64,000 bases of DNA from Sinomonas sp. ASV322 (GTDB lineage Bacteria; Actinomycetota; Actinomycetes; Actinomycetales; Micrococcaceae): the NCBI RefSeq assembly GCF_030908245.1, contig NZ_JAVFJJ010000002.1, forward strand, positions 310,001 through 374,000. The letters run 5' to 3'. Each line of letters starts with the position of its first letter. Within the stretch, counting starts at the first letter, position 1. The position numbers and the translations under genes are program-made. A model generated the notes under the pieces. It was not told the origin of the DNA. It was given only the letters and a program-made list of their open reading frames with translations, and did not search any database. Positions 1 through 64,000 of this stretch are shown here, piece by piece.

Positions 1-3000
1 GCTCGCCGAGGTGCTCAAGGACCCGAACGGGCTCGAGTTCACGGTCGGTTTCGTCGACGGCGTCGTGCGCCCCGAGGATCTCGGTGTCGCGGCCCGCAAC
101 CTCCGCGACCTCGCCCCGAAGGCCCCCGCCTTCCTCCCGTGGCCGCTCAAGCGTGCAATCCAGCTCGGCGGCTCGCTCGCCCCGGTGGCCCCCGGCGTCG
201 TCGTCCCGATCGCGCGGCGCGTGCTGCGTGAAATGGTGGGCCACCTCATCGTCGATGCGTCGGACGCGAAGCTCGGGCCGGCCATCAAGAAGATCCGCAA
301 GCCCGGGATCCGGCTCAACATGAACCTCCTCGGCGAGGCGATCCTCGGCCAGGGCGAGGCCGCCCGCCGCCTCGAGGGCACCCGCCGGCTGCTCGAGCGC
401 GACGACGTCGACTACGTGTCGATCAAGGTCTCCGCGACCGTCGCGCCGCACAACCACTGGGCGTTCGACGAGGCCGTCGCGGACATCGTCGACTCCCTCG
501 CGCCGCTGTACCGGCTCGCCGCCGAGAGCACCAAGGAGCGCAAGCCCAAGTTCATCAACCTCGACATGGAGGAGTACAAGGACCTCGGCCTCACGATCGA
601 AGTCTTCACGCGCCTCCTCGACCGCGAGGAGTTCCGCGGGCTCGAGGCCGGGATCGTGCTCCAGGCCTACCTCCCGGACGCGCTCGGCGCGATGATCCGC
701 CTGCAGGAGTGGGCGGCACGGCGCGTTGCGGCCGGCGGCGCGCCGATCAAGGTCCGCGTCGTGAAGGGCGCGAACCTTCCCATGGAGCACGTCGACGCCG
801 AGATCCACGGCTGGCCGGCGGCGACGTGGGGCTCGAAGCGCGAGAGCGACACGTCCTACAAGGCCGTCCTCGACTACGCCCTCCACTCGGAACGGCTCGC
901 GAACGTGCGCATCGGCGTAGCAGGGCACAACCTGTTCGATGTCGCGCTCGCGTGGCTCCTCGCGAAGGCGCGCGGCGTCGATACGGGGGTGCGGGCCGGA
1001 TCCGGTCTCATCGAGTTCGAGATGCTCCTCGGCATGGCCTCGGGGCAGGCCCAAGCGGTCCTCGCCGACGTGGGCCACCTCCTGCTCTACACGCCCGTGG
1101 TCCACCCGGGCGAGTTCGACGTCGCCATCGCGTACCTCATCCGGCGCCTCGAGGAGGGCGCGAGCCAGGACAACTTCATGAGCGCGGTCTTCGAGCTCGA
1201 CGGCAACGAGGTCCTGTTCGAGCGCGAGAAGAAGCGCTTCCTCGCCTCGCTCGACGCGCTGGGCCACGCGCCCTTCGGGCGCGCCGTCCCCGCGCCACAC
1301 CGCATTCAGGACCGGCGGCACGAAACGTACGACGGCGCCGCCTCCTCGCGCGCGCACGGCGCCTCGGCGAACGCTCCCGCCTTCGCGAACACGCCCGACA
1401 CCGATCCGGATCTTCCGGGCAACCGCGCATGGGGCCGCGCGATCCTCTCCCGCGCGGAGCACTCGCGCCTCGGGGACGAGACCGTCGCGCGCCACACGCT
1501 CGGCACGGATGGCGAGCTTGACGCCGTCGTCCATTCCGCCGTCGCCGCTGGGGAGGCGTGGGGCGCGCTGAGCGGTGCCGAGCGCGCGGCGATCCTCGAC
1601 GAGGCGGGACGCTCGCTCGAGCGGCGCCGCGCGGAGCTGCTCGAGGTCATGGCGGGCGAATGCGGCAAGACCCTCGACCAGGGCGACCCCGAGGTCTCCG
1701 AGGCCGTCGACTTCGCGCACTACTACGCAAGCCTGGCCCGCGAGCTCGACGCCGTGGACGGCGCACGCTTCCTCCCGAGCAAGCTCACGGTCGTGACGCC
1801 GCCGTGGAACTTCCCCGTGGCGATCCCCGCGGGCTCGACGCTCGCGGCCCTCGCGGCGGGCTCTGCCGTCGTCATCAAGCCCGCGAAGCAGGCACGTCGC
1901 TCGGGCGCGGTCATGGTCGAGGCGATCTGGGACGCCCTGGACTCTGCGGGCGTCTCCCGCGACGTCCTCCAGTACGTCCAGCTCGAGGACCGCGCCCTCG
2001 GGCAGCGGCTCGTCGCCCACCCCGACGTGGACCGCGTCATCCTCACGGGCGGCTACGAGACGGCCCAGCTCTTCCGCTCGTTCCGCAAGGACCTGCCGCT
2101 GCTCGCGGAGACGTCGGGCAAGAACGCGATCATCGTGACGCCGAGCGCGGACCTCGACCTCGCGGCGAAGGACGTCGCGTACTCGGCCTTCGGGCACGCG
2201 GGGCAGAAGTGCTCGGCGGCGTCGCTCGTCGTGCTCGTGGGCTCGGTCGCGAAGTCCAAGCGCTTCCGCAACCAGCTCATCGACGCCGTGCAGTCCCTCC
2301 ACGTGGGGTACCCGTGGGACGCGCGGAGCCAGATGGGACCCGTGATCGAGCCTCCGGGCGAGAAGCTCCGCCGCGGCCTCACGCAGCTCGGCGAGGGCGA
2401 GCACTGGGTGCTTGAGCCGCGCCAGCTCGACGACTCCGGCAAGCTGTGGAGCCCTGGCATCCGGGCCGGGGTGCGACCGGGGTCGGAGTACCACCGCGTC
2501 GAGTACTTCGGGCCGGTCCTCGGCGTCATGACCGCCGCGACGCTCGAGGAGGCGGTCGCGCTCGTCAACGCGATCGACTACGGGCTCACCTCCGGCCTGC
2601 ACTCGCTCGACGGCGCCGAGATCGACTGCTGGACCTCAACCATCCAGGCCGGCAACCTCTACGTGAACCGCGGCATCACGGGCGCGATCGTGCGGCGGCA
2701 GCCGTTCGGCGGGTGGAAGAGGTCCGCGATCGGCGCTGGCACGAAGGCGGGCGGGCCCAACTACCTCGTGGGGCTGGGCTCGTGGGTTGACGCGCCCGTC
2801 TCGCGTCCCCAGGCGGACGACGACGGCGCTACCCACCCGAGTGGGCCCGCCGCGGAGCTCTTCGCGGCCGTGGGCGACGCCCTCTCACCAGAGGACTCCG
2901 CATGGCTCGCCGCCGCGCTCGGTTCCGACGCCGTGGCGTGGTCCTCGGAGTTCGGCATTGCGAAGGACGTGAGCGGGCTCTCGTGCGAGCGGAACGTGTT

Positions 3001-3442
3001 CCGCTACCGGGCCGTGCCCGTGACGATCCGCTTCGAGGGCGCGACGTCGGGCCACGGCGTGGCCGAGCTCGTGCGCGTAGCCGCGGCGGGCCTACTCGCG
3101 GGTTCACCGCTCACGGTGAGCAGCGCCGTCGACCTCCCGGGACGCGCGGCGGAGGTCCTGCGCCGCCACGGCGCGACACTCGCGGTCGAGAACGACGCCG
3201 AGTGGCTCCGCCGCGCTGTGGGCCTTGGCTCGGGCCGGATCCGGCTCGTGTCAGGATTGGGGACTGCCGCCGTCGAGCTCGCGGAGGCCGTCGACGGAAC
3301 GCCCGACGTCGCGGTGTACTCGCACCCCGTCGTCGGCGCCGGACGCGTGGAGCTCCTCCCGTTCCTGCACGAGCAGGCGGTCTCGCTCACGGCGCACCGG
3401 TTCGGGAATCCGAATCCGGTCGTCGAGGCTGTAGAGCTCTGA
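1..3442 (+). CDS. putA: Bifunctional proline dehydrogenase / L-glutamate gamma-semialdehyde dehydrogenase, 5' end cut off
   Basis: Oxidises proline to glutamate in two steps (FAD-dependent proline dehydrogenase, then NAD-dependent P5C dehydrogenase). The reading frame is open from base 2 and already inside the family's N-terminal segment (KDPNGLEFTVGFVDGVV), so the true start lies before the window. The visible part is about 1,145 residues: a proline dehydrogenase barrel (to about residue 440), a linker, and an aldehyde dehydrogenase domain with TPPWNFPVAIPAGS, LAETSGKN and the catalytic cysteine in GHAGQKCS (about residue 734). A C-terminal tail of about 160 residues follows, as in actinobacterial PutA. 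No DNA-binding domain is visible, so this is not an autoregulatory enterobacterial-type PutA. It is followed by 150 bp of non-coding DNA. Confidence 0.95.
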   Translation, partial: LAEVLKDPNGLEFTVGFVDGVVRPEDLGVAARNLRDLAPKAPAFLPWPLKRAIQLGGSLAPVAPGVVVPIARRVLREMVGHLIVDASDAKLGPAIKKIRKPGIRLNMNLLGEAILGQGEAARRLEGTRRLLERDDVDYVSIKVSATVAPHNHWAFDEAVADIVDSLAPLYRLAAESTKERKPKFINLDMEEYKDLGLTIEVFTRLLDREEFRGLEAGIVLQAYLPDALGAMIRLQEWAARRVAAGGAPIKVRVVKGANLPMEHVDAEIHGWPAATWGSKRESDTSYKAVLDYALHSERLANVRIGVAGHNLFDVALAWLLAKARGVDTGVRAGSGLIEFEMLLGMASGQAQAVLADVGHLLLYTPVVHPGEFDVAIAYLIRRLEEGASQDNFMSAVFELDGNEVLFEREKKRFLASLDALGHAPFGRAVPAPHRIQDRRHETYDGAASSRAHGASANAPAFANTPDTDPDLPGNRAWGRAILSRAEHSRLGDETVARHTLGTDGELDAVVHSAVAAGEAWGALSGAERAAILDEAGRSLERRRAELLEVMAGECGKTLDQGDPEVSEAVDFAHYYASLARELDAVDGARFLPSKLTVVTPPWNFPVAIPAGSTLAALAAGSAVVIKPAKQARRSGAVMVEAIWDALDSAGVSRDVLQYVQLEDRALGQRLVAHPDVDRVILTGGYETAQLFRSFRKDLPLLAETSGKNAIIVTPSADLDLAAKDVAYSAFGHAGQKCSAASLVVLVGSVAKSKRFRNQLIDAVQSLHVGYPWDARSQMGPVIEPPGEKLRRGLTQLGEGEHWVLEPRQLDDSGKLWSPGIRAGVRPGSEYHRVEYFGPVLGVMTAATLEEAVALVNAIDYGLTSGLHSLDGAEIDCWTSTIQAGNLYVNRGITGAIVRRQPFGGWKRSAIGAGTKAGGPNYLVGLGSWVDAPVSRPQADDDGATHPSGPAAELFAAVGDALSPEDSAWLAAALGSDAVAWSSEFGIAKDVSGLSCERNVFRYRAVPVTIRFEGATSGHGVAELVRVAAAGLLAGSPLTVSSAVDLPGRAAEVLRRHGATLAVENDAEWLRRAVGLGSGRIRLVSGLGTAAVELAEAVDGTPDVAVYSHPVVGAGRVELLPFLHEQAVSLTAHRFGNPNPVVEAVEL

Positions 3443-3504
3443 CGCCCCGCTGCGCGACAAACGCGCCAGCGCCAAGCGGCGACGAGTCTTAACTTTTCAA
3501 AAAC

Positions 3505-3524
3505 TGTCACACCATCGCGTGACA
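3505..3524. promoter_or_regulatory. Short inverted repeat upstream of the acidic secreted protein gene
   Basis: TGTCAC and GTGACA arms (3505-3510 and 3519-3524) separated by 8 bases, about 70 bp before the start at 3592. It could be an operator or part of a weak terminator after putA; the sequence does not decide between them. Confidence 0.35.
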
Positions 3525-3591
3525 TTGACAGGTTCAGTCATGGAGGATGGATGGGCTATCACTATCTATTGGGGACACCTCGGGAGGTCTC

Positions 3592-4164
3592 ATGTCATGG
3601 TTTACCCGCTTCTCTCCGCGAAGCGTTGCGTTGGGCGTCCTCGCAGCGGGGGCGCTTGTGATCGGAGGCACGGGGGCCGCGGCCTTCGCCGTCCAGGGAG
3701 TAGTGCCCGACGTGGACACGACGAGCACCGCAACGAGCACGGCGACGCCGACTGAGACCGCCGACCCCACGGAGACGGCCGAGCCCACCGAAACCGCCGA
3801 GCCCACCGAAACCGCCGAGCCGACCGAAACCGCCGAGCCAACGGAGACGGCCGAGCCCACCGAAACCGCCGAGCCAACGGAGACGGCCGAGCCCACCGAG
3901 ACGGCCGAGCCCACCGACGCCGAAGACGCCGCTGAGCCGGCTGAAACCGAAGCGCCGGCCCCGGCTGCGGTAGACAAGGAAGACCAGAACGAAGGGCCGC
4001 ACGGCGATCAGGACGAGGCGAAGCCGGCCGTCGCTCCCGTCCAGCAGCCCGCCGTCGCCCCGGTCGCCCCCGCCGCTCAGCAGCCCGTCAAGGAGTCCTC
4101 GCACGAGCAGGAGCACCAGCACGAGCAGGAGCACGGAAGCGGCACGGAGGGCCACGACGACTGA
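3592..4164 (+). CDS. Secreted or membrane-anchored acidic protein with hexapeptide repeats
   Basis: 190-residue protein of no recognised family. ATG 3592 is chosen because GGGAGG lies just upstream and a typical signal-like segment (basic start, then about 22 hydrophobic residues, VALGVLAAGALVIGGTGAAA) follows; an in-frame start at 3547 would put a long tail before it. The middle is about nine copies of a Thr-Glu-Thr-Ala-Glu-Pro unit encoded by an 18-bp tandem repeat (3751-3918). The end is rich in Pro/Ala and then His/Glu/Gln (HEQEHQHEQEH), a possible metal-binding tail. No sortase motif is seen. Probably a surface-exposed low-complexity protein; function unknown. Confidence 0.75.
   Translation: MSWFTRFSPRSVALGVLAAGALVIGGTGAAAFAVQGVVPDVDTTSTATSTATPTETADPTETAEPTETAEPTETAEPTETAEPTETAEPTETAEPTETAEPTETAEPTDAEDAAEPAETEAPAPAAVDKEDQNEGPHGDQDEAKPAVAPVQQPAVAPVAPAAQQPVKESSHEQEHQHEQEHGSGTEGHDD
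3751..3918 (+). repeat. 18-bp coding tandem repeat (TETAEP units)
   Basis: About nine near-identical 18-bp units inside the acidic protein gene. They alternate mainly between GAGACGGCCGAGCCCACC and GAAACCGCC-type synonymous variants. Because the unit is a multiple of three, copy number could change by slippage without breaking the frame. Confidence 0.85.
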
Positions 4165-4201
4165 GCTCGCCCGCCGGTCACAAACCAAGCACCACTCCTC
4201 G

Positions 4202-4279
4202 CATAACCGTCCCTCACGGGCATAACCGTCCCTCGCGACGCGCTCTGAGGGACGGTTATGCCGCTAGGCGACGGTTATG
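4202..4279. repeat. Family A palindromic repeat between convergent genes
   Basis: CATAACCGTCCCTC occurs directly at 4202-4215 and 4221-4234 and inverted at 4247-4260. The second and third copies make a perfect 14-bp stem with a 12-base loop. A further partial inverted arm (GGCGACGGTTATG, 4267-4279) supplies the last codons and overlaps the stop of the homoserine dehydrogenase gene. It can act as a bidirectional terminator. Confidence 0.85.
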
Positions 4280-5562
4280 TGATCGCGCGCAGCGGGCGGA
4301 CGACGACGCGCGGCCGGTTGGCGAGCGACGATGCGGCGCGCGGTGGAGACGAGGTCGCCCATGACCGCCGAGGCCGCGGGCCGACCGCCCGCCCCCGCGC
4401 CGTGGAACATGAGCTGGCCCGCATTGTCCGCCTCGACGAACACCGCGTTGTTGGCCCCGCGCACGGCGGCCAACGGATGCTCGCGCGGCAACAATGTCGG
4501 GTGCACGCGCACACTCAGGCGTTCGCCGCCGTCGCCGGTCTCGACTAGGCGCGCCCCGCCGCCGTCGCCCGTCTCGACGAAGCGCGCCCCGCCGCCGTCG
4601 CCGGTCTCGACGAGGCGCGCCCCGCCGCCGTCGCCGGTCTCGCCATCCTCCCCACCCAAAGCGTGGCCCGGTCTCGCCGCACGCGTGGCCAGGTCTCGCC
4701 AGATGCGTGGCCAGCTCTCGCCCCCGTGGTGCGACAAGTGGCCACGGGTTAGGCGGGAGGTGGCCACGGGGTGGCTTGGGCGTTGGGCCGGGCCCAGCTC
4801 GGCGACGGCGAGGAGCTTGATCACGAGCCCCGAGTCCTGCGCCGCGGCGATGTCCCCCGTCGTGATCCGGGTGATCCCCTCACACTGCACCTCGGCCAGG
4901 CTCACCGGCGTGTGGAACGCGAGCGTCGCCAGTAGCGCGGCTTTTGCCGCCGCGTCGTGGCCCTCGACGTCCGCCGTGGGGTCCGCCTCGGCATAGCCGA
5001 GCCGCTGCGCCTCCGCGAGCGCGTCCGCGAACGCCGCCCCCGTCGTGTCCATCTGGTCCAGGATGTAGTTCGTCGTCCCGTTCAGGATCCCCATCACCCG
5101 CGTGATCCGGTCTCCCGAGAGGCTCTCGCGCATCGGGCGGATGATCGGGATCGCCCCGGCCACTGCGGCCTCGAAGCGCAGCTCCGCGCCGTGCCGCGCG
5201 GCCTCCTCGAACAGCGCCGGCCCGTCCTGCGCGAGCAGCGCCTTGTTCCCCGTGACGACCGAGGCGCCCCTGCGCACCGCCCGGAGGATGAGCGACCGCG
5301 CCGGCTCGATCCCTCCCACGAGCTCCACGACAAGGTCCGCCGAATCCACCAAGGCGTCCGCGTCCTTCGTGAACAGCCGCCGCGGAAGCTCGACGTCCCG
5401 CGCAGCGCCCGGGTTCCGCACTGCGATCCCCGCGAGCTCGAGCCGGGCCCCCGACCGCGCCGCGAGCGCCTCTGCATCCTCGCGCAGGATCCGCGCCACT
5501 TGGCTCCCCACGGTCCCGCACCCCAGCAGGGCCACCTTGAGCACGTGCGGGCAGGCATTCAC
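4264..5562 (-). CDS. Homoserine dehydrogenase-like protein with a repeat-derived insertion
   Basis: NAD(P)-dependent homoserine dehydrogenase family, which reduces aspartate semialdehyde to homoserine. Seen: nucleotide-binding GCGTVGSQVA near residue 15, the family signature NGTTNYIL, ADPTADVEGHDAAAK with its conserved lysine, and the returning segment VHPTLLPREHPL ... AVFVEA. The GTG start at 5562 overlaps the GntR stop as GTGA. There is no C-terminal ACT domain. About 90 residues (roughly 257-346; DNA 4522-4795) replace what is normally a hinge of about 10 residues, and this segment is made of dispersed and tandem DNA repeats. Placement beside a FadR-type regulator and an ABC uptake operon, not beside thrB/thrC, suggests a catabolic or paralogous role. 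Family call firm; role inferred. Confidence 0.85.
   Translation of the reverse strand: MNACPHVLKVALLGCGTVGSQVARILREDAEALAARSGARLELAGIAVRNPGAARDVELPRRLFTKDADALVDSADLVVELVGGIEPARSLILRAVRRGASVVTGNKALLAQDGPALFEEAARHGAELRFEAAVAGAIPIIRPMRESLSGDRITRVMGILNGTTNYILDQMDTTGAAFADALAEAQRLGYAEADPTADVEGHDAAAKAALLATLAFHTPVSLAEVQCEGITRITTGDIAAAQDSGLVIKLLAVAELGPAQRPSHPVATSRLTRGHLSHHGGESWPRIWRDLATRAARPGHALGGEDGETGDGGGARLVETGDGGGARFVETGDGGGARLVETGDGGERLSVRVHPTLLPREHPLAAVRGANNAVFVEADNAGQLMFHGAGAGGRPAASAVMGDLVSTARRIVARQPAARRRPPAARDHITVA
4525..4644. repeat. 33-bp tandem repeat inside the homoserine dehydrogenase-like gene
   Basis: Full units at 4537-4569, 4570-4602 and 4603-4635, with partial units on both sides. 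They are translated on the minus strand as an 11-residue GDGGGARLVET-like repeat. The period keeps the frame. Confidence 0.9.
4661..4770. repeat. Family C repeat cluster inside the homoserine dehydrogenase-like gene
   Basis: GCGTGGCC[C/A]G[G/C]TCTCGCC occurs three times with a 22-bp period (4661-4678, 4683-4700, 4705-4722), followed by two copies of GTGGCCACGGG (4738-4748 and 4760-4770). The same words recur between convergent genes at 24993-25031, 26346-26390 and 28348-28427. Confidence 0.85.
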
Positions 5563-6239
5563 GGCAGGTTCTCGGGCTCGTGGGCGTGAGCCTCCATGTC
5601 CTCCATCCGGGCGATGATGGCGAGGGAGAGTTCCGTCGCCGTGGCCGTGTCGCGCTGCTCGATCGCATGGTAGAGCGCCTCGTGGTCCTCGGTGCCCTGG
5701 CCCATGGCGTGCCCGATCGACTTGCGGAACGCGATGTTGAGGCTCTCGTACAGGTCGCTCAGAAGGTCGTTGTGCGATGCGCTCGCGAGGGACATGTGGA
5801 AGCGAAGGTCGCCGTCGATGAACGCGGCGAGGTCGCCGCGTGCCGCGGCCGCGTTGCGGTCGTCGAGCGCCCTGCGCATCGCGGCGAGATCTTCCCTCGT
5901 GCGGCGCGCGGCGGCCAGCGAGACCGCGAGCGCGTCGAGCCCGCGGCGGACTTCGATCACTTCCGCCATCTTGCTGTTGGTGACCTTGCGATTGAGGGCT
6001 ACGGCCGCCTCGTCGACCGCATCGACGTAGGTTCCGTCCCCCTGCCGCACGACGAGGAGCCCGGCATGCACGAGGGCGCGCGTCGCCTCGCGGAGGGAAG
6101 CACGGCTGATTCCGAACGACTGCGTGAGCTCCGATTCGGACGGCAGCCTGTCCCCGGGCGACCATTCGCCGTCGCGGATGCGCCCCCGGATCTCCTCGAT
6201 CACGGCGTCGACCGTTGACACGCGGTTGACTTTGAGCAT
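5559..6239 (-). CDS. FadR-subfamily GntR transcriptional regulator
   Basis: 226 residues: N-terminal winged helix (GDRLPSESELTQSFGISRASLREATRAL) followed by an all-helical FCD effector domain with the usual metal-site histidines (DGDLRFHMSLASASHN). It is translationally coupled to the downstream homoserine dehydrogenase-like gene (4-base GTGA overlap) and divergent from the isomerase/ABC operon. Strong Shine-Dalgarno GAAGGGGG before the ATG. The likely operator is the ATCAG-N4-CTGAT palindrome at 6423-6436 on the promoter of the divergent operon. Effector unknown; FCD regulators usually bind small organic acids or sugar acids. Confidence 0.9.
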   Translation of the reverse strand: MLKVNRVSTVDAVIEEIRGRIRDGEWSPGDRLPSESELTQSFGISRASLREATRALVHAGLLVVRQGDGTYVDAVDEAAVALNRKVTNSKMAEVIEVRRGLDALAVSLAAARRTREDLAAMRRALDDRNAAAARGDLAAFIDGDLRFHMSLASASHNDLLSDLYESLNIAFRKSIGHAMGQGTEDHEALYHAIEQRDTATATELSLAIIARMEDMEAHAHEPENLP

Positions 6240-6422
6240 CCTCGGACCCCCTTCACGGTCTCGGACGAACCTGCTGCCGGCGCACCAGGGCCGTTCTTGC
6301 TGCGATGCACAATAGCCTCACAACCTGCTCCATGGTGACTCGTGACTTGGAGCACGCTGCTCAACGTGCGCCCCATGCCTCGAGTTCGGCCTGAGAAGTT
6401 CTCCACAGGCTCTTCCCTAAAC

Positions 6423-6439
6423 ATCAGACGCCTGATAAT
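6423..6439 (+). promoter_or_regulatory. Putative GntR operator overlapping the -10 of the isomerase/ABC operon
   Basis: ATCAG-ACGC-CTGAT palindrome at 6423-6436 overlaps a TGATAAT -10 element (6433-6439). This arrangement fits repression by the divergently encoded GntR protein. No convincing -35 was found. Transcription would start near 6447, giving either a leaderless ATG at 6448 or a leader of about 67 bases to ATG 6514. Confidence 0.5.
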
Positions 6440-6513
6440 CATATGACATGACGACCACAAAGTCGCAGACCCCGGGCCCTCGGATTTCCGAAGGCGGCGG
6501 GAAGCGCCGGTCA

Positions 6514-7494
6514 ATGAGGATCGGCGTCATGTGCGGCCGTCTCCAAGGCTTTGAAGACGGTCATCCCGAGGAGGCCCTCGTGTGGGCCAGCTCGGGCGGG
6601 TACGACGGCGTGCTCTTTGCGACACCGCGGGCCATGAGCCCAGAGCTCGACGGCGTGGCCCTCAAGGAAGCGGGCGAGCTCGCCGCAGAGCGAGGGCTCT
6701 ACCTCGAGGTGGGGATCGGCTCCCTCGGGCCGTTCGGCGATGCCGGCGAGCGCCTGGCCGAGCTCAACGCCCACATTGACGCCGCTGCGACGGCAGGGTG
6801 CCGCGAGTTCTTCGCGTACACGCGCACGGATCGGCACCACGCGAGCGTCCCCCACGCGGTCCAGCTCGCCGCCGTCCAGAAGACCCTCGAGACGCTGGCG
6901 CCCCGCCTCCGCGATGAGGGGCTCCGCCTCAACCTCAAGACCCACGAGGACCTCTCCTCGCACGAAGTCCTCCGACTCGTCGACGAGTCCGGGACGGATG
7001 TGGTCGGCGTGAGCCTCGACGTCGCGAACCTCGTCGTGCGCGGCGAGGACCCCGTCGAGGCGACCCGCCGCCTCGCCCCGCACGTCCATCAGACCCATTT
7101 CGAAGACGTCGCGCTCTACATCGTCGAACGCGGGCTCCGCCGGCGGCTGCGCCCGTGCGGCGCGGGGGTCCTCGACTGGGCCGCGATCCTGCGGACGCTC
7201 GCCGAAGAATCCCCCGCGCGGCGGCTCACGCTCGAACAGCATGCGGGCCGCTTCGACCTGGACGTCTTCGACCCCGCGTGGTTCGACGCTGAGCCGCACG
7301 TCACGGCGCGCGAGCTCGCCGTGCTGTTCAGGCACGCCGTCGACTGCGAGCGTCGCGCTTCCGCGGGCGAGCTTCCCTCCCTCGCGGCGTACGACGACGA
7401 CGGTGGTCACCTCGCGCGCCGCGGCGAGCTCGCCGAGAGCGCCCGCTGGCTGCGTCACACCCTCGACACGATCGGAAGGTCATCATGGCAGTAG
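6514..7494 (+). CDS. Sugar phosphate isomerase/epimerase-like TIM-barrel protein
   Basis: AP-endonuclease-2/xylose-isomerase-like fold. The start MRIGVMCGR matches the first beta strand of its paralogue at 13371 (MKIGVDGRK), which is why ATG 6514 is preferred to the in-frame ATG 6448 that adds 22 low-complexity residues. Metal-site candidates typical of the family are visible: LNLKTHEDL, VSLDVANLV, HVHQTHFEDV and a C-terminal LTLEQHAG. First gene of the importer operon; its stop overlaps the permease start by 10 bases. Substrate unknown; presumably it converts the imported compound or a derivative. Confidence 0.75.
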   Translation: MRIGVMCGRLQGFEDGHPEEALVWASSGGYDGVLFATPRAMSPELDGVALKEAGELAAERGLYLEVGIGSLGPFGDAGERLAELNAHIDAAATAGCREFFAYTRTDRHHASVPHAVQLAAVQKTLETLAPRLRDEGLRLNLKTHEDLSSHEVLRLVDESGTDVVGVSLDVANLVVRGEDPVEATRRLAPHVHQTHFEDVALYIVERGLRRRLRPCGAGVLDWAAILRTLAEESPARRLTLEQHAGRFDLDVFDPAWFDAEPHVTARELAVLFRHAVDCERRASAGELPSLAAYDDDGGHLARRGELAESARWLRHTLDTIGRSSWQ

Positions 7495-8360
7495 CCGTCG
7501 CCGAACCGCGGATCGCGGTGGCGCGTCGCCGCATCGTCCAGAGCGATCGCGTGCTCGTGGGAGCCCTCGCGGGCCTCGCGCTCATCGCCCTCATCGTGGT
7601 TGCCGGCCCGTTCCTCTGGCATTACGATGCCAACGCCGCCGACCTCACGGCGCAGCTCGCGGCGCCGTCGGCCGATCATCCGCTAGGAACCGACAACCTC
7701 GGGCGCGACCTGCTCGCCCGGGTGCTCGACGGCGCGCGCACCTCGCTCGGCGCGGGCGCCGTCGTCGTCGTCGCGGGCGCGGTGCTCGGCTCGGTCACGG
7801 GCCTCCTCGCGGGCGCGCTCGGCGGGATGGTCGACACGGCCCTCACGTGGCTCACGAACTCGATCCTGTGCTTCCCGTCGATCATGCTCGCGATGGCCGT
7901 CGTCATGGCGCTCAAGCCGGGCATCCCGGCCGTCGTGATCGGGCTCTCGATCCATTCATTCCCGTGGTACATGCGGACGATCCGCGGCGAGGTCATGCGC
8001 ATCGCAGCGCTCGACTTCGTCAAGTCGACCAATGCCATCGGCGCGACCCAAGGGCGCATCCTGTTCCGGCACATCTTCCCGCACCTCATCTCGACGATCG
8101 TGCTCCAGATGGCGGCCGTGTTCGGCGCCTCGGTCCTCTCCCTCGCGGCGATGGGCTTCCTCGGGATGGGCGCCCAGCCTCCCACCGCGGAGCTCGGCGC
8201 CATGATCACCGAGGGCCAGCAGTTCTTCCTCACCGGCCAGTGGTGGCTCGCTGCGTTCCCCGGCCTCGTGCTGCTCATCGCCGTCACCCTCACGACCATC
8301 GTCGCGGACCGCGCGCGCGAGCTGCTCGACCCGCGCGGCGAGTACATCGTCGCGGACTAG
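7485..8360 (+). CDS. ABC transporter permease, DppC/OppC type
   Basis: 291 residues with the family N-terminal helix, the HPLGTDNLGRD motif before the transport domain, and an EAA-like loop (SIHSFPWYMRTIRGEVMRIAALDFV). It forms one half of the membrane channel of a peptide/opine/nickel-class importer. Here the C-type permease precedes the B-type, the reverse of the usual dppBC order. The next gene begins 9 bases later. Confidence 0.92.
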   Translation: MAVAVAEPRIAVARRRIVQSDRVLVGALAGLALIALIVVAGPFLWHYDANAADLTAQLAAPSADHPLGTDNLGRDLLARVLDGARTSLGAGAVVVVAGAVLGSVTGLLAGALGGMVDTALTWLTNSILCFPSIMLAMAVVMALKPGIPAVVIGLSIHSFPWYMRTIRGEVMRIAALDFVKSTNAIGATQGRILFRHIFPHLISTIVLQMAAVFGASVLSLAAMGFLGMGAQPPTAELGAMITEGQQFFLTGQWWLAAFPGLVLLIAVTLTTIVADRARELLDPRGEYIVAD

Positions 8361-8369
8361 GAGCCCCTC

Positions 8370-9386
8370 ATGCTCAAGCTCATCCTCAAACGGTTCGGGG
8401 TCGCCGCCGCCACCATCCTCGGCGCGAGCCTGTTCTCCTTCTTCCTCCTCCGCAAACTGCCCGGCGACCCGGCGCGCCTCGTCGGCGGGGAGCTCGCGGA
8501 CGAGGCGACGATCGCGTCCCTGCGTCACTCCATGGGCCTCGACTCGCCGCTCCCGCAGCAGTTCTGGAACTACATCTCAGCTTCGTTCCACGGCGACCTC
8601 GGCTTCTCCTACTCGACCGGGCAGCCCGTGAGCGATCTCGTGCGGACGCGGCTCCCCGCGACGGTCGAGCTCGGCGTCACGGGCGTCGTGACGGCGGTCC
8701 TCCTCGCGACCGTCTTCGCGGCGATCGCGGTCTACCGCAAGAAGCGCGGCGCGGACGTGTCGCTGCGCGTCGCGTCCTCGCTTGCGATGGGCTCCCCGCC
8801 GTTCTGGCTCGCGCTCGTGGCCATCCTGCTCCTCTCCGTGAACCTCGGGATCTTCCCCGGGCCCGAGGGACGCCTCTCGCCGAGCCTCGCCCCGCCGCCC
8901 ACCGTCACGGGCTTCTACACAGTCGATTCGCTCCTGTCCGGCCAGTTCGGGACGTTCGTCGACGCCGCGCGGCACCTCATCCTGCCCGCGCTCACGATCG
9001 CCGTCGGCCCGTTCGCGTTCCTCAGCCGGCTGTTCCGCTCGCAGCTGCGCAACACGATGCGGGAGCCGTTCATCGTCGTCGCCCGCAGCCGCGGGCTCAC
9101 GCGCGGCTCGGTGTTCCTGCGCCACGCCGTGCCGAACTCGCTCCTCTCCCTCGTCGCGGCCACCGCGATGCTCACGGCCGAGACGATGACGGGAAGCGTG
9201 CTCGTCGAGAAGGTCTTCGGCTGGCCCGGCGTCGGTTCAATGACCGTCGACGCGATCCTGCAGAAGGACTTCGCCGTCGTGCAGGGCGTCATCCTGCTCA
9301 GCGCAACCCTCTACGTGACGGTGAGCTTCCTCGCGGACATCGTGTACGTCGTCGTCGATCCCCGCATCCGGGCAGGAGCCAAGTGA
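8370..9386 (+). CDS. ABC transporter permease, DppB/OppB type
   Basis: 338 residues. N-terminal helix with FFLLRKLPGDPARLV (the family's PGDP motif), then the transport domain with EAA loop (PFIVVARSRGLTRGSVFLRHAVPN) and a C-terminal FLADIVYVVVDPRIR. Partner of the upstream DppC-type subunit. It ends 1 base before the ATPase start, so it is tightly coupled. Confidence 0.92.
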   Translation: MLKLILKRFGVAAATILGASLFSFFLLRKLPGDPARLVGGELADEATIASLRHSMGLDSPLPQQFWNYISASFHGDLGFSYSTGQPVSDLVRTRLPATVELGVTGVVTAVLLATVFAAIAVYRKKRGADVSLRVASSLAMGSPPFWLALVAILLLSVNLGIFPGPEGRLSPSLAPPPTVTGFYTVDSLLSGQFGTFVDAARHLILPALTIAVGPFAFLSRLFRSQLRNTMREPFIVVARSRGLTRGSVFLRHAVPNSLLSLVAATAMLTAETMTGSVLVEKVFGWPGVGSMTVDAILQKDFAVVQGVILLSATLYVTVSFLADIVYVVVDPRIRAGAK

Positions 9387-9387
9387 C

Positions 9388-10452
9388 ATGACCACCGAAG
9401 GCAGCACAAGCACCATGTCCATCGACGCCGCCCGCACCCCCGCAGACCAGGAGACCCTCCTCGACGTGCGGGGACTGCGGACCGAATTCCAGACCTCCCG
9501 CGGACGCGTGGCCGCCGTGCGGGATGTGAGCTTCACGATCCGGCGGCGCGAACGCCTCGCGATCGTCGGCGAGTCCGGCTCGGGCAAGTCCGCCATGGCG
9601 ATGTCCATCGTGGGCCTCATCCAGCCTCCCGGACGGGTGACGGCCGGCGAGATCCGCCTCGGCGGGACAGATCTGCGCGGCCTCCCTGACCGGAAGCTCT
9701 CTGAGATCCGAGGGAACCGGATCTCGCTCGTGTTCCAGGACCCGATGAGCGCGTTCGACCCCATCCGCACGATCGGTGCGCAGATGATCGAGAACATCCG
9801 CGCGCACCAGCCCGTGAGCAAGGGCGCGGCGCGGCGGCAGGCGGCGGACCTCCTCGGCGAAGTCGGAGTCACGAACGCGTCAAGCCGGCTGGCCGACTAT
9901 CCGCACCAGTACTCGGGCGGCATGCGCCAGCGCGTCCTCATCGCGATGGCGCTCGCGAACTCACCCGAGCTGGTCATCGCCGACGAGCCGACGACGGCGC
10001 TCGACGTCACCACGCAGGCGCAGGTCCTCGAGCTCCTCGACAAGCTCGTGACAGACCGAGGCGCGGCGCTCATGCTCATCACGCACAACCTCGGGATCGT
10101 CGCGGGCTTCTGCGACACGGTCAAGGTCATGTACGCGGGGCAGCTCATCGAGGAGAGCGACAGCCGCGCGCTGTTCGCGGGCGCCGCCCACCCCTATTCG
10201 CGCGAGCTGCTCAAGTGCGTGCTCCGCACGGACCGCCGCCAGGACGGGCTGCTCTCGACCATCCCGGGGACGCTCCCCGACCCGACGCAGCCGTTCACGG
10301 GATGCTCGTTCGAGCCGCGGTGCCCGCTCGGCAAGGGCAACCCGCTCTGCCGCGGCACGGAGCCACCGGTCGTCGCCGTCGAGGGGCCCCACGGGACCCA
10401 ACTCGCGAAGTGCCATTTCGCCGGACAGCTCGAGCTCAAGGAGGAGCGATGA
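9388..10452 (+). CDS. ABC transporter ATP-binding protein, DppD/OppD type
   Basis: 354 residues: Walker A GESGSGKS, Q-loop FQDPMSAFDP, signature YSGGMRQR, Walker B LVIADEPTTALD, and the C-terminal oligopeptide-ATPase cysteine motif CSFEPRCPLGKGNPLC, which in this family binds an iron-sulfur cluster or metal. The ATG lies 1 base after the previous stop. It overlaps the next ATPase gene by ATGA. Confidence 0.93.
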   Translation: MTTEGSTSTMSIDAARTPADQETLLDVRGLRTEFQTSRGRVAAVRDVSFTIRRRERLAIVGESGSGKSAMAMSIVGLIQPPGRVTAGEIRLGGTDLRGLPDRKLSEIRGNRISLVFQDPMSAFDPIRTIGAQMIENIRAHQPVSKGAARRQAADLLGEVGVTNASSRLADYPHQYSGGMRQRVLIAMALANSPELVIADEPTTALDVTTQAQVLELLDKLVTDRGAALMLITHNLGIVAGFCDTVKVMYAGQLIEESDSRALFAGAAHPYSRELLKCVLRTDRRQDGLLSTIPGTLPDPTQPFTGCSFEPRCPLGKGNPLCRGTEPPVVAVEGPHGTQLAKCHFAGQLELKEER

Positions 10453-11594
10453 CCACCATCAACGACGACGGCGGCACGGTCCGCCCGGGCGACGGCGACG
10501 CCGTCGAACGCGGCATGCGCCTGGGCTCCGGCAGCGCCGTCGAGCGCGGCGCCCGCCCGCTGCTCGAAGTACACGGGCTTACGAAGACTTACCGCTCGAA
10601 GTCCGTGTCGGCGCGCCTGCGCCGCGCGAACGAGGTCAAGGCGCTCCGCGAGGTCTCCTTCGACGTCATGCGGGGCGAGACGCTCGGCCTCGTGGGCGAG
10701 TCGGGCTCGGGGAAGTCGACGGCCGCCTCGTGCGTCTTGCGCCTCACGGAGCCCGACTCGGGCAGTGTGACGTTCGACGGCGTCGACGTCCGGGCCCTCT
10801 CGAAGGCCGAGCTGCGCCGCCTCCGCTCGCGCATGCAGATCGTGTTCCAGGATCCCTACGGCTCTCTGGACCCACGTTTCTCGGTCCGCGAGCTCGTCGA
10901 GGAACCACTCCTCGTGCACGGCCTCCGCGATGAGAAGGCGCGGCGCGAACGGGCACTGCAGATGCTCGAGCGAGTGGGGCTCTCGGCCTCGCAGGCCGAG
11001 CTGAATGCCCACGCGTTCTCCGGCGGCCAGCGGCAGCGCATCGCGATCGCGCGGGCCCTCGTGCTCAACCCGGAACTCGTGGTCCTCGACGAGCCCGTGA
11101 CGGCCCTCGACGTTTCAGTGCAGGCGCAGGTCCTCAACCTGCTCACGGAACTTCAGAAGGAGCTGAACCTCACTTATCTCTTCATCGTCCACGACCTCGC
11201 GGTCGCCCAGTACCTGTGTCACCGCATCGCGGTCATGTACCTGGGCGAGATCGTCGAGATGGCGAGCTCTCAGGAGCTCTTCGACAACCCGCTCCATCCG
11301 TACACCGTCACGCTCCTCATGGCGGCTCCGGTCCCCGATCCGGACGTCATGGCGGGCCGCCGCACGGCTCTCGGGACCACCGCGCCGGCAGGCTCGAAGC
11401 CCGGGCCAGGCTGTCCCCTGCAGCCCCGGTGCCCCGTGGGCATGAACCGTCCCGAGTGCTCGAGCCAGCGGCCCCTGCTCCGCGAGGTCGCACCCGGCCA
11501 TCTGGTCGCGTGCCACTATCCCGGCGAGCTGAAGGCGGCCGTCGCGGCGCCGCTCGCCAATACCGCCATCCCCGAATCTCCGTTGAACCCCTGA
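10449..11594 (+). CDS. ABC transporter ATP-binding protein, DppF/OppF type
   Basis: 381 residues starting at ATG 10449, preceded by GGAGCG and overlapping the upstream stop. Walker A GESGSGKST, signature FSGGQRQRIAIARAL, Walker B LVVLDEPVTALD and the C-terminal motif CPLQPRCPVGMNRPEC. The first 35 residues are a non-conserved extension with two similar RGMRLGSGSAVERG-like stretches. Second ATPase of the heterodimer. Confidence 0.93.
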   Translation: MTTINDDGGTVRPGDGDAVERGMRLGSGSAVERGARPLLEVHGLTKTYRSKSVSARLRRANEVKALREVSFDVMRGETLGLVGESGSGKSTAASCVLRLTEPDSGSVTFDGVDVRALSKAELRRLRSRMQIVFQDPYGSLDPRFSVRELVEEPLLVHGLRDEKARRERALQMLERVGLSASQAELNAHAFSGGQRQRIAIARALVLNPELVVLDEPVTALDVSVQAQVLNLLTELQKELNLTYLFIVHDLAVAQYLCHRIAVMYLGEIVEMASSQELFDNPLHPYTVTLLMAAPVPDPDVMAGRRTALGTTAPAGSKPGPGCPLQPRCPVGMNRPECSSQRPLLREVAPGHLVACHYPGELKAAVAAPLANTAIPESPLNP

Positions 11595-11624
11595 ACCATC
11601 TATCGAGGCTAGGAAGGAATACCC

Positions 11625-13250
11625 ATGGCACGAAGCAAGCCTGCGCGCGGCCCCCTGTGGCGCGCCGCGATCGGCGTGACACTCGCCCTCGCCGCCGGCG
11701 CCCTCTCGGCGTGCAACGCATCGAGCTCCGCGAGCGCTCCGACGGCGAACCGGCCGTTCACCGTCAACTGGGCGACGAATATCACGAGCCTCGACCCAGC
11801 GTTCTCGTGCCCCGGTGACGAGAACAGCTTCGCGAGCAACTTCTACGGTCGCCTCGTCAAGCTCGCCACCACTGAGACGAGCCCCGGCGTGACGCAGATC
11901 GACCCCGACCCGAGCAAGGTCCAGCCAGACTTCGCGACGAAGTGGGACGTCTCCGACGGCGGCAAGACGTACACGTTCACGCTCCAGGCGGACAAGAAGT
12001 TCGCCAATGGCGACCCGCTCGACGCGGCGGCGGTCAAATATTCGCTCGACCGCACGCTCAAGATCGGTGCGTGCGGCGCGCTCTCGCTCCAGCTCGGCAT
12101 CACTCAGCCCCCGCTCATCACGGGAGTCGAGGCACCCAACGCGACGACCGTCGTCATCCATATGACTCAGCCGTACCCGGCGATCCTCTACAGCCTCGGG
12201 CAGAGCCGCGGCTCGATCTACGATCCCAAAGAAATCGAGGCCAACGGCGGCGTGCAGGCCAACTCGCCCAACCAGTGGCTTCAGAGCCACACGGCCAGCA
12301 GCAGCGGGCCCTACGTCCTCTCCGAGTACGTGCCGGGCAACCACGCGGTGCTCACGCGCAACGCCAACTATTACGGGACCCCCGCCCTTGAGCCGACCGT
12401 CCGCGTGAACTTCATCACGGCGGTACCCACTCTGCAGGTGCAGGCGCAGAGCCGCGAGGCCGACGTCACGCTGGGCCTCCCGCCGCAGGCGGTGAAGAAC
12501 CTGAGCACGCAGTCGTGCTGCAAGGTCATCACCGCGGACAGCCCCACTCCCGTGACCGTGTCGATGAACTACCAGGGCCCACTCACGAACAATGAGAAGT
12601 TCCGCGAGGCTCTCACCTATGCGGTCCCGTACAGCGACATCATCAGCAAGGTCGCGTACGGCTACGGCGACTCGTACTACGGGCCGGTCGTTCCCGGGAT
12701 GGCGGGCTACAACGCGTCGCTCGAGCCCGCGAGGGCCTACGACCCCGGCAAGGCGAAGCAGCTCATCGCGGAATCTGGCGTGAGCTCGCCGACGCTCGAT
12801 CTCATGATCAACCCGACGGCCCCGGGCGTCTCCGACATCGCCACGCTGCTTCAGTCGGCGTGGCAGCAGATCGGGGTCACCGTGAACATCGACGCGAAGC
12901 CCCCGGCGGACTTCACGACGCTGTTCAACCAGGGCAAGTACCAGTCCGCGCTGCTGTTCGAGAACAGCACGCCGATCGGCGGCTACGAGCTCCGCAAGAA
13001 GCTCACGTGCGGTGCAGCGACCAACAACCAGCACATCTGCATCCCGGGCACGATGCCGCTCCTCGACAAGCTCAACACCACGGCCGACCCCGCGGCCCAG
13101 CAGCCCATCGTCGACGCCCTCGTGCAGAAGTGGCTTGAGAACTCGCCGACGATCATCCTCTACCGGGCCAAGTTCACCGCCGTCGTAAGCCCTGACGTCA
13201 AGCACTTCGCCTACGCCCCCAACTTCCGCCTCGCGGACTGGGGCCGGTAG
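11625..13250 (+). CDS. ABC transporter substrate-binding lipoprotein (SBP family 5)
   Basis: 541 residues with signal peptide and lipobox LSAC (Cys 29), anchoring it outside the membrane. Family-5 features: NITSLDPAF near the start and FANGDPLDAAAVKYSLDR. A CCK pair and further cysteines suggest disulfides. Preceded by AAGGAA. Recognises the unknown substrate of this importer. Presence of two sugar-isomerase-like enzymes in the operon argues for a glycoside, opine or sugar-acid ligand rather than a plain peptide; this is an inference. Confidence 0.92.
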   Translation: MARSKPARGPLWRAAIGVTLALAAGALSACNASSSASAPTANRPFTVNWATNITSLDPAFSCPGDENSFASNFYGRLVKLATTETSPGVTQIDPDPSKVQPDFATKWDVSDGGKTYTFTLQADKKFANGDPLDAAAVKYSLDRTLKIGACGALSLQLGITQPPLITGVEAPNATTVVIHMTQPYPAILYSLGQSRGSIYDPKEIEANGGVQANSPNQWLQSHTASSSGPYVLSEYVPGNHAVLTRNANYYGTPALEPTVRVNFITAVPTLQVQAQSREADVTLGLPPQAVKNLSTQSCCKVITADSPTPVTVSMNYQGPLTNNEKFREALTYAVPYSDIISKVAYGYGDSYYGPVVPGMAGYNASLEPARAYDPGKAKQLIAESGVSSPTLDLMINPTAPGVSDIATLLQSAWQQIGVTVNIDAKPPADFTTLFNQGKYQSALLFENSTPIGGYELRKKLTCGAATNNQHICIPGTMPLLDKLNTTADPAAQQPIVDALVQKWLENSPTIILYRAKFTAVVSPDVKHFAYAPNFRLADWGR

Positions 13251-13264
13251 GCCGCGCTGGCCAG

Positions 13265-13322
13265 CCCGCCGTCGTCGTCCGGAAGTCGCCCGCCGCGAAG
13301 AGGCGCGGACGACGACGGCGGG
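13265..13322 (+). terminator. 17-bp perfect inverted repeat between the binding-protein and isomerase genes
   Basis: Arms 13265-13281 and 13306-13322 (outer bases CCCGCCGTCGTC / GACGACGGCGGG), 24-base loop. Lying 15 bases after the binding-protein stop and inside the operon, it is placed like the hairpins that stabilise or attenuate mRNA after binding-protein genes. There is no T-tract. Confidence 0.7.
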
Positions 13323-13370
13323 ACCCGCTCCCGCGCACCCTCGCCCCAGATCTTTTTCAAAGGAGAAGAG

Positions 13371-14435
13371 ATGAAAATCGGAGTCGACGGCCGGAAGATC
13401 CCCGGCGCCGCAGACCACACACCGCTCGAGATCCTCGACCACGCCGCCTCCCTCGGCATGGAGGGCGTCTACTTCCGCACCGTCCTCGACATCACGCCCA
13501 CTCTCGACCGCGGCGTGCTGCGGGAAGTACGCCAGCACGCGGACGCCCTCGGCCTATACCTCCAGATGGGCCTCGCGAAGGTCAACCCCTACGCCGCGGC
13601 GGAGGCGCCCGAAGTCCGGGTTCTCGGCGAAGGGGACTACACCCTGGGCATAGCGAGGATGATGGAGGCGTGCCGCGAGGGGGCCGGCTGCGGGGAGCTG
13701 TGGGCGGCGTGCGGCAACTACAAGCCGAATCTTCCGGGCTACTACGCGAACGACCGCTTCCGGACCGATGCTCCGTGGCCCGACCAGCTCATGGCGATCG
13801 AGAAGTTCCTCCACCAGCTCGCCCCGACGGCCCGCGACCTCGACGTGCACATCAACATCGAGACGCACGAGGAGATCACGACCACCGAGGTCGTGCGGCT
13901 CGTCGAATCAGTCGGGCCCGACGTCCTGGGCATCACCCTCGACACGGCGAACGTCCTCGCCCGAGGAGAGGATCCGATCGCGGCCACGCGCCGCGCGGCG
14001 CCGTATGTCCGGGCCACGCACCTGCGCGACTCCGTCCTCGCGATCACCGACTTCGGGCTGGCCCGCAGCTTCTCGCCGTGTGGGCTCGGCGTCATCGATT
14101 GGGACGGCGTATTGGGCACCCTGTGGGAGCACAACCCCGAGCTGTGGGCGTCGATCGAGCCGGCCGCTCCGACGATGCAGATGCCGATCGGCCTCTCCGA
14201 CGAGACGTGGCGCGCCCTCCACCCCGATCTCGATCCGGACGAGGTCGCCGAACTGGTGCGCCTCGCGCGCGACTACGACGAGCGGGCGCTCCGGGGCGAG
14301 GTGCCGACCATCGCCGAGTTCCGGGCGCAGCCGTACGACGGCGAGGCGTTCGTCCGGCGGAGCGCCGAGCATCTGCGGGCCGTGCTGGCGCGCGTCGAGG
14401 GGCGGGCCGCGCGGCACGTGGCAGCGCGGGGCTGA
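13371..14435 (+). CDS. Sugar phosphate isomerase/epimerase-like TIM-barrel protein (second copy)
   Basis: 354 residues, paralogue of the protein at 6514 (shared THEEITTTEVVRLVES / THEDLSSHEVLRLVDE and ITLDTANVLARGEDP / VSLDVANLVVRGEDP segments and the C-terminal DYDERALRGEVPTIAEF-like stretch). AAGGAGAAG precedes the ATG. Probable divalent-metal enzyme acting on the imported compound; keeping two diverged copies in one operon suggests two successive epimerase/isomerase steps or two related substrates. Confidence 0.78.
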   Translation: MKIGVDGRKIPGAADHTPLEILDHAASLGMEGVYFRTVLDITPTLDRGVLREVRQHADALGLYLQMGLAKVNPYAAAEAPEVRVLGEGDYTLGIARMMEACREGAGCGELWAACGNYKPNLPGYYANDRFRTDAPWPDQLMAIEKFLHQLAPTARDLDVHINIETHEEITTTEVVRLVESVGPDVLGITLDTANVLARGEDPIAATRRAAPYVRATHLRDSVLAITDFGLARSFSPCGLGVIDWDGVLGTLWEHNPELWASIEPAAPTMQMPIGLSDETWRALHPDLDPDEVAELVRLARDYDERALRGEVPTIAEFRAQPYDGEAFVRRSAEHLRAVLARVEGRAARHVAARG

Positions 14436-14459
14436 GCCGGGGTCTGGCCACGCTCCCGT

Positions 14460-14543
14460 CCGGTTGCGAAGTTCCAATCAGTCGGCGCCGCGGCGTGTCG
14501 CGCCGCGACTCGGTTTCGGGGCGGAAGAAACGGACGGGGGCGC
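14460..14543. repeat. Family B dispersed repeat, copy 1
   Basis: Begins CCGGTTGCGAAGTTCCAATC and ends GGAAGAAACGGACGGG, with a GC-rich dyad (GGCGCCGCGGCG / CGCGCCGCG) between. It aligns end to end with 49426-49513. It sits in the 137-bp gap before the Nudix gene. Confidence 0.75.
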
Positions 14544-14572
14544 GGCGCCGCGGCCAGCCGTAGCCTGAACTC

Positions 14573-15070
14573 ATGACCGTCCGCAGCGCTGGCCTCCTCC
14601 TGTACCGCCGCATCGCTGGGGCGAGCCCGGCCGCGGAGGGCGTCGAGGTCTGGATCGCGCACATGGGCGGCCCGTTCTGGGCCCGCAAGGACGCCCACGC
14701 CTGGTCGATCCCGAAGGGCGAGTTCGCCGAGCCCGAGGATCCGCTTGCGGCCGCGATCCGCGAGTTCACGGAGGAGATCGGCACGGCGCCGCCGTCCGCG
14801 GAGTACCGCCTGCTGGGCGAGTTCCGCCAGCCGTCGCGCAAGGTCATCACGGTCTTCACGGCCGAGGCGGACTTCGCGCCCGAGCGCATCGAGAGCAACA
14901 CGTTCCCACTCGAATGGCCCAAGGGATCGGGCCGCGTCGAGCACTTCCCCGAGATCGACGACGCGGCGTGGTTCGCGCTGCCCGACGCGCGGGAGAAGCT
15001 CGTCTCGGGCCAACTCCCGATTCTCGATGCCCTCCTCCAGGAGATCAGTGGCGCCTCTCCGGGGGCATGA
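14573..15070 (+). CDS. Nudix hydrolase
   Basis: 165 residues. Complete Nudix box from GEFAEPEDPLAAAI to REFTEEIGT, matching G-x5-E-x7-RE-U-x-EE-x-G-U. It is preceded by AWSIPKG, typical of the NTP pyrophosphohydrolase group that includes bacterial relatives of Ap4A hydrolases. Cytosolic; hydrolyses a nucleoside diphosphate linked to an unknown group. Monocistronic between repeat DNA and the LCP gene. Confidence 0.9.
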   Translation: MTVRSAGLLLYRRIAGASPAAEGVEVWIAHMGGPFWARKDAHAWSIPKGEFAEPEDPLAAAIREFTEEIGTAPPSAEYRLLGEFRQPSRKVITVFTAEADFAPERIESNTFPLEWPKGSGRVEHFPEIDDAAWFALPDAREKLVSGQLPILDALLQEISGASPGA

Positions 15071-15123
15071 ACCGCGGCCGACGGACCATTGCTCACAGCG
15101 AGAACTGATGTCATGGTGGCGCC

Positions 15124-16251
15124 ATGAGCGACGCAGCTGGTGCTCAACCCCCTGATGACGCGGCACGAAGCCGACTTCGGCGGCGCCTGATCGCCGCCGC
15201 GGCAGCGCTCATCCTGGCCGGGGGCGCGGTCTTCGCAACGTTCATCGTCACTTCACAGCGCTCTGCCCCGCCGACGGCGACACCCAGTTCCACGAGCCCG
15301 AGCCCGAGCCCGAGCCCAAGCCCGAGCGCGACACCGACGCCAACCCCGACGCCAACCCCCACGCCTCCACCGCCGCCACCGCCCCCATCTCTTCCGGACT
15401 TGCCTCACACGCCGATGAACATCTTGGTGCTCGGAAGCGATATCGCCGGAAGCGCGCGCGAGGCGACGGAACGCCAAGAGGCCACCGGCGAACACGAGCC
15501 CCAAGATGCAGACACGATCATGCTGATCCACATTCCGGCCGACCGGCACAAGGTCTTCGGGATTTCGATCATGCGCGACAACTGGGTGAACATCCCGGGC
15601 TATGGCGTCATGAAGATCAATGCGGGCCTTCAGCTGGCCGGGCCCAAGCTCGTTGTCGCCACCGTTGAATCCTTGCTGCACACCCACATCGACCATTACG
15701 TGATGACGGACTTCGGCGGCTTCAAGGCCTTCGTCGATGCCGTCGGCGGAATCGACGTCGACGTCCCAGTGCCCTTCACCTCAACCGTGCCCTACACGGC
15801 AACCTTCGAGACCCAGCACACCTTCACGAAGGGCGTGAACAGGTTGGACGGGGAAGCCGCCCTCCAATTCGTCCGCGAACGCCATGCCTTCCCTGACGGC
15901 GACTATCAACGAGTGCGCAACCAGCAGGCGTTCGTCCGCGCGATGATGGCCCTCATCCTCAGCTCGGGCAGGGCGCGCGATGCGGTCAATGCGATCGCCC
16001 TCATCGCCCTGGCCTCGCCCGTTCTCACGGTGGACTCCGGCTTCGACCCGACCGCGATGGCGGCCCTGGCGTACGCCCTGCGCGGGACCGATCCCGCCGC
16101 AGCGGTGTTCTTCACCCTGCCCACGGCCGGCACGGGCTTCTCCGCGGGCGGCCAGTCCATCGTGCTCCCCGACTACGGCGGAATCGAGGAGGTTGCCGCG
16201 GCCTTGGCGGCAGACGGACTGGACGACTACGCCGCGGCCCACGGCCTGTGA
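15124..16251 (+). CDS. LytR-CpsA-Psr (LCP) family cell-envelope ligase
   Basis: 375 residues: cytosolic basic start, one membrane helix (about residues 22-44), a Ser/Thr/Pro linker ([27 protein letters not shown]) and an extracytoplasmic LCP domain (NILVLGSDIAG, DADTIMLIHIPADRHKVFGISIMRDNWV, LDGEAALQFVRERHAF, DYQRVRNQQ) with the conserved Asp and Arg residues. This family transfers polyisoprenoid-linked glycopolymers to peptidoglycan. Target polymer unknown. Confidence 0.9.
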   Translation: MSDAAGAQPPDDAARSRLRRRLIAAAAALILAGGAVFATFIVTSQRSAPPTATPSSTSPSPSPSPSPSATPTPTPTPTPTPPPPPPPPSLPDLPHTPMNILVLGSDIAGSAREATERQEATGEHEPQDADTIMLIHIPADRHKVFGISIMRDNWVNIPGYGVMKINAGLQLAGPKLVVATVESLLHTHIDHYVMTDFGGFKAFVDAVGGIDVDVPVPFTSTVPYTATFETQHTFTKGVNRLDGEAALQFVRERHAFPDGDYQRVRNQQAFVRAMMALILSSGRARDAVNAIALIALASPVLTVDSGFDPTAMAALAYALRGTDPAAAVFFTLPTAGTGFSAGGQSIVLPDYGGIEEVAAALAADGLDDYAAAHGL

Positions 16252-16258
16252 CAAGATC

Positions 16259-16558
16259 TCACTCGAGCCGGATGGTGACGTTCTTGAACCCGCTGAGGTC
16301 GAGGATCAGCCGGCCTTCGCGCTCGTCGAGACGGAGGAGCACAGCCCCGCACGACGGGCAGCGAAGGATCTTGGCGGGCGCGTTGACGTACAGCCGGGCC
16401 TCGGCGATGGCGCCCTCCGCCCCGCAACCGCCGCACGTGCCGAGCGCGGCGGTGATGTCGATCGAGAAGACCTCGGACAGGGGGCCGGCGAGCGCGTTGC
16501 CGTCGAGGTAGTCGTCTTCGAGGGCCTGCGCGCGGGGCTGGCCCGTCCACACGTTCAC
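16259..16558 (-). CDS. Small zinc-ribbon protein (DUF6510-like)
   Basis: 99 residues with two CxxC pairs (CGGC and CPSC, about 28 residues apart) that can hold one zinc or iron. Third gene of a three-gene unit after the molybdopterin oxidoreductase and flavin reductase; it overlaps the upstream gene by 4 bases (ATGA). The constant company suggests an accessory or electron-transfer role. The family name is from memory and the role is inferred. Confidence 0.75.
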   Translation of the reverse strand: MNVWTGQPRAQALEDDYLDGNALAGPLSEVFSIDITAALGTCGGCGAEGAIAEARLYVNAPAKILRCPSCGAVLLRLDEREGRLILDLSGFKNVTIRLE

Positions 16559-17280
16559 GATGTTCCTCCCATCCCCCCGTACCGCTCCGTCTTGATGCGG
16601 TCCGGGGCGTGGCCGAGATCGAGGAGCCAGCCCGAGACCGCCTCGACGAAGCCGGTGGCGCCGCAGATGAACACGGCCGGGTCAGAGCCGCCGTCGAGCA
16701 CGTGCCGCGCGAGCGTTCCCTTGTCGAGCCGGCCCGCGGGCTCGCCGTCGGGCGCCTTCCGCGTGTAGACATACGTGACGTCGAAGGTCTCGCGCTCCGC
16801 GAGCGATTCGAGCTCCTCGCGGTAGAACACCGACTCCGGGCTGCGCACGGAATAGAGGAGCCGGAACGGCGCGGGGTGTGCGGCGGCCGCGTGCGCCCGC
16901 GCCATGGCCATAAGGGGCACGACGCCGGAGCCCCCTCCGATGAGCTGAACCGGCCCGGAATCCTCGGCCCGCCACACGAACCAGCCTCCGACGGGGCCGC
17001 GCACCTCGAGCTGATCGCCGACGGCGAGATCCCGCACGAGATACGGGGAGACCTCGCCGTCGGGCAGTTCCTCGACGGTGATCTCGAATCCGTCGGGCGT
17101 CGCCCCGGCGACGGAGTACGAGCGGACAGCCTGGTAGCCGTCCGGGGCCGTGAGGCGGATGTCGATGTGCTGCCCCGCGAGGGCAGGGACGGGTGCGGGG
17201 AGGCGCAGGCGGATCGTGCGCGCCGTCGTCGTCTCCTCCCGAAGGCCGACGACGTCGGCGGCCTTCCATGCGCCGCTCAC
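16555..17280 (-). CDS. FAD/NAD(P)-binding ferredoxin-reductase-type oxidoreductase
   Basis: 241 residues: flavin-binding beta barrel (RSYSVAGATPDGFEITVEELPDGEVSPYL), glycine-rich NAD(P) site (LIGGGSGVVPLMAM) and C-terminal CGATGFVE. It lacks a 2Fe-2S domain, so it passes electrons to a separate partner. It overlaps the molybdopterin oxidoreductase gene by 4 bases, which makes that enzyme (or the zinc-ribbon protein) the likely partner. Confidence 0.9.
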   Translation of the reverse strand: MSGAWKAADVVGLREETTTARTIRLRLPAPVPALAGQHIDIRLTAPDGYQAVRSYSVAGATPDGFEITVEELPDGEVSPYLVRDLAVGDQLEVRGPVGGWFVWRAEDSGPVQLIGGGSGVVPLMAMARAHAAAAHPAPFRLLYSVRSPESVFYREELESLAERETFDVTYVYTRKAPDGEPAGRLDKGTLARHVLDGGSDPAVFICGATGFVEAVSGWLLDLGHAPDRIKTERYGGMGGTS

Positions 17281-17867
17281 CCGTAGCGCTCCTCACGCCA
17301 CGGATCACCGTGGAGGTGGTACCCGCGGCTCTCCCAGAAGCCGGGCTCATCCTCGGCCATGAGCTCGAGACCGCTGACCCATTTGGCGCTCTTCCACAGG
17401 TACAGATGTGGCACCAGGAGCCGCGCCGGCCCGCCATGCTCGGGCGGGATCTCCCCGCCGTCGTACTCATGGACGATCCACGCCTTGCCGCCCAGCACGT
17501 CGTCGAGCGGAAGGTTCGTCGTGTATCCGCCGTAGGAATGGAAGAGCGCGTATTCCGCGTCCGTCTCGACGCCCTCGAAGAGTGCATCGACGGGCACCCC
17601 GCGCCACCTCGTGCCGAGCTTCGACCAGCTCGTCACGCAGTGGAGATCGGCAAGGATGTCTTCTTGAGGGAGCGACATGAAGCCGTTCCAGTCCCAATGC
17701 CGGCTGCTGCCGTCCGCGGCGAACGAGAAGACCCACTGGTCGCGCTCGATCCGAGGCGTCGGGCCCGCCGAGAGCACGGGGAAGTCCTCGGTCAGGTACT
17801 GACCCGGGGGGAGTCCTGGGACGTCCCTCTTCCTGCGGCCCATGAAACCCGAAGAAACAATGCCCAT
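17277..17867 (-). CDS. Sulfite-oxidase-type molybdopterin-dependent oxidoreductase
   Basis: 196 residues, cytosolic (no Tat signal). ATG 17867 follows CAGGAGCAGC. Family features: HWDWNGFMSLPQEDI, LHCVTSWSK with the molybdenum-ligating Cys, GVPVDALFEG, SYGGYTTNLPLDDVLGGKAWIVHEYDG and HGGPARLLVPHLYLWKSAKWVSGLEL. It contains only the catalytic domain, shorter than eukaryotic sulfite oxidase and closer to YedY/MsrP. Substrate unknown; the flavin reductase downstream probably supplies electrons. Confidence 0.88.
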   Translation of the reverse strand: MGIVSSGFMGRRKRDVPGLPPGQYLTEDFPVLSAGPTPRIERDQWVFSFAADGSSRHWDWNGFMSLPQEDILADLHCVTSWSKLGTRWRGVPVDALFEGVETDAEYALFHSYGGYTTNLPLDDVLGGKAWIVHEYDGGEIPPEHGGPARLLVPHLYLWKSAKWVSGLELMAEDEPGFWESRGYHLHGDPWREERYG

Positions 17868-17944
17868 TGCTGCTCCTGAAGAGGTTCTCAGCGTTCGTGC
17901 GGCGCCCTTCAGCTCGGACCCTACGCCCGGGGGTGCCGCGAGGG

Positions 17945-19588
17945 CTAGAGCGCAGCGGACGCGATGGGCAGGCGCAGCGTGAAGACGCTCCCGACGCCGA
18001 GCTCGCTCGCGCATTCGAGCTCGCCCCCGTGCTGGACGGCGACCTCCTTTGCGAGCGCGAGTCCCAGCCCCGTCCCGGGTATGCCCGACCGGATCGCTGC
18101 CGTGCTGCGCTGGAACCGCGTGAAGACCCGCTGGACGTCTTCGGGTGCAATCCCCAGGCCCTGGTCCTCGACCGTGCACACGGCCCAGTCGCCGTCGCGC
18201 GACGCACGCAGCGCGACCTTCGTGCCGGATTCCGAGTACTTGAGCGCATTGGAGACGAGGTTGTCGAGCACTCGGACGAGCCCGGTGCGGTCGCCCATGA
18301 CGGGGAGTTCGATGTCCGCCGCGACGCTGACGGCAATACCCCTCCCTTCGGCGTCGGGCGCCGCGGAGGCGGCCGCATACGTGAGGAGCCGCGCGAGGTC
18401 GAGCCTTGTGCGCGGAACCTCCGCCGTCGTGCCCTCGACCGACGCGGCGAGGATGTCGTCGACCATCTTCCGGAGGTGGCGCGCGTTCCGGCTCATGACT
18501 TGAAGGTCGGAACGCGCCTCGGGGCTGAGGGACGGATCCTCTTGGAGGAGCTCGGCGTAGCCGAGGAGGCTCGTGAGCGGCGTCCGGAATTCGTGGGACA
18601 TGCTCGCGAGGAAGCTGTCCCTCGCCCGCACGGCCGCCACGACCTCGGTCACGTCCGACGACGCCAGCACGATCCCCGCGTGCGCGCCCGCGGGGTCGGA
18701 GAACTCGCGGGCCGAGATGGCGACCATGCGCGCGTCCGGTCCGTTCCCGAGCCGGAAGATCTCGTGGTCGAGGGTGGCCCCGGACCGGGCCCGCGCGAGG
18801 GGGCGCTCGTCCGCGGCCACGGGCTCGCCACCCTCGCGAAAGACGAGCAGATCACCTTCGAGGGCCGAGGCGCGGCCCTCGGGAAGCGCGACGAGGTAGA
18901 GCTGGCGCTGCTTCGCATTGAGGAAGATGTTCTCACCCTGGTCGTCGATCACGAGCACGCCGACGTCGACGGTCTCGAGCACCGTGTCGAGGAGCCGCTC
19001 GCGGGTCTCGCTCCGCGCGAGGAGCTCCTCGACGCGAGCCTGCTGCGCGACGCCACGCGATGTCATGGCGGCGATCACGACGGCGACCGTGATGAGCATG
19101 AGCGGAGCGACGATTTCCGCGATGAACGAGTGGGGAGCCGCCGACCCGACGATGAGGAGCGGCGTCCACACCATGACGACCGATGCCAACGCGCCGATCC
19201 CTACGACAAGCCGTGGGCGATACCCCGACCCGGAAAGCCACATGATGGGGAACACGGCGACGAGGGCGAGCCCCGAGAGGACCGGGGTCTCCGCCGCACG
19301 GACCAGCCCGACGGGAACGAAGTCGAGCAGGGGGATGGCAAGCGGTGCCCACGAGGGCAGGCGGCGCCACGGGATCACGGCGCAGGCAGCGAAGATGACG
19401 ACGGCGATGGCCTGGCCCGCTGCAAAGGCGCCCTCGGAGACGGGCCTGATGCCCGCGAGCGTCACGACCACGTAGATGAGCAAAAGGGTTATGTTGAGGG
19501 GGAGCTGGGCGAGGATCACCCGGCCCCGGGGGCCGAGTCCGTCGAATCGGCGCCGGCCCGCCAGCAGGACCTCCAGAAGCTTTTCCAC
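17945..19588 (-). CDS. Membrane sensor histidine kinase
   Basis: 547 residues, starting at GTG 19588 (GGAG 7 bases upstream). About six membrane helices (residues about 25-180), a PAS-like sensor (FLNAKQRQLY ... EFSDPAGAHAGIVLASSDVTEV), HisKA with SMSHEFRTPLTSLLGY, and HATPase_c with LDNLVSNALKYS, EDQGLGIAPEDV and GTGLGLALAKEVAVQHGG. Divergent from the response-regulator phosphatase gene across 88 bp, so it is its probable kinase. It ends 77 bp from the molybdopterin gene. Signal unknown. Confidence 0.92.
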   Translation of the reverse strand: MEKLLEVLLAGRRRFDGLGPRGRVILAQLPLNITLLLIYVVVTLAGIRPVSEGAFAAGQAIAVVIFAACAVIPWRRLPSWAPLAIPLLDFVPVGLVRAAETPVLSGLALVAVFPIMWLSGSGYRPRLVVGIGALASVVMVWTPLLIVGSAAPHSFIAEIVAPLMLITVAVVIAAMTSRGVAQQARVEELLARSETRERLLDTVLETVDVGVLVIDDQGENIFLNAKQRQLYLVALPEGRASALEGDLLVFREGGEPVAADERPLARARSGATLDHEIFRLGNGPDARMVAISAREFSDPAGAHAGIVLASSDVTEVVAAVRARDSFLASMSHEFRTPLTSLLGYAELLQEDPSLSPEARSDLQVMSRNARHLRKMVDDILAASVEGTTAEVPRTRLDLARLLTYAAASAAPDAEGRGIAVSVAADIELPVMGDRTGLVRVLDNLVSNALKYSESGTKVALRASRDGDWAVCTVEDQGLGIAPEDVQRVFTRFQRSTAAIRSGIPGTGLGLALAKEVAVQHGGELECASELGVGSVFTLRLPIASAAL

Positions 19589-19676
19589 GGCTCTCCAGTC
19601 ACATTCTTTGTATTCCCCAGACAAGTTTGTGACACAGACCTCGGAAATGCTGGAGCGGACATGTAAAAAGGAGAAC

Positions 19677-20771
19677 ATGACACGTCGCGCACTCGTCATC
19701 GAGGACAATCCGGACATCCGGCGCCTCCTCGAAGCGACGCTCAGCCGCCAGGGGTTCGACGCCACCAGCGCCGGCGCGGGCTACCCGGCCCTTGAGGCCG
19801 CGCGCCGCATCGAGCCGGACCTCATCACCCTCGATCTCGGGCTCCCCGATCTCGACGGCCTCGAGGTATGCCGGACGCTGCGCATGTTCAGCAACGCGTA
19901 CATCCTCGTGGTCACGGCGCGCGCCGCGGAGGCCGACCGCCTCGAGGCGCTCGACCGTGGTGCGGACGACGTGCTCCCCAAGCCGTTCAGCCCGCGCGAG
20001 CTCCAGGCGCGGGTCGAGGCGCTCTTCCGCCGCCCGCGCGCAGCCGCGGCACCAGAGACCGAGCTCCAGACGGCCGCACGCGTCCAGCGTGGCCTCCTCC
20101 CGGACCGCGCCCCGGATGTGCCCGGCTACGACATCGCGGGCGCGTGCCACCCGTCGCGGAGCGTCGGCGGCGACTTCTTCGACTGGGAGAGCGACGGCGC
20201 CTCGATCGCCTTCACGCTGGCGGACGCGATGGGCAAGGGCATGGGGGCCGCGCTCGTCGCGGCCACCGCCCGGGCTGTGCTGCGCCCGGGCCGCCTCGAT
20301 CACGGGCCCGGGGCCCTCGTGGGAACGGCGGCGAGGGCGCTCGAGCCCGACCTGCTCCGGCTCGGATCGTTCGTGACACTCCTCCACACACGCCTCGATG
20401 CCGCGACGGGCGATTTCACGTACGTCGACGCGGGGCACGGCCTCGGCGTCCTCATCCACCCGGACGGCATGTGGGAGCGGCTCGAGACGTCCGGGCCCCC
20501 GATCGGCCTGCTCCAGGGCGCCGAGTGGACGGCTCGCGACGGCCGGCTCGAGCCCGGTGGCACCCTCGTGGCCCTGAGCGACGGGCTGCTCGAAGGGTAC
20601 GCCCGAGTCGAGGAGGCGCTCGATGCCGCCACGGCGGCCATCGTCGGGGCGCCGGACGCCGCGGCGGCCGTTAGCTCGGTCATCAGCCTTGATTCGACGA
20701 ATCAGGATGACACGACCGTCATCGTCGTCCGTCGCGCGCCTGCGGGCGCCTCCCCGCAGGGGACGGGGTGA
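19677..20771 (+). CDS. Response regulator with PP2C-type (RsbU/SpoIIE) phosphatase output
   Basis: 364 residues from ATG 19677 (AAAAGGAG just upstream). N-terminal receiver (VIEDNPD acidic pair, LDLGLPDLDG phospho-acceptor near Asp 54, VVTARA, PKPFSP), then a SpoIIE-type metal phosphatase: SVGGDFFDW, DAMGKGMGAALV, VDAGHG, ALSDGLLEG, DDTTVIVV. Phosphorylation by the divergent kinase should switch on dephosphorylation of a STAS protein, and one is encoded two genes downstream. It overlaps the glycosyltransferase start by GTGA. Confidence 0.93.
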   Translation: MTRRALVIEDNPDIRRLLEATLSRQGFDATSAGAGYPALEAARRIEPDLITLDLGLPDLDGLEVCRTLRMFSNAYILVVTARAAEADRLEALDRGADDVLPKPFSPRELQARVEALFRRPRAAAAPETELQTAARVQRGLLPDRAPDVPGYDIAGACHPSRSVGGDFFDWESDGASIAFTLADAMGKGMGAALVAATARAVLRPGRLDHGPGALVGTAARALEPDLLRLGSFVTLLHTRLDAATGDFTYVDAGHGLGVLIHPDGMWERLETSGPPIGLLQGAEWTARDGRLEPGGTLVALSDGLLEGYARVEEALDAATAAIVGAPDAAAAVSSVISLDSTNQDDTTVIVVRRAPAGASPQGTG

Positions 20772-22771
20772 GGCACGTTATAGTCCGCGCCGTCGCGACC
20801 CTCACGGTCCTGACCGGCGCGAACTACATCCTGTGGCGGTGGGAGGCCTCGGTCAACTGGGACGTCTGGTGGATCGCCCTCCCGCTCGTCGTTGCGGAGA
20901 CGTACTCACTCATCGACGTCGCCCTCTTCGCGATCACGGTGTGGCGCGTCCCCGCGCATCGCGTCCCGCCCACACCGCCCGAGGGCCTGCGCGTCGACGT
21001 CTTCATCACGACCTACGACGAAGACCCGGAGCTCGTGCTCACGACGGTCAGCGCGGCCCAGGCGATCCGTTACCCCCACCGCACGTGGATCCTCGACGAC
21101 GGCGCCCGCACCGCGCTGAGCGCGGAGGCCGAGCGGATCGGCGTCGGCTACGTATCCCGCGGGGAAGAGTGGCACGGAAAGCCGCGCCACGCGAAGGCCG
21201 GAAACCTCAACAACGCGCTCGAGCAGACCCAGGGCGAGTTCATCCTCATCCTCGACGCGGACCAGGTGCCCACCCCCGAAATCCTCGACCGCACCCTCGG
21301 CTACTTCAACGACCGCCGCGTGGCCTTCGTCCAGACGCCCCAGTGGTTCGGCAACGTCCCCGAGTCAGATCCCCTCGGGAGCCAGGCCCCGCTCTTCTAC
21401 GGTCCCATCCAGCGGGGCAAGGACGGCTGGAACGCGGCCTTCTTCTGCGGTTCGAACGGCATCCTTCGCCGCGAGGCGCTCATGCAGCTCGGCCTCACGG
21501 GCTACGTGGGGGACATCGAGCGTCGCGTGCGCCGGGCGCTCGTCGCGGGGCGGCAGGCGGTCCACAGCGCACGACGGCGGCCCGGCGCCGAGGATCCCAA
21601 GGTCGCCGCGCTGCTCGCGAGCGTCGACGAGGCCCTCGCCGAGGGCTCGCGGCGGCTTGCGGCGGGTGCGTCGATCGGGGACGCGACCTTCGCCGTCCAG
21701 TCGACCGTCGACGCCGCAGTCCGCGCGCTCGTCGCGCAGGATCTCGAGCTCGTCACGGCGGACGCCGCGGCGCTCATCGCGGAATTCAGCGCAGGAATCG
21801 CCGCGGAATCCGGGGCCCGGCACCGGGCCGAGGCGCGGCCCGCGGACCTGGCCGCCGCCGTCGAACGCCTCGCGGCCCGCGACCTCTCCCCGCTCGGCGC
21901 CCTCGAATCCGTGCGGGACGTCCTCGACCAGGTCAGCGTCGAGCGGCTCCACGAGGCACAGCCGATCATGCCGCTCTCGACCATCTCCGTGACGGAGGAC
22001 ATGTCGACGTCGATGCGCCTCCACGCAGCGGGCTGGCGCAGCGTCTACCACGATGAGCTGCTCGCCGTCGGGCTTGCGCCCGAGGACCTCCCCTCGATGC
22101 TCTCGCAGCGCATGCGCTGGGCGCAGGGCACGGTGCAGGTCATGCTCCAGGAGAATCCGCTGACCATGCGAGGCCTCTCGTGGGGTCAGCGCCTCATGTA
22201 TTTCGGCACGATGTGGAGCTACCTCTCGGGCTTCGCTGCGGTCGTGTACTTCGCGGGGCCGCTCGTGTACCTGCTCGCAGGGGTCCTCCCGGTCCAGGCC
22301 CTCAACGTCGACTTCTTCTCGCATTTCGTCCCGTTCATGGTGCTGAATCAGGCGATGTTCCTCATCGTCGCCAACGGCGCGCGCACGTGGCGAGGCCAGC
22401 AGTACAACCTCGCGCTGTTCCCGACGTGGATCCGAGCCTGCACGTCCGCGGCCGCGAACGTCTGGTTCGGGCGCCCGCTCGATTTCGTCGTGACGCCAAA
22501 ACCCCGGGAGGAAAGTCAGCGGGAAAACCAGCGCCAGCGCTCGGGCCGGCACGCCCTCCGGCTCGTGTGGCCCCAGGGGGTGTTCGCGGCCGGCCTCGCC
22601 ATCGCGTGCATCGTGGGCGCGGCGCGGTGGATTCTTGGGTTGGCCACGGATGTCGGTACCGTTGTCAACGTCGGCTGGGCGGTGTTCGATCTCACACTTT
22701 TGAGCGTGCTCGTCGGGGCGGCACGCTACCAGGGGTTCCACACGCAGACCGGGGGCGAGGAGGAAAGATGA
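20768..22771 (+). CDS. BcsA-like processive family 2 glycosyltransferase
   Basis: 667 residues. Membrane helices at both ends surround a GT-A domain with LDDGA (about 110), DADQ (about 163), FVQTPQWF, STISVTEDMSTSMRLH (TED about 409-411) and QRMRWAQGT (about 446), the full signature of cellulose/hyaluronan-type synthases. No PilZ domain follows, so no c-di-GMP control. About 150 residues (250-400) of predicted helical, Ala/Arg-rich sequence are inserted between the acceptor loop and TED. Flanked on both sides by partner-switch genes. Product probably a beta-linked exopolysaccharide; not determinable here. Confidence 0.88.
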   Translation: MRHVIVRAVATLTVLTGANYILWRWEASVNWDVWWIALPLVVAETYSLIDVALFAITVWRVPAHRVPPTPPEGLRVDVFITTYDEDPELVLTTVSAAQAIRYPHRTWILDDGARTALSAEAERIGVGYVSRGEEWHGKPRHAKAGNLNNALEQTQGEFILILDADQVPTPEILDRTLGYFNDRRVAFVQTPQWFGNVPESDPLGSQAPLFYGPIQRGKDGWNAAFFCGSNGILRREALMQLGLTGYVGDIERRVRRALVAGRQAVHSARRRPGAEDPKVAALLASVDEALAEGSRRLAAGASIGDATFAVQSTVDAAVRALVAQDLELVTADAAALIAEFSAGIAAESGARHRAEARPADLAAAVERLAARDLSPLGALESVRDVLDQVSVERLHEAQPIMPLSTISVTEDMSTSMRLHAAGWRSVYHDELLAVGLAPEDLPSMLSQRMRWAQGTVQVMLQENPLTMRGLSWGQRLMYFGTMWSYLSGFAAVVYFAGPLVYLLAGVLPVQALNVDFFSHFVPFMVLNQAMFLIVANGARTWRGQQYNLALFPTWIRACTSAAANVWFGRPLDFVVTPKPREESQRENQRQRSGRHALRLVWPQGVFAAGLAIACIVGAARWILGLATDVGTVVNVGWAVFDLTLLSVLVGAARYQGFHTQTGGEEER

Positions 22772-23100
22772 AGTTCGCCGTCGAGGAACGGGCAGGCTAC
22801 ACCGAGGTCACGGCGCAGGGGAGGCTCAACATGGTGGGCGCTCCCCTGCTCAAGGCCGCCGTCTCGGATGCCCTCGAGTCGGGGCACAAGCTGCTCGTCC
22901 TCAATCTCGGGGAGACCGAATTCATGGACTCCTCGGGGCTCGGGGCGCTCGTCGGCTGCCTCAAGGCGGCCCGCCAAGCCGGGGGCGACCTCCGGATCGC
23001 CAATGTCGGAGAGCAGGTGCAGATGGTCCTCAAACTCACGAGCATCGACCGGATCCTCACCCCGTACCCCGCCGTCGAGGATGCATACCGGAATGCGTGA
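22768..23100 (+). CDS. STAS-domain anti-sigma-factor-antagonist-type protein
   Basis: 110 residues, RsbV/SpoIIAA family. ATG 22768 overlaps the glycosyltransferase stop; AGGAGGAAAG precedes it. Phospho-site serines in TEFMDSSGLGALVGCLKAAR. Expected cycle: phosphorylated by the RsbW-like kinase encoded next, dephosphorylated by the RR-PP2C protein. Since no sigma factor lies in the operon, the output may be the glycosyltransferase itself. Confidence 0.92.
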   Translation: MKFAVEERAGYTEVTAQGRLNMVGAPLLKAAVSDALESGHKLLVLNLGETEFMDSSGLGALVGCLKAARQAGGDLRIANVGEQVQMVLKLTSIDRILTPYPAVEDAYRNA

Positions 23101-23524
23101 CCTGCTCGCCGAAGGGCATGTGCGCGGTTCGGCCACGCCGCAGATCGTCGACGCGGTGCAGGACGAGCTGGCCCGCATGTGGATCGACGCGATGGTGATC
23201 GGTCCCGGGGACCGGCTCCCGTTCGAGCTCGCAGTCATCGAGGTCGTCACGAACACGGTCAAGCACGCGCGCCCGCCGGGCGGCGAGGTCCAGCTGGATC
23301 TCGAGGTCGAGGTGCGGGCCGACCTCCTGCTCGCGCGCCTCTTCGAGCTCGGGGCCTGGCCGGCCATCATCCCCGAGGGCTCGGGCGAGATGCCCGGCCC
23401 CGAGGCCGAAGCGGGGCGCGGCCTCGCGCTCGCACGACAGCTCCTCACGACGATCACGTGCGAGCGGCACGACGGGGCCAACGTCTGGACCCTCACGCTG
23501 CGCCCCGAGCACGAGGCGGGATAG
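23093..23524 (+). CDS. RsbW-like serine kinase / anti-sigma-type ATPase
   Basis: 143 residues with GHKL ATPase N-box (FELAVIEVVTNTVKHARP) and G2-like motif (AGRGLALARQLL). ATG 23093 overlaps the STAS gene by 8 bases. It would bind and phosphorylate the STAS protein and sequester a target when free. Confidence 0.88.
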   Translation: MRDLLAEGHVRGSATPQIVDAVQDELARMWIDAMVIGPGDRLPFELAVIEVVTNTVKHARPPGGEVQLDLEVEVRADLLLARLFELGAWPAIIPEGSGEMPGPEAEAGRGLALARQLLTTITCERHDGANVWTLTLRPEHEAG

Positions 23525-23551
23525 CACCCCGGTCTCGGAGAGGACGGGACC

Positions 23552-24991
23552 ATGACGAGAACACGGCCACGCCGGGCGGGGCGCCCGGTTCGGCTGGCCG
23601 CCGCCGTCGCCTGTTTCGTCGCCGCCTGCGCCGGACTCGCCGCGTGCACCGGGCCGACGACGGCGGGGCCCACCCCGGCTTTCCCGCCCACCCCACCCGC
23701 GCCCCTCACCGCGGCCCCCGGCTCCCGCACCCCGGGGCCTCTCGAGCCGGACGACTGGCCCACCTACCACCGCGACCCGGCCCGCACGGGCGCGGGGCCG
23801 GCGTCGCCCGCCCTCGACACGCTCGGCCAGCTCCGCAGCGCCTGGCACGCGCGGCTCGACGGCGCGGTCTATGCCGAGCCGCTCGTCGTCCGCGGCCGGG
23901 TGATCGCGGCGACTGAAGCGAACACCGTGTATGCCCTCGATGCGACAAACGGTCAGGTCGTGTGGCAGCGCAACCTCGGAGCTCCGATGCGTGCCTCGGC
24001 GCTGCCGTGCGGGAACATCGACCCCTTGGGCATCACGGGAACGCCCGTGTACGACGCCGCCACAGACCTCGTGTTCGCGGTCGGGGAACTCTCCGACGGC
24101 CGCCACGAACTCGTGGGTGTCGACGCGGGCGACGGTTCGCTCGTTGTGCGGCGCGAGGTCGAGCCGCCCCACGGTGACCGGATCGCGTACCAGCAGCGCG
24201 CCGCCCTCGCCCTCCTGAACGATCGCATCTACATCGCCTATGGCGGGCTCTACGGCGATTGCGCCGACTACACCGGCACGGTGCTGTCGGTGCCCACCAC
24301 GGGCGGCGGGCCCATCGAGGCCTACGTCGTGCCGACCCGCCGTCAAGGCGGCATCTGGGCGCCCGGCGGGCCCACGGTGGACGGTTCGCGCCTGCTTGTG
24401 GGAGTGGGCAACGGGTCCTCGACCACCGATTACGACGGCTCCGATTCCCTCCTCGCGCTCAGCGCCTCGCTCGAGCGCATCGACTTCTTCGCCCCGTCCA
24501 CCTGGAGGCAAGACAATGCGGGCGACGCCGACCTCGGCTCGCTCACTCCCGTCCGGGTGGGGCCCTACGTGTTCGCGGACGGCAAGAGCGGGACCGCCTA
24601 CCTGCTCGATGCGGGACACTTCGGAGGGATCGGCGGCGCCCTCGCGCAGGCCTCGGTCTGCCGGGCGTTCGGCGCCCCGGCAGTCACGGACATGACCCTC
24701 TATGTCCCGTGCCGCGGCGGGCTGCAGCAGGTGACCGCGGTGTCACCGGCCGGAATCCACCTCGGCTGGCGGCTTCCCGTGCGCGCGGCCGGCTCGCCGG
24801 TGACGGGCTACGGGGCGGTGTGGGTCGTCGACTACGAGACCGGGGACCTCTACGCCCTCGACCCCGCGAGCGGGAGCGTCCGGCAGCACGCGCAGCTCGG
24901 CCCCGTGCCGCATTTCGCGACCCCGACGCTCTCGGGCGGGAGGGTGTTCGTGGGAACGCTCGACGGCGTCGTAGCCCTCGCCGCCGGGTAG
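23552..24991 (+). CDS. PQQ-like beta-propeller lipoprotein
   Basis: 479 residues with signal peptide and lipobox (LAACTG), a Pro/Thr-rich spacer, then repeated propeller blades (VYALDATNGQVVW, LYALDPASGSVRQ, VFVGTLDGVVALAAG). Resembles the BamB/quinoprotein fold; no catalytic evidence is seen. Last gene of the partner-switch/glycosyltransferase operon, 27 bp after the kinase gene, so it may help handle or anchor the exported polymer. Cysteine pairs may form disulfides. Confidence 0.85.
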   Translation: MTRTRPRRAGRPVRLAAAVACFVAACAGLAACTGPTTAGPTPAFPPTPPAPLTAAPGSRTPGPLEPDDWPTYHRDPARTGAGPASPALDTLGQLRSAWHARLDGAVYAEPLVVRGRVIAATEANTVYALDATNGQVVWQRNLGAPMRASALPCGNIDPLGITGTPVYDAATDLVFAVGELSDGRHELVGVDAGDGSLVVRREVEPPHGDRIAYQQRAALALLNDRIYIAYGGLYGDCADYTGTVLSVPTTGGGPIEAYVVPTRRQGGIWAPGGPTVDGSRLLVGVGNGSSTTDYDGSDSLLALSASLERIDFFAPSTWRQDNAGDADLGSLTPVRVGPYVFADGKSGTAYLLDAGHFGGIGGALAQASVCRAFGAPAVTDMTLYVPCRGGLQQVTAVSPAGIHLGWRLPVRAAGSPVTGYGAVWVVDYETGDLYALDPASGSVRQHAQLGPVPHFATPTLSGGRVFVGTLDGVVALAAG

Positions 24992-24992
24992 C

Positions 24993-25031
24993 GCGTGGTC
25001 ACCTCCACCCCACGCGTGGTCAGCTCTCGCC
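24993..25031. repeat. Family C repeat between convergent genes
   Basis: GCGTGGTCACCTCCACC (24993-25009) and GCGTGGTCAGCTCTCGCC (25014-25031), period 21. The second matches the units found inside the homoserine dehydrogenase-like gene at 4661-4722. Confidence 0.75.
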
Positions 25032-25047
25032 GGGCTCTGCTCCGGCC

Positions 25048-25827
25048 CTACCGCGGACGACGGCGGCCCGCGCCCGAGTGTCTCGACCTGCCTCCCGCAG
25101 CACCGGGCTTCCCCTGCCCTGCGGGCTTTCCGGTACCACGCGCGGGCTTCCCTGAGCGGGCGGCCTTCGCGGCCCGGCTCGCCTCATTCCTGGCCTTGGC
25201 CTCGGCCGACTGGGACGAGGCACGATCGGAGCGTCGCTGCTTCGCTGCCTCCTGCTGGTCGCGCTGGACCGAGGCCTGGCGGGAACTGCTCGCGGACCTC
25301 CCCCGCACGATCCCGATGAACTCCTGAACCGTCTCGCTCTCGTTGTCACGGAGCCACGCGACACCCACCTCGTATCCCGGAACCCCCGTGACGGGCCGGT
25401 AGCGAAGCTCCTTGCGGTTGAAGTGGCGCACGACGCTCATGGGAAGGATCGCAAGGCCCGCCCCGCCCTCGACGAGGTCGAGGCGTTCGGAGGCCCCGCC
25501 GTCGTACTCGAAGAGCTCGTCCTCGATCTCGGCGAAGGGCACCTCGTCGAACGCCTGGATCTCGTGCCCCTTCGGCGCGACGACGACGGGCACCTCTTCG
25601 TAGAGGGGGATGACGTGGAGGCCCTCGCGGTCCGCGGGGAGCCGGATGAAGGCGAGATCGGCGCGGCCCTCGCGCACGGCGGCGAGCTGGGCGCCGTCGT
25701 CGACCATCTCCGAGGCGAGCGGAGTCTCAGGGAAGCGCTCTTCCCACCGGCGGAACCATTTGCCGGGCGAGACTCCCGCGACAAAGGCGACACGAAGACC
25801 AGCCGGGACGGGGCTCTCGGAATCCAT
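25048..25827 (-). CDS. LysR-type effector-binding domain protein without DNA-binding domain
   Basis: 259 residues. Residues 1-170 match the periplasmic-binding-like effector domain of LysR regulators (LRVAFVAGVSPGKW, LAAVREGRADLAFIRLP, GLAILPMSVVRHF), but there is no helix-turn-helix. The last 85 residues are a Lys/Arg/Ala/Gln-rich tail (KAARSGKPARGTGKPAGQGK) able to bind nucleic acid nonspecifically. Divergent from a DUF5997 gene, a pairing I recall from related actinobacteria. May modulate another regulator; unproven. Confidence 0.82.
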   Translation of the reverse strand: MDSESPVPAGLRVAFVAGVSPGKWFRRWEERFPETPLASEMVDDGAQLAAVREGRADLAFIRLPADREGLHVIPLYEEVPVVVAPKGHEIQAFDEVPFAEIEDELFEYDGGASERLDLVEGGAGLAILPMSVVRHFNRKELRYRPVTGVPGYEVGVAWLRDNESETVQEFIGIVRGRSASSSRQASVQRDQQEAAKQRRSDRASSQSAEAKARNEASRAAKAARSGKPARGTGKPAGQGKPGAAGGRSRHSGAGRRRPR

Positions 25828-25925
25828 GCGTCAACCGTAGCCCGATAAGTCATGAGGGGGTCCATGGGTGGCGTCGTCAGCGCGCTGCCCGCCAGGCGCA
25901 CGCGTAGCCCGGCTACGCTTGATCC

Positions 25926-26339
25926 ATGACTTCCCCCAAGCCTCAGTCCATGAAGCCGGCCACGGCCGCCAAGAAGCTGGGTGTGCACCTGCCCGCGACC
26001 CCGGCCGAGTTCCAGGCGGGCGAGGTGACGCGCGAGCAGCTCAGCGAGCTCCAGGCGAACCCGCCGGAGTGGCTCGCGGAGCTGCGGCGGTCCGGCCCGC
26101 ACCCGCGGCCCGTCGTCGCACAGAAGCTCAACGTGACGATCAGCGGGCTGGCGCGCGGCGGGGTCTCCGAGGCGCTCACCACCGAGCAGATCTCAGAGCT
26201 CCTGCAGAACCGGCCGCAGTGGCTCGTCGACGAGCGCGCCAACATGGCGGCCGTGCGCGAGGAGCAGAAGCGCGTGCGGGAGGCGGCAGCGGCCAAGTCC
26301 CAGAAGAAGGTCAAGGCGGACCCGCGCCACTACCACTGA
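25926..26339 (+). CDS. DUF5997 family protein
   Basis: 137 residues of unknown function, Lys/Arg-rich at both ends (C-terminal KSQKKVKADPRHYH), with GVHLPATPAEFQAGEVTREQLSELQANPPEWLAELR. Two similar half-motifs (REQLSELQANPPEWLAELR, TEQISELLQNRPQWLVDER) suggest an internal duplication of a helical unit. Divergent from the LysR-domain protein. Confidence 0.8.
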   Translation: MTSPKPQSMKPATAAKKLGVHLPATPAEFQAGEVTREQLSELQANPPEWLAELRRSGPHPRPVVAQKLNVTISGLARGGVSEALTTEQISELLQNRPQWLVDERANMAAVREEQKRVREAAAAKSQKKVKADPRHYH

Positions 26340-26345
26340 CAGACC

Positions 26346-26390
26346 GCGTGGCCACGTCCCGCCCGACACGACGCGTGGCCAGCTCCCGTT
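26346..26390. repeat. Family C repeat between convergent genes
   Basis: GCGTGGCCACGTCCCGCC (26346-26363) and GCGTGGCCAGCTCCCGTT (26373-26390) fill the 50-bp gap between the DUF5997 and MarR gene ends, the second just reaching the MarR stop. Confidence 0.75.
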
Positions 26391-26769
26391 ACGCCGGGAG
26401 GTTGGCCTCGAGCAGCTCACGATGGGTCCCGGCCGCCTCGTCGTGAAGGTGAGCGCCGGCCTCGGTGAGCTCCACGTAGAGCGATCGGCGATCTTCGGCG
26501 CACGCAGCGCGCTGCACGTAGCCGGCCTTCTCGAGCCGGTCGACGATCTTCGACAGCGCGCTCTGCGTCATCGGCGAGACCAGGGTGAGGTCCTTCATGC
26601 GGCACCCCTCGGCGCGGTGCTCGGCGAGGAGGTCCAGCGTCTCGAACTCGTTGAGGCCAATGCCGTGGCGTGAGGACAGCTCGCGGTCGAGCGCGTTCGA
26701 GGTCTTGAGATAGGCGCATTGGAGCGCCCGCCATTGCTCGACGAGCTCCTGTGTGGCCTCCGTGGACAT
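26389..26769 (-). CDS. MarR family transcriptional regulator
   Basis: 126 residues: winged helix (GCRMKDLTLVSPMTQSALSKIVDRLEKAGYVQRAACAEDRRSLYVELTEAG). Divergent from the MFS exporter gene; probably represses it and itself through the dyad at 26823-26846. Its final codons overlap a family C repeat unit. Confidence 0.92.
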   Translation of the reverse strand: MSTEATQELVEQWRALQCAYLKTSNALDRELSSRHGIGLNEFETLDLLAEHRAEGCRMKDLTLVSPMTQSALSKIVDRLEKAGYVQRAACAEDRRSLYVELTEAGAHLHDEAAGTHRELLEANLPA

Positions 26770-26818
26770 GCCCCGATTCTACCTCGACGCGGAATCTAAT
26801 TCCACATCATCTTTTTCC

Positions 26819-26847
26819 TTGTCATTGAATGATGCGTCATGTAATGT
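26819..26847 (+). promoter_or_regulatory. Promoter of the MFS gene with embedded MarR-type dyad
   Basis: TTGTCA (26819-26824), 17-bp spacer, TAATGT (26842-26847). A 24-bp imperfect dyad (26823-26846, 18 of 24 positions symmetric, outer CATT/AATG, inner ATGA/TCAT) covers spacer and -10. Transcription would begin at about 26854, one base before the ATG, so the message should be leaderless. Confidence 0.65.
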
Positions 26848-26854
26848 CCGTGGC

Positions 26855-28336
26855 ATGGCACAAGACCTTTCCACGCTGACCGACTTGGCCTCCCCTCAGA
26901 CCTCTACTCGGCCTGCCACTGGGCCGAGCGGTGACGCCCGTTGGACCAGGGCGCAATGGCTCCTTCTCGTGACCCTGTGCGTCGTCCTCGCCCTCGACGG
27001 CCTCGACGTCTCGATGGTCGGCGTCGCGCTCCCCTCGATCGGCCGGGAGCTCGGCCTCGGCACGGGCGCGCTCCAATGGATCGTGTCCGGCTACGTGCTG
27101 GGCTACGGCTCGCTCCTGCTCCTGGGAGGCCGCATGGCAGACCTCTTGGGGCGCCGCCGGATCTTCCTCATCGCACTGACCGTGTTCGCCGCGGCGTCGC
27201 TCCTCGGCGGCCTCGTGAGCGACCCGACGCTGCTCATCGCGACGCGCTTCATCAAGGGCCTCGCCGCCGCGTTCACCGCGCCGACGGGCTTCTCGATCAT
27301 CACGACCAACTTTGCCGAAGGCCGCGAGCGCAACCGCGCCATCTCGATCTACACGACGTTCGGCGCGAGCGGCTTCTCGCTCGGGCTCGTGGTCGGCGGG
27401 CTCATGACGGCGCTCAGCTGGCGCTGGACGTTCCTCTTCTCCGTGCCGATCGCCGTCGCGGCCGTGCTCCTGGGCCTGCGCTTCATCCCTCGGGATCACT
27501 CCGCGGGCGACGGCGGGCACGACGTCTGGGGCGCCGTCACCCTTTCGGCCGGCATGCTCGGGCTCGTCTTCACGCTCGTCTCCGCGCCGGACGCCGGCTG
27601 GGGCTCCGCGCAGACGATCGGCGGCTTCGCGGCGTCGGCGGCCGTGCTCGCGGCCTTCGGATGGATCGAAACTCGCGTCAAGCACCCGCTCATCCGCTTC
27701 GGAATCCTGCGCGAAGGCTGGGTCGCGCGCGCCAACCTCGCCGCCGTCGCCCTCTTCGGCTCCTACCTGAGCTTCCAGTTCATCGTGACGCTGTACCTGC
27801 AGTCAGTTCTCGGCTGGGCACCGCTCGCGATGGCCCTCGCACTCCTTCCCGCGGGGCTCATGGTGGCGGGCAGCGCGCCGTTCGCGAGCCGGCTCATCGA
27901 CCGCTTCGGGGCCACGCGCCTCGTCGTCGCAGGTCTGCTCTCGCTCTCGCTCGGGTACATCCTGTTCCTGCGGATCGGCACGCAGCCGGCCTACGCCCTC
28001 GACATCCTCCCGTCGGTGCTCCTCCTGGGCGTCGGCTTCGCGCTCGGCTTCCCGTCGATCAACGTGCAGGCGACCGCGGGGATCCACGACGCCGAACAGG
28101 GCCTCGCCGCGGGGCTCATCCAGACGAGCACGCAGGTGGGAGCGGCGCTCGTGCTTGCGGTGACGACGGCGCTCGTGGGCTCGGGCGGGCACGACGGCCA
28201 CGCCTCGGCGGCCGCCATGCTCGACGTGTTCCGACCGGGCCTCGGCCTCAGCACGGCCGTCGCCGTCGCGGGGCTCCTCATCGCGGTCGCGCCGCGGTGG
28301 TGGCGGGTGCGGCGCGCCGGGGGCGCCAGCACCTGA
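26855..28336 (+). CDS. MFS drug-efflux transporter, DHA2 (14-helix) family
   Basis: 493 residues with about 14 membrane segments; family motifs LDGLDVSMVGVALPSIGREL (near motif D1), GGRMADLLGRRRIF (motif A) and a motif-C-like GFSLGLVVGGLMTA. ATG 26855 follows a promoter that leaves almost no leader. Likely proton-coupled multidrug exporter controlled by the divergent MarR protein; substrate unknown. Confidence 0.92.
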   Translation: MAQDLSTLTDLASPQTSTRPATGPSGDARWTRAQWLLLVTLCVVLALDGLDVSMVGVALPSIGRELGLGTGALQWIVSGYVLGYGSLLLLGGRMADLLGRRRIFLIALTVFAAASLLGGLVSDPTLLIATRFIKGLAAAFTAPTGFSIITTNFAEGRERNRAISIYTTFGASGFSLGLVVGGLMTALSWRWTFLFSVPIAVAAVLLGLRFIPRDHSAGDGGHDVWGAVTLSAGMLGLVFTLVSAPDAGWGSAQTIGGFAASAAVLAAFGWIETRVKHPLIRFGILREGWVARANLAAVALFGSYLSFQFIVTLYLQSVLGWAPLAMALALLPAGLMVAGSAPFASRLIDRFGATRLVVAGLLSLSLGYILFLRIGTQPAYALDILPSVLLLGVGFALGFPSINVQATAGIHDAEQGLAAGLIQTSTQVGAALVLAVTTALVGSGGHDGHASAAAMLDVFRPGLGLSTAVAVAGLLIAVAPRWWRVRRAGGAST

Positions 28337-28347
28337 CCCCCCCAGGG

Positions 28348-28427
28348 CTCGGCCACGCGTCAGGTGAGATCTGGCCACGCGTCGTGCTGCTGGCGACCCG
28401 TGGCCACCTCTCGCACAACCCGTGGCC
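28348..28427. repeat. Family C repeat, inverted orientation, between convergent genes
   Basis: GGCCACGCGTC at 28350-28360 and TGGCCACGCGTCG near 28371, then CCCGTGGCCACCTCTCGC and CCCGTGGCCGTGG. These are the reverse complement of the words at 4661-4770. Lies just after the MFS stop. Confidence 0.7.
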
Positions 28428-28560
28428 GTGGCGGGGGGCGGCCGGGGGGGGGGCCCCCCCCGCCGGCCCCCGCCCCCCGGGCCACCCCCCCCAACCCCCG
28501 GGGGGGGGGGGCCGCGCCCGCGGGGGGGCCCCCCCCCCGGGCGCCCCCTCGCCGCAGGCG
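28428..28560. other. G/C homopolymer tract, probable sequence artefact
   Basis: About 130 bases made almost entirely of alternating runs of G and C up to 14 long. No coding or regulatory content can be read. It lies between convergent gene ends, where strong hairpins impede sequencing. Bases here should not be trusted. Confidence 0.7.
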
Positions 28561-28570
28561 CAACCACGGG

Positions 28571-29326
28571 CTAGAGCTCGCGCTCGGCGTAGGCGTGCAG
28601 GGCGTCGCGCACGAAAGTCGCGCCCTCGGCGCCGCCGTAGTTGGCCGCGAAACGCTCGTCCGCCACGTACATGTCGGCGAGGCCGAGCACGTAGGCCTTC
28701 GCCGGCCCTCCGGGGTATCCGGGCGTCCCGGGGATATCGCGGAGCCAGGCGACGTGCCGACCGGCGAGTGCCTGGGCCGCGTCGCCTTCGGGCGAGGCTC
28801 CGCTGGCCGCGGCGGCGCGCCAGTCCTCCATGAGCCGCGCGAGGCGGCCCTTCCACTCCCGCTGGCCTTCGTCACCGAGACCGCGCCACCACGTGTCGCT
28901 GTCGGCATACGCCTTCGCGCCCCAGCGGGCCTCGACCTCGTCCTTGTATTGCGTGTGATCGAAGCCGTCGAACATGTCCTGTGCCATGAGCTGGCCGCCT
29001 CCTTCGAGTTGCTGAATGGTTGTCTCGACGGCCCGCGCCTGGCGCGCGAGCCGCTCCTGCTCTTGCCGAAGCCACGCGAGATGCGTGCGCAGCGCTCCGG
29101 CCTGGTCCGCCTGCTGCTCGAGGACCTCCGCAACGGCCGGCAAGCCCAGCCCGAGCTCGCGAAGCAGGAGGATGCGCTGGAGCCGCACGAGCGACTCCTC
29201 GTCGTAATACCGATATCCGTTGTGGCCCACGCGGCTCGGTTCAAGCAGGCCGATGCTCCCATAGTGGCGCAGCGTCCTGCTCGTCGTCCCGGCGAGCCTG
29301 GCGACTTCCTGAATGCTCCAGTCCAT
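28571..29326 (-). CDS. TipA-like MerR family regulator with TipAS antibiotic-binding domain
   Basis: 251 residues. MerR winged helix (MDWSIQEVARLAGTTSRTLRHYGSIGLLEPSRVGHNGYRYYDEESLVRLQRI), a coiled-coil dimer helix (about 75-110) and a TipAS-type all-helical domain (FDHTQYKDEVEARWG, DTWWRGLG, YVLGLADMYVADERFAANYGG). ATG 29326 is preceded by a perfect AAGGAGGAAA. Relatives bind thiopeptide or other antibiotics and activate their own promoter; the promoter upstream has the matching architecture. Confidence 0.92.
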   Translation of the reverse strand: MDWSIQEVARLAGTTSRTLRHYGSIGLLEPSRVGHNGYRYYDEESLVRLQRILLLRELGLGLPAVAEVLEQQADQAGALRTHLAWLRQEQERLARQARAVETTIQQLEGGGQLMAQDMFDGFDHTQYKDEVEARWGAKAYADSDTWWRGLGDEGQREWKGRLARLMEDWRAAAASGASPEGDAAQALAGRHVAWLRDIPGTPGYPGGPAKAYVLGLADMYVADERFAANYGGAEGATFVRDALHAYAEREL

Positions 29327-29348
29327 GCGTTTCCTCCTTGCCCTTTCG

Positions 29349-29379
29349 AGGGTAGAAGTTGACGCTGCGTCAAGGTCAA
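29349..29379 (-). promoter_or_regulatory. MerR-type promoter with 19-bp spacer and palindromic operator
   Basis: On the minus strand: TTGACC (29379-29374), 19-bp spacer, TACCCT (29354-29349). The spacer holds a perfect palindrome TTGACGC-A-GCGTCAA (29373-29359). The long spacer with a centred dyad is the hallmark of MerR-activated promoters, so autoregulation is expected. GGTCAA is repeated once more just upstream. Confidence 0.8.
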
Positions 29380-29476
29380 GGTCAAGGGCGAAATGAGCAC
29401 GACGATTCAAGTCTCAGAAAATGTCGGACGCCCCACCTAGCATGAGAGCATCGACAACCACCACAGAGGGGGATAC

Positions 29477-29662
29477 GTGAGCTCGGTAACGATCATCAAA
29501 CTGTCCGTTGCAGAAGCTGAAGCGCGGCGCGCCGCCATCATTGGCGAAGTTGGCTGCGATGAAGAGCAGCTGCGTGCACGCGCCGAGTCATACTCCTTGG
29601 ATGCCCGCGAGCTGGCACTCTTCGACGAACTCGAGGGACTCGACTACCTGCTCGGCCGTTGA
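29477..29662 (+). CDS. Small hypothetical protein, first gene of a two-gene cassette
   Basis: 61 residues from GTG 29477 with GAGGGGG upstream; predicted mostly helical and acidic (VAEAEARRAAIIGEVGCDEEQLRARAESYSLDARELALFDELEGLDYLL). Not recognised with confidence. Its stop overlaps the TTG start of the next gene by TTGA, so the two are co-translated. Size and coupling resemble antitoxin-plus-partner pairs, but nothing specific supports that. Confidence 0.65.
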   Translation: MSSVTIIKLSVAEAEARRAAIIGEVGCDEEQLRARAESYSLDARELALFDELEGLDYLLGR

Positions 29663-30399
29663 GTTCAGCGTCGCTCGAGGCTCAGGCTGAGCGCTTCGCC
29701 GAGGACCTCACGGAAACCGTTAGCGATGTGGTGCCCGGCATCGCTGCGTTCGCAGCAACGTCTTTGAGCAGCGATGCGGGCGAACGTTTTCTGGTAAGGC
29801 AGTCGCCTAATACGGGCATCGCACTGAGGGTCGGGGACGAGCCGCTCCTCACGCTGACCGTAGAGTATCGATGCCGGCTGGATGGTCACGATCGATACCT
29901 GGCGGTTGATGAATCCAGCATCAAAGTCTTCGCCGGCTCCCGCGCAGCAGGAGAGCCTCTCTTTCGCTTCGAGTACGTGCGATCCACGCACGACGGCGTG
30001 CCGGCGGCGCATCTGCATGTCCACGCCCACAGGGATGCCCTGACTTACGTGATGGCGCGGTGCGGAGACTCAACCGGCCGCGCAAGACGCAGGCAGCAGA
30101 CCGCTCAAGTGCCCCGATCCGATGAGCTTCATTTTCCGCTCGGTGGCCATCGGTTCCGCCCATGCCTGGAAGACGTGTTGGAGATGCTGATCACGGAGCT
30201 CGGCGTCGATCACCCAGACGCGGCACGAGCCGCCCTTCGAGCGGGCCGGGAATCCTGGAGGCGCACCCAGACACGCAGCGTCGTACGTGACGCCCCGTCC
30301 GAAGCCATTGCCGCACTTGAGGATCTCGGCTACGAAGTCAGCTTCAAAGGACTGGGCTCGAACCAGCCTGAGAACGTAGCCCGTCTTCAGGACTACTAA
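29659..30399 (+). CDS. Hypothetical protein, second gene of the cassette
   Basis: 246 residues, soluble, from TTG 29659 coupled to the previous stop. Recognisable blocks are FLVRQSPNTGIALRVGDEPLLTLTVEYRC, VPAAHLHVHAHRDALTYVM and ELHFPLGGHRFRPCLEDVLEMLITELG. I recall similar proteins of unknown function in other actinobacteria but no domain name. The histidine-rich HLHVHAH and GGHRFRP might be a metal or catalytic site. Base composition (many A/T third positions) is clearly lower in GC than neighbouring genes, a sign of transfer. Confidence 0.7.
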   Translation: MSSASLEAQAERFAEDLTETVSDVVPGIAAFAATSLSSDAGERFLVRQSPNTGIALRVGDEPLLTLTVEYRCRLDGHDRYLAVDESSIKVFAGSRAAGEPLFRFEYVRSTHDGVPAAHLHVHAHRDALTYVMARCGDSTGRARRRQQTAQVPRSDELHFPLGGHRFRPCLEDVLEMLITELGVDHPDAARAALRAGRESWRRTQTRSVVRDAPSEAIAALEDLGYEVSFKGLGSNQPENVARLQDY

Positions 30400-30941
30400 G
30401 CCCTCCGCCCGCTCAGCCGGTCGACGACGGCGAGCAGCTCCCCGAGCGAGGTCCCGAAGGCGCGCTCGGGCCACGTCCCGGCCAGGGACGAGTAGTGGTA
30501 CAGCCCCTCACCCATGAGCATGACGGCGGTGGCGACGGCCGGGTCGGTGATCTCACGGCGGATCAGGGCCAGCCACGCGGCGTCGAGCTCCTCGAGGACC
30601 GCGAGCGCGCCGGGGTGACCGGCCCGGGCAAGCCGAATCGCCGCGACGAAAAGCGCGTCCATGTCCGTGCCCGAGTTGACCGAGGTCCGCACGAAGTACC
30701 GCGAGGGCCCCTCGGGATCCGCGGCCATGCGTTCGCGATCGACCTCTGCGGCGGCACGCAGCGCCTCGAGAAGGGCCTCCGCGAGGGCGTCCTTGCTCTT
30801 GAAGTGGTACAGGAGCCCGCCCTTGGAGACGCTGGCACGCGCAGCGACGGCGTCCATGGTCGCGGCGCGTTCGCCCTCGGAGACGAGGAGGTCGCGATAC
30901 GCGGCGACGAGGGCCTCGCGGGCCTTGGGCGGTCTGGGCAT
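30396..30941 (-). CDS. TetR family transcriptional regulator
   Basis: 181 residues: N-terminal helix-turn-helix (ATMDAVAARASVSKGGLLYHFKSKDALAEALLEAL). ATG 30941 chosen because homology begins MPRPPKAREALVAAYRDLL; no clear Shine-Dalgarno. Divergent from an MFS exporter gene, which it probably represses through the palindrome at 30971-30984. Its stop is 4 bases inside the end of the convergent hypothetical gene. Confidence 0.9.
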   Translation of the reverse strand: MPRPPKAREALVAAYRDLLVSEGERAATMDAVAARASVSKGGLLYHFKSKDALAEALLEALRAAAEVDRERMAADPEGPSRYFVRTSVNSGTDMDALFVAAIRLARAGHPGALAVLEELDAAWLALIRREITDPAVATAVMLMGEGLYHYSSLAGTWPERAFGTSLGELLAVVDRLSGRRA

Positions 30942-30960
30942 AAGGAAACTGTACGCGGTG

Positions 30961-30989
30961 TTGTAACTAAACCGTCCAGACGGTACAGT
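30961..30989 (+). promoter_or_regulatory. MFS promoter with TetR-type operator
   Basis: TTGTAA (30961-30966), 17-bp spacer, TACAGT (30984-30989). A perfect 14-bp palindrome ACCGTCCAGACGGT (30971-30984) fills the spacer and touches the -10, an ideal repression site for the divergent TetR protein. Confidence 0.75.
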
Positions 30990-31075
30990 TATTTCATCGA
31001 CTGCTCCATAGAAGTCGTTTTGACCCTTCAGAACGACAGTTTCGGAGCAATCGATTCCACGCAAAGGAGTCCCCC

Positions 31076-32614
31076 GTGTTCCAGATGGCGCAGCCCGCGC
31101 TCCGTACCGCGCAGCCAGGCACCGCCCAGCCCGGCATCGCGCGACGCTGGCTCGCGCTCGCCGCGCTCATGTTCCCCGTGCTGCTCATCGCCGTCGACAA
31201 CACCGTGCTCGCCTTCGCCCTCCCCGCGATCTCCCTCGCACTCCAGCCGGGCAGCACCGAGCTCCTGTGGATCGTCGACGTCTACGCGCTAGTCCTCGCC
31301 GGACTTCTCGTCCCAATGGGCAGCATTGGAGACCGCTTCGGCCGCCGCCGCATGCTGCTCATCGGCGCCACGGGCTTCGCCGCCGTCTCCGCGGCGGCCG
31401 CCTTCGCCACGAACCCCGGCCAGCTCATCGCGGCCCGCGCGCTCATCGGGATCTTCGGCTCGATGATCATGCCCGCGACGCTCTCGCTCATCCGGAACAT
31501 CTTCGCCGACGCCACCGAGCGCCGCCTCGCGATCGCGATCTGGGCGGCGGCGTACTCGGGCGGCGCGGCGCTCGGCCCGCTCGTGGGCGGCGCGCTCCTC
31601 GAGCACTTCGCATGGGGCTCGGTCTTCCTCTTGGCCGTGCCGGCCCTCGTCCCGCTCCTCGTGCTTGCGCCGTTCCTCGTGCCCGAATCCCGCGACCCCG
31701 CGCCGTCGCCCATCGACGCGCCGAGCATCCTCCTCGTCATCGCTGCCGCGACGGCGGTCGTCTACGGGATCAAGGAGCTGGCGCACGACGGCGGCGCCCC
31801 CGCCGCGCTCATCCTCGCCGGAGGGCTCGTGGCCGGCTGGGCGTTCGTGCGGCGGCAGCTGCGCCGCGAGCGGCCGATGCTCGACATGCGGCTCTTCCGC
31901 ACGCCGGCGTTCAGCGCGAGCCTCGCCTCGAACCTGCTCAGCATCTTCTCCCTCGTCGGGTTCATGCTGTTCCTCTCGCAGCATCTCCAGCTCGTCGTGG
32001 GCGAATCGCCGCTCCGGGCCGGGCTCCTCATGCTGCCCGGTCTCGCTCTCACGATCGCGACGGGCCTCGCTGCCGTCCGCCTCGCCGGGCGGTTCTCGGC
32101 GCCCGCGGTCATGGTCACGGGCCTTCTGCTCAACGCGTCGGGCTATGGGATCGTGCTCGCGTTCGGCCGCGACGGCTCGCTGCCCGCGCTGCTCGTGGGC
32201 TTCGCGGTGGTCGGCGCGGGCGTGGGGCTCGCCGAGACGCTCTCGAACGACCTCATCATCGCGAGCGTCCCGCCCGCGAAGGCGGGTGCCGCCTCCGCCA
32301 TCTCGGAGACCGCCTACGAGCTCGGAGCAGTTCTCGGGACCGCCATCCTCGGCAGCGTGCTCGCCGCGGCATACCGCCTCAACGTGGTCGTGCCGGGCGG
32401 GCTTCCGAGCGACGCCGCGGCGCGGGCACGGGAGACGCTCGGCGGGGCGGTCGACGCCGCTCCCCTCCTCCCGGGGCCCGTCGCCACCGAGCTCCTCGAG
32501 TCCGCGCGGGGCGCGTTCGACTCGGGCGTCGGGGTGACCGCAGCGATCGGCGCGGTGCTCATGCTCGTGGCGGCCGCCGTCGTCGGCCGCGCCCTCGCGC
32601 CGCACAGAAGGTGA
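31076..32614 (+). CDS. MFS drug-efflux transporter, DHA2 (QacA/SmvA-like)
   Basis: 512 residues, about 14 membrane helices; VDNTVLAFALPAISLAL (motif D1), GSIGDRFGRRRMLLIG (motif A), AAYSGGAALGPLVGGALLEHF (motif C). GTG 31076 follows AAAGGAG. Likely exports cationic or lipophilic drugs. The divergent TetR gene is its probable repressor. Confidence 0.92.
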   Translation: MFQMAQPALRTAQPGTAQPGIARRWLALAALMFPVLLIAVDNTVLAFALPAISLALQPGSTELLWIVDVYALVLAGLLVPMGSIGDRFGRRRMLLIGATGFAAVSAAAAFATNPGQLIAARALIGIFGSMIMPATLSLIRNIFADATERRLAIAIWAAAYSGGAALGPLVGGALLEHFAWGSVFLLAVPALVPLLVLAPFLVPESRDPAPSPIDAPSILLVIAAATAVVYGIKELAHDGGAPAALILAGGLVAGWAFVRRQLRRERPMLDMRLFRTPAFSASLASNLLSIFSLVGFMLFLSQHLQLVVGESPLRAGLLMLPGLALTIATGLAAVRLAGRFSAPAVMVTGLLLNASGYGIVLAFGRDGSLPALLVGFAVVGAGVGLAETLSNDLIIASVPPAKAGAASAISETAYELGAVLGTAILGSVLAAAYRLNVVVPGGLPSDAAARARETLGGAVDAAPLLPGPVATELLESARGAFDSGVGVTAAIGAVLMLVAAAVVGRALAPHRR

Positions 32615-32648
32615 CCGAGGGGCGACGGCGAACGCGCGACCCGTTCAA

Positions 32649-32760
32649 GGGTCACCTCCTGCGGGTGCTCACCCACGGGAGGTGACCCCCAAACGGCCCC
32701 GCACCCACGGGAGGTGACCCCCAAACGGCCCCGCACCCACGGGAGGTGACCCCCAAACGG
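32649..32760. repeat. Family E repeat between convergent genes
   Basis: GGGTCACCTCC (32649-32659), a loop containing GGGTGCTCACCC, and GGAGGTGACCCC form a stem. The right arm with its spacer is then repeated as 32-bp units starting at 32675, 32707 and 32739. The same element, expanded as 63-bp units, lies inside rskA (53450-53625). Confidence 0.85.
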
Positions 32761-32766
32761 GAGCGG

Positions 32767-33465
32767 TCAGTGCACCTTGTCCCTGAGGAACTCGACTGAG
32801 CGGGACCACGCGAGCTTCGCCGCCTCGGGGCGGTAGTTGCCCTGGGGGTTGGAGTCGTTGGCGAAGGCGTGCGGCGCGTCGTAGTAGAAGTACTCGACCT
32901 CGGCCCCCGACTCGCGGCGGATCTGCTCCGCCTGCTTGCGGGCCTCCGCGACCGGATAGCCGCGGTCCAGCTTGCCGTAATGGCCCTGGATCGCGGCGCG
33001 GACGCCGGAGAAGTGATTCGGCACGCCCTGGCCGACGCCGTAGAACGGCACGGCCGCGCTGACCCGCTCGCCCTGCTGCGCGGCGAGCTGCAGCACGAAG
33101 CCGCCGCCCATGCAGAAGCCGATGGTCCCGACGGTCGAGCTCGTCACCTCGGGGAGGCCCAAGAGGTAGTCGACGGCGCCGGCCAGGAGACGCGCGCCCT
33201 CGGCCTCGGGAAGCTGGCGCATCATTTTGGCGGCCTCGGCGCCGTCGTGCGCGACGCGCCCGCCGAACAGGTCCGGCGCGAGGGCCACGAAGCCCTCGGC
33301 GGCGAGGCGGTCGGCGACGTCGCGGATGTGGTCGACGAGCCCCCACCACTCCTCGATGACAATGACGCCGGGGCCAGATCCGGCGGGCGGAAGCGCAAGG
33401 TAGCCGTGAGCCTCGCGGCCGGCCGACTCAAACGTGACGTTCTGGAAAGGCCTGTTCTCGCTCAT
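32767..33465 (-). CDS. Dienelactone hydrolase family protein
   Basis: 232 residues, alpha/beta hydrolase. Catalytic triad candidates: Cys in GTIGFCMGGGF, Asp in the following strand, His in YDAPHAFAND. VIVIEEWWGLVDHIRDVADRLAAEGFVALAPDL matches the family. Cytosolic; hydrolyses dienelactones in chloroaromatic breakdown in characterised members, but many relatives act on other esters, and no aromatic pathway genes are nearby. Confidence 0.9.
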   Translation of the reverse strand: MSENRPFQNVTFESAGREAHGYLALPPAGSGPGVIVIEEWWGLVDHIRDVADRLAAEGFVALAPDLFGGRVAHDGAEAAKMMRQLPEAEGARLLAGAVDYLLGLPEVTSSTVGTIGFCMGGGFVLQLAAQQGERVSAAVPFYGVGQGVPNHFSGVRAAIQGHYGKLDRGYPVAEARKQAEQIRRESGAEVEYFYYDAPHAFANDSNPQGNYRPEAAKLAWSRSVEFLRDKVH

Positions 33466-33500
33466 GGAACCACGCTAGACCTCCGGCGTAGCGTGGACCC

Positions 33501-35048
33501 ATGGACTGGCTGCTGTGGTTCAGTGCGCCGGACTACCAACTGGCTCGCATCGTGCTCCAGCGGGGCGTCGCCGTCCTCTTCTTCATCGCGTTCCTCTCGA
33601 GCCTCAACCAGTTCCCCGCCCTGCTCGGCGAGCGCGGCCTCCTGCCCGTGCCCGAATTCCTCGAGGCGTTCCACCGCCTCCGCCGGCCCACGCTGTTCCG
33701 CTGGGGCTATACGGACCGCCGCTTTCGCTGGATGTGCGGGGCTGGCCTCGCGATCTCAGGGCTGCTCGTCCTCGGCGTCCCTCAGCTCGGCCCGCCATGG
33801 GTCCCGCTGCTCGCGTTCCTCGCGCTGTGGGGCCTCTACATGTCGATCGTGAACGTGGGCCAGACGTTCTACAGCTTCGGCTGGGAGATGCTCCTCCTCG
33901 AGGCGGGATTCACGGTCGCGTTCCTCGGCTCGGACCAGAGCCCACCGCCCACGGCCGTGCTCATCGTGACGGCCTGGCTGGTGTTCCGCCTCGAGTTCGG
34001 GGCAGGGATGATCAAGATCCGCGGCGGCTCCGAATGGCGCAACTTCACGGCGCTCTACTACCACCACGAGACCCAGCCCATGCCCGGCCCGCTCAGCCGC
34101 CAGTTCCACCTCCTGCCGAAGCGCCTGCACCGTGCCGAGGTCATGGGGAACCACTTCGCGCAGCTCGTCGTGCCGTTCTTCCTCTTCGCGCCACAGCCGC
34201 TCGCGACCGTCGCTGCGGGGCTCATCATCCTCACGCAGCTGTGGCTCGTGCTGTCGGGGAACTTCGCGTGGCTCAACTGGTCCGCGATCGTGCTCGCGTT
34301 CACGGGTGTGAGCGATCGAGTGGTGCACGCGGCCCTGCCCTTCATGCCGATCCGCTATTCGTCGGCCCAATGGGCTGACGCGGCGGCAGCATCAGAAGGA
34401 GCCCGCGACGGTGTGTGGTCCGGCGGGCTCCTCACGGGCGGACTGGGCGAGGCGACCGGCTCTCCCGGCGACGTCTTCGCATGGGCCTGGGCCGCCGTCG
34501 CCCTCGCCGCGAGCATCTTTCTCGCCGTGCTCGGCTATTGGCCGGCAAGAAACCTGCTCTCGACGCGCCAGCTCATGAACGCGAGCTTCAACCGCTGGCA
34601 GCTCGGCAACACGTACGGCGCGTTCGGGAGCGTGACCAAGCGTCGGGTCGAGATCGTCGTCGAGGGCACACTCGACGACGTGCCGACGGACGACGCCGAG
34701 TGGCTCGAGTACCGCTTCAAGGGCAAGCCCGGCGAGCCAGGCCGCGTCCCGCGGCAATGGGCCCCCTACCATCTCCGCCTCGACTGGCTCATGTGGTTCC
34801 TGCCCCTGCGCACCGTGCACGAGGAGTGGTTCTATGGGTTCCTCTTCAAGCTCCTCGAGGCCGACCCGGCGACGCTGCGGCTGCTTCGGGCCGATCCGTT
34901 CGACGGCGCCCGCCCCCGCTGGGTGCGCGTGCGGAACGCGCTGTACGAGTTCTCGACGCACGAGGAGTTCCGGGCAACGCGGCAGCGCTGGGTCGTGACG
35001 CCCATGCGAATGCTGATCCGGCCCGTGCAGCTCAAGGATGTCGCGTAG
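33501..35048 (+). CDS. Lipase maturation factor (LMF1-like) family membrane protein
   Basis: 515 residues. Several membrane helices in the first 330 residues, conserved LEFGAGMIKIRGGSEWRNFTALYYHHETQPMPGPLSRQF, then a soluble C-terminal part (RWQLGNTYGAFGSVTKRRVEIVVEGT, APYHLRLDWLMWFLPLR). In vertebrates LMF1 helps lipase folding in the ER; the bacterial role is unknown. Divergent from the dienelactone hydrolase by 35 bp. Confidence 0.88.
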   Translation: MDWLLWFSAPDYQLARIVLQRGVAVLFFIAFLSSLNQFPALLGERGLLPVPEFLEAFHRLRRPTLFRWGYTDRRFRWMCGAGLAISGLLVLGVPQLGPPWVPLLAFLALWGLYMSIVNVGQTFYSFGWEMLLLEAGFTVAFLGSDQSPPPTAVLIVTAWLVFRLEFGAGMIKIRGGSEWRNFTALYYHHETQPMPGPLSRQFHLLPKRLHRAEVMGNHFAQLVVPFFLFAPQPLATVAAGLIILTQLWLVLSGNFAWLNWSAIVLAFTGVSDRVVHAALPFMPIRYSSAQWADAAAASEGARDGVWSGGLLTGGLGEATGSPGDVFAWAWAAVALAASIFLAVLGYWPARNLLSTRQLMNASFNRWQLGNTYGAFGSVTKRRVEIVVEGTLDDVPTDDAEWLEYRFKGKPGEPGRVPRQWAPYHLRLDWLMWFLPLRTVHEEWFYGFLFKLLEADPATLRLLRADPFDGARPRWVRVRNALYEFSTHEEFRATRQRWVVTPMRMLIRPVQLKDVA

Positions 35049-35072
35049 GCCGGGGCAGCAGGAGAACAGCGA

Positions 35073-37205
35073 TCACATGTTGACCCGGTAGATGTGCACC
35101 GTGTCAGTGTTCGCGAACACGTCGGTGAACTTGCCGTTCACCACCGGAATCGTTCTGCCCTCGCCGACGACGGTCACGCTTGTTCCCGACCCGCCCGCAA
35201 GAGTGAACGTGACGGGGGCGTTGCTGACTGTGTCGGCCGCCATGTGGGCGAAGACGTACGGCTGCCCATTGTTCCACTTGGCGAGGTACTCGACTCCGGC
35301 GGGCATCCCTCCTGGCGTCTTCTCGTCGCGGCTCGACGTCACGAAGCCGACAGCGTCCGGTCCGTTGAGCACGGGGGCCAGAGATTCTGCGGTCGAATAG
35401 AACGACTGGGCTGCCGACTTCACGCCGGCGAACGTCGGGTCCTCGAAGGAGTCCGCGTAGCCGCCCGACCGGATGAAGTTGTGCGTGAAGTAGTCCACCC
35501 CGCGCGCCCCCTCGATCACGGCCGACCAGATCCCGGCAGTGAACGTCGCCGGGTTGACCTGGTTCCCGTCCGCGCCGACGAGCTCGTGGAATGAATAGAT
35601 CGGCTTGCCGCCGCCCTCCATGGACCGCTCGTGGAAGATCAGCCGCCCATAGTTGCGCGAGAGGTGCAGCCGGGGGTCAGTGCACGAGAGGTCGCCCGTG
35701 GACGGGTCGCCCGTGATGACTGCCGTCACGCCCCACCACCCGTTGCAGAGGTTGCCGGTCTCCTGCACGAAGTACACGTCCGTGGAGGCGACATCCGTAA
35801 ACTGAGAGAACGCCTTCCAGTTGGCGGCGTCGCCCTGAGTCCCGGCAAACTTGCCGAAGTTCGTGTACTTGAACCTCGTGGACGGGAGAGCGCCGGACAT
35901 CGCCTTCATGGCCGTGTAGCCGCAGTCGGTGAGCTTCGATGTGCAGACCTGCCCGTCGTGCCCGAAGCCGATGACGCCGGTCCACCCGCCCCATCCGTCG
36001 CCAGCCCACTGGTCAACCTCGTCGGTGACGAGATTCCCGCCCGCGCCGGTCGTGTTGCCGCCGATGCCGTAGAACGGGGAGCCAGTCTGCCAACCGGCCT
36101 GCATGTATCCGTCTTCGAGGTACGTGTTGATGAGCGTGCTGTCGTCCGCCGCGCCACTGCCCCCTGCGGCCCAGCGGGTGACGGGGAACATGGTCGTGGC
36201 ACCGGGATAGTTCGACGCGGGCCATTTGCTGTAGTACGCCTGTCCCCCGTCGATCGCCTTGAGGGACACGCCCGCGGGCAGCCCGCCAGAAGGTGACGTG
36301 GTAGTCGGAGTCGGCGTGGGAGTCGCCGTCGGCGTGGACGTCAGGGTGGGGGTTGGCGTGGGAGTCGCCGTCGGCGTGGGCGTCGGCGTCGCGGTCCGAG
36401 TTGCCGTTGGAGTTGCTGTCGGTGTTGCCGTCCCAGTGGGGGACGGAGCTCCCGTCTTCGCCTGGACCTCGACTCCGAGGACAGCCCACTGCCTGCTGGT
36501 GGGAGCGGCCTCGCCTAGGGTCTGAGCGCCAGAAGAGGCAGCCTGGAATGCGTACTCGGCAGAATGAATGTTGGGGATGTACTGGCTCGCCTCCATCACT
36601 GGAGTCCCGTTGAACGCGACGCTGCTGTTCTGTACCGCATTCCAGTCCGAGACGAGCCACGAGACCGCCGAACCGGCAGCCGTCGTGATCTGCGCAGACG
36701 GGACACCCGAGCCGTCAGCCTGAGCGATCGCAGGCGCTGCAGCGAGCTTCGCCGTCGTTCCATCCCAGTGCTCCACGAGGGCATCCCAGTTGGCGTAGTT
36801 CGTCACGGAGCCCTCGTGGGCAGTCACAGTTGTCGTGGCACTGCCGGCGGTGACGAGGCCGGTCCACAGGTACGTCCCGCAGTAGCCGTTCGTCGTGTCG
36901 GATGCTGCCAGCGTCCACGTCACGGCCGCACCGTTGGCGGTCGGCGTCGAGAGAGTCAGGTTCGCGGCGTCCTCGGTGACGGCCTTGACGATGAGGATGT
37001 CACCCGTGGCAGCGCTGAACGCGGATGTCGTCTCAGACGGCGTCGCGTTGCCGGTCAGGTGGTACGAGGCAACGGGGACAGGGGGTGCCGACGACGCCGC
37101 GGTCATCGTCGAGGCCAGGCCTGACGTGAGGCCGGCGGCCATGAGAGCGGGCACCGCGAGCCCAGCCGCGCAGGCGGACAGGATGCGCCAGTGACGTCCA
37201 AGCAC
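35073..37205 (-). CDS. Secreted two-domain protein: shared beta domain, PT linker, glycosidase-like barrel
   Basis: 710 residues from GTG 37205 (GAAGGAG 7 bases upstream). Signal peptide, then a domain of about 200 residues (VASYHLTGNATPSETTSAFS ... QWAVLGVEVQ) homologous to the C-terminus of the neighbouring cellulase, then a Thr/Pro linker (DNA 36300-36450). The C-terminal 370 residues look like a glycosidase-type TIM barrel with a terminal beta sandwich (KAIDGGQAYYSKWPASNYPG, KPIYSFHELVGADG, IWSAVIEGARGVDYFTHNFI, FANTDTVHIYRVNM). Catalytic acids not assigned. Same strand as the GH5 gene, 91 bp downstream. Confidence 0.75.
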   Translation of the reverse strand: MLGRHWRILSACAAGLAVPALMAAGLTSGLASTMTAASSAPPVPVASYHLTGNATPSETTSAFSAATGDILIVKAVTEDAANLTLSTPTANGAAVTWTLAASDTTNGYCGTYLWTGLVTAGSATTTVTAHEGSVTNYANWDALVEHWDGTTAKLAAAPAIAQADGSGVPSAQITTAAGSAVSWLVSDWNAVQNSSVAFNGTPVMEASQYIPNIHSAEYAFQAASSGAQTLGEAAPTSRQWAVLGVEVQAKTGAPSPTGTATPTATPTATRTATPTPTPTATPTPTPTLTSTPTATPTPTPTTTSPSGGLPAGVSLKAIDGGQAYYSKWPASNYPGATTMFPVTRWAAGGSGAADDSTLINTYLEDGYMQAGWQTGSPFYGIGGNTTGAGGNLVTDEVDQWAGDGWGGWTGVIGFGHDGQVCTSKLTDCGYTAMKAMSGALPSTRFKYTNFGKFAGTQGDAANWKAFSQFTDVASTDVYFVQETGNLCNGWWGVTAVITGDPSTGDLSCTDPRLHLSRNYGRLIFHERSMEGGGKPIYSFHELVGADGNQVNPATFTAGIWSAVIEGARGVDYFTHNFIRSGGYADSFEDPTFAGVKSAAQSFYSTAESLAPVLNGPDAVGFVTSSRDEKTPGGMPAGVEYLAKWNNGQPYVFAHMAADTVSNAPVTFTLAGGSGTSVTVVGEGRTIPVVNGKFTDVFANTDTVHIYRVNM

Positions 37206-37224
37206 AGTTTGCTCCTTCAAGGTA

Positions 37225-37236
37225 TGGGTCAAGTGG
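37225..37236 (-). promoter_or_regulatory. Shared upstream motif, copy at the 710-residue gene
   Basis: CCACTTGACCCA on the minus strand, 20 bases before the GTG start. The identical 12-mer lies 23 bases before the neighbouring cellulase start (39122-39133). Position between hairpin and Shine-Dalgarno argues against a -35 box and for a leader element or regulator site. Confidence 0.45.
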
Positions 37237-37249
37237 GCGTGGCCTGGGC

Positions 37250-37290
37250 GTGGTCCCCGCATGGCCGGGTTCAGCCGGTGCGGGGACCAC
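37250..37290 (-). terminator. Intercistronic hairpin between the two glycosidase-like genes
   Basis: Perfect 11-bp arms GTGGTCCCCGC (37250-37260) and GCGGGGACCAC (37280-37290) with an inner CCGG/CCGG pairing. It starts 7 bases after the cellulase stop. Lacks a T-run; likely an mRNA stabiliser, attenuator or factor-dependent terminator. Confidence 0.65.
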
Positions 37291-37296
37291 CCCTGG

Positions 37297-39099
37297 CTAC
37301 TGGATCTCGACTCCCAGAACCGTCCACGCCTGGCCGGTCGGGGCGGACTGCGAGAGAGTTTGAGCTCCCGTCGCGGTCACCTTCTGAGTGGCGTAGTAGC
37401 CGGAGTAGATGCCGGGCAAGCTCGTGTAGCCGTCCTCCGTGGCGCCGCCGCCGTAGGTGCGCGCTCCGCCGACGCCATTCCAGTCGCCGTTGAGCCACGA
37501 CACTGCGGAGCCGCTGGCCGCCGTGAGGGATGCCGACGGCGTTCCAACGCCTTGCGCGTTGACCACGTTTGGCGCCGCGGCGAGTTTGGCCGACGTCCAC
37601 CGCTCAACGACCATCGAGTGCCAGCCTGCGGTCGCCGTGAACGGGATGCTCACGGTGGACGTGCCGGCCGTTGAGACGGTCCCCGCCCACAGCGCGGCGT
37701 AGGTATAGCCGTTCGCGGTCTGCTCGGCGAGCTTCGACCACGTCGTGCCACCCCCGCTCGGGGAGTCGAAGGTGCGCGGCGCGTCCTCGGAGATCGCCTT
37801 GAGCACGAGCACGTCACCCGCGTTCACGGTGAACGACGGCGTCACGAGCGTGGACGTGTCCTGTCCCGGCGAGTTGACTTCCCACGAGCCCGCCAGCACC
37901 GGCGATGCGCTCTGCGTAGGCGTCGGGGTGGGGGTCGGCGTGGGAGTGGGCGTCCGCGTCGGGGTGGGGGTCGGGGTGGGCGTCGGGGTGGGGGTCGGCG
38001 TGGGCGTGGGAGTCCGCGTCGGCGTCGGGGTGGCGGTCGGGGCAGGCGCCGGCGGAGCGAACCCGGCCATCATGTGCAGGTAGGACCAGTCGCGCTGGCC
38101 CTCCTCGGACAGGTTCGTCGGGTTCGTCAACGAGTTGAGGGTGTCGAAGTCACCGACCTGAACCAGCACGTAACTGCTGCCGGACTGCGCGTGCCACGTC
38201 GACAGGCCAATATGCAGGTCGCTCGCCGCTTGGAACGCTGCGAGGCCACCCGCCCGGATGCCGCTATTCGTGTCGTTGTACGGCCAGCCGACTTCGCCGA
38301 TGAAGATCGGCAGGCCCTTCGCCTGCACGGCCTGGATGAATCCCTCGATCTGGGCTGCGGTCTGCCAGCGGTCGTACACGTGGAGGTCGAACGCGACGTT
38401 CCCGAACTGCTGCTGGAGCTGCTGGCCCCACGTCAGGAACGCCGACTGGTCGTATCCGCCGCCAGCCCGCTCCTGCCCGTAGTGGGCGCCGTCGTAGACG
38501 ATCATGTTCTGCGCACCCGTGGCACGGATCGCCTTGGACCACGTGACGTGGTTGTTGTACCAGGTCGAGGACGGCGTGGTCATCCAGCCGTCCTCGCCGG
38601 GCTCGTTCTGGAGGTTGAACCAGACGTACGGGTTCCCGGCGTACTTCTGCGCCATCGACGTCCAGAATTGCGAGTATTCCGTGATCTCGGACGCCGTCGG
38701 GTACGAACCTGGCTCGACCGTGAACTGGGAGATCATGACGACGATCTTCTTCGCCGTGTATTCAGAGATGATCTGGTCGTATTCGGTGTCCGAGCCATAG
38801 TTGTACTGCGGGTACGCATCCGTTCCGCGAGAAAGCGCGACGTCCAGCCGGACAAAGTTCATGTCCCAGTTCTGCACGGAGCCGGACTTGCCGACGATGT
38901 TGTCCCAGTCCCACACGAAATGAGGGCCGTTGAAGTTCGAGCCACGCGGGATGAACACGTGGCCGTCCGGATCGATGATCTGCGATCCCGACGTGGTGAA
39001 CTGGCCGACAGCAGCGTGGAGTGTTGCTGGTGCGATCAGCGCGGCCAAAGCGAGCACCGCCGTCGAAAGGACGGCGGCGAGAGCGTGACGGGCCTTCAC
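37297..39099 (-). CDS. Secreted GH5-type cellulase/mannanase with C-terminal novel domain
   Basis: 600 residues: signal peptide (about 1-29), a GH5-like barrel with acid/base Glu in WFNLQNEPG (Glu 166) and nucleophile Glu in IFIGEVGWP (Glu 269), a (TP)n linker (about 355-400), and a C-terminal domain of about 195 residues shared with the next gene. GTG 39099. Hydrolyses a beta-1,4-glucan or mannan outside the cell. A perfect CRP/GlxR-type site lies 93 bases upstream and a CebR-like box further out, so carbon-source control is likely. Confidence 0.87.
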
Positions 39100-39121
39100 C
39101 GTTTACTGCCCGTCCAACGTG

Positions 39122-39133
39122 TGGGTCAAGTGG
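39122..39133 (-). promoter_or_regulatory. Shared upstream motif, copy at the GH5 gene
   Basis: CCACTTGACCCA (minus strand), identical to 37225-37236 and at nearly the same distance from the start codon. Confidence 0.45.
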
Positions 39134-39191
39134 AAACTCATGGTCGCGGACTCCTCTGCAAGGTGGAACGTGTTCGCTTCTGATGGGTTTG

Positions 39192-39207
39192 TGTGATGAC
39201 TCTCACA
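39192..39207 (-). promoter_or_regulatory. CRP/GlxR-type binding site upstream of the GH5 gene
   Basis: TGTGATGACTCTCACA matches TGTGA-N6-TCACA exactly. Located 93 bases before the GH5 start. cAMP-responsive GlxR/CRP regulators of actinobacteria use this sequence, so activation or repression by cAMP is a reasonable inference. Confidence 0.65.
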
Positions 39208-39292
39208 GGCGGCGAGCTTACCAATGCGGACACCCGAAACTTCGGCCCGCCGTGGTCGCGCTCCACGAGGAAACCGGCGGAATTACGCGGAT

Positions 39293-39306
39293 TCGGAGCG
39301 TTCCAC
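39293..39306 (-). promoter_or_regulatory. Weak CebR-like (LacI-type) box upstream of the GH5 gene
   Basis: On the minus strand GTGGAACGCTCCGA agrees at 10 of 14 positions with the CebR operator TGGGAGCGCTCCCA, about 195 bases before the cellulase start. The rest of the 390-bp gap 39100-39490 holds only the elements listed separately. Confidence 0.3.
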
Positions 39307-39440
39307 AACGTCTGAAAATCGGTATGTCATTTTCCAACATGCCGTTGACACAACTCTCGACACATGTCGAAGTCGGCTCTCATCGGACGTAGATGGGGCT
39401 TTCGAGCCCGAGGTCCTCTTCGCCGGAGCGCGACCCTCGC

Positions 39441-39478
39441 CGGAAACAGAACACCCCCGATCCCAAGACCGGGGGTGT
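39441..39478 (-). terminator. Intrinsic terminator of tRNA-Leu
   Basis: Stem ACACCCCCG (39459-39451 side) with CGGGGGTGT (39470-39478 side), 10-base loop. On the minus strand it is followed by TTCTGTTT. It starts 12 bases after the tRNA 3' end. Confidence 0.85.
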
Positions 39479-39490
39479 CTCGATACACAG

Positions 39491-39573
39491 TGCGCGAGGC
39501 GGGATTTGAACCCGCACGCCCTTTCGGACACTGGCACCTGAAGCCAGCGCGTCTGCCGTTCCGCCACTCGCGC
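39491..39573 (-). tRNA. tRNA-Leu (anticodon CAG)
   Basis: Acceptor stem GCGCGAG/CTCGCGC with discriminator A, D-loop GGCGGAACGGCAGACGC, anticodon loop CTTCAGG (CAG), long class II variable arm (TGTCCGAAAGGGCG) and T-arm CGGGTTCAAATCCCG. CCA is not encoded. Its position just before fhaA is a conserved actinobacterial landmark. Confidence 0.96.
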
Positions 39574-39838
39574 TCACCCTTCGTCAGGCCGCAGGCCGAA
39601 GGCCCAACCCGTGAAGGCAGCGAGAACAAGCATAGCCGAGGGCCCAACGGATACGAAATCGCAAGCACCATTCTGGCGGCCCGAGTCGGGAGTTTTCAGG
39701 CCCGCCCAGTACTATCGGAGAAGCATCGACAGCGTGCGCGGCACGCCACGTCACGGAACAGCGGCACCCACGCTGCCTTGTGCCGTGGGCGCGGTGCGCA
39801 CATGTGACCGCACGGCGACCCGGGAGAGGAGGGCGGCC

Positions 39839-40606
39839 ATGGGACTGCTCGATCGCCTCGAGCTCGGCATTGAAAAAGCCGTGCAGGGCGTCTTCTCGCG
39901 GGGCTCGAACCACCAGGTCCAGCCTGTGGAGATCGCAAGCCGCCTGCGCCGCGTCATGGACAGCAAGGCGATGGCGATCGCCCAAGGCCGCACACTCGCG
40001 CCGAACGTCTTCGAGGCTCGCCTCGGCGACGAGGACTTCGACCGCGCGCAGCTGTGGGGCCAAGCGCTCGCCGAAGAGCTGTGCGACGTCGCCGTCAAGC
40101 ACGCCCGCTCGCAGGGCTACACACTCCAAGGACCCGTGCGCTTCTCCTTCAAGCACGACGGCGACCTCAAGCCGGGCTCGTTCGAAGTCATCGCGCGATC
40201 CGAGCACGGCCAGGCGCCGTCCCGCGCGGCGAACCCGCCCGCGCCGCCGCGCATGCCGAGTGCGGCGCCTCGCGTCCCGGCCGCAGCGCGGCAGGCCCTC
40301 CGGCTCCACCCGGTCCTCGAGATCGACGGCCAGCGCTATTCGCTCAACGCCGATTCGATCGTGCTCGGCCGATCCTCGGAGGCGGACATTGTTGTGGACG
40401 ACACGGGCGTCTCCCGCAAGCACCTCGAGATCCGCCAGGCCCAAGGGCGCACGTATGCTGTGGACCTCGGATCGACCAACGGCAGCTACGTCAACGGCGA
40501 ACGCGTGAACGGCTCAGTGGAGCTCCTCGACGGCTCGGCGATCACCATGGGCCGCACGCGGATCGTGTTCCGCATGCTGCCGGCGCCGCTGGGAGGAAAC
40601 GCGTGA
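39839..40606 (+). CDS. fhaA: FHA-domain protein FhaA with DUF3662 N-terminus
   Basis: 255 residues from ATG 39839 (GAGGAGGGCGG upstream): N-terminal DUF3662 domain (MGLLDRLELGIEKAVQGVFSR), Ala/Pro linker, C-terminal forkhead-associated domain (SIVLGRSSEADIVVDDTGVSRKHLEIR, LGSTNGSYVNGERV), which binds phosphothreonine. In mycobacteria the homologue is recruited to sites of wall synthesis by phosphorylated partners. First gene of the kinase/wall-growth operon; overlaps fhaB by GTGA. Confidence 0.95.
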   Translation: MGLLDRLELGIEKAVQGVFSRGSNHQVQPVEIASRLRRVMDSKAMAIAQGRTLAPNVFEARLGDEDFDRAQLWGQALAEELCDVAVKHARSQGYTLQGPVRFSFKHDGDLKPGSFEVIARSEHGQAPSRAANPPAPPRMPSAAPRVPAAARQALRLHPVLEIDGQRYSLNADSIVLGRSSEADIVVDDTGVSRKHLEIRQAQGRTYAVDLGSTNGSYVNGERVNGSVELLDGSAITMGRTRIVFRMLPAPLGGNA

Positions 40607-41076
40607 ACGAACTGACGGTCACCGTCCTGCGCCTCGGCTTCCTCGTGCTCATGTGGGTGCTCGTCTTCAGCATCGTGGGGGCGATGCGGCGCGATCTCGC
40701 CGTGGGCCGCCGCAACAAGACGGGCGCCCCCACGGCCCGGCAGGTGCGCAAGAACCCCGAGCTTGCCGAGGCGCCGGCCCGTCAGCAGGCGCAGCACCTC
40801 GTCGTCGTCGAAGGCCCCCTCGCCGGAACCGACATGCCGCTCGGCGAAAGCCCCATCCTCCTGGGCCGCGCTCAGGAGGCGACCCTCGTCCTCGAGGACG
40901 ACTACGCCTCAGGCCGCCACGCGCGCCTGTTCCCCCAGGGAAGCCGCTGGTTCATCGAGGATCTCGGGTCGACCAACGGCACCTATCTCGCCGACCGGCA
41001 GCTCACGCGGGCACAGCCGGTTGAGCTCAACGTCCCCATCCGCATCGGCAAGACCGTGATCGAGCTGAGGCCCTGA
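40603..41076 (+). CDS. fhaB: FHA-domain membrane protein FhaB/FipA-type
   Basis: 157 residues from GTG 40603 overlapping the fhaA stop. One N-terminal membrane helix (LRLGFLVLMWVLVFSIVGAM), then an FHA domain (ILLGRAQEATLVLEDDYASGRHARLF, LGSTNGTYLADRQL). Acts with the Ser/Thr kinases of this cluster in cell division and elongation. Confidence 0.94.
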   Translation: MNELTVTVLRLGFLVLMWVLVFSIVGAMRRDLAVGRRNKTGAPTARQVRKNPELAEAPARQQAQHLVVVEGPLAGTDMPLGESPILLGRAQEATLVLEDDYASGRHARLFPQGSRWFIEDLGSTNGTYLADRQLTRAQPVELNVPIRIGKTVIELRP

Positions 41077-41078
41077 TC

Positions 41079-42890
41079 TTGCCGGACACCCAGCTGATCC
41101 TGCGGTACGCAGCCCGCTCCGACGTGGGCCGGCTGCGCTCGAAGAATGACGACTCCGCCTACGCGGGCCGTCATCTCGCCGTGGTCGCGGACGGCATGGG
41201 CGGCCACGCGGGCGGCGACGTCGCGAGCGCGTCGACGGTCCTCGACCTCGTCCATCTTGACCGCGGCGGCTACGCAGGCGACGCCGGGACGGTCCTCGCG
41301 GACGAGATCCAGACGGCGAACTCGCTCCTCTCCGAGCTCGTGGCCTCGAACCCGAAGCTCGCGGGCATGGGCACGACCGTCACGGCGATCCTCCTCAACG
41401 GTTCGAAGCTCGCATTCGCGCACATCGGTGATTCGCGGGCCTACCGCCTTCGCGGCACGTCATTCGAGCAGATGAGCGTCGACCACACGTTCGTGCAGCG
41501 GCTCATCAACGAGGGCCGCCTGCGCCCCGAGGAAGCGGAGACGCACCCGCACAAGAACGTGCTCATGCGCGTCCTGGGCGACGTCGATGCAAGCCCCGAG
41601 CTCGACCTCACGTCCTTCGACGTCGAGGAGGGCGAGCGCTGGCTCCTGTGCTCCGACGGGCTCAACTACGTTCCGCACGAGATCGTCGAGCGGACCGTGC
41701 GAGACGTCGATGATCTGGCTGAATGCGCGGACCGGCTCATCAGCCTCACGCTGGCCGCGGGCGCGCCGGACAACGTCACCGTGATCGTCGCGGACATCGT
41801 CGCAGACACGGTCGCCGCCGAGGCGGGCCGCGACGCGCTGCCCGTCGCGTCCCCCGCCGCCGCGGCCCCCGTCACGGCGTCCGCCGCGGCACGGACGCCC
41901 GTGACCTCGGCAGCGCGCGCCGAGAGCCCCCAGCCGCGCACGGCCGCGCACGTCGAGGGCGAAGGCACGAGGGCCGGAGCGCACGGATCGACGTCCGACG
42001 ACGGCGCCGGCCGGTTCGCGGCAGCGTCGCCGAACGCCGTCGTCCCCTCGGGGGCTCCCGGGGAGAGCGACACGGGCGCGGAAGCGGGACGCGCTGGAAC
42101 TGAGCCTGCCCTCAGGCACGAGCCTCCGACTGATCCGAACCTGGGTGCCCATCTCTCGGCCGAAGTACTGCGCCGCGAACTCGACAGCCGCCCGCACGAG
42201 CTCGTCGGCGCCGCGGCCGCCGCGGCCGAGACGGGGTCACTCCCGTCGGTCGCGAGCCGCACGGCCGCGCGGCGTGCCGCGGCGCTCCTGACGCACCGCG
42301 CGGCGGATGCCGACGCCGAGGTCGAGGAGTCGGAGACCGAACCAGAGCAGCCGCGGATCGGGAGGCGCTGGTTCGGGATCATCCTGACCGCAGTCGTCGC
42401 GGTGGGCATCGTGCTGGGCCTGTGGCTCGGCTACGCGTGGACCCAGACCCGCTACTACGTCGGCGCGTACGACGACCGCGTTGCGATCTTCAACGGGGTA
42501 TCGCAGAGCCTTGGCCCGATCTCGCTCTCGACGGTGTACCGCAAGACGGACATCCCGATGAGCTCCCTGCCCGACTTCCAGCAGCAGAAGCTGCGCGCGG
42601 GTGTGTCCGCGAACAGCCTCACGGAGGCCGAGGATCTCGTCGCGCAGCTCCGGACCAATCCGCAGAGCTGTCTCACGTCGCCCGGGAACACCCCGCCAAG
42701 CGCAACACCGAGTGGAACACCGAACGCTACGCCAGGCGCCAGCTCGCAGCCCGGTGCCGCGGCAGCGCCATCGTCCGCCCCGCCGTCGTCGTCTGCCTCG
42801 CCTGGGGCAGCCTCGCCGTCTGCACCGTCGTCGACGCCGTCGGCGTCGCCGTCGTCCACCGCCAATCCGTGCTTGGGAGGCCACCAGTGA
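41079..42890 (+). CDS. pstP: PP2C-family protein phosphatase PstP-like
   Basis: 603 residues, probable TTG start at 41079, 2 bases after the fhaB stop. Catalytic PP2C domain (1-240): RSKNDDS, VVADGMGGHAGGDVAS, GMGTTVTAILL, AHIGDSRAYRL, LCSDGLNY, GAPDNVTVIV. Then an Ala-rich cytosolic linker of about 190 residues, one membrane helix (about 430-452) and a Ser/Pro/Ala-rich extracytoplasmic tail. It reverses phosphorylation by the kinases encoded downstream. Linker and tail are longer than in mycobacterial PstP. Confidence 0.94.
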   Translation: MPDTQLILRYAARSDVGRLRSKNDDSAYAGRHLAVVADGMGGHAGGDVASASTVLDLVHLDRGGYAGDAGTVLADEIQTANSLLSELVASNPKLAGMGTTVTAILLNGSKLAFAHIGDSRAYRLRGTSFEQMSVDHTFVQRLINEGRLRPEEAETHPHKNVLMRVLGDVDASPELDLTSFDVEEGERWLLCSDGLNYVPHEIVERTVRDVDDLAECADRLISLTLAAGAPDNVTVIVADIVADTVAAEAGRDALPVASPAAAAPVTASAAARTPVTSAARAESPQPRTAAHVEGEGTRAGAHGSTSDDGAGRFAAASPNAVVPSGAPGESDTGAEAGRAGTEPALRHEPPTDPNLGAHLSAEVLRRELDSRPHELVGAAAAAAETGSLPSVASRTAARRAAALLTHRAADADAEVEESETEPEQPRIGRRWFGIILTAVVAVGIVLGLWLGYAWTQTRYYVGAYDDRVAIFNGVSQSLGPISLSTVYRKTDIPMSSLPDFQQQKLRAGVSANSLTEAEDLVAQLRTNPQSCLTSPGNTPPSATPSGTPNATPGASSQPGAAAAPSSAPPSSSASPGAASPSAPSSTPSASPSSTANPCLGGHQ

Positions 42891-44311
42891 GCGCCGTCGA
42901 CGTCGCGTCGCGCCCGCGGCGCAATATCGAGCTCGTCCTGCTGATCCTTGCGCTCATCGTGGGCAACGGGGCGAACGCGATGACCTCGATCAACGAGGGC
43001 ACTCCGCTCGGGAGCGACTTCTGGATGCAGACGGCTATCCTGTCCGTTGCATCCCTCGCGGTGCATATAGTGTTGCGCGTCCGCGCGAAATATGCCGATC
43101 CGGTGATACTTCCGATCGTCGTCACGCTCAACGGGCTCGGCCTCGCGATGATCCACCGGCTCGATCCGACCCACGCCCCGATCACCGACTACGGCAACGC
43201 CCAGGCGCGCTGGACGGTCGTCGGGATGGCGCTGGCCGTCGTCGTCATCCTCTTCCTCAAAGACCACCGCACGCTCCGCCGGTTCACGTACATTTCCCTC
43301 ATCCTGAGCGCGGTGCTGCTCGTGCTGCCGCTCGTACCCGGCGTCACGGCGGGCGACATCAACGGCGCCCAAGTCTGGATCCGCTTCGGATCGGCGACAT
43401 TCCAGCCGGGCGAGATCGCGAAGATCACCATCGGCATCTTCTTCGCGGGCTATCTCTCGACCAACCGCGACCTCATCCTGCTCGCGGGCCGCCGCATCGG
43501 AAAGCTCCAGCTCCCGCGCTTCCGCGACCTGGGCCCCATGATCGTCGCGTGGCTCGCGAGCATCGGGATCCTCATCTTCCAGCACGACCTCGGCATGTCG
43601 ATCCTCTTCTTCGGGATCTTCATCTCGATGATCTACGTGGCCACGAGCCGGGCCAGCTGGGCGATCATCGGCGTGCTGCTCATGTTCGGCGGCTCGCTCG
43701 CGGCGGGCCTCATCTTCCCGCATATCCGCCTCCGCATCGACGGCTGGATCAACGCGTTCGACCCCGAGGTCTTCGGCCGCCAGTTCGGCGGCAGCTACCA
43801 GATCGTCCAGGGGCTGTTCGGCATGGCCAACGGCGGCCTCATCGGCACGGGCCTCGGCCAGGGCCGTCCAGACCTCGTTCCCTTCGCCCACTCCGACATG
43901 ATCATCGCCTCGTTCGGCGAGGAACTCGGCCTCGTGGGGCTCTTCGCGATCGTCATGCTCTACGCGCTCCTCGTCTCGCGCGGGCTGCGCGCGGCGATCG
44001 GCGCGCGCGACGCATTCGGGAAGCTCCTCGCATGCGGGCTCTCGGCCGGTATCGGCCTCCAGTGCTTCGTCGTGATCGGCGGCGTCACGCGCCTCATCCC
44101 GCTTACGGGCCTCACGACGCCGTTCCTCGCCGCGGGCGGCTCGTCGCTCCTCGCCAACTGGATCATCGCCGCTCTCGTGCTCGTCATCTCGAACGCCGCA
44201 CGTCGCCCGATCGACATGACCCCGCTCCAGGCGCCCGTCGCCCATGCACCGGGCGCCCACCGCGCCGCCAACCCGGCGACCACTGCGACTCAGGCGGTGG
44301 AGAAGCAATGA
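42887..44311 (+). CDS. rodA: SEDS-family peptidoglycan glycosyltransferase RodA/FtsW
   Basis: 474 residues from GTG 42887 overlapping the pstP stop. About ten or more membrane helices, with GAQVWIRFGSATFQPGEIAKI, FQHDLGMSILFFGIF and FAHSDMIIASFGEELGLVG typical of SEDS glycosyltransferases, which polymerise lipid II. Paired with the class B penicillin-binding protein encoded next (4-base overlap). Confidence 0.95.
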   Translation: MSAVDVASRPRRNIELVLLILALIVGNGANAMTSINEGTPLGSDFWMQTAILSVASLAVHIVLRVRAKYADPVILPIVVTLNGLGLAMIHRLDPTHAPITDYGNAQARWTVVGMALAVVVILFLKDHRTLRRFTYISLILSAVLLVLPLVPGVTAGDINGAQVWIRFGSATFQPGEIAKITIGIFFAGYLSTNRDLILLAGRRIGKLQLPRFRDLGPMIVAWLASIGILIFQHDLGMSILFFGIFISMIYVATSRASWAIIGVLLMFGGSLAAGLIFPHIRLRIDGWINAFDPEVFGRQFGGSYQIVQGLFGMANGGLIGTGLGQGRPDLVPFAHSDMIIASFGEELGLVGLFAIVMLYALLVSRGLRAAIGARDAFGKLLACGLSAGIGLQCFVVIGGVTRLIPLTGLTTPFLAAGGSSLLANWIIAALVLVISNAARRPIDMTPLQAPVAHAPGAHRAANPATTATQAVEKQ

Positions 44312-45768
44312 ACCAGGCCATCAGAAACGCCTGGGTCGCCCTCGCCGTCATGTTCGGGCTCATCCTCGGCTCGATCAGCTACGTCCAAGTCGTGGGAGCC
44401 GACGACCTCGCGTCGAACCAGTGGAACAACCGCGCCATCCTGGCGACGTTCTGCCAGGACCGCGGGGCGATCATCGTAGGCGGCCAGCCGGTCGTCCAGT
44501 CCGCGCCGACGGGCACCGAAAGCTGCAAGTTCCAGCGCAAATACCTCCAGCCCGAGCTCTACGCTGGCCTCACGGGGTACTACTCGAAGGACTACGGCTC
44601 GACGGGCCTCGAGAAGAGCATGAACGGCGCCCTCACGGGCCAGTCGGATCAGCTCCTGTTCGACCGCATGAAGCAGCTCCTCCTCGGCCAGCAGCTGCAG
44701 GGTGCATCGGTCGAGCTCACGATCGATCCCGCCATCCAGCAGCTCGCCTACAGCCTCATCCCGGATGACAAGCGCGGCTCGATCGTGGTCACGAATCCGA
44801 AGACCGGCGCGATCATTGCGATGGTGTCCAAGCCGAGCTACGACCCGAATACAATCGCGACCCACGATCTGGCCGCCGCCCAGGCAGCCATCACGAAGAT
44901 CCAGGGCACCCCGGGGATCAACCTCAACCAGAGCGTGAGCGGCCCGACCGGCGCCCTCCTGGCGCCCGGCTCGGTGTTCAAGCTCGTCGACACGGCCGCG
45001 GCCCTCGCCTCGGGGAAGTACACCAAGGACAGCGTCCTACCGAACCCCGCGAAGATGCCGCTGCCCGGGAGCACCGCGACACTCCCGAACTACGCGGGCG
45101 GCAACTGCTACACGCAAGACCAGGCGAGCTTCGCCTTCGCTCTCGAACAGTCGTGCAACACACCGTTCGCGTCCATCGCGCTCGACCTCGGCCAGGACGC
45201 GATCGGCAAGCAGGCCGAGGCGTTCGGCTTCGGCCAGGACGCGGGAAATCTCCTGCACCTCGACTACCAGGGCGGCCAGTGGCCCAAGGGCCTCGACCAG
45301 GCCCAGCTCGCCCAGTCGGCGGTGGGCCAGTACAACACGAAGGCTTCGCCGCTCCAGATCGCCCTCATGACCGACGCGATCGCGAACGGCGGCGTCCAGA
45401 TGAAGCCCTCGCTCATCAAGTCGATCACGGCTCCGGACCTCCGCGTCGTCGATCAGCCCAAGCCCGAGGTGCTGCGGACGTCCACGACCCCGGACATCGC
45501 CCGGCAGATCACGGAATGGATGACCGACGTGGTCTCGGACGGCATCGCCAAGGGCGCGGCCGTGCCGGGGGTGAAGGTGGCCGGCAAGACCGGAACGGCC
45601 GAACTCGGAACGAGCGGCCTCAACAACTCGTGGTTCACGGGCTTTGCACCGGCGGACAATCCGCAAGTGCAGGTGACCATCGTGATCGAGGGCGTCGATG
45701 TTCTGACGGGCGCCAAATTGACCAGTCCAAGCGCGAGCAAGATCTTTGAGGCGGTGTTGAAGAAGTGA
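44308..45768 (+). CDS. pbpA: Class B penicillin-binding protein (PbpA)
   Basis: 486 residues: N-terminal membrane anchor, dimerisation region, and transpeptidase with SxxK in APGSVFKL, SxN in EQSCNTPF, and KTGT in AGKTGTAE. Crosslinks the glycan made by RodA. The ATG overlaps the rodA stop; the stop overlaps pknA by GTGA. Confidence 0.95.
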
Positions 45769-47363
45769 GACCGACGTCGGGCATCACCTTGGGCAGCAGG
45801 TACCACCTGGAGAGCCGGATCGCCATTGGCGGCATGGGCGAGGTGTGGAACGCTCGCGACGAGGTCCTGGGACGGAACGTCGCGATCAAGATCCTCAAGG
45901 AGGAGTACGCGGGCGATCCGGGGTTCCTCCAGCGCTTCCGCAACGAGGCCCAGCACACAGCGCTGCTCAACCACAGCGGAATCGCGAACGTCTTCGACTA
46001 CGGCGAGGACAGCGGCTCGGCGTACCTCGTGATGGAGCTCGTGCCCGGGGAGCCGCTCAGCTCGATCCTCGAGCGCGAGAAGGTGCTCTCCCCGGACCGC
46101 ACGCTCAACATCATGGCCCAGACGGCGCGCGCCCTCGCCGTCGCGCACGCGCGCGGGCTCGTGCACCGCGACATCAAGCCGGGCAACCTGCTCATCACCC
46201 CGGACAACCGGGTCAAGGTGACGGACTTCGGCATCGCGCGCCTCGCCGATCAGGTTCCGCTCACCCAGACGGGCCAGGTCATGGGCACGGCGCAATATCT
46301 CGCGCCCGAGCAGGCCACGGGGCAGCAGGCCACGGGCTCGAGCGACATCTACTCGCTCGGCGTCATCGGCTACGAGTGCCTCACGGGGCATCGTCCGTTC
46401 TCGGGCGAGAGCCAGATCGCGATCGCCCTCGCTCAGGTCAACGACGCGCCCCCGCCCCTGCCTGAGCAGGTCCCGGCACCGGTGCGGGCCCTTCTCATGT
46501 CGATGCTCTCGAAGGACCCGCGGAACCGCCCGGCGAACGCCATCAAGCTCGCCGAGGCGGCAGAGGCGATCCGACGCGGGGACGTCAGGGCCGCCCAGGC
46601 GGCAGTTCCGGGCATGCTGCTCCACGACGACTCGACGGAGGCCATCACCCAGCCGCAGGATGCGCGCACGGCGCCGACCGCCGTCGTCGGCGGAATCGGC
46701 GCGGGAATCGGCGCCTCGGCCGCCGCGGCGCAGGCCGCACATGCCGGCGCCCCCGCAACGGCGGCGCTCCCCGTCCTGGGCGGGCACGACGAGGGCGCCT
46801 CGGCCGTCGAAGGCAGCCACGAGTCGTCTCAGTGGTACGCGCCGATCGACGAGGAAGAGGAGCAGCCGCCCGCGCGTCCTCCGCGGAAGAAGCGGAGCCC
46901 GCTCACGTGGCCGCTCGTGGCCCTCGTCGCGCTCCTGCTGTTCGTGCTGCTGGGCATCTGGCTCACGAATTCGGGCCTGTTCTCCTCGCCGCAGCCGGCA
47001 CCTTCGACGACGCCGGCCCAGAGCCCCACGACGGCGGTGACGAGCGCCTCCCCTACGCCAACGCCGACCCCGACGAAAACGACACCAGCGACGGTGACGG
47101 TCGTGGCGGCGAGCTACGTGGGCCGCAACTACACGGAGGTCCAGAGCGAGCTCGAAGCGCTCGGCCTTCGCGTTGACCTCAACCCGGTGGAGCAGAGCCA
47201 GGGGATCATGGGCGCGGTCACGTCCCTGAGCCCGACGGGCCGCCTGCAGCCGGGAACGACGGTCACGGTAACCTACTCGGTCGTCTCGGCGCCCACGCCA
47301 ACGCCGACGCCCACCCAGAGCCACGCGACACCCTCGGGTTCCCCGTCCGCGACAGGCAAATAG
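45765..47363 (+). CDS. pknA: Serine/threonine protein kinase PknA-like with a C-terminal PASTA domain
   Basis: 532 residues. Kinase domain with [10 protein letters not shown] (glycine loop), VAIKILKEE (Lys), [10 protein letters not shown] (catalytic), [17 protein letters not shown]. One membrane helix (about 382-402), a Ser/Thr/Pro linker, and one extracytoplasmic PASTA unit ([20 protein letters not shown]). Mycobacterial PknA lacks a PASTA domain, so this one is unlike that model. Couples envelope signals to growth. Confidence 0.93.
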
Positions 47364-47453
47364 GTCCACACTGGACTAGCAGCCCTTCATCCGGGAAATA
47401 GAGGTTATGTGACACACCCGACGCACACGTCACTGGAACGAGAGGACGAGCCG

Positions 47454-49352
47454 ATGCCGCAGCCCGTCGTCCTCTCGGGCCGGTATGTGCTGGGGAGCCT
47501 GCTCGGGCGCGGCGGGATGGCCGACGTCTTCGAGGCGCACGATTCGCGCCTCGGCCGGACGGTCGCCGTCAAGATGCTGCGACCGGACATGTCGCGGGAC
47601 CGCCAGCTCCGGGTGCGCTTCGAACGCGAGGCCCAGGCCGTCGCGGCGCTCAACCACCCGAACATCGTCGCGGTGTACGACACGGGCGAGCGCCGCGCCG
47701 ATCCACTCAACCCGGCGTCGGTCGAATCCCCGTTCATGGTCATGGAGCGCGTGATCGGGCGGACGCTCCGCGAGCTCTCGCACGACGGGGCGATCACCCA
47801 GGACAAGGCCCTCGAATACGTCCAGGGCGTCCTCGCGGCACTCGAGTACAGCCACCGCGCTGGGATCGTGCACCGGGACATCAAGCCCGCGAACGTCATG
47901 GTCACGGACGAAACCGGCACCGTGAAGGTCATGGACTTCGGGATCGCGCGCGCGATCGCGGACTCGGGCGCGACCATGACCCAGACCCAGGCCGTCGTCG
48001 GCACCGCGCAGTACCTCTCGCCCGAGCAGGCGCAGGGCCAGACCGTCGACGCGCGGAGCGACCTCTATTCGACCGGATGCCTCCTCTACGAGCTCCTCAC
48101 GGGCCGCCCGCCGTTCGTCGGCGATTCGGCGGTCTCGGTCGCGTACCAGCACGTCCAGGTCGAGGCCCCCAAGGCGCGCGACTTCAATCCCGAGGTCACG
48201 GAGGCCGTGCAGAGCGTCCTCGACAGGGCGCTGCAGAAGGACCCCGCGAAGCGCTTCCCCGACGCCGGCGCCTTCCGGCGCGCGCTGCGGGCGGCGGGCG
48301 CGGGCCGCGTCCTCCCCGCGGCGGCGCAGGCGAACGACGACGCCGCAGCCACCGCGATGGCCCTCGCCGGTGCGGAGGCTGGCACAGCGGAGGCCCTGGG
48401 CACCGGCCGGCACGCCGCCGCGGCGCCGCCGGACGCCGTCGACCCCCATCTCGGCGACACCGGCGAAATCCCGCCCGCGCCGCCCACCGACGCCGAAATC
48501 CTGCTCCCGTTCGGGGAACGGGACGAGCGAGAAACCCGACGCCGCCGCCACGGCGGCTGGATTGCGGTGCTCCTCATCATCACGGCCCTCGTCCTGGGTG
48601 GCGGCGGGTACTGGCTGTACAGCTACCTCACCGCACCGCCTGCCGTCGTCATGGTCACCGTGCCGGGGGTGACCAACCTCAAGGACACCGACGCGTTCGC
48701 GAAGCTCAGCCAAGCGGGTCTCCAGCCCGAGTTCACGCGGAAGCCGAGCACCGACGTCGCGAAGGACTACGCGATCGACACGCTCCCGGCGGCCGGGACG
48801 CAGCTCGCGAAGAACTCGAGGATCACAATCGAGATCTCGAGCGGGCCGTCAACGGCTGTGATCCCGCAGAGCATCATCGGGAACACCGAGTCGGGCGCAC
48901 GGGACACTCTGCGGTCGCTCGGGCTCGTGCCCGCGGACCAGTCGAAGTCCGCCAACAGCCCGACCGTTCCGCTCGGCCACGTCATCAGCGTCGACCCGGG
49001 CGCGGGCCAGACGGTCGCCATCGGAACCCAGGTCACTCTCACCATCTCGACCGGCAAGGTCAGCGTTCCGGATCTGCGCGGGCGGCTCATTGACGACGCG
49101 AAGGCCGCTCTCACGAACCTTGGCCTCAAGGTGCAGACCAAGGACACCCCAACGAGCTCTGCCCCTGCCGGGACCGTCGTGGATCAGAGCGTCGCTCCAG
49201 ACGGGGCGATCGATCAGGGCGGAACAGTCGTGCTCTCGGTCGCGACCGCCCCGCCGTCGCCCTCGCCGAGCCCGTCGCCGACATCGGGCGGCAAAAAGGG
49301 CAATGAGACCGGGGGCGGCAACGGCGTCCCGACGCTCCCGGCCTTCCCGTAG
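47454..49352 (+). CDS. pknB: Serine/threonine protein kinase PknB with three PASTA domains
   Basis: 632 residues from ATG 47454 (GAGAGGAC upstream); an in-frame GTG at 47409 would add 15 residues and cannot be excluded. Kinase motifs LLGRGGMADVFEA, VAVKMLRPD, HRDIKPANVMV, DFGIARAI, GTAQYLSPEQ, a membrane helix (about 375-395) and three PASTA units (VPGVTNLKDTDAF, IPQSIIGNTESGARDTL, VPDLRGRLIDDAKAAL) that bind muropeptides or lipid II. A short Gly/Asn tail follows. Key regulator of wall synthesis. Confidence 0.94.
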   Translation: MPQPVVLSGRYVLGSLLGRGGMADVFEAHDSRLGRTVAVKMLRPDMSRDRQLRVRFEREAQAVAALNHPNIVAVYDTGERRADPLNPASVESPFMVMERVIGRTLRELSHDGAITQDKALEYVQGVLAALEYSHRAGIVHRDIKPANVMVTDETGTVKVMDFGIARAIADSGATMTQTQAVVGTAQYLSPEQAQGQTVDARSDLYSTGCLLYELLTGRPPFVGDSAVSVAYQHVQVEAPKARDFNPEVTEAVQSVLDRALQKDPAKRFPDAGAFRRALRAAGAGRVLPAAAQANDDAAATAMALAGAEAGTAEALGTGRHAAAAPPDAVDPHLGDTGEIPPAPPTDAEILLPFGERDERETRRRRHGGWIAVLLIITALVLGGGGYWLYSYLTAPPAVVMVTVPGVTNLKDTDAFAKLSQAGLQPEFTRKPSTDVAKDYAIDTLPAAGTQLAKNSRITIEISSGPSTAVIPQSIIGNTESGARDTLRSLGLVPADQSKSANSPTVPLGHVISVDPGAGQTVAIGTQVTLTISTGKVSVPDLRGRLIDDAKAALTNLGLKVQTKDTPTSSAPAGTVVDQSVAPDGAIDQGGTVVLSVATAPPSPSPSPSPTSGGKKGNETGGGNGVPTLPAFP

Positions 49353-49425
49353 CCGCGGGCCGCTGCCCACCCCCGCGTGACCCTCCCGCTCATGACCCTC
49401 GTGGGAGGCGCACTCGCGCTCCCAC

Positions 49426-49513
49426 CCGGTTGTAACTTCCCAATCACTCCCTTGCTCGGCGCGTCACGCGACGACGCGGCTCTGAAGCGCGAAGAAACGG
49501 TCTGGAGCGCGGG
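49426..49513. repeat. Family B dispersed repeat, copy 2
   Basis: Starts CCGGTTGTAACTTCCCAATC and ends GAAGAAACGGTCTGGAGCG, matching 14460-14543 at both ends with a diverged GC-rich dyad between. Lies in the 168-bp gap between the convergent pknB and pabA ends. Confidence 0.75.
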
Positions 49514-49520
49514 CTGAGGC

Positions 49521-50171
49521 CTAGCTCGCGTCCGCCGCGTGGATGAGCGGGCTCAGCGTCGACGCCTTCACGGCGGCGCCCGCGAGCCCGAGCGATTCGA
49601 GCCAGTTGCCGAGCATCTGGTAGCCGCCCTCGGTCAGGACGCTCTCGGGGTGGAACTGAACCCCGCTGAGCGGCGCCGACCGGTGCTGGAGCCCCATGAT
49701 GACACCCGAATGCGTGTGGGCGGTGACCTCGAGGACGTCCGGGATCGTCTCCGCGACTGCCGCGAGCGAGTGGTACCGGGTGGCCGTGAAGGGGCTCTTG
49801 AGCCCCGCGAAGACGCCCTGGCCCTCGTGCTCGACAAGCGAGGTCTTGCCATGCATGAGTTCGGGAGCGTGCGTCACCCTGCCCCCGTAGGCCTCCGCGA
49901 GCGCCTGGTGGCCGAGGCAGACCCCGAGCATGGGCTTGGCGCTCTCGCCGCACCACTTGATGAGCTCGATGCACACGCCGGCCTCGGCAGGGTTGCCGGG
50001 CCCGGGCGAGATGAGGACGCCGTCGCGCGCCTCGGCGAGCTCGATCGCCTCGGCGAGGGAGACGTCGTCGTTCCGCACAACCGTCGTCTCGGCGCCGAGC
50101 TGCTGGAGATAGCCGACGAGCGTGTAGACGAACGAGTCGTAGTTGTCGATGACGAGGATGCGGGTGCTCAT
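49521..50171 (-). CDS. pabA: Anthranilate/aminodeoxychorismate synthase glutaminase subunit
   Basis: 216 residues, class I glutamine amidotransferase: ILVIDNYDSFVYTL, PGPGNPAEAG, nucleophile Cys in GVCLGHQALAEAYGG, and catalytic HPES. Supplies ammonia to the synthase component I for folate or tryptophan synthesis. Location beside pknB/crgA without trp genes favours the PabA role, but amphibolic use is possible. Confidence 0.9.
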   Translation of the reverse strand: MSTRILVIDNYDSFVYTLVGYLQQLGAETTVVRNDDVSLAEAIELAEARDGVLISPGPGNPAEAGVCIELIKWCGESAKPMLGVCLGHQALAEAYGGRVTHAPELMHGKTSLVEHEGQGVFAGLKSPFTATRYHSLAAVAETIPDVLEVTAHTHSGVIMGLQHRSAPLSGVQFHPESVLTEGGYQMLGNWLESLGLAGAAVKASTLSPLIHAADAS

Positions 50172-50327
50172 TGCGTTCGGCCAATCGTGGAGTGGGCTGG
50201 GCCGGCGAACCGGGCAGCTAGACTTGGCTACCAGAACAAGTCAGATAGCGGCACCCCGGCGCGTCGGCGGTGCTTGCAGGATACCAAGCGGGACCGCGAG
50301 CAGCCGAAGGCGGCCCAAGGAGGACCA

Positions 50328-50627
50328 GTGCCCGATTCCCCGGACAAGCCCGAGACTAAGGCGCGCGCACAGAAGAGTGCGGACAAGGCGCTGACGAAGA
50401 AGAGCCCCAAGCCCCGCAAGAAGCGGTCTCCGAAGCCTTCGGGCCCCACCCCGCAGTGGTACAAGTACCTCATGTTCGGCTGCATGGCCGTCGGACTGCT
50501 GTGGATCATCGTCTTCTACGTGACGCAGGGACAGTTCCCCCTTCCAATCCTGGGCAACTGGAACATCCTCGTGGGCTTCGGCGTCGCGATTCTTGGCTTC
50601 CTCATGACGCTGCGGTGGCGCGGCTGA
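50328..50627 (+). CDS. crgA: Cell division protein CrgA
   Basis: 99 residues from GTG 50328 (AAGGAGGA upstream): basic cytosolic N-terminus (KKSPKPRKKRSPKPSGPTP), two membrane helices (LMFGCMAVGLLWIIVFYV and ILVGFGVAILGFLMTL) with the WYKYLM and ILGNWN signatures. Recruits septal wall enzymes in actinobacteria. Divergent from pabA. Confidence 0.95.
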   Translation: MPDSPDKPETKARAQKSADKALTKKSPKPRKKRSPKPSGPTPQWYKYLMFGCMAVGLLWIIVFYVTQGQFPLPILGNWNILVGFGVAILGFLMTLRWRG

Positions 50628-50628
50628 C

Positions 50629-51306
50629 GTGACGCCGTCGCAGGAGCAGGCCTACTACGCGGAGACCTACCTGACCGAGGCTGCGGCCACTGTCGTCGCC
50701 GCAGGCTCGGCCGAGGGCACCGCGTGGGTCGCCGTCACGCCGAACATCTTCCACCCCAAGGGCGGTGGCCAGCCGTCCGACGAGGGAACGGTCGACGGCG
50801 TTCCCGTCACCCCGGCGCGCGACGACGACGGGCTCGTTGTCCTCGCGGGTGCGCCGGCCGCGCTCGAGGTGGGGGCCGCCGTCGTCTGTTCGGTGGACCC
50901 CGCGAAGCGCCGCCTCCACGCCGCCCTGCACACGGCCGGGCACGTGCTCGGCGCACTCGGCGAGGCGCGCGGCTGGCAGCATTCGGGCCACAGCCACTTC
51001 CCTGGCCAAGCTCGGCTCGACTTCGACCCCGAGGGACACGAGGACGAGCTCGCGACTCCTGAGCTCCGCGAGGGCGTCCTCGCCGAACTCCAGGCAGCGA
51101 TGGACGCGGCGCTCGCGCGCGGCGGCGTCGTGACCGCGTCCATGGACGACGCCGGGCACCGCACGGTCACGATCGACGGCGTCAACTCCGAGCCGTGCGG
51201 CGGGACGCACGTCCGGTCGCTCGCAGACCTTGCGAACGTGCGCATCCTCGAGGTCAAGGTCAAGCGCGGCGCGATCAAGGTGCGCTACGAGGCCGAGCAC
51301 GCCTGA
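50629..51306 (+). CDS. AlaX-like alanyl-tRNA editing protein
   Basis: 225 residues, GTG 50629 one base after the crgA stop. Zinc-site motifs HTAGH and PCGGTHV, plus IFHPKGGGQPSDEG, of the AlaRS editing domain. It hydrolyses mischarged Ser-tRNA(Ala) or related species. Free-standing, without the synthetase core. Confidence 0.92.
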   Translation: MTPSQEQAYYAETYLTEAAATVVAAGSAEGTAWVAVTPNIFHPKGGGQPSDEGTVDGVPVTPARDDDGLVVLAGAPAALEVGAAVVCSVDPAKRRLHAALHTAGHVLGALGEARGWQHSGHSHFPGQARLDFDPEGHEDELATPELREGVLAELQAAMDAALARGGVVTASMDDAGHRTVTIDGVNSEPCGGTHVRSLADLANVRILEVKVKRGAIKVRYEAEHA

Positions 51307-51342
51307 GCAGCCGTACGGCGAGCAGCCCCATCGCGCCCTCAA

Positions 51343-51363
51343 ACGCGTACGCGACGGAACGCC
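51343..51363. repeat. Family D repeat half-element between convergent genes
   Basis: CGCGTACGCGACGGAACGCC (51344-51363) matches the right half of the palindrome at 52266-52301 at 18 of 20 bases. It lies between the AlaX and AHSA1 gene ends. Confidence 0.7.
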
Positions 51364-51390
51364 GATCCGCCGTCTACGGTGCGGCCGCGC

Positions 51391-51867
51391 CTACTCGTTG
51401 ACGAGCGCTGCATAGCGGGCCAGGTAGAGCGGCCAGCCGCCGTCGTTCTCGACGCCCGCGTAGACGCTCTCCCAGCCGGGACCGTGCCGGTCGATGTGCC
51501 GATGCTCGAGCTCGACCCTCGTGCGGCCCGGACCTTCGGCGACGAAGCGCACCTCGACCTCGCTCGCGTTCGCGGTGTCCGCCTCGAGCTGCCAGGTGGG
51601 CCCGATGTCCCAGCTGAACACCACTCGCGTGGGAGGCTCGAAGGCGAGGACGCGCGCCCAGCGGCACTCGCTGCCGTCCTCGCCTCGGTCGTAGATGTGC
51701 CCCCCAGCGCGACGCTCGAACACGGTCTCGGCGATCGGCACGGTCAGCAAATTGTGATCGCGCGGCTTGATCTCGTCAAAGCGTTCGGTGAATACCGCGA
51801 AGGCTCGTTCCACCGGGGCGTCCACGGTGATCACCTTGCGGACGGCTGTCTCTGCTGCCAAGGTCAT
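51391..51867 (-). CDS. SRPBCC (AHSA1-type) domain protein
   Basis: 158 residues with the activator-of-Hsp90-like fold pattern (VERAFAVFTERFDEIKP, RVLAFEPPTRVVFSWDIGP, RVELEHRHIDRHGPGWESVYAGVENDGGWP). Binds an unknown small hydrophobic ligand. Translationally coupled to the ArsR gene upstream (ATGA overlap), a frequent pairing. Confidence 0.9.
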   Translation of the reverse strand: MTLAAETAVRKVITVDAPVERAFAVFTERFDEIKPRDHNLLTVPIAETVFERRAGGHIYDRGEDGSECRWARVLAFEPPTRVVFSWDIGPTWQLEADTANASEVEVRFVAEGPGRTRVELEHRHIDRHGPGWESVYAGVENDGGWPLYLARYAALVNE

Positions 51868-52211
51868 TTCTCCTCCATCTCAGAGTTATTGCGAGCCTCG
51901 GCGTCGTCGCGGACTGCCGTCTCGTAATTGGCCAAGGCCCGGTTCCAGAACATGTCGAGCTGGTCTCGCAGCGCTTGCACGCCAGCCGGATTGAGCCGGT
52001 AGACCCTCCGGGTCCCCACTGTCTCGTCGCTCACGAGGCCGGTCTCCTTGAGCACCTTCAGGTGCTGGGAGACTGCTGGGCGGCTGACCGGAAGCTGCTC
52101 GGCGAGTTCGCCCACCGGGCAGGGACGCACGGCGAGGAGCTCGAGGATGGCGCGCCGAGTGTGGTCGCCCATGGCGTCCCACACATCGTCCGGCCTTTCG
52201 TAAGTGGCCAC
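51864..52211 (-). CDS. ArsR/SmtB family regulator
   Basis: 115 residues from GTG 52211: winged helix RPCPVGELAEQLPVSRPAVSQHLKVLKETGLVSDETVGTRRVYRL. No metal-binding cysteines are seen, so it is not a metal sensor. It belongs to the group paired with AHSA1 proteins. Autoregulation is likely through the dyad at 52217-52232; the predicted mRNA has no leader. Confidence 0.9.
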   Translation of the reverse strand: MATYERPDDVWDAMGDHTRRAILELLAVRPCPVGELAEQLPVSRPAVSQHLKVLKETGLVSDETVGTRRVYRLNPAGVQALRDQLDMFWNRALANYETAVRDDAEARNNSEMEEK

Positions 52212-52216
52212 GAACA

Positions 52217-52247
52217 GTAAGTTACGACTTACGGTTGTTGCCGTCAA
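52217..52247 (-). promoter_or_regulatory. ArsR-gene promoter with operator, leaderless
   Basis: On the minus strand TTGACG (52247-52242), 17-bp spacer, TAACTT (52224-52219), then 7 bases to the GTG. GTAAGT-N4-ACTTAC (52217-52232) is a perfect-armed dyad over the -10, fitting autorepression. Confidence 0.75.
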
Positions 52248-52265
52248 GATCCGGGCACAACAAAG

Positions 52266-52301
52266 GGCGTTCCGTCCTGTACGCGTACAGGACGGAACGC
52301 C
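52266..52301. repeat. 36-bp perfect palindrome (family D)
   Basis: Every base pairs: left arm GGCGTTCCGTCCTGTACG, centre CGCG, right arm CGTACAGGACGGAACGCC. It lies 51 bases after the DUF4383 stop on the same strand, so it can serve as that gene's terminator. Its core also occurs near 51344, 62475 and 62619. Confidence 0.9.
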
Positions 52302-52351
52302 GTCTCCCCAATCAACCACGCCCGCGGAATCCCGCGGTTGGCCTCATGCGA

Positions 52352-52795
52352 TCAGTGGCGGGGCACCATGACGGCGCGACGGCCGAGCGTGAGGCCCAGC
52401 GCGATCATCCCGACCCCGAGGACGAGGTGCAGCACGTTGTCGGCCGCGTTGATCGGGACGAAGTTCGCTGCGACATCTCCGGTGAAGATGAGCCCATAGA
52501 CGAAGAGCACGAGGTAGATCGCACCGCCCCACACGAGGTAGCCCTTGGCTGCGCCCGCTGTGCGCGCGAGGACCAGCCCGGCGATGCCGAACAGCCCGTG
52601 GACAATGTTGTGCAGCACAGACACTTGGAACAAGCCCAGAAGAAGCGTGTGGGAGCCGTACCCCGCAAAGCCAATCTGGCCCATGGTCGTGAGGGCCGGA
52701 ATGAAGCCGAGGATCCCGACGAGGAGGAACACGGCCCCCACGATGTAGGCAGTTAGCTGGAGGGGGCTGCGGTGCGTGACGGCCGAAGTGGACAT
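52352..52795 (-). CDS. DUF4383 family integral membrane protein
   Basis: 147 residues with four membrane helices (LTAYIVGAVFLLVGILGFIP, VLHNIVHGLFGIAGLVLA, YLVWGGAIYLVLFVYGLIF, VLHLVLGVGMIALGLTLG). Paired VLHNIVHGLFGIAGL / NVLHLVLGVGMIALG repeats are characteristic. Function unknown; 131 bp downstream of rskA on the same strand, possibly under the same stress sigma factor. Confidence 0.88.
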   Translation of the reverse strand: MSTSAVTHRSPLQLTAYIVGAVFLLVGILGFIPALTTMGQIGFAGYGSHTLLLGLFQVSVLHNIVHGLFGIAGLVLARTAGAAKGYLVWGGAIYLVLFVYGLIFTGDVAANFVPINAADNVLHLVLGVGMIALGLTLGRRAVMVPRH

Positions 52796-52856
52796 GACTA
52801 CTCCTAAGTTGTCTTCCGGCGGAGATCCGCTGGTGTCCGGATGTTTCCGATAGTGC

Positions 52857-52877
52857 CGGTGCGGTATGCCCGCACCG
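52857..52877 (-). terminator. Possible terminator after rskA
   Basis: CGGTGCGG (52857-52864) and CCGCACCG (52870-52877) form an 8-bp stem with a 5-base loop, 50 bases beyond the rskA stop. There is no T-run. Confidence 0.5.
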
Positions 52878-52926
52878 ACAGTTCGGAGCCCGCGCGACCT
52901 CGGATTGGACGGTCTGACAGGCAGCG

Positions 52927-53868
52927 TCAGCGAATCGGCTCAAGCAGGAGCGGTTTCGTGGACGGCTGCGGCGAGCCGCCAGCGGGTTCGACCGTCACGC
53001 CGAGGTATGCCGCGCTCCCCACGCCGCCGGCGAGTTCGTTCCACGTACTGCCGTCGCCCGACGCCACGAGCCCCACGGGCTTGGCCCCCCCACCGGCGTC
53101 GATGAGCCACAGCTCGTACGCCTTGCCTTCCGCCGTGGGCGGCATGCCAATCGTGATGACGCCCGCGAGCGACGCATCCCGGGAGTGCGCGACGAGCACC
53201 GTCCCGCCGCCGGGGACGCTCGTCTCCTGGACCTTGACGTCCGACGCAGACAAGATCTGATTGATGACGGCCGACCTCGAGCCCTGAACCGCAGCGAGGT
53301 CACGGAGAGCCTCGTCCCGCTGCTGCTGCACACGGAGGCCCCACAGCCCGGCCCCACCCGCGGCGACGAGAAGGGCGGCGGCCGCTGCGGCGAGCCACCG
53401 GCTGCTCACGGGGAACGGACGACGGCGTCCCTCCCCGAAGCGTCCAAAGGTCACGTTCTGCGGGTGCTCACCCACCGGACGTGACCCCCGAACAGTGGCT
53501 TCTCCTCCGGGGGTCACCTCCTGCGGGTGCTCACCCACCGAAGGTGACCCCTGAACGGTGGCTTCCCCTCCGGGGGTCACCTCCTGCGGGTGCTCACCCA
53601 CCGGACGTGACCCCTGAACGGGAGAAGACGACGGCGCGACGTCGGCCTGCGGGGTCACGGCGATCTGCGCCATGAGGCGCGCCTTGAGCTCGGACGACGG
53701 CGCGACCGGTGTCGTCCCCGCGGCGAGCAGCGCTGCCGTCTCGCTCAACTCGCGGGCCTCCTGCGCAGTCGTGTGCCCGAACGGGAGGCTTTCGACGCGG
53801 CGCCGCTCGTCGCCGTCGAGCGCGTTGAGGGCATAGGCGCCGGTCAGCAGATGCAGCTGATTACTCAT
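52927..53868 (-). CDS. rskA: Anti-sigma factor RskA-like with repeat-derived stalk
   Basis: 313 residues. Cytosolic anti-sigma region (LLTGAYALNALDGDERRRVESL ... AQEARELSETAALLAAG), one membrane helix (WLAAAAAALLVAAGGAGLWGL) and an extracytoplasmic RskA domain (AVINQILSASDVKV, GKAYELWLIDAGGG). Between the sigma-binding region and the helix are three tandem 21-residue units of the type VQGSRPVGEHPQEVTPGGEAT, encoded by 63-bp copies of the dispersed family E repeat. The start overlaps the sigK end by 8 bases. Holds SigK at the membrane until stress-induced proteolysis. Confidence 0.9.
   Translation of the reverse strand: MSNQLHLLTGAYALNALDGDERRRVESLPFGHTTAQEARELSETAALLAAGTTPVAPSSELKARLMAQIAVTPQADVAPSSSPVQGSRPVGEHPQEVTPGGEATVQGSPSVGEHPQEVTPGGEATVRGSRPVGEHPQNVTFGRFGEGRRRPFPVSSRWLAAAAAALLVAAGGAGLWGLRVQQQRDEALRDLAAVQGSRSAVINQILSASDVKVQETSVPGGGTVLVAHSRDASLAGVITIGMPPTAEGKAYELWLIDAGGGAKPVGLVASGDGSTWNELAGGVGSAAYLGVTVEPAGGSPQPSTKPLLLEPIR
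53450..53625. repeat. Family E repeats inside rskA
   Basis: Three 63-bp units marked by GTGCTCACCCACCG at 53464, 53527 and 53590. Each has a GGGTCACCTCC ... GGACGTGACCCC-type stem, the same element as the intergenic copies at 32649-32760. Confidence 0.9.
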
Positions 53869-54466
53869 GGCTTCCTCCCAACGCGTCCCTCAGACGGATC
53901 ATGCCGTCGCGGATTCTGGTCTTCACGGTGCCGAGGGGCAGGCCCAGGGCGTCGGCGACTTCGGCGTAGGTGTAGCCGCCGTAGTAGGCGAGGCGGATCG
54001 CCTGCCGCTGTACCTCGGTGAGCGATTCGAGCGCCTTGTGCACCCGTTCGCTCTCGAGCGCGACCTCGACCTGGTGCTCGACGTCGTCGTAGCTCTCCCG
54101 ATACTCCCGAATGCCTTCCCGGAGATCGCGGTCCGTCGCGGCCTGGGCGGCCCGCACGCGGTCCACTGCCCGCCGGTGCGCCACGACCGTGATCCACGCT
54201 CGCGCCCGGCCGCGGTCGGCGTCGAACCGCTTGGCCTGCTGCCACACCTCGAGGAACACCTCCTGCGTGACCTCTTCGCTCTGCGCCGGGTCGCGGACAA
54301 CGCGGAGCACGAGACCATGGATGACCGGGGCGAGCCCATCGTAGAGGTCGGCGAAAGCCTCTTGGTCTCCGCGCGCGACCCTTGCCATGAGCTCGTCGAG
54401 GTCCGGGGCCGAGGGTGCCTCGGCGTCGCGGTCCGGCATGTAGACAACTGTCTCATGTCCGCCCAT
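53861..54466 (-). CDS. sigK: ECF RNA polymerase sigma factor SigK
   Basis: 201 residues from ATG 54466 (GGGGAGGTCT just upstream). Sigma region 2 (FADLYDGLAPVIHGLVLRVVRDPAQSEEVTQEVFLEVWQQA, then AWITVVAHRRAVDRVR) and region 4 (LTEVQRQAIRLAYYGGYTYAEVADALGLPLGTVKTRIRDGMIRLRDAL). Paired with rskA. In mycobacteria the homologue controls redox-sensitive surface proteins; the regulon here is not visible. Confidence 0.93.
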   Translation of the reverse strand: MGGHETVVYMPDRDAEAPSAPDLDELMARVARGDQEAFADLYDGLAPVIHGLVLRVVRDPAQSEEVTQEVFLEVWQQAKRFDADRGRARAWITVVAHRRAVDRVRAAQAATDRDLREGIREYRESYDDVEHQVEVALESERVHKALESLTEVQRQAIRLAYYGGYTYAEVADALGLPLGTVKTRIRDGMIRLRDALGGSHE

Positions 54467-54579
54467 AGACCTCCCCATGCCACGACCAAGGTGCCGCGCA
54501 GTCCGTCGCGGCAGTATCGGTTCGGAGCCCACCGCGCCGCGGATTGGCGCACAGGCCCGGGGCGTAGGGTGGGAGGGCC

Positions 54580-55938
54580 ATGACAGGAGACCCGAAGCCC
54601 TTCACCTTCCGCTCGATCGCGCTGCCCGTCTTCCTGCCCGCGCTCCTTTTCGCGACCGGCGAAGGGGCGATCCTCCCGATCATCCCCATCACGGCCCACA
54701 ACCTCGGCGCCTCCCTCGCCCTCGCTGGCCTCGTCTCCTCGATGGTCACCGTCGGAACGCTCACGGGAGACCTCCCGAGCGGCGCGGTCGTCTCGCGGCT
54801 CGGCGAGCGACGGTCGATGATCGTCGCGGCGTTCGTCGCACTGGGCGGCATCGCGGTGTGCCTGCTCGCGGCGAATCCGTGGGTCCTGCTCGCAGGGGTG
54901 TTCCTCGTTGGCCTCGCGACCGCCGTGTTCGCACTCGCCCGCCACGCGTTCATGACGACTCACGTCCCGCTGCGCTACCGCGCCCGCGCCCTTTCGACGC
55001 TCGGCGGCGTGTTCCGAGGCGGCTGGTTCCTCGGGCCGCTCATCGCGTCGGCCGTCATCGCCGCGACGGGGACACCCCAATCGGCGTTCTGGATCTTCGC
55101 GGCCGCGTGTGCCCTCGCGGCAACGTCGCTGCTCGTGTTGCCGGACCCCGAACGCGCGGCGACCGGGGCGGCGGGGGCCTGGGCGGGATCCCGGGCGGCG
55201 GGACCCGGGGCAGCCGACGGCGCGGCGGAACCCGGCGCGGCGGCGCGCCCCGGCGCACAGCGGACGACGGCGGCCCGGGAGCCCGGGCACGGCCTGTTCC
55301 GTGCGATCCGGACTCACCGGACGGTGCTCGTGCGCATGGGCTCTGGCGCGGCACTCGTGGGCGCAGCGCGGTCCGCGCGGATCACGCTCCTGCCCCTATG
55401 GGCCCTGAGCATCGGCCTCGGCGAGGCGAACACGGCGCTCGTGATCGGCATCGCGGGAGGGGTCGAGTTCGCCCTCTTCTACACAAGCGGCCACATCATG
55501 GACCGCTGGGGTCGCCTCTGGAGCGTCATGCCGTGCATGCTCGGGCTCGGTGCCGGCTTCCTCACCCTCGCGTTCCTGCACGATGTGCCGGGACGCGCGG
55601 GGTGGTTCGTCGCCGTCGTCCTCCTGCTCTCGGTGGCCAACGGCCTCGGGAGCGGGATCATCATGACGCTCGGCGCGGACCTCGCCCCGCGAACCCAGCC
55701 CGCGAGCTTCCTGGGCGCGTGGCGCTTCGCGAGCGACGGCGGGCAGGCAGCGGCCCCGCTGCTCGTGTCGGGGCTCACGGCCGTCGCGTCGCTCGCCTTC
55801 GCGAGCGGGACGATCGGCGTGCTCGCCTTGCTCGGCGCCGGGATCCTCGCCCGGTATGTGCCGCGCTACGTCCCCCACCGCCGTCGTGCGCCAAGCCGTG
55901 CTTCGGAGCTCGCGGACGGCGCGCGGGAAGGTGCCTGA
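54580..55938 (+). CDS. MFS transporter (12-helix)
   Basis: 452 residues with 12 predicted helices; GAVVSRLGERRSMIVAAF (motif A). A cytosolic Ala/Gly/Pro-rich loop of about 45 residues (GSRAAGPGAADGAAEPGAAA) separates the halves. ATG 54580. Role unknown, probably drug or metabolite efflux. Converges on katG across a strong hairpin. Confidence 0.87.
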   Translation: MTGDPKPFTFRSIALPVFLPALLFATGEGAILPIIPITAHNLGASLALAGLVSSMVTVGTLTGDLPSGAVVSRLGERRSMIVAAFVALGGIAVCLLAANPWVLLAGVFLVGLATAVFALARHAFMTTHVPLRYRARALSTLGGVFRGGWFLGPLIASAVIAATGTPQSAFWIFAAACALAATSLLVLPDPERAATGAAGAWAGSRAAGPGAADGAAEPGAAARPGAQRTTAAREPGHGLFRAIRTHRTVLVRMGSGAALVGAARSARITLLPLWALSIGLGEANTALVIGIAGGVEFALFYTSGHIMDRWGRLWSVMPCMLGLGAGFLTLAFLHDVPGRAGWFVAVVLLLSVANGLGSGIIMTLGADLAPRTQPASFLGAWRFASDGGQAAAPLLVSGLTAVASLAFASGTIGVLALLGAGILARYVPRYVPHRRRAPSRASELADGAREGA

Positions 55939-56013
55939 CTCTGGAACCCCGCCTCGAGCTGGAACCCCGCCGCCTGAGGAACTCGGGCGCGCCCACCCTG
56001 TGCCGGGCTTCAC

Positions 56014-56058
56014 ACGCCAGTGGCCGCCATCCCCCGCGGGGATGACGGCCACTGGCGT
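56014..56058. terminator. Bidirectional terminator between the MFS and katG genes
   Basis: 21-bp arms 56014-56034 and 56038-56058 (ACGCCAGTGGCCGCCATC / GATGACGGCCACTGGCGT) with one mismatch and a 3-base loop, followed by TTT on the plus strand. Lies between convergent stops. Confidence 0.85.
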
Positions 56059-56103
56059 TTGCGGACCTGGACGGTGCCCGCGCCGGGCTGCCCCGGCGTC
56101 GTC

Positions 56104-58441
<2,338 letters not shown>

Positions 58442-58459
58442 GTCCCCATTGAACCAGCT

Positions 58460-58478
58460 ATTTTGAGTTAGTCAAAAT
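58460..58478 (-). promoter_or_regulatory. Fur-family box upstream of the furA remnant and katG
   Basis: ATTTTGA-N5-TCAAAAT, 7-bp perfect arms in an AT-rich island within very GC-rich DNA, 18 bases before the remnant's ATG. It fits a FurA/PerR-type peroxide-responsive operator. Confidence 0.7.
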
Positions 58479-58601
58479 AAATTTCGGCAACTTCGGGTGA
58501 ACACCAGTGGCCGAGTGTCCCGCGGCTCCCAGGCGCCGCCACGCTCTAGTCTCGGTCGTAGACCGGCGGGACCGGCCCGCCTCATATCCCGGAGACAAAC
58601 C

Positions 58602-59105
58602 ATGACCAACGCTGCCGGCGCCACCACCCTCACCGCGAAGCATCCGATCCCCCACGTGCGCCCGCGCACTCTGCTGAAAAAGGCCGACCTCTCCGCGCTG
58701 CATCCGACGGTGCTGGCCGAAGCCGAGCACCGCGCGGCGAGCATTCAGTTGCGCATCGCCGACGCGATCACGGCCTTCGCCGGGTCGATGTGGTTCGTCT
58801 ACATCCACATCGTGCTGTTCGCGGTGTGGATGCTGTGGTTCGAGCCGTCGCCGTGGCCGACGCTGACACTCATCGTCTCGCTCGAGGCGATCTTCCTCTC
58901 GACCTTCGTCATGATCGGACAGAACCGGCAGGCAGCCTTCCAGCAGGCCAAGGCCGATCGTGACTTCCAAGCGCAGGATTCGCTGCTGACCGAGAACACC
59001 GAGCTCACCCGGCTCATCCACGCCCTCTCCGAGGAGATCCACGCGCGCGTCCTGGCCGAGGTGCGGACAGAGCGGCCGTCGGCCCACGGAGAGACCGCCG
59101 GCTGA
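58602..59105 (+). CDS. DUF1003 family membrane protein
   Basis: 167 residues from ATG 58602. Family signature ADAITAFAGSMWFVYIHIVLFAVWMLW and LTLIVSLEAIFLSTFVMIGQNRQA, giving two membrane helices, followed by a cytosolic coiled helix. Function unknown. Divergent from katG. Confidence 0.9.
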   Translation: MTNAAGATTLTAKHPIPHVRPRTLLKKADLSALHPTVLAEAEHRAASIQLRIADAITAFAGSMWFVYIHIVLFAVWMLWFEPSPWPTLTLIVSLEAIFLSTFVMIGQNRQAAFQQAKADRDFQAQDSLLTENTELTRLIHALSEEIHARVLAEVRTERPSAHGETAG

Positions 59106-59108
59106 GCG

Positions 59109-60029
59109 TCAGGCGCCGCCCGCCGTCGTCGTCGGCGGCGTCGGCATCCCCCTGCGGTGGGGGAAGCCGAAGCGGTCGAGGTCCTCGGCGGCGCGGACGA
59201 CGGCGTCGCCCGCTTCGCGCTGCGCCTGCGCCTCAAGCTGGGCGACGTCGGTGTAGCGCCCCGAGAAGTGCGTGAGGACGAGCGTGCGCGCCCCGCCGAC
59301 CCGCGCGAGTCGCCCGGCCTGCCCCGCTGTGAGGTGACGAAACTGCTCGGCGAGCTCGGCGTCGTCGTCCGCAAAGGTGCATTCGGCGACGAGGAGGTCG
59401 GCGCGGTCGGCCAGCTCGTCGGCGCCCTCGCACGGAGCCGTGTCCATGACGAACGCGAAGCGCTGCCCGGCCCGGGGCGCGGTCACCTCCTCGAGCCGCA
59501 CGCCGCGGAGCTGGCCGAGCCGCTCGAGCCTCGCGATGTCGGGCCCCTCGATCCCCTCGGCCGAGAGCCGATCGGGGAGGAAGGTACGCCCGTCGGGCTC
59601 GGCGAGCCGATACCCGTACGCCTCGATCCGGTGCCGGAGCGGCCGCACCTCGAGCCCTGGGGCCACCTCGCCCGGCCCGCCGTGTGGATGGAGCCGGACG
59701 TCGACGCCCGGGGAGGCGACGGCGACGAGCGCCCGCACGACGTCGTGCCCCGACGCCGGGAAATGCACATTGACGGGATGCTCGACGCGGTCGAGGGCCA
59801 TGCGCGAGAGCACGCCTGGCAGGCCGTAGCAGTGGTCGCCGTGGACGTGCGTGAGGCAGATGCGCGTGATCTGCGTCGCCGCGACGCCAGCGAGCAGCAT
59901 CTGCCGCTGCGTTCCCTCGCCGGGATCGAACAGCAGCCCCTCGCCGTCCCACGCGAGGAAGTAGCCGTTGTGGTTGCGGGTCCGCGTCGGGACCTGCGAA
60001 GCGGTGCCGAGGACGACGAGTTCTCGCAT
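59109..60029 (-). CDS. rnz: Ribonuclease Z
   Basis: 306 residues from ATG 60029. Metallo-beta-lactamase fold with ICLTHVHGDHCYGLPG (zinc motif HxHxDH), AECTFADDD and LTHFSGRY. Processes tRNA 3' ends. The gap to the LysR gene is 44 bp and they share a strand. Confidence 0.92.
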   Translation of the reverse strand: MRELVVLGTASQVPTRTRNHNGYFLAWDGEGLLFDPGEGTQRQMLLAGVAATQITRICLTHVHGDHCYGLPGVLSRMALDRVEHPVNVHFPASGHDVVRALVAVASPGVDVRLHPHGGPGEVAPGLEVRPLRHRIEAYGYRLAEPDGRTFLPDRLSAEGIEGPDIARLERLGQLRGVRLEEVTAPRAGQRFAFVMDTAPCEGADELADRADLLVAECTFADDDAELAEQFRHLTAGQAGRLARVGGARTLVLTHFSGRYTDVAQLEAQAQREAGDAVVRAAEDLDRFGFPHRRGMPTPPTTTAGGA

Positions 60030-60073
60030 GCAGCCCAGTATCTTGCTACTTCGCGTGCGCGGGGAACCTCGGA

Positions 60074-60976
60074 TCAAACAGCAAGCACGCGAGCGGCCCG
60101 GACGACGGCGGCCGTCACCTCGGCGAGGCCCGGCGAGTCGAGCGTCCAAGCCTGCCAGTAGAGGCGGAGGTCCTCGGACCACTCGGGGTTGAGGAGGACG
60201 AGTTCGCCGTCGGGGTCCTGCTGGTCCGGGACCATGCCCCAGCCGAGACCCGCGCGCACCGATTCGAGGTACTGCACCGAATCGGGGATGAAGTGCTGGG
60301 GTGGTGTCGCATCCGGGGCGACCCGCGCGAGGAGGGCCAGCTGGTGGCTGTCCTTGCGGTCGTACTGCATGACCGGGGCCACCCCCAGGGCCTCAGGCGT
60401 CGGGCCATTCGGGAACCAGCGGTCAACGAAGCCCTGCGAGGCCTTCGCCCGGTAGACCATCGTGCCGAGGGGACGGACGCTACAGCCTTGGACCGGGGTC
60501 GGGTCCGCCGTGACCGCCGCGACCGCGTCGCCCGAGCGGAGGAAGTCCGCCGTCGCATGCTCGTCGTCCCTGCGGAGCTCGAGGGCGATCCGTCCGCCGA
60601 GCGCGATCTCGCGAAGGGCCGGCGGGAGCCACGTCGCGATCGAGTCGGCGTTGACGACCACGGGAACCCGAAGGCGTTCGGGGCGTTGCGCGCTCAGCTG
60701 GGCGGCGCCGTCGTTCGCATTCTCTGGCGAGCGCAGCGCGAGGAGGGCCTCGTCGGCGAGGAGGAGGAGTTGGCGCGCCGAGCGGAGGAGGCTCTCGCCT
60801 GCCGGGGTGGGGCGCACGGGCTTGAGCCGGCGCACGAGGACGCTGCCGACCGAGCGCTCGAGCGCCTTGATGCGCTGGCTCACGGCGGACGGCGTGAGGT
60901 GCAGCTCGCCGGCCGCGGCCTCGAACGTCTCGAAATCGACGACGGCGGCAAGCGCCCTGAGCTGGTCGAGTTCCAT
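60074..60976 (-). CDS. lysG: LysR-type regulator LysG/ArgP
   Basis: 300 residues: helix-turn-helix FEAAAGELHLTPSAVSQRIKALERSVGSVLVRR and an effector domain with family-specific VNADSIATWLPPAL and MQYDRKDSHQLALL. Divergent from lysE. In Corynebacterium LysG activates lysE when lysine or arginine accumulates. Confidence 0.92.
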   Translation of the reverse strand: MELDQLRALAAVVDFETFEAAAGELHLTPSAVSQRIKALERSVGSVLVRRLKPVRPTPAGESLLRSARQLLLLADEALLALRSPENANDGAAQLSAQRPERLRVPVVVNADSIATWLPPALREIALGGRIALELRRDDEHATADFLRSGDAVAAVTADPTPVQGCSVRPLGTMVYRAKASQGFVDRWFPNGPTPEALGVAPVMQYDRKDSHQLALLARVAPDATPPQHFIPDSVQYLESVRAGLGWGMVPDQQDPDGELVLLNPEWSEDLRLYWQAWTLDSPGLAEVTAAVVRAARVLAV

Positions 60977-61045
60977 GCAGAAACTCTAATGCAGATGCAA
61001 AAATAGTAAATTGATCTTCAGATTATTGCCCCGTACCGTCGAAGG

Positions 61046-61648
61046 ATGATCCCCTTCCTCGCGGGCCTCGGAGCAGGCCTCGGACTCATCGTCGCCATCG
61101 GCGCGCAGAACGCGTTCGTCCTGCGGCAGGGCATCCGGCGCGAGTGGATCCTGCCGGTCGTCGCGGTGTGCGTCGCGAGCGACATCACGCTCATCTTCGC
61201 GGGCGTCGGCGGGATCGGAGCGGCGGTCCAGAGCGCGCCCGCGCTGCTCACGGTGATCCGGTGGGTCGGGGCCGCGTTCCTCGTGGCGTACGGAGTCTTC
61301 GCGGCCCGGCGGGCGCTGCGGCCGTCGTCGCTCGTCGCGGCGACGGGCCAGTCCGGGGGGACGGTGTGGTCGGTCGCGCTCACGGCCCTCGCGCTCACGT
61401 GGCTCAACCCGCACGTGTACCTCGACACCCTCGTACTGCTCGGCTCGCTCGCGAACGCGCAGGGCGATGGCAGGTGGCTCTTCGGCCTCGGCGCCGCGAC
61501 GGGAAGCGCGCTGTGGTTCCCGTCGATCGGCTTCGGGGCGCGAGGGCTGAGCGGGTTCTTCGCGCGGCCGGCGTCGTGGCGCGTGCTCGACGGATGCGTC
61601 GCGGCCCTCATGATGGCACTCGCGGTGCTGCTCGCGTCGGGGACCTAG
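61046..61648 (+). CDS. lysE: LysE/ArgO amino-acid exporter
   Basis: 200 residues, about six helices, family start GLIVAIGAQNAFVLRQGI and LTALALTWLNPHVYLDTLVLLG. Exports basic amino acids. The 69-bp divergent gap to lysG is AT-rich and should hold the LysG site. The stop is immediately followed by a suspect G/C tract. Confidence 0.93.
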   Translation: MIPFLAGLGAGLGLIVAIGAQNAFVLRQGIRREWILPVVAVCVASDITLIFAGVGGIGAAVQSAPALLTVIRWVGAAFLVAYGVFAARRALRPSSLVAATGQSGGTVWSVALTALALTWLNPHVYLDTLVLLGSLANAQGDGRWLFGLGAATGSALWFPSIGFGARGLSGFFARPASWRVLDGCVAALMMALAVLLASGT

Positions 61649-61654
61649 ACCCGG

Positions 61655-61730
61655 CGGCGGGGGGGCCCCCCCCGCCGGGGGGGGGGGGGGGGGGGGCCGG
61701 GGGGGGGGGGCCCCGCCCGCCCCCCCCGCG
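61655..61730. other. G/C homopolymer tract, probable sequence artefact
   Basis: Runs of G and C, including an unbroken G run of about 20 bases (61677-61696), directly after lysE and before a decayed copy of the lysE end. Confidence 0.75.
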
Positions 61731-61789
61731 GCGGCCCTCCGGTGGGCACTCGCGGTGCGGCGCGCGGGGGGGACCTACCCCCGGGGGCG
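61731..61789. repeat. Degenerate duplicate of the lysE 3' end
   Basis: Aligns without gaps to 61601-61660. About 49 of 60 bases are identical and nearly every difference is a change to G or C (for example the series of T to G in the alanine-leucine codons). This pattern suggests base-calling or read-joining error, not evolution. Confidence 0.75.
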
Positions 61790-61818
61790 CCAGCCCCAGC
61801 TGCGCCTGGGGCTGGCGC
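61787..61818. terminator. Bidirectional terminator between lysE and the HAD-like gene
   Basis: Perfect 13-bp stem GCGCCAGCCCCAG (61787-61799) with CTGGGGCTGGCGC (61806-61818), 6-base loop, between convergent stops. Confidence 0.75.
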
Positions 61819-61837
61819 GGCTCAGAATGGGCGGGGC

Positions 61838-62320
61838 TCAGACGGGCGCGACGAGCGGCTCCGTCCGGCGCATCGCCGGGAGGGGGTGATACCGCGTGAT
61901 GAACCTCTCGACGGCGTCCACGTCGGCCCGCGCGAGGCCCCGCGCGGCGTCCGGCGCGATGAGGATGGACGCGATCCCTGCATCGGCGAGGGCGTCCTCG
62001 GCGGCTTCGCTGCGCGTGACTCCGAGCCTCCGGTCGAACACCGCGAGCTCGGCATCGATCCAGGCGACCCGGCTGACGCCGCGCACGGCCGCGAAGTCGA
62101 GGACGGCGTCGATCTTCCACCACCCCGCCTCATCGGCGCCGCGCGTCAGGACGCACACCTGGGGCATCAGGCCGAGGACCCTCAATTGGGCGGCCGTGCT
62201 CACGCATCCGAACACCGCGTGGTGCCCCGCGGCCGCGCTGATCCGCCAGAGGGAAGAAGTGCCAGGGCCTTCGCACGCGCCGATCCCCCGCGCGTCGATC
62301 ACCACGGCAAGTCCGCTCAT
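61838..62320 (-). CDS. HAD-like hydrolase-fold protein (RNA-repair HAD type)
   Basis: 160 residues. Three blocks resemble the HAD domain of Swiss-army-knife RNA-repair proteins: LWRISAAAGHHAVFGCVSTAAQLRVLG, WWKIDAVLDFAA...VSRVAWIDAEL, and SILIAPDAARGLARADVDAVERF. The N-terminal catalytic loop reads VVIDARGIG, with the usual second aspartate replaced by arginine, so classical phosphatase activity is doubtful. GAGGAGAGG precedes the ATG. Assignment from remembered pattern only. Confidence 0.6.
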   Translation of the reverse strand: MSGLAVVIDARGIGACEGPGTSSLWRISAAAGHHAVFGCVSTAAQLRVLGLMPQVCVLTRGADEAGWWKIDAVLDFAAVRGVSRVAWIDAELAVFDRRLGVTRSEAAEDALADAGIASILIAPDAARGLARADVDAVERFITRYHPLPAMRRTEPLVAPV

Positions 62321-62398
62321 CGCTTTCGGGTCCTCTCCTCAGGGCACGTCAACCATGCTCGTGCCGCCGACCCCCGACATGTGCACTTCTATCATTGG

Positions 62399-62417
62399 AC
62401 ATGTCTATTTGACATGT
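62399..62417 (-). promoter_or_regulatory. Palindrome upstream of the HAD-like gene
   Basis: ACATGTC-TATTT-GACATGT, perfect 7-bp arms, with a third GACATGT at 62377-62383, about 60-80 bases before the ATG at 62320. Candidate operator in an AT-richer promoter patch. The remainder of 62321-62776 is non-coding and holds the family D repeats. Confidence 0.55.
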
Positions 62418-62472
62418 AAAGAGCCAAATTGACGGTTGCTGCTGGGATCCCTCCGCCCACCCCGCCCTTCGT

Positions 62473-62538
62473 GTACGCGTACACGACGGCACGCGATTTC
62501 AGGCGTCCGTTCCAGTACGCGTACAGCACGGGACGCGG
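62473..62538. repeat. Family D long direct repeat, copy 1
   Basis: GTACGCGTAC, then GGCACGCGATTTCAGGCGTC, then CCAGTACGCGTACAG and GGGACGCG. The same series recurs at 62619-62682 with a few substitutions. Confidence 0.8.
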
Positions 62539-62618
62539 GGAATGACGCCCCCGCGAGCCCGGGAATTCCGGGGTTCTTCGGCGATCGGCGGACGCGCACG
62601 GCCGGGTCGGCCGGCGGA

Positions 62619-62682
62619 ACGCGTACAGTTCGGCACGCGATTTCAGGCGTCCGCTCCAGTACGCGTACAGGAAGGGACGCGC
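62619..62682. repeat. Family D long direct repeat, copy 2
   Basis: Second copy, 144 bp downstream and in the same orientation. Shared inner block GGCACGCGATTTCAGGCGTC is identical. The 456-bp gap between the HAD-like gene and the LacI gene is otherwise GC-rich low-complexity DNA without a credible gene. Confidence 0.8.
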
Positions 62683-62776
62683 GAGGCAAGGAAAGGGACG
62701 CGCGCACCGCCCGGGGACGCGCGGGGACACACGCGTCGCGCGCACCGCCCGGGGACGCGCGGGGCGCCGGCCAGCC

Positions 62777-63787
62777 CTACGCCCTCGTCGACGCCCTCGC
62801 GTGAAACCGTGCCTGGACGAGCCGCGGCCCCTCGGCCGGCTCCCCCGCGATGAGGCCTTCGAGGAGTTCGAGCAGGGCGGCCGTGGCCGCCGCCGGATTC
62901 ATCTCGAGCGCCGAGATCGCCGGCCGGCTCACGCGTGCGTGCTCGGAATCCGACCCAGCGGCCACCATCGTGCGCTCGGGAACACGAACGCCGAGCCCCA
63001 CAAGGCCCTCGAGCACCCCTGCGGCGTGCCGCCCGGTGAGGCAGAAGACCGCGTCGGGGGCGCCGTCGCCCGCGATCCGCGAGGCAACGGACCGCCCGCC
63101 GTCGACCCCGGCGCGCTCGGGGACCTCGTAGACCCGCGGCTCGACCCCCGCGCCCGCGCACCACTGACGGTAGGCCGCCTCGCTGTCCGCATTCCACGCG
63201 TTCGGGTCGGTCCCACGGACCAAGGCAACAGTGCGCGCGCCCTGCCCGGCCAGGTGGTCGAGGACGAGCCGCGCCGACCCGGCGTCGTCCTCCGACGCCC
63301 ACTGCATGAAGTCGGGCCGGGACAGGTCCCGCCCGAGCGTGACATAGGGGATCCCGCGCGAGGCGAGCAGCCGCACCACGGGGTCGTCGACGTGCGGGTT
63401 CGTCACGATGTACCCGTCCATCGAAAACGCGAGCGGCGGGACGGGCGGCCGCGTCAGGTCGGGAACGAGCATGAGGCTCAGCCCGCGGGCGAGGGCGCGG
63501 GACGCCGCGGCCCCGACGAAGCGTTCGAAGACGTCGACGCCCGACGGCGTGTAATCGGCGAGCGCGTCAAGCGACCGGAGCACGAGGCCGACGGCGCCCA
63601 TGGGCGAGCGCCGGAGCCCGCGCGCGAGGGCGTCGGCCTGGTACCCGAGCTCGCCCGCGACGGCCTGCACGCGTTCTCGCGTCGCGGCGCTCAGCGTCCC
63701 GGTCCCGTTGAGCGCAAACGAGACGGCCGCGGTCGAGACACCCGCACGGCGCGCGACATCGCGGATCGTTACGCCCTGCCTTCCCAT
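62777..63787 (-). CDS. LacI family transcriptional regulator
   Basis: 336 residues from ATG 63787. Helix-turn-helix GVTIRDVARRAGVSTAAVSFALNGTGTLSAATRERVQAVAGELGYQ and a periplasmic-binding-like sensor domain. Divergent from the partial gene at 63853, which it may control through the palindrome at 63800-63811. Effector unknown. Confidence 0.92.
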   Translation of the reverse strand: MGRQGVTIRDVARRAGVSTAAVSFALNGTGTLSAATRERVQAVAGELGYQADALARGLRRSPMGAVGLVLRSLDALADYTPSGVDVFERFVGAAASRALARGLSLMLVPDLTRPPVPPLAFSMDGYIVTNPHVDDPVVRLLASRGIPYVTLGRDLSRPDFMQWASEDDAGSARLVLDHLAGQGARTVALVRGTDPNAWNADSEAAYRQWCAGAGVEPRVYEVPERAGVDGGRSVASRIAGDGAPDAVFCLTGRHAAGVLEGLVGLGVRVPERTMVAAGSDSEHARVSRPAISALEMNPAAATAALLELLEGLIAGEPAEGPRLVQARFHARASTRA

Positions 63788-63799
63788 CCCGCCATTGTA

Positions 63800-63811
63800 T
63801 AAAACGTTTAA
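63800..63811. promoter_or_regulatory. LacI-type operator
   Basis: TAAAACGTTTAA with the perfect core AAACGTTT (63802-63809), in the 65-bp divergent gap. The central CG dyad is the hallmark of LacI-family sites. Confidence 0.7.
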
Positions 63812-63852
63812 TGCCCCTAGCGTTGCTCGCACCGCACACGAGAGGAACGCCA

Positions 63853-64000
63853 GTGGAGCTCCGCGAATTCACGACCGAGACGACCGATCCGCGCGAACGG
63901 GGCCACGCCCTCGGCGAGCGCTGGGCCGAGCAGATCGTGCGCACGAGCAGGCTCTACCTCGACCACTTCGCGGCCCTCGGGATCCCCGGGGAGCGCGTGC
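63853..64000 (+). CDS. Probable C45-type acyltransferase/hydrolase, 3' end cut off
   Basis: Frame from GTG 63853 (GAGGAACG upstream) runs off the window after 49 codons: VELREFTTETTDPRERGHAL then GERWAEQIVRTSRLYLDHFA. The REFxxxxxDPRERGxxxGERW opening resembles actinobacterial C45 (isopenicillin-N acyltransferase-like) autoproteolytic hydrolases. The catalytic cysteine would lie beyond the window, so the call is tentative. Confidence 0.5.
   Translation, partial: MELREFTTETTDPRERGHALGERWAEQIVRTSRLYLDHFAALGIPGERV

Follow-up and report, generated by a model that had tools for sequence, protein, structure and literature searches.

The stretch of DNA analysed here (the window; 64,000 nucleotides of Sinomonas sp. 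ASV322) carries a locus that is probably a partner-switching module with a polysaccharide synthase, and not a sigma factor, as its output, the unphosphorylated STAS protein activating the synthase directly and replacing c-di-GMP control. The bases of this reading are the gene order, the motifs, the co-occurrence of the synthase with the switch genes, the grouping of such synthases in a tree, the loss of the phospho-acceptor Ser in a clade lacking the kinase gene, and the lack of a PilZ domain. As a synthase without a c-di-GMP control domain is tied to the switch in several phyla, the switch probably controls the production of a sugar polymer directly.

Layout of the locus and its products

The first-pass annotation had described a run of overlapping or nearly overlapping plus-strand genes divergent from a membrane histidine kinase, and the open reading frames match this description (Table 1). 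The overlaps at 20768 (phosphatase and synthase) and 22768 (synthase and STAS) each span 4 bases and the one at 23093 (STAS and kinase) spans 8 bases, and a gap of 27 bases separates the kinase gene from the lipoprotein gene. The five-gene order as a whole is not conserved, because no copy of the lipoprotein gene turned up in any of the 12 other cassette regions of the host's order, and the lipoprotein was consequently rejected as a member of the module. The core order of PP2C, glycosyltransferase, STAS and kinase does recur; since it is found in 160 of 179 distinct loci, it is not due to chance.

Table 1. Features of the locus, with positions counted from the first letter of the window
Feature	Position	Strand	Remarks
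Membrane histidine kinase	17945..19675	-	HisKA and HATPase_c (Pfam); stop at 17945, start codon uncertain; divergent from the operon
Receiver and SpoIIE-type PP2C phosphatase	19677..20771	+	Response_reg and SpoIIE (Pfam); preferred start ATG 19677, longer frame possible
BcsA-like GT2 polysaccharide synthase	20768..22771	+	GTG start; Cellulose_synt and Glycos_transf_2; no PilZ or C-terminal tail domain
Helical insert of the synthase, ~150 aa (residues ~245-398)	21500..21961	+	Between the DxD and TED motifs
Gating-loop motif FVVTPK of the synthase	22484..22501	+	Read from the translation
Single-domain STAS protein, anti-anti-sigma type	22768..23100	+	ATG start; STAS (Pfam PF01740) and TIGR00377, both above cut-off
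Predicted phospho-acceptor Ser55 of STAS, first Ser of DSSGLG	22930..22932	+	By homology
RsbW-like HATPase_c_2 protein, predicted STAS kinase	23093..23524	+	ATG start; PF13581
PQQ/BamB-like propeller lipoprotein	23552..24991	+	PQQ_2 (Pfam); outside the conserved module

The catalytic motifs earlier claimed for the products were likewise seen by eye in the translations of the receiver-PP2C, synthase, STAS and kinase genes. The phosphatase displays the D/D/T/K residues of a receiver and the Asp motifs of a PP2C, and its PP2C domain scores 101.9 bits against PF07228 (Pfam cut-off 25), as expected of the SpoIIE type. It is presumably the phosphatase of phosphorylated STAS, with the divergent histidine kinase as the presumed partner of its receiver domain. 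A PAS_4 match in the histidine kinase falls just below the Pfam cut-off, and 9 of 98 other regions compared contain a member of this kinase's similarity cluster. Of 159 cassettes, 152 have a PP2C gene within reach; in the three PP2C proteins of other cassettes scanned with Pfam, a GAF domain takes the place of the receiver. The DSSGLG motif of the single-domain STAS protein suggests a phosphorylatable Ser. The kinase is predicted as such by family membership (PF13581, 36.1 bits, cut-off 27.4) and contains the N-box E-x3-N and GRGL motifs, as seen by eye; the Asp of its G1 box is replaced by Glu in the window protein and missing in some relatives.

The synthase shares with BcsA the GT2 fold and the DDG/DxD/TED/QxxRW and FxVTxK motifs, present here as DDG, DAD, TED, QRMRW and FVVTPK (read by eye; the GT2 catalytic and gating motifs were confirmed in alignments), and its nearest solved structures are those of BcsA. 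FVVTPK was read as the gating-loop motif after the accessible text of PMC5567048 and PMC10237404. Unlike BcsA, the synthase has switch genes nearby and no PilZ domain (Pfam), carries an additional insert, and reaches only 329.3 bits against TIGR03030, below the family cut-off of 699.1 bits; nor was PilZ detected in genome G000 at E ≤ 0.001. The insert, overlooked by the first-pass annotation, consists mostly of predicted long helices and is absent from BcsA. The product would be an exopolysaccharide, possibly of the beta-glucan or mannan type; neighbouring GH26 or GH16 genes hint at mannan or mixed-linkage glucan, and GH26-type loci number 31.

Linkage of the synthase to the switch

STAS and kinase genes directly follow the synthase gene in 160 of 179 distinct actinobacterial synthase loci, and both are adjacent to it in 23/23 synthase genomes of an evenly drawn class sample (4 of which also belong to the order sample). 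Loci with the synthase but not the switch genes, whose predominance the first-pass annotation had named as a ground against its reading, are therefore the exception. One apparent departure from the gene order, L228, was rejected, as its synthase is split over two frames and is followed by STAS and kinase all the same. The phospho-Ser motif D-S-[ST] is kept in all 160 kinase-linked loci, five STAS proteins with DSSAL being counted, by eye, as having kept the Ser. No gene fusion of glycosyltransferase and STAS was found in 99 regions scanned. Among 297 genomes of the host's order, the kinase type (E ≤ 1e-12; best 13 candidates per genome scored) occurs in 13, which are the same 13 that carry a full-length synthase (best 4 candidates per genome), and it always lies beside the synthase; no genome was found with this kinase type and no synthase.

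The best-known output of PP2C-STAS-RsbW trios is the control of a sigma factor. The trio could accordingly act on a sigma factor or another transcription factor whose gene lies elsewhere, the synthase being a co-transcribed target gene, and SigB/F-like sigma genes do occur in some cassette genomes, including that of the window (210 bits, under the 234-bit cut-off). No sigma gene was found near the cassette, however, as had been noted for the window: in the 13 cassette genomes, SigB/F/G-type matches are either on a different contig or separated from the cassette by 75 kb or more. In 7 of these 13, nothing exceeds a match of ~130 bits that is found in all 13 and presumably represents the principal sigma factor. 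The other ground against its reading named in the first-pass annotation, a pairing of the RsbW-like protein with a sigma factor from elsewhere in the genome, accordingly found no support from linkage. This explanation is also at odds with the kinase type never having been found apart from the synthase among the best 13 candidates in each of the 297 genomes, and a mere target would not be expected in or beside the regulator genes across phyla, nor with a STAS protein devoid of the phospho-Ser. We therefore consider it unlikely.

The linkage extends beyond the Actinomycetota. In proteobacterial plasmid loci, SpoIIE/PP2C, STAS and ATPase genes were found within ~9 kb of a PilZ-less relative of the synthase in 12/12 examined, and STAS and PP2C genes lie near such a relative in Nostoc. 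Conversely, none of 9 control loci (BcsA-type and other rhizobial synthases) contains the trio; these were checked by profile search, the PLSDB gene tables being incomplete. No trio was present within 9 kb of an S. meliloti pSymB synthase locus that presumably encodes BgsA. In the tree, switch-linked synthases group together and apart from BcsA and BgsA-like ones (support 100/97), and switch-linked PilZ-less synthases range over Actinomycetota, Alpha- and Gammaproteobacteria and one cyanobacterium. By eye and unsystematically, no gene common to actinobacterial and proteobacterial loci was noticed besides the synthase and the trio.

The textbook example of enzymes under direct c-di-GMP control is that of the bacterial cellulose synthases. 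PilZ was not found in 10 of the 13 cassette genomes and the GGDEF domain not in 4 of the 13; together with the lack of the trio in the control loci, this lends support to the proposed substitution of the switch for PilZ and c-di-GMP control. An indirect effect of the switch on the polymer, exerted through a further enzyme (a diguanylate cyclase, for example) or through the machinery of export or hydrolysis, is highly improbable. The remaining 9 of the 13 genomes do encode GGDEF proteins, and SiaABC acts on the cyclase SiaD (accessible text of PMC7647112), yet an indirect route fits poorly with the genomes without detected GGDEF or PilZ and with a gene set in which only synthase and trio were noticed, by eye, as common to both groups of loci.

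Proposed mechanism, exceptional loci and possible STAS-synthase contact

In the proposed mechanism, the RsbW-like kinase would phosphorylate STAS at the first Ser of DSSG and so keep it off the synthase, and the active receiver-PP2C would dephosphorylate it. The input to the phosphatase would presumably come from the divergent histidine kinase here and from the GAF domain in other cassettes. Unphosphorylated STAS, we infer, would bind the PilZ-less GT2 synthase at its cytosolic face and turn chain synthesis on, filling the role that PilZ and c-di-GMP play in BcsA. In the Actinomycetota, and only there, the helical insert that separates DxD from TED is a candidate for the surface of contact. 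Proteobacterial relatives have only ~45 aa at this position and lack the ~150-aa insert; therefore it is not a universal docking site for STAS, and was rejected as such.

Loci departing from the rule bear on this mechanism. In one clade (six tree rows, support 100/100), STAS is kept beside the synthase and the kinase gene is missing. The phospho-Ser of STAS is lost in 7/7 of these kinase-less loci, as against its retention in 160/160 kinase-linked ones. The loss of the Ser with STAS itself retained fits an unphosphorylated STAS acting on the synthase itself. A cassette-type kinase was absent at E ≤ 1e-6 from two of the three genomes with kinase-less loci that were searched; in the third, G207, it sits in a separate full cassette. 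Among loci without an adjacent STAS gene, a STAS orthologue was found elsewhere in 6/6 genomes searched (E ≤ 3e-40). Curtobacterium loci have a kinase gene, but no STAS gene, after that of the synthase, and a STAS-kinase pair is located elsewhere. No STAS gene lies near the synthase in L117 or L192, as judged from the locus neighbourhoods only, and L192 shows only a weak ATPase match, on the other strand.

RsbW and SpoIIAB bind and inhibit their sigma factors, and an anti-anti-sigma STAS pulls the kinase off. By analogy, the RsbW-like kinase might bind and inhibit the synthase itself, in the place of the sigma factor, with unphosphorylated STAS serving only to remove the kinase; the Curtobacterium loci, with synthase and kinase and no adjacent STAS, agree with this. 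Their STAS orthologue is present elsewhere, however, adjoining another kinase gene, in 4/4 genomes searched, and control by the kinase alone was rejected for Curtobacterium on this ground. Moreover, the kinase-less clade keeps STAS by the synthase, and two of its three searched genomes hold no cassette-type kinase to titrate. Inhibition of the synthase by the kinase thus appears quite improbable.

Activation by direct contact with STAS was also addressed through sequence evolution. According to the distance matrices, the co-evolution of insert and STAS exceeds what the synthase core accounts for, and that of insert and PP2C does so at least as strongly: corrected for the core, the insert distances correlate with those of PP2C, STAS and kinase at 0.56, 0.51 and 0.47, respectively. 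Since the correlation with PP2C at least equals that with STAS, the signal is not STAS-specific and gives no evidence of contact. Covariation analysis (mean-field, 156 sequences, effective number 84) had no power to detect contact: its pairs were scattered across the synthase, the insert held no excess of them, and those between synthase and kinase matched in strength those between synthase and STAS. Of the earlier proposal that the switch gates the synthase post-translationally, the genetic linkage of the two stands; the distance correlations, not being STAS-specific, and the covariation, lacking power, do not bear it out.

Relation to known systems and implications

The module has a PP2C, a single-domain STAS with D-S-S/T-G and a HATPase_c_2 kinase in common with RsbU-RsbV-RsbW and SpoIIE-SpoIIAA-SpoIIAB, and differs from them in having no linked sigma factor and, in most actinobacterial cassettes, a GT2 gene between the phosphatase and STAS genes. 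In SiaABCD of Pseudomonas aeruginosa, the output SiaC likewise acts on an enzyme and not on a sigma factor; its target, in contrast to ours, is the diguanylate cyclase SiaD, and the phosphorylated residue is Thr68 (accessible text of PMC7647112). The Vibrio fischeri STAS protein SypA controls polysaccharide-dependent biofilm formation and is active when unphosphorylated (PMC4517449, PMC8256260, in the parts available). SiaC acting on SiaD and active unphosphorylated SypA are counted as precedents for direct activation of the synthase by STAS. SypE, as described in the same parts, combines serine-kinase and phosphatase outputs in a single protein and syp is an 18-gene locus, and a synthase-STAS pairing is not among the features described there. 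In the locus studied here, kinase and phosphatase are separate genes, unlike the SypE arrangement with both in one response regulator.

HmpU-HmpV-HmpW of Nostoc punctiforme is a partner switch linked to polysaccharide in the context of cyanobacterial motility, for which the available text of PMC8256260 describes no pairing with a GT2 synthase. This 2021 review gives the targets of SypA and HmpV, in the latter case the direct target of the unphosphorylated form, as unknown. It also cites Anabaena all4160, our only source for this protein, as a glycosyltransferase with an N-terminal STAS domain, i.e. both joined in one protein. The mixed-linkage beta-glucan synthase BgsA is likewise PilZ-less and BcsA-like, but has a 139-aa c-di-GMP-binding tail (PMC5567048, accessible text), whereas only ~14 aa follow the last predicted helix of the window synthase.

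Within the titles, abstract openings and text passages covered in the accessible open-access literature, no partner switch was described as neighbouring a GT2 synthase or as acting on one, and such an output would make the module a new form of partner switching. With about even confidence, we extend the reading to a family of PilZ-less GT2 exopolysaccharide synthases that spans phyla and has STAS as an allosteric activating subunit. This subunit would be phospho-switched in most members by a dedicated RsbW-like kinase and a PP2C, and constitutive in the one clade without kinase and phospho-Ser, as a c-di-GMP-independent counterpart of PilZ control. Relatives of c-di-GMP-controlled synthases are tied genetically to a phosphorylation switch, even in the 4 genomes without detected GGDEF. 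The synthase-STAS pairs allow a specific and simple test, for which the kinase-less clade offers a natural two-component version. If true, the reading of a STAS-activated synthase family would point to a biosynthetic enzyme as the direct target of STAS proteins that control polysaccharide, SypA and HmpV among them.

The synthase and its gene row

The window holds a BcsA-like GT2 polysaccharide synthase gene amid a cassette of SpoIIE-type PP2C, STAS and RsbW-like kinase genes.

Genes of the cassette and its divergent neighbour in the window
Gene	Position	Strand	Arrangement
receiver-PP2C	19677-20771	+	
GT2 synthase	20768-22771	+	4-base overlap with receiver-PP2C gene
STAS	22768-23100	+	4-base overlap with synthase gene
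RsbW-like ATPase	23093-23524	+	8-base overlap with STAS gene
PQQ/BamB-type lipoprotein	23552-24991	+	after RsbW-like ATPase gene
membrane histidine kinase			divergent from the plus-strand gene row

The synthase carries the DDG, DxD, TED, QxxRW and FxVTxK motifs of BcsA; no PilZ domain was found in it, and its C-terminus lies ~14 residues past the last predicted helix. The NCBI cellulose synthase model, which has a cut-off of 699 bits, matches it at 329 bits over two stretches that flank a ~150-residue insert between the DxD and TED motifs. This insert was present in 62/62 aligned synthases (~150 residues, or ~110 in a kinase-less clade); the solved E. coli BcsA aligned with them lacks it. The class-specific region of plant cellulose synthases presumably falls in the same DxD-TED interval. 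In an AlphaFold2 model (mean pLDDT 85.6, pTM 0.83) the insert is predicted as long helices (235-269, 277-298, 303-347), residues 341-400 being poorly predicted, and the nearest solved chains to the predicted fold were BcsA first, followed by plant cellulose synthases. In the RsbW-like kinase of the window, the Asp normally present in the G1 box is missing. The stretch 15124-16251, on the upstream side of the histidine kinase gene, encodes a putative LytR-CpsA-Psr-like protein, which we liken to the cell-wall attachment enzymes of that name.

Linkage of synthase and switch genes

A synthase match at E ≤ 1e-40 was obtained in 16 of 297 genomes of the order. Thirteen of these carry the full-length close type; G231 and G273 have the kinase-less type only, and in G056 a 7-kb contig bearing no trio gene encodes a relative that lacks the insert. 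STAS and then kinase lie directly 3′ of the synthase in 13/13 close-type loci, and the PP2C gene directly 5′ in 12/13, the L031 copy being downstream on the other strand. A kinase model made from those same 13 sequences, searched against the 297 genomes (E ≤ 1e-12, at most 13 candidates scored per genome), matched once in each of 13 genomes, always the cassette copy. Among 393 genomes of the class the synthase (E ≤ 1e-120) was found in 23, four of them shared with the order sample, and STAS and kinase adjoin it in 23/23.

The comparison also drew on the best 80 named loci from a collection scan (80 of 568 kept) and on two family-level samples (66/293 and 36/301 genomes positive), giving 209 records, 183 of them distinct; with four having <1 kb downstream set aside, 179 loci were assessed. 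STAS and kinase are directly 3′ of the synthase in 160 of these 179, drawn from samples that share taxonomy and are not independent. The 160 comprise 159 loci (five DSSAL motifs read by eye) and L228, whose synthase is split; PP2C is near the synthase in 152 of the 159. A further seven have STAS without kinase and lack the predicted phospho-acceptor serine, and 12 are other exceptions. A GH26-type gene was found in 31 of 99 regions compared, duplicates among them, with five representatives confirmed; none was found in the window's genome. In G251, locus L026 (10973-13131) has two tandem receiver-PP2C genes 5′ of the synthase.

Outside Actinomycetota, the best 20 plasmid relatives of the synthase share ~32-45% identity with it, and a tighter family round the Pseudooceanicola synthase comprises 18 plasmid records, five of which are further strains of the same genera and were left out. 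The 12 proteobacterial loci examined (Pseudooceanicola, Rhodobacteraceae SC52, Paracoccus seriniphilus, P. liaowanqingii, Sphingobium, Vibrio THAF190c, Chimaeribacter, Pantoea piersonii, P. agglomerans, P. stewartii, Pantoea JZ29 and a Salmonella plasmid) all have SpoIIE/PP2C, STAS and ATP-binding genes within ~9 kb of the synthase; in Pseudooceanicola, SC52 and P. seriniphilus the trio runs up to it on one strand. D-S-[ST] is kept in 10/10 proteobacterial STAS proteins aligned. Other neighbours include DUF3131, OpgC or other acyltransferases, and GH16 in two loci. A globin gene lies 3′ of the synthase on the Chimaeribacter (L243), Salmonella (L245) and Pantoea (L247) plasmids, joined in L243 and L245 by a large response-regulator gene; these neighbours suggest oxygen or NO as a possible input. 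Nostoc UHCC 0926 has STAS and PP2C near its synthase and no kinase within 5 kb. The synthase on the Nostoc plasmid (L234:4206-6191) has a large helical-looking insert elsewhere in its chain, in the stretch that separates the DDG and HAKAGN motifs; a gene 5′ of it has a GH26 match just below cut-off.

Of nine control loci, four are annotated bcsA and the other five are synthases from rhizobia or Agrobacterium; an HlyD/RND-type adaptor gene adjoins four of these five. By annotation and profile search, STAS and PP2C catalytic domains were found within 9 kb in 0/9, profile matches being confined to receiver domains and, weakly, histidine-kinase-type ATPase domains; a tenth control, Caballeronia, has neither STAS nor PP2C within 5 kb. 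At the S. meliloti pSymB control (L257:6857-7202) an opposite-strand receiver domain matches the receiver part of the cassette PP2C (4e-22) and has no phosphatase domain. In a 40-row unrooted tree the switch-linked synthases and L040 split from BcsA and BgsA-like proteins at 100/97; the tree does not resolve how the actinobacterial, proteobacterial and Nostoc lineages branch relative to one another.

Kinase-less and other exceptional loci

In seven loci (L038, L039, L042, L043, L229-L231) STAS follows the synthase, and neither a kinase nor a PP2C gene was found in the stretch compared. A GH26-type gene follows STAS in the four inspected (L038, L039, L042, L043), and Pfam backs STAS and GH26 in 2/2 proteins scanned each. 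The first Ser of the STAS D-S-S-G motif, the residue that is phosphorylated in this family and presumably the counterpart of SypA Ser56, is replaced by Pro or Ala in 7/7 of these loci and kept in 160/160 kinase-linked ones. Phosphorylation of SypA at Ser56 is described in PMC8256260. Three kinase-less-locus genomes were searched: no cassette-type kinase was found at E ≤ 1e-6 in G231 and G1096, and G207 has one, in a separate full cassette. Because six synthases of this clade form one tree group (100/100), the kinase and the phospho-acceptor were probably lost in one event, not seven. We infer that STAS here stays with the synthase though no such kinase is left to bind, and that it should be unable to be phosphorylated at the first D-S-S-G position.

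Among the 12 other exceptions, six Curtobacterium loci have kinase and no STAS beside the synthase, five (L041, L104, L115, L117, L192) have neither directly 3′, and L123 has STAS only. Where the synthase has no adjacent STAS, an orthologue (E ≤ 3e-40) was found elsewhere in 6/6 genomes searched, namely four Curtobacterium and those of L104 and L115 (L105, L114, L117 and L192 were left out). In the four Curtobacterium genomes it adjoins another kinase gene; this pair (L274-L277) has no synthase in its 15-kb region, and the synthase is found apart from it, accompanied by another kinase gene that has diverged. The L104 genome (Arthrobacter sp. ISL-30) holds a complete cassette elsewhere, and at L280:12073-13730 it has a pair of neighbouring switch cassettes, in one of which only a C-terminal synthase remnant is left between PP2C and STAS. 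The L115 genome has the trio elsewhere; in that of L123 the sole kinase match is weaker (1e-13), and the cluster around it looks unrelated. L041 (7418-9370) is a second synthase copy in G251, beside a GH26 gene and with no STAS nearby, in the same genome as the full cassette L026; a 24-residue deletion takes out its QxxRW motif, and the copy is probably decaying or an assembly fault.

Signalling context and proposed mechanism

No linked sigma gene was found in the 13 cassette genomes, SigBFG-type matches lying either on a different contig or no closer than 75 kb; in seven the best is the ~130-bit match common to all 13, taken to be the principal sigma factor. PilZ was not found at E ≤ 0.001 in 10/13, the window's genome included, nor GGDEF in 4/13; the window's genome has two GGDEF. 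A precedent for non-sigma output is SiaC, which acts on the cyclase SiaD (PMC7647112), and SypA and HmpV are precedents for polysaccharide control, their targets being given as unknown in PMC8256260 and PMC4517449.

STAS is proposed to contact the synthase; distance and covariation tests gave no STAS-specific signal. The unphosphorylated form of STAS is the more likely activator since, were it an inhibitor, the kinase-less-clade synthases would be permanently off. PP2C, whose input here would be two-component-driven (a GAF domain is on PP2C in 3/3 other cassettes scanned), would dephosphorylate STAS; STAS, once free, would license the synthase, and the kinase would reset it.
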